Source: Anaerotignum sp. (GTDB taxonomy: Bacteria; Bacillota; Clostridia; Lachnospirales; Anaerotignaceae). From it: 5,481 bases of DNA. The stretch is taken from assembly GCA_017560955.1 (NCBI GenBank), contig JAFZDV010000214.1, positions 1 to 5,481 of the forward strand, given 5' to 3'. A program made the position numbers and the translations under genes. A model generated the notes under the pieces. The model ran no database searches and was not told the DNA's origin. It saw nothing but the letters and a program-made list of their open reading frames with translations. This document shows positions 1-5,481 of the stretch, in pieces; the first letter of the stretch is position 1, and every line of letters begins with the position of its first letter.

Positions 1-9
1 AAAAATAGT

Positions 10-31
10 GGAACTTTCGGGAAGAAGTTCC
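10..31. repeat. Inverted repeat (7-bp hairpin) upstream of the first gene
   Basis: GGAACTT (10-16) and AAGTTCC (25-31) are exact reverse complements around an 8-base loop, and flanking G-T wobbles could add two pairs. On the plus strand no T-run follows it. On the minus strand the hairpin would be followed by CACTATTTTT, so it could be a weak terminator for a gene converging from the right, but no such gene is visible. It may also be the base of a structured leader or an operator. The upstream context lies outside the window, so its role is unresolved. Confidence 0.35.
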
Positions 32-56
32 GTCAGAATAAAAAGGTGTATTTGAT

Positions 57-62
57 AAGGAG
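57..62 (+). promoter_or_regulatory. Ribosome binding site of the glycosidase gene
   Basis: AAGGAG lies 8 bases before the ATG at 71, a near-ideal Shine-Dalgarno match and spacing. This fixes the start, because the next residues (MKKRLVKR then a hydrophobic stretch) form a proper signal peptide. No convincing promoter can be picked in the 56 bases upstream; it probably lies outside the window. Confidence 0.8.
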
Positions 63-70
63 ATGAGAGG

Positions 71-2425
71 ATGAAAAAAAGACTGGTAAAACGCACCATT
101 GGTATGGCGCTGGCTGCGATGATGCTGCTTTCTCCCCTGAGTTATTTTGGGATGGAAACAGCTTATGCGGCAACACAGTATGAAATGAAATCTGAAAAAA
201 TCGTGACCCGTGGGGTGACTTATGAAAAGAACAGCCGTATGACGGACGCAGGGGTACAGAATATCCATGTGATGAAGGTAGACCTGACAGAAAGCACACT
301 GGAAATCAGAGAAGTGGAATCCAAAAACGGCTATGGTCTGAAAGAAACAGTAAAGAAAATGCTGGCAGACAATGGTGCTGTGGCTGGGGTGAATGCAGAC
401 TTTTTCGGTCTGAGCGGCTCCCATTCTGCACCCTTTGGCCCTGTTGTGAAAGATGGGGAAATGATTTCTGCAGGTACAACGCTGAATAAAACAGAAGGTC
501 AGTATGCAGCATTCTTTATGGATGAGAAGGGCAATCCTTTCTTCGACTACTTCAAAATGACAGCGAAATTCGGTAACGAAAAGAAAATGCTGGAACTGGC
601 GGGTATGAACAAGTTTGCATCTCTGGTGTTCCCTGCATATCTGGATACTAATGCTATGACAACAACAGCATCTCTGGACAGTCGTTTTCAGAATCTGGTG
701 AAATTTGTTGTGGTAGATGATACAATCACTTTTATTTCTGAAAAAGGCCAGACAGTATCTGTGCCTGAGGATGGATATGTGATCGTGATGAGCGGTGATT
801 ACCGTACAAATGCTGCCCATATGTTTGCTGTGGGCGATGAAGTGGTGCTGGACATCAATTCTTCTGTAAATCTGGATGAGATGGAAACAGCCTTTGGCGG
901 CGGCGGCAAACTGCTGGTGGACGGCAAAATCACAGCAGCAAATTCCAAAGTTGCAACAGGCAGACAGCCCAGAACAGCTTTTGGTGTATCCAAGGATGGT
1001 AATACAGCTATTTTCATGGTTGTGGACGGCAGAGGCGAAAGTATCGGTGCCACACATTGGGAACTGGGTCTTCTGATGCAGGAATATGGTGCTTATGAAG
1101 CCATGCATCTGGATGGTGGCGGTTCCTCCACTATGGTTGCAAAAACGAATGAAGATAAAACACTGACTGTACAGAATACAGTCTCTGAAGGTTCTGAAAG
1201 AAAAGTTGTCAATGCAGTAGGCATTTTCCAGAATGCAAAACAGGGCAAAATCGAAGAAATCCGTATTCAGGCTTCTGCGGCAAGAACACTGAAGGGCAGA
1301 GGTATTGATTTTACAGTGTATGGTCTGGATAAATACTTTAATCGTATCGAGATCCCTGCAAATCAGGTGAAACTGTCTGTCATTGGGGTGAAAGGTGCTT
1401 GGGACGGTTATACTTTTACACCCAGCACAACAGGCACATTTACGGTAACAGCTACATATAACGGCATGGGCGCATACCATATCGGCGCAGTCAGCGGCGA
1501 AACAGCAAGACTGAAACCCACGAATGACAACATCAAACTGAAAGTGGGCGAAACAGCGAATATTGCCATGACACTGTATGATACAGATGGTTTTATGTAC
1601 TGGGCATCTACCAGCACAAAATACTCTGTGGGCAATCCTGCAGTAGGTACTATGCAGTCTAATGTTTTCACAGCAAAGGGTGAAGGTTCTACTAACATCA
1701 AATGTGAAAAAGACGGCAAAATTGCATATATCACAGTGACTGTCGGCGATGTGGAAGCGGCGAAAAAACCTGTGGTTGCGGCGGAAAAAGATGTGCTGAA
1801 TAAAACAGTGACAAAGAAGAATGACGGTGCGTATTACTTCAATGTGGCAGGTAAAATTGCATACACAGGCAAAGAAAAAATCGATGAAAAGGTTTATAAC
1901 GATACCAGAAGCAAGGTGAAATCCTATGTGGATGCTAATGCCAATGTGGCGATCTACGGTGGTCTGAATGATATCCAGTCTGCGAAAAAACTGGATTCCC
2001 TTAGCTGGACAGGTCAGTATCGTTTTCTGAACCGCGGCGGTGTGAGCCTTGCCATGGTAGCGGCAACAAATGGCGGCATCAATGCGACAGATGCAAGTCA
2101 GTGGGCAAAATTTACAGGGGATATTGAAAAAGCGAACAACGATACAATCGTTATTGTGACAGATCAGACACCTTCCGACTGGAGAAGTGAAGCAGAGGCA
2201 AATTATCTGCGTGCAGTTCTGAATAAATATGTGGAACAGGGCAAAAAGGTATTTGTGGTTTCCTGCTATAACAAAGGATACTGGTCTTCTGTGAAAGATG
2301 GTGTACGCTATATCAACCTGCCTAACCTGTGGCAGGCAGACGGCACAGCCAATGAAAACTACACAATGCTGCGTTTCCGTGTGAAAGATGGCAATGTTTC
2401 CTATGAGGCTGTGAATATTAAGTAA
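71..2425 (+). CDS. Secreted phosphodiester glycosidase family protein (NAGPA/DUF2233) with Ig-like and C-terminal accessory domains
   Basis: This is a complete 784-residue exported protein. A signal peptide covers residues 1-33: KKR-rich start, hydrophobic core 10-26, and a probable signal peptidase I cut after AYA (31-33). The NAGPA (phosphodiester glycosidase) domain spans about 45-388. Its hallmark motifs are GVNADFF (106-112), RQPRTAFGV (298-306), VVDGRG (317-322) and HLDGGGSSTM (346-355), followed by the closing VVNAVGIF strand (379-386). Family members cleave sugar phosphodiesters, as in the mammalian mannose-6-phosphate uncovering enzyme, and bacterial ones are linked to exopolysaccharide and wall glycans. 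Residues ~395-470 and ~485-560 look like two beta-rich Ig/Big-type segments. The last ~215 residues resemble a calcineurin-like phosphoesterase fold lacking its metal ligands. There is no LPXTG, SLH or C-terminal membrane anchor, so it is probably secreted or loosely wall-bound. The substrate is unknown. It lies 149 bases upstream of the MurJ-ligase gene on the same strand, which suggests an envelope-glycan locus. Confidence 0.92.
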   Translation: MKKRLVKRTIGMALAAMMLLSPLSYFGMETAYAATQYEMKSEKIVTRGVTYEKNSRMTDAGVQNIHVMKVDLTESTLEIREVESKNGYGLKETVKKMLADNGAVAGVNADFFGLSGSHSAPFGPVVKDGEMISAGTTLNKTEGQYAAFFMDEKGNPFFDYFKMTAKFGNEKKMLELAGMNKFASLVFPAYLDTNAMTTTASLDSRFQNLVKFVVVDDTITFISEKGQTVSVPEDGYVIVMSGDYRTNAAHMFAVGDEVVLDINSSVNLDEMETAFGGGGKLLVDGKITAANSKVATGRQPRTAFGVSKDGNTAIFMVVDGRGESIGATHWELGLLMQEYGAYEAMHLDGGGSSTMVAKTNEDKTLTVQNTVSEGSERKVVNAVGIFQNAKQGKIEEIRIQASAARTLKGRGIDFTVYGLDKYFNRIEIPANQVKLSVIGVKGAWDGYTFTPSTTGTFTVTATYNGMGAYHIGAVSGETARLKPTNDNIKLKVGETANIAMTLYDTDGFMYWASTSTKYSVGNPAVGTMQSNVFTAKGEGSTNIKCEKDGKIAYITVTVGDVEAAKKPVVAAEKDVLNKTVTKKNDGAYYFNVAGKIAYTGKEKIDEKVYNDTRSKVKSYVDANANVAIYGGLNDIQSAKKLDSLSWTGQYRFLNRGGVSLAMVAATNGGINATDASQWAKFTGDIEKANNDTIVIVTDQTPSDWRSEAEANYLRAVLNKYVEQGKKVFVVSCYNKGYWSSVKDGVRYINLPNLWQADGTANENYTMLRFRVKDGNVSYEAVNIK

Positions 2426-2454
2426 AAATTAAGATTCAAAATCACAGGGTTTCC

Positions 2455-2486
2455 TTGTAAAAAACTGTATAATGAGGTACTATATA
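2455..2486 (+). promoter_or_regulatory. Candidate promoter for the MurJ-ligase gene
   Basis: The intergenic region contains a perfect -10 hexamer TATAAT (2468-2473), but no good -35 sits 16-18 bases before it. A second arrangement pairs TTGTAA (2455-2460, 4 of 6 to consensus) with TACTAT (2478-2483, 4 of 6) at a 17-base spacer. Either would start transcription at about 2480-2490, just before or within the following hairpin. The location between the stop at 2425 and the ATG at 2575 supports a promoter, but the exact boxes are ambiguous. Confidence 0.4.
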
Positions 2487-2530
2487 AGGTGGGTTATGAT
2501 GCGCATTTTCTGAGCATTGCCCACCTTATT
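2484..2530 (+). terminator. Strong bipartite hairpin, probable intrinsic terminator of the glycosidase gene or 5'-UTR structure
   Basis: ATAAGGTGGG (2484-2493) pairs perfectly over 10 bp with CCCACCTTAT (2520-2529). Inside it, after a 3-base bulge, TGATGC (2497-2502) can pair with GCATTG (2514-2519), including two G-T wobbles, and leaves an 11-base loop. The 3' flank is only moderately T-rich (TTATTTCATT), so termination may be incomplete. It lies 58 bases after the glycosidase stop and just downstream of promoter-like boxes. It could therefore end the first transcript, cap the 5' end of the second, or both. I recognise no known riboswitch class in it. Confidence 0.6.
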
Positions 2531-2559
2531 TCATTGCAAAAAATATTTGAGATAGATTT

Positions 2560-2564
2560 AGGAG
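2560..2564 (+). promoter_or_regulatory. Ribosome binding site of the MurJ-ligase gene
   Basis: AGGAG ends 10 bases before the ATG at 2575 in an otherwise A/T-rich leader. It supports that start. The encoded N-terminus MSEKGNQAVK leads directly into the first MurJ membrane helix, as expected for the family. Confidence 0.75.
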
Positions 2565-2574
2565 TTTTATTATC

Positions 2575-5481
2575 ATGTCGGAAAAAGGAAATCAGGCGGT
2601 AAAGACCGTCAGTTTTATGATGTTGATCACCCTTTTCGGGAAAATATTAGGTCTGGTGAGAGAACAGTTTCTGGCGGCAAATTATGCCACAGGGATGGAG
2701 GCGGCGGCGTTTTTAACAGCCAGCAGAATCCCCCGTACCTTCTTTGATGTAATTTTTGCATCTGCCATTTCTGCCAGCTTTATCCCTGTTTTTGTGGAAT
2801 ATCTGCAGAAATATGGAAAAGAGGAAGCCTACAGACTGGCGAACCGTTTCATTACTGTAATTTCCACGGTAACGGCGGTCATTACAGTGGCATGCATGGT
2901 TCTGGCGAAACCTGTAGCAGGACTGGTTGCACCCGGTTTTGATGCACAGACCATGGCACTGTGTGTGGAACTGTTACGCATGCTGTTCCCTACGATGCTG
3001 TTTACGGCAGTTGCCTTTTCTTTCGTTGGTATCCTGCAGTCTCTGGATGAATTCAACATCCCTGCGGCGTTGAGTGTAGCATCCAACGGTATCCTGATCG
3101 TTTATTATATCCTGTTCAATGACAGATTTGGCGTGTATGGTCTGACTATCGCATTCCTCATCGGCTGGCTGATGCAGGCAGTGATACAGATCCCTGCTTT
3201 GTGTAAAAAAGGATATTTCTACAGACCTGATTTTCATTTTAAAGATGAAGGTCTGAAAAAAATCGGCAAACTGATGATCCCTGTTATGGTCAGCACATGG
3301 ATCCAGCCCATCAACTTTCTGGTAAATACCCGTTTTGCATCTCAGCTTTCCAATAATGGCGTGACAAACGGCGAACTGGGGGTTTCTGCGCTGGAATATG
3401 CCAACAACCTGTATACCATCATCGTTGGGGTGTTCGTTCTGGCTATTGCCAATATGGTATTCCCCAAATTTTCCCGTATGACCGATGATAAAAAGGAATT
3501 TGGTCTGGCGGTCAGAGGGACACTGAGAGCGATGATTTTCCTGCTGATTCCTATGACAGTTGGTCTGATGGCTCTGGCGGAACCTGTAGTAGCATTGATT
3601 TACCAGCGTGGTGAATTCGGTATGCTGGCAACGGAAATGACTTCTGCGGCACTGTTCTTCTTTGCACTGGGCATGGTTGGCTATGGTGTGCAGAATATCC
3701 TGAGCCGTGCCTTTTATGCAAATCAGGATGGGAAAACACCATTTTATTCCGGTCTGGTTTCCATCATCATCAATGCAGTGATGTGCTGGCTGCTGTTAAA
3801 GCCCATGGGCATCGGCGGTCTGGCACTGGCGGCGGCGGTTTCTTCCACTGCGGCGGCAGCGGTACTGATGGTTCCTGCAGTGAAGCAGTATCCTGATATT
3901 CTGGATAAATCTCTGGTTGGCCAGTTTATGAAAATGGTACTGGCGGCGGCAGGCATGCTGATACTGGTGTTTGGCTGCAGAATGGTGCTGAATCCTCTGA
4001 CAGGCAGACTGCTGGGACAGATCATCCTGCTTTGTGTCTGCGGCGGTGTGGGTGTTGTATCCTACATGGTATTTGCGAAATTACTCAGAATCGAAGAAAG
4101 CGATTTTGTGTTTGATATTGTGAAAAAAATCCTCGGCAGAGGAAAAGGCGGTGCATCTGAGGGTGTATCTGCTGTGAAAAAGAAAAGAAAACGGAGAACA
4201 TATACTATGATCGAAAAGATGTCTTTCTTAATTGAAGATAGTTTCTGCTTCCGTTTCATTGAAAGAATCTGGAACATTCTGGCGATTCTGTGGACAGACA
4301 GCATTGCAGGCGGTATCTGGGCGAAGATCTGCAAAGGCTGGGCCAATGCTTTTGAAAACAGCTCTATTCTGAATTTCCTGAGAGCAGACTGGGATGACCA
4401 TCTGTGTACAGGCAATGGTATCCTGCCTCGTTTCTGGAGAAATGTGACAAACTGGAGCGGTTTGGCGGTACGCAGAAGAAATAATGCTTTTGCGGCGGCT
4501 ATGGGCGAAAGTTTCATTTTCCGTCTGTTCAATCAGAATTTCCTGATCCTGTGTCTGGCGGCAAGCGTGGCGGCGATTCCTGTTCTGCCTACGATGCTTC
4601 TGGCGGTGCTGGTGCTGGCTACATTTGCCCTGTACGTTATTCAGCTCTTCCTTGGCAGAGTGAAAGCACAGAAAACAACGATGGTAAGTGTCCTGCTGGG
4701 CTGTTTTGCAGTCTGCATCGTGTATGCAGGTACGACCAGTTATGCGTTCCCTACGGCGCTGCTTTCCATGGCATTGTTCCTGATCCTGATGGCGGTATTC
4801 TTTGTGGCGAAGGATGCTATTGATACAGAAGAAAAACTGGATTTTGTGCTGTGGGTAATGATCAGCATGGGTGCTCTCATTGCACTTTATGCGGTATATC
4901 AGTATATCGTTGGCGTAGAAATGGATGCGGCATGGGTCGATGCCAATAACTTTGACATCAAGACAAGAGCCTATGCAACCTTCACAAACCCTAATGTATT
5001 AGGTGAATATCTGATCCTTGTCGGCTCTCTGGCGGCAGGTATGATGTGGAAAATGAGAAGCTGGGTTGGCAAACTGTATTACACAGCCTGCTTCGGTGTG
5101 ATCTGCCTTGGTCTGGTGGCAACAGGTTCCCGTGGTGCCATGCTGGGTCTGATGTTCTCCGCAGGTATGTTTGTGCTGCTGTCTGAAAAACGCCTGATCC
5201 CTCTGGGGGTAGTTTTCCTGATGCTGATGCCTTTTATCCTGCCTGCGAGCCTGTGGGCAAGACTGGCAAGTTCCATCACCATGAACGACTCCTCCTCCCT
5301 GTATCGTATGTCTATCTACAGTGCTTCTTTTGACATCATCCAGCACTACTGGCAGACGGGTATTGGTATCGGGGCATTTAACGAAATTTATCCGCTGTTC
5401 TCCTTAGAGGCGGCGAATGCATATCATTCCCACAACCTGTTCCTGCAGGAATTCATTGAACTGGGTATCGTGGGCTTCAGC
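2575..5481 (+). CDS. murJ: MurJ/MviN-type flippase fused in frame to an O-antigen ligase/polymerase (partial, runs off the right edge)
   Basis: A single open frame gives 969 residues with no stop before the window ends. Residues 1 to ~520 are a MurJ/MviN lipid II flippase of the MOP superfamily, close to the usual ~500-residue length. Seen here are KILGLVRE (23-30), the FIPVF segment after helix 2, GILQSLDEFNIPA (152-164), YANNLY (275-280), PMTVGLMALAEP (326-337), YQRGEF (343-348) and ILSRAFYANQDGKTP (375-389). Many hydrophobic segments follow, as expected for 14 helices. A polar linker with KKKRKRR (535-541) leads into an O-antigen ligase/Wzy-type module from about residue 545. MurJ moves undecaprenyl-linked precursors outward; Wzy_C-type enzymes join or transfer such glycans on the outer face. 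Both termini of MurJ are normally cytoplasmic, as is the N-terminus of the ligase, so the fusion is topologically sensible. The reading frame is certain. Whether one polypeptide or two are made is not, because an internal start with its own ribosome site lies at 4207. A lost stop through sequencing error is also possible. Confidence 0.88.
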   Translation, partial: MSEKGNQAVKTVSFMMLITLFGKILGLVREQFLAANYATGMEAAAFLTASRIPRTFFDVIFASAISASFIPVFVEYLQKYGKEEAYRLANRFITVISTVTAVITVACMVLAKPVAGLVAPGFDAQTMALCVELLRMLFPTMLFTAVAFSFVGILQSLDEFNIPAALSVASNGILIVYYILFNDRFGVYGLTIAFLIGWLMQAVIQIPALCKKGYFYRPDFHFKDEGLKKIGKLMIPVMVSTWIQPINFLVNTRFASQLSNNGVTNGELGVSALEYANNLYTIIVGVFVLAIANMVFPKFSRMTDDKKEFGLAVRGTLRAMIFLLIPMTVGLMALAEPVVALIYQRGEFGMLATEMTSAALFFFALGMVGYGVQNILSRAFYANQDGKTPFYSGLVSIIINAVMCWLLLKPMGIGGLALAAAVSSTAAAAVLMVPAVKQYPDILDKSLVGQFMKMVLAAAGMLILVFGCRMVLNPLTGRLLGQIILLCVCGGVGVVSYMVFAKLLRIEESDFVFDIVKKILGRGKGGASEGVSAVKKKRKRRTYTMIEKMSFLIEDSFCFRFIERIWNILAILWTDSIAGGIWAKICKGWANAFENSSILNFLRADWDDHLCTGNGILPRFWRNVTNWSGLAVRRRNNAFAAAMGESFIFRLFNQNFLILCLAASVAAIPVLPTMLLAVLVLATFALYVIQLFLGRVKAQKTTMVSVLLGCFAVCIVYAGTTSYAFPTALLSMALFLILMAVFFVAKDAIDTEEKLDFVLWVMISMGALIALYAVYQYIVGVEMDAAWVDANNFDIKTRAYATFTNPNVLGEYLILVGSLAAGMMWKMRSWVGKLYYTACFGVICLGLVATGSRGAMLGLMFSAGMFVLLSEKRLIPLGVVFLMLMPFILPASLWARLASSITMNDSSSLYRMSIYSASFDIIQHYWQTGIGIGAFNEIYPLFSLEAANAYHSHNLFLQEFIELGIVGFS
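4193..4209 (+). promoter_or_regulatory. Internal Shine-Dalgarno and in-frame ATG at the start of the ligase module
   Basis: GGAGA (4193-4197) lies 9 bases before ATG (4207-4209), which is in frame with the upstream MurJ sequence (residue 545). Spacing and strength match a normal start site. The Shine-Dalgarno bases encode Arg-Arg in the basic linker. This looks like the start of a formerly or currently separate ligase gene, allowing the ligase to be translated alone as well as in the fusion. Confidence 0.5.
4207..5481 (+). other. O-antigen ligase/polymerase (Wzy_C/WaaL-type) module of the fusion, C-terminus missing
   Basis: Residues 545-969 of the long frame, or 1-425 if translated from the internal ATG. 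The first ~110 residues are aromatic-rich and amphipathic without a clear membrane span, so probably cytosolic. Hydrophobic helices follow at roughly 653-692, 702-720, 723-744, 756-779, 808-824, 835-850, 855-869 and 873-890. Family signatures are FTNPN followed by LGEYL (803-813), TGSRGA (850-855, containing the conserved Arg), YRMSIY (910-915), TGIGIGAFNEIYP (928-940) and YHSHNLFLQ (950-958, the HxHN motif in the periplasmic or extracellular loop). Known members transfer or polymerise undecaprenyl-pyrophosphate-linked glycans. Ligase and polymerase members cannot be told apart by sequence alone; in a Gram-positive, a capsule or wall polysaccharide polymerase or transferase is likelier than an LPS ligase. 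The final helices and any C-terminal tail lie beyond the window. Confidence 0.82.

Follow-up and report, generated by a model that had tools for sequence, protein, structure and literature searches.

Organization of the locus and domains of the fused protein

The DNA analysed here (the window) is a 5,481-nt stretch of contig JAFZDV010000214.1 from an Anaerotignum sp. assembly (GCA_017560955.1). It carries a gene whose product contains a phosphodiester glycosidase (NAGPA) domain, followed by a frame in which a MurJ-family flippase is joined to an enzyme of the O-antigen ligase family (Table 1). This frame (2575..>5481, + strand) runs for 969 codons without a stop up to the contig end, and about 84 C-terminal codons are absent from the window as judged from a 1053-aa relative (P0002). 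When positions 2380–2620 were scanned, promoter-like sites occurred at chance level (1 versus a mean of 1.0), and one terminator-like site, lying inside coding sequence, was set aside.

Table 1. Features assigned in the window
Feature	Position	Strand	Basis or remark
Upstream gene of the cluster, phosphodiester glycosidase (NAGPA) domain protein	71..2425	+	PF09992, E 2.1e-33
AGGAG, Shine-Dalgarno-like, 10 nt 5' of the fusion's own ATG	2560..2564	+	read from sequence
MurJ::O-antigen-ligase fusion gene	2575..5481	+	profile matches, relatives; 3' end incomplete
MurJ-family flippase module, residues 1–513	2575..4113	+	
Basic linker, predicted disordered, residues 515–544	4117..4206	+	residues 522–544: 9 K/R, 1 D/E
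GGAGA, Shine-Dalgarno-like, 9 nt 5' of the internal ATG	4193..4197	+	
Met545 codon (ATG), close to the position at which the ligase starts in unfused relatives; likely an internal start	4207..4209	+	conservation
Helical N-terminal part of the ligase module, residues 545–650, apparently amphipathic	4207..4524	+	models; conserved serines; amphipathicity by eye
WaaL/Wzy-fold membrane enzyme core, residue 650 to window end	4522..5481	+	
Arg853 (SRG motif), candidate active-site residue	5131..5133	+	invariant in alignments A1 and A2
His951 and His953 (YHxHN motif), candidate active-site residues	5425..5433	+	invariant in alignments A1 and A2

The N-terminal module matches PF03023 (MurJ) at residues 39–466 (E 1.2e-87) and TIGR01695 (MurJ) at residues 9–513, with 367.6 bits exceeding the curated equivalog cut-off of 235.55, and its predicted structure has the MurJ fold. 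The C-terminal module matches PF04932 (Wzy_C) at residues 841–968 (E 6.4e-18; 65.4 bits, Pfam gathering cut-off 31.7) and is predicted to adopt the fold of WaaL-type membrane glycosyltransferases. Residues R853, R911, H951 and H953 are invariant in alignments A1 and A2, the latter including unfused relatives; three of them, Arg853, His951 and His953, are candidate catalytic residues that may act as in WaaL. Querying the PDB by sequence with the ligase module gave no true match, and the predicted fold of this Wzy/WaaL-family module does not separate polymerase from ligase. In the whole-chain model (pTM 0.49) the placement of the two modules relative to each other is not reliable. The Anaerotignum host presumably lacks LPS, unlike the hosts of WaaL. 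Compared with WaaL (7tpg) and the SEDS proteins FtsW and RodA, the ligase module has an extra N-terminal helical region of ~105 residues as well as the flippase tether.

Occurrence of the fusion in isolates and a complete genome

Relatives were sought with residues 400–969 as query, and 149 of the 7998 candidates scored were retained at E ≤ 0.001. Homologues spanning both domains, for which a first-pass annotation of the sequence had proposed a search, make up almost the whole set: both Pfam families (MurJ and Wzy_C) were found in 119 of the 120 matches listed (of 149), the exception being P0078, without Wzy_C, and 112 of these 120 are 1042–1061 aa long. The fused records include the complete chromosome of Anaerotignum sp. 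MB30-C6 (NZ_CP133078; locus L009), A. neopropionicum DSM 3847 and A. lactatifermentans An390, as well as isolates (loci L012 and L013). In a further fused locus, G004, the frame is interrupted close to the N-terminus, perhaps through an assembly error.

The window's own genome is a fragmented assembly, 68% complete, which speaks for an open joint produced by faulty assembly or sequencing. The open joint recurs, however, in 24 other distinct loci, and since these include a complete genome and isolates, it is not such an error; a missed stop codon is ruled out on the same ground, and the probability left for an artefact is negligible. We therefore confirmed that the flippase and the O-antigen-ligase-family enzyme form one continuous frame. 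The first-pass annotation had likewise read a MurJ and a ligase module in one open frame, joined by a basic linker; profiles, relatives and models agree with this reading, and the composition of the linker (Table 1) bears out its basic character. A stop codon near 4130–4206, which the annotation had regarded as evidence against a fusion, occurs only in relatives from other genera (31 of the 58 genomes described below).

Distribution and evolution of the fusion

The family was surveyed in 58 genomes, with the frames inspected locus by locus (genera are given as numbers, g1 being that of the window). The fusion was found in 25 of them, comprising g1 (9/9, counting G008, on a partial contig), g2 (7/7), g5 (8/8) and g15 (1/1). 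In 31 genomes the flippase and ligase genes are separate but close, and the other two, G035 without a MurJ match and G042 without any match, were left unjudged. The fusion is thus lineage-specific, and in the other genera of the family the two genes overlap or abut. Since most family members manage with separate genes, the fusion is dispensable.

The g4 frames share a register and are divided by one TAA, followed by AAAGGA and an ATG, and in several other split pairs the start codon of the ligase overlaps the stop codon of MurJ. The fused and separate states thus differ by very little DNA. Recurrent fusion was considered for g3, g6, g7, g12 and g14, with open frames of ~1,000 aa, and rejected, a stop being present between the frames in each. 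A tree of 27 concatenated flippase-ligase pairs joined the fused g15 with the split g4 (support 98/96). A single clade of the fused rows was weakly rejected (p-AU 0.031), and so was a grouping of g4 with g1, g2 and g5 to the exclusion of g15 (p-AU 0.036); both clade tests and the tree are affected by long branches. At least two changes of state are needed, either a pair of fusions or a fusion plus a split.

The linker and a putative internal start codon

In the model, pLDDT falls below 50 at residues 519–559, and the linker varies in length and sequence among the relatives. A basic linker predicted to be disordered fits a cytoplasmic connection from the MurJ C-terminus to the ligase N-terminus.

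Met545, directly behind the linker, is kept in 119 of the 120 aligned relatives (the matches listed, of 149), and an ATG stands at this position in 23 of the 25 distinct fused loci; L035 has CTC instead, and L040 (g15) carries its ATG a codon further upstream, together with a weak motif. A Shine-Dalgarno-like core lies 9–10 nt upstream, reading GGAGA in most of g1, AGAGGA or AGGGG in g5 and AAAGGA in g2. When predicted pairing with a generic 16S end was scored, at most 10% of the other internal Met codons paired as strongly in 19 of these 23 loci with the ATG, some of which are near-duplicates. Under a null of synonymous codons, the motif reached p<0.05 in just 2 of 25 loci. In a column-by-column test, the Gly codon at -4 was purine-ended in all 14 rows of g5 and g2, a property of 2 of the 46 invariant-Gly columns in these genera, the -4 column included. 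All 9 rows of g1 have CGG or TGG at -5, an Arg-to-Trp change that leaves GG intact. The Gly column test has little force for g2 alone, where 10 of 55 such columns pass. The column test is more favourable to an internal start than the synonymous-codon null, yet the support it adds is modest. From these patterns of conservation, Met545 is likely an internal start inherited from a separate ligase gene. Since an ATG and a ribosome-binding-site-like motif have been kept at the joint, a free ligase of ~57 kDa would likely be made alongside the ~116-kDa fusion.

Gene neighbourhood

The cluster downstream of the fusion is known from the loci of relatives. In the complete chromosome (L009, g5), the genes are arranged in the order LCP, uridine kinase, two short reverse-strand frames, NAGPA, MurJ::ligase and GT4, followed by two DUF4330 genes, GT4::CsaB, TagA/WecG and YitT. 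The 46 family loci compared include L055, without MurJ on its contig, and many of the stretches are short. A GT4 gene directly follows the ligase in 45 of the 46 and a CsaB domain is encoded in 43, the exceptions in both cases lying at contig ends; GT4 and CsaB share a single frame in 41 of these 43. TagA was detected in 19 of the 46 loci and LCP in 9 (g5, g2, g7 and g12, with none seen in the g1 loci), many of the stretches being of insufficient length to judge. The NAGPA gene lies upstream of MurJ in many relatives, not all. No match to the CsaB domain was found in the window's own genome, which is 68% complete and whose contig stops inside the fusion. SLH domains were present in 22/22 relative genomes tested, and the window's own genome has 24 matches.

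Outside the family, 35 order-level loci were compared, picked for adjacency or strong MurJ matches and thus not a random sample. CsaB shares a stretch with MurJ in 22 of these chosen loci, the succession MurJ, ligase and GT4 recurs in 5 (families f2 and f23), and 9 have none of these partners. A second fusion, MurJ::GT4::CsaB, was found in 2 of 10 loci of family f19: the L084 protein has 1314 aa, with MurJ, GT4 and CsaB all found by Pfam, and the L085 protein (1173 aa) is truncated where its contig stops. The remaining 8 loci have two frames that overlap or abut. Within the order, MurJ is fused with two different enzymes, presumably of one pathway, the putative polymerase in Anaerotignum and the pyruvyltransferase elsewhere.

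Comparison with known wall-polymer systems

In the excerpts of PMC12548448 considered here, MurJ1/MviN of Clostridioides difficile is placed in the PS-II cluster and the lipid II flippase role is given to MurJ2, the orthologue of B. subtilis MurJ. Cells with MviN knocked down carry less surface PS-II, although other genes of the locus were altered as well and the authors leave the exact part of MviN open; CD2777 is proposed as the polymerase (PMC5065235, in its relevant sections). PS-II anchors CWB2 proteins, according to a portion of PMC4973711. The Anaerotignum locus resembles the PS-II locus, as partly described in PMC5065235, in that a MurJ-family flippase and a proposed polymerase occur with LCP proteins in a wall-glycopolymer locus, a likeness of description and not of compared sequences. 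It differs in having one gene in place of two and in that CsaB and SLH domains, instead of CWB2, point to a pyruvylated secondary cell wall polymer (SCWP). By this parallel with C. difficile MurJ1/MviN and MurJ2, the fused MurJ most likely moves an SCWP unit.

For the SCWP of B. anthracis, extracts from PMC6030368 and PMC6801904 propose a Wzx/Wzy-type route from predictions, involving MATE-like Bas5279, WpaA/WpaB, CsaB and TagA. Pyruvylation, SLH anchoring and a Wzx/Wzy-type route with enzymes of the Wzy/WaaL clan are features that the Anaerotignum system would share with this route as there outlined. Unlike in B. anthracis, where the same extracts describe separate genes, a MATE-like flippase and WpaA/WpaB of PF13425, the enzyme here belongs to PF04932 and is fused. 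What follows pyruvylation in P. alvei is described as elusive in these extracts (PMC6030368, PMC6801904), and a review holds, in the part consulted, that an SCWP route is not deducible from genome content alone (PMC7831098). According to a section of PMC12419801, flippases of the MviN/MATE clan and other wall genes can have VanZ domains fused to them or encoded beside them.

No natural MurJ-Wzy, Wzx-Wzy or flippase-polymerase fusion was reported in the open-licence papers searched, nor did we find in that literature a paper on Anaerotignum and MurJ. We provisionally place the system among the Wzx/Wzy-dependent pathways, as a variant in which flippase and Wzy-type enzyme are fused.

Proposed function and alternative explanations

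Because CsaB, TagA and GT4 accompany the genes in relatives, a Wzx-Wzy-like role in wall-glycopolymer synthesis is the best reading. We propose, with a probability of about 0.6, that the protein is a single-chain Wzx-Wzy machine for a pyruvylated SCWP, accompanied by free ligase translated from the internal ATG. An undecaprenyl-PP-linked pyruvylated repeat would be built inside the cell by TagA, the GT4 enzymes and CsaB, flipped by the MurJ module, and polymerised or transferred outside by the tethered WaaL/Wzy-fold module; an LCP protein would then fix the polymer to peptidoglycan, where SLH-domain proteins would bind it. We infer the SCWP unit as substrate, the hand-over within the chain, the polymerase activity and the free ligase product. 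The first-pass annotation had also suggested a single-chain Wzx-Wzy-like machine: the joining of the flippase to a Wzy/WaaL-type enzyme and the cluster context uphold this idea, which is narrowed by the restriction of the fusion to certain lineages and by the free ligase likely made as well.

Alternatively, the MurJ module could be an ordinary lipid II flippase to which an enzyme of another pathway became tethered by stop loss. Exactly one MurJ above the TIGR01695 cut-off was found in 55 of the 58 family genomes and two in none, Amj was not found in 27/27 genomes tested, and, as the in-register frames of g4 with one TAA between them illustrate, a small change would suffice. However, SpoVB-type (TIGR02900) relatives, all below the TIGR02900 cut-off, were present in 27/27 genomes tested and are candidates for the lipid II flippase role; we assume that B. 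subtilis MurJ (YtgP) belongs with these proteins. MurJ is part of the CsaB cluster across the whole family and also in several further families, and elsewhere it is fused to GT4::CsaB. Three arginines, Arg24, Arg52 and Arg270 (E. coli numbering), are presumably important in MurJ. The window protein keeps R24 and has Phe for R52 and Asn for R270, and both of the latter are replaced in every family row covering these positions. Among the 35 order-level MurJ proteins, R52 is kept by no covering row and R270 by 3, being missing in 32; their loss agrees with an SCWP substrate but was dropped as proof against lipid II flipping, as order-level MurJ proteins outside the cluster lack them too. Compared with the MurJ lipid II flippases (E. 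coli 6cc4/9ukv, 7wag and T. africanus 5t77), the fused MurJ lies in a wall-polymer cluster, is extended C-terminally by another enzyme and has neither Arg52 nor Arg270. In C. difficile, as far as the cited excerpts go, it is the MurJ encoded in the polymer cluster to which the polymer is assigned, and on balance a lipid II flippase is unlikely here.

The fusion may also be neutral, the two enzymes serving the same polymer independently and the free internal-start ligase doing most of the work. Unfused pairs serve 31 of the 58 family genomes, and the ATG with its Shine-Dalgarno-like motif has been kept at the joint, both of which suit this explanation; yet the joint is open in 24/24 genomes of three genera (g1, g2 and g5), where one new stop would undo it, and we hold neutrality to be somewhat unlikely. 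If instead the C-terminal module were a WaaL-like ligase, it would transfer finished polymer or single units to lipid II or nascent glycan strands delivered by MurJ. Such a role appears improbable with LCP, the usual attaching enzyme, encoded nearby in g5 and g2, and the fold does not tell Wzy from WaaL.

Within the favoured reading of a single-chain SCWP machine, a more specific version can be put forward tentatively, at somewhat less than even odds: the locus would yield two products, a fusion with direct hand-over from flipping to polymerisation and a free polymerase, and the MurJ C-terminus would be a repeated docking point, so that SCWP export is physically coupled from pyruvylation to polymerisation.

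Possible implications for wall-polymer export

The flippase-polymerase fusion in a CsaB cluster, together with the MurJ-pyruvyltransferase fusion, names likely parts of SCWP export, and the question of how these polymers are exported and polymerised becomes testable in cultured Anaerotignum. The fusion is, in addition, a natural single-chain construct for structural work on the hand-over from flippase to polymerase, a step comparable to that from MurJ to FtsW/RodA when peptidoglycan is made. In these gut bacteria of the Anaerotignum group, the fused protein would likely, as a single molecule, both export the sugar units of the wall polymer that anchors the S-layer and link them together.

Upstream region and ligase module

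The gene for a NAGPA (phosphodiester glycosidase) protein occupies 71–2425 of the window, and such a gene lies upstream of MurJ in many loci across the order. Between it and the fusion gene, an inverted repeat (AAGGTGGG...CCCACCTT, 2486–2527) was spotted by eye; the promoter/terminator scan of 2380–2620 gave it no terminator score.

The WaaL match leaves out the helical stretch of about 105 residues at the N-terminus of the ligase module. In an alignment including unfused relatives, this stretch (4207–4524 and its orthologues) has conserved serines, and its helices look amphipathic by eye. Among the loci fetched from g5, a genus of the same family, L035 (genome G020, single contig) is the only fused locus lacking the internal ATG, which is replaced by CTC, with the Shine-Dalgarno-like AGAGGA retained.

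GT4 and CsaB-type frames

A different family of the same order has two genomes (loci L084 and L085) in which a single open frame encodes MurJ together with a GT4 glycosyltransferase and a pyruvyltransferase of the CsaB type.

Locations of the single-frame genes
Feature	Location	Strand	Remark
MurJ/GT4/CsaB	L084:264-4205	+	
MurJ/GT4/CsaB	L085, bases 2-3520 of reverse complement	reverse	
GT4/CsaB-type pyruvyltransferase	L009:11693-13954		g5 complete genome NZ_CP133078; orthologues across family

Within the Anaerotignum family, GT4 and the CsaB-type pyruvyltransferase are encoded in a single frame in 41 of the 43 loci holding both, the exceptions being L002 and L003, close to the window's genome; two fusion proteins are thus often present per cluster.
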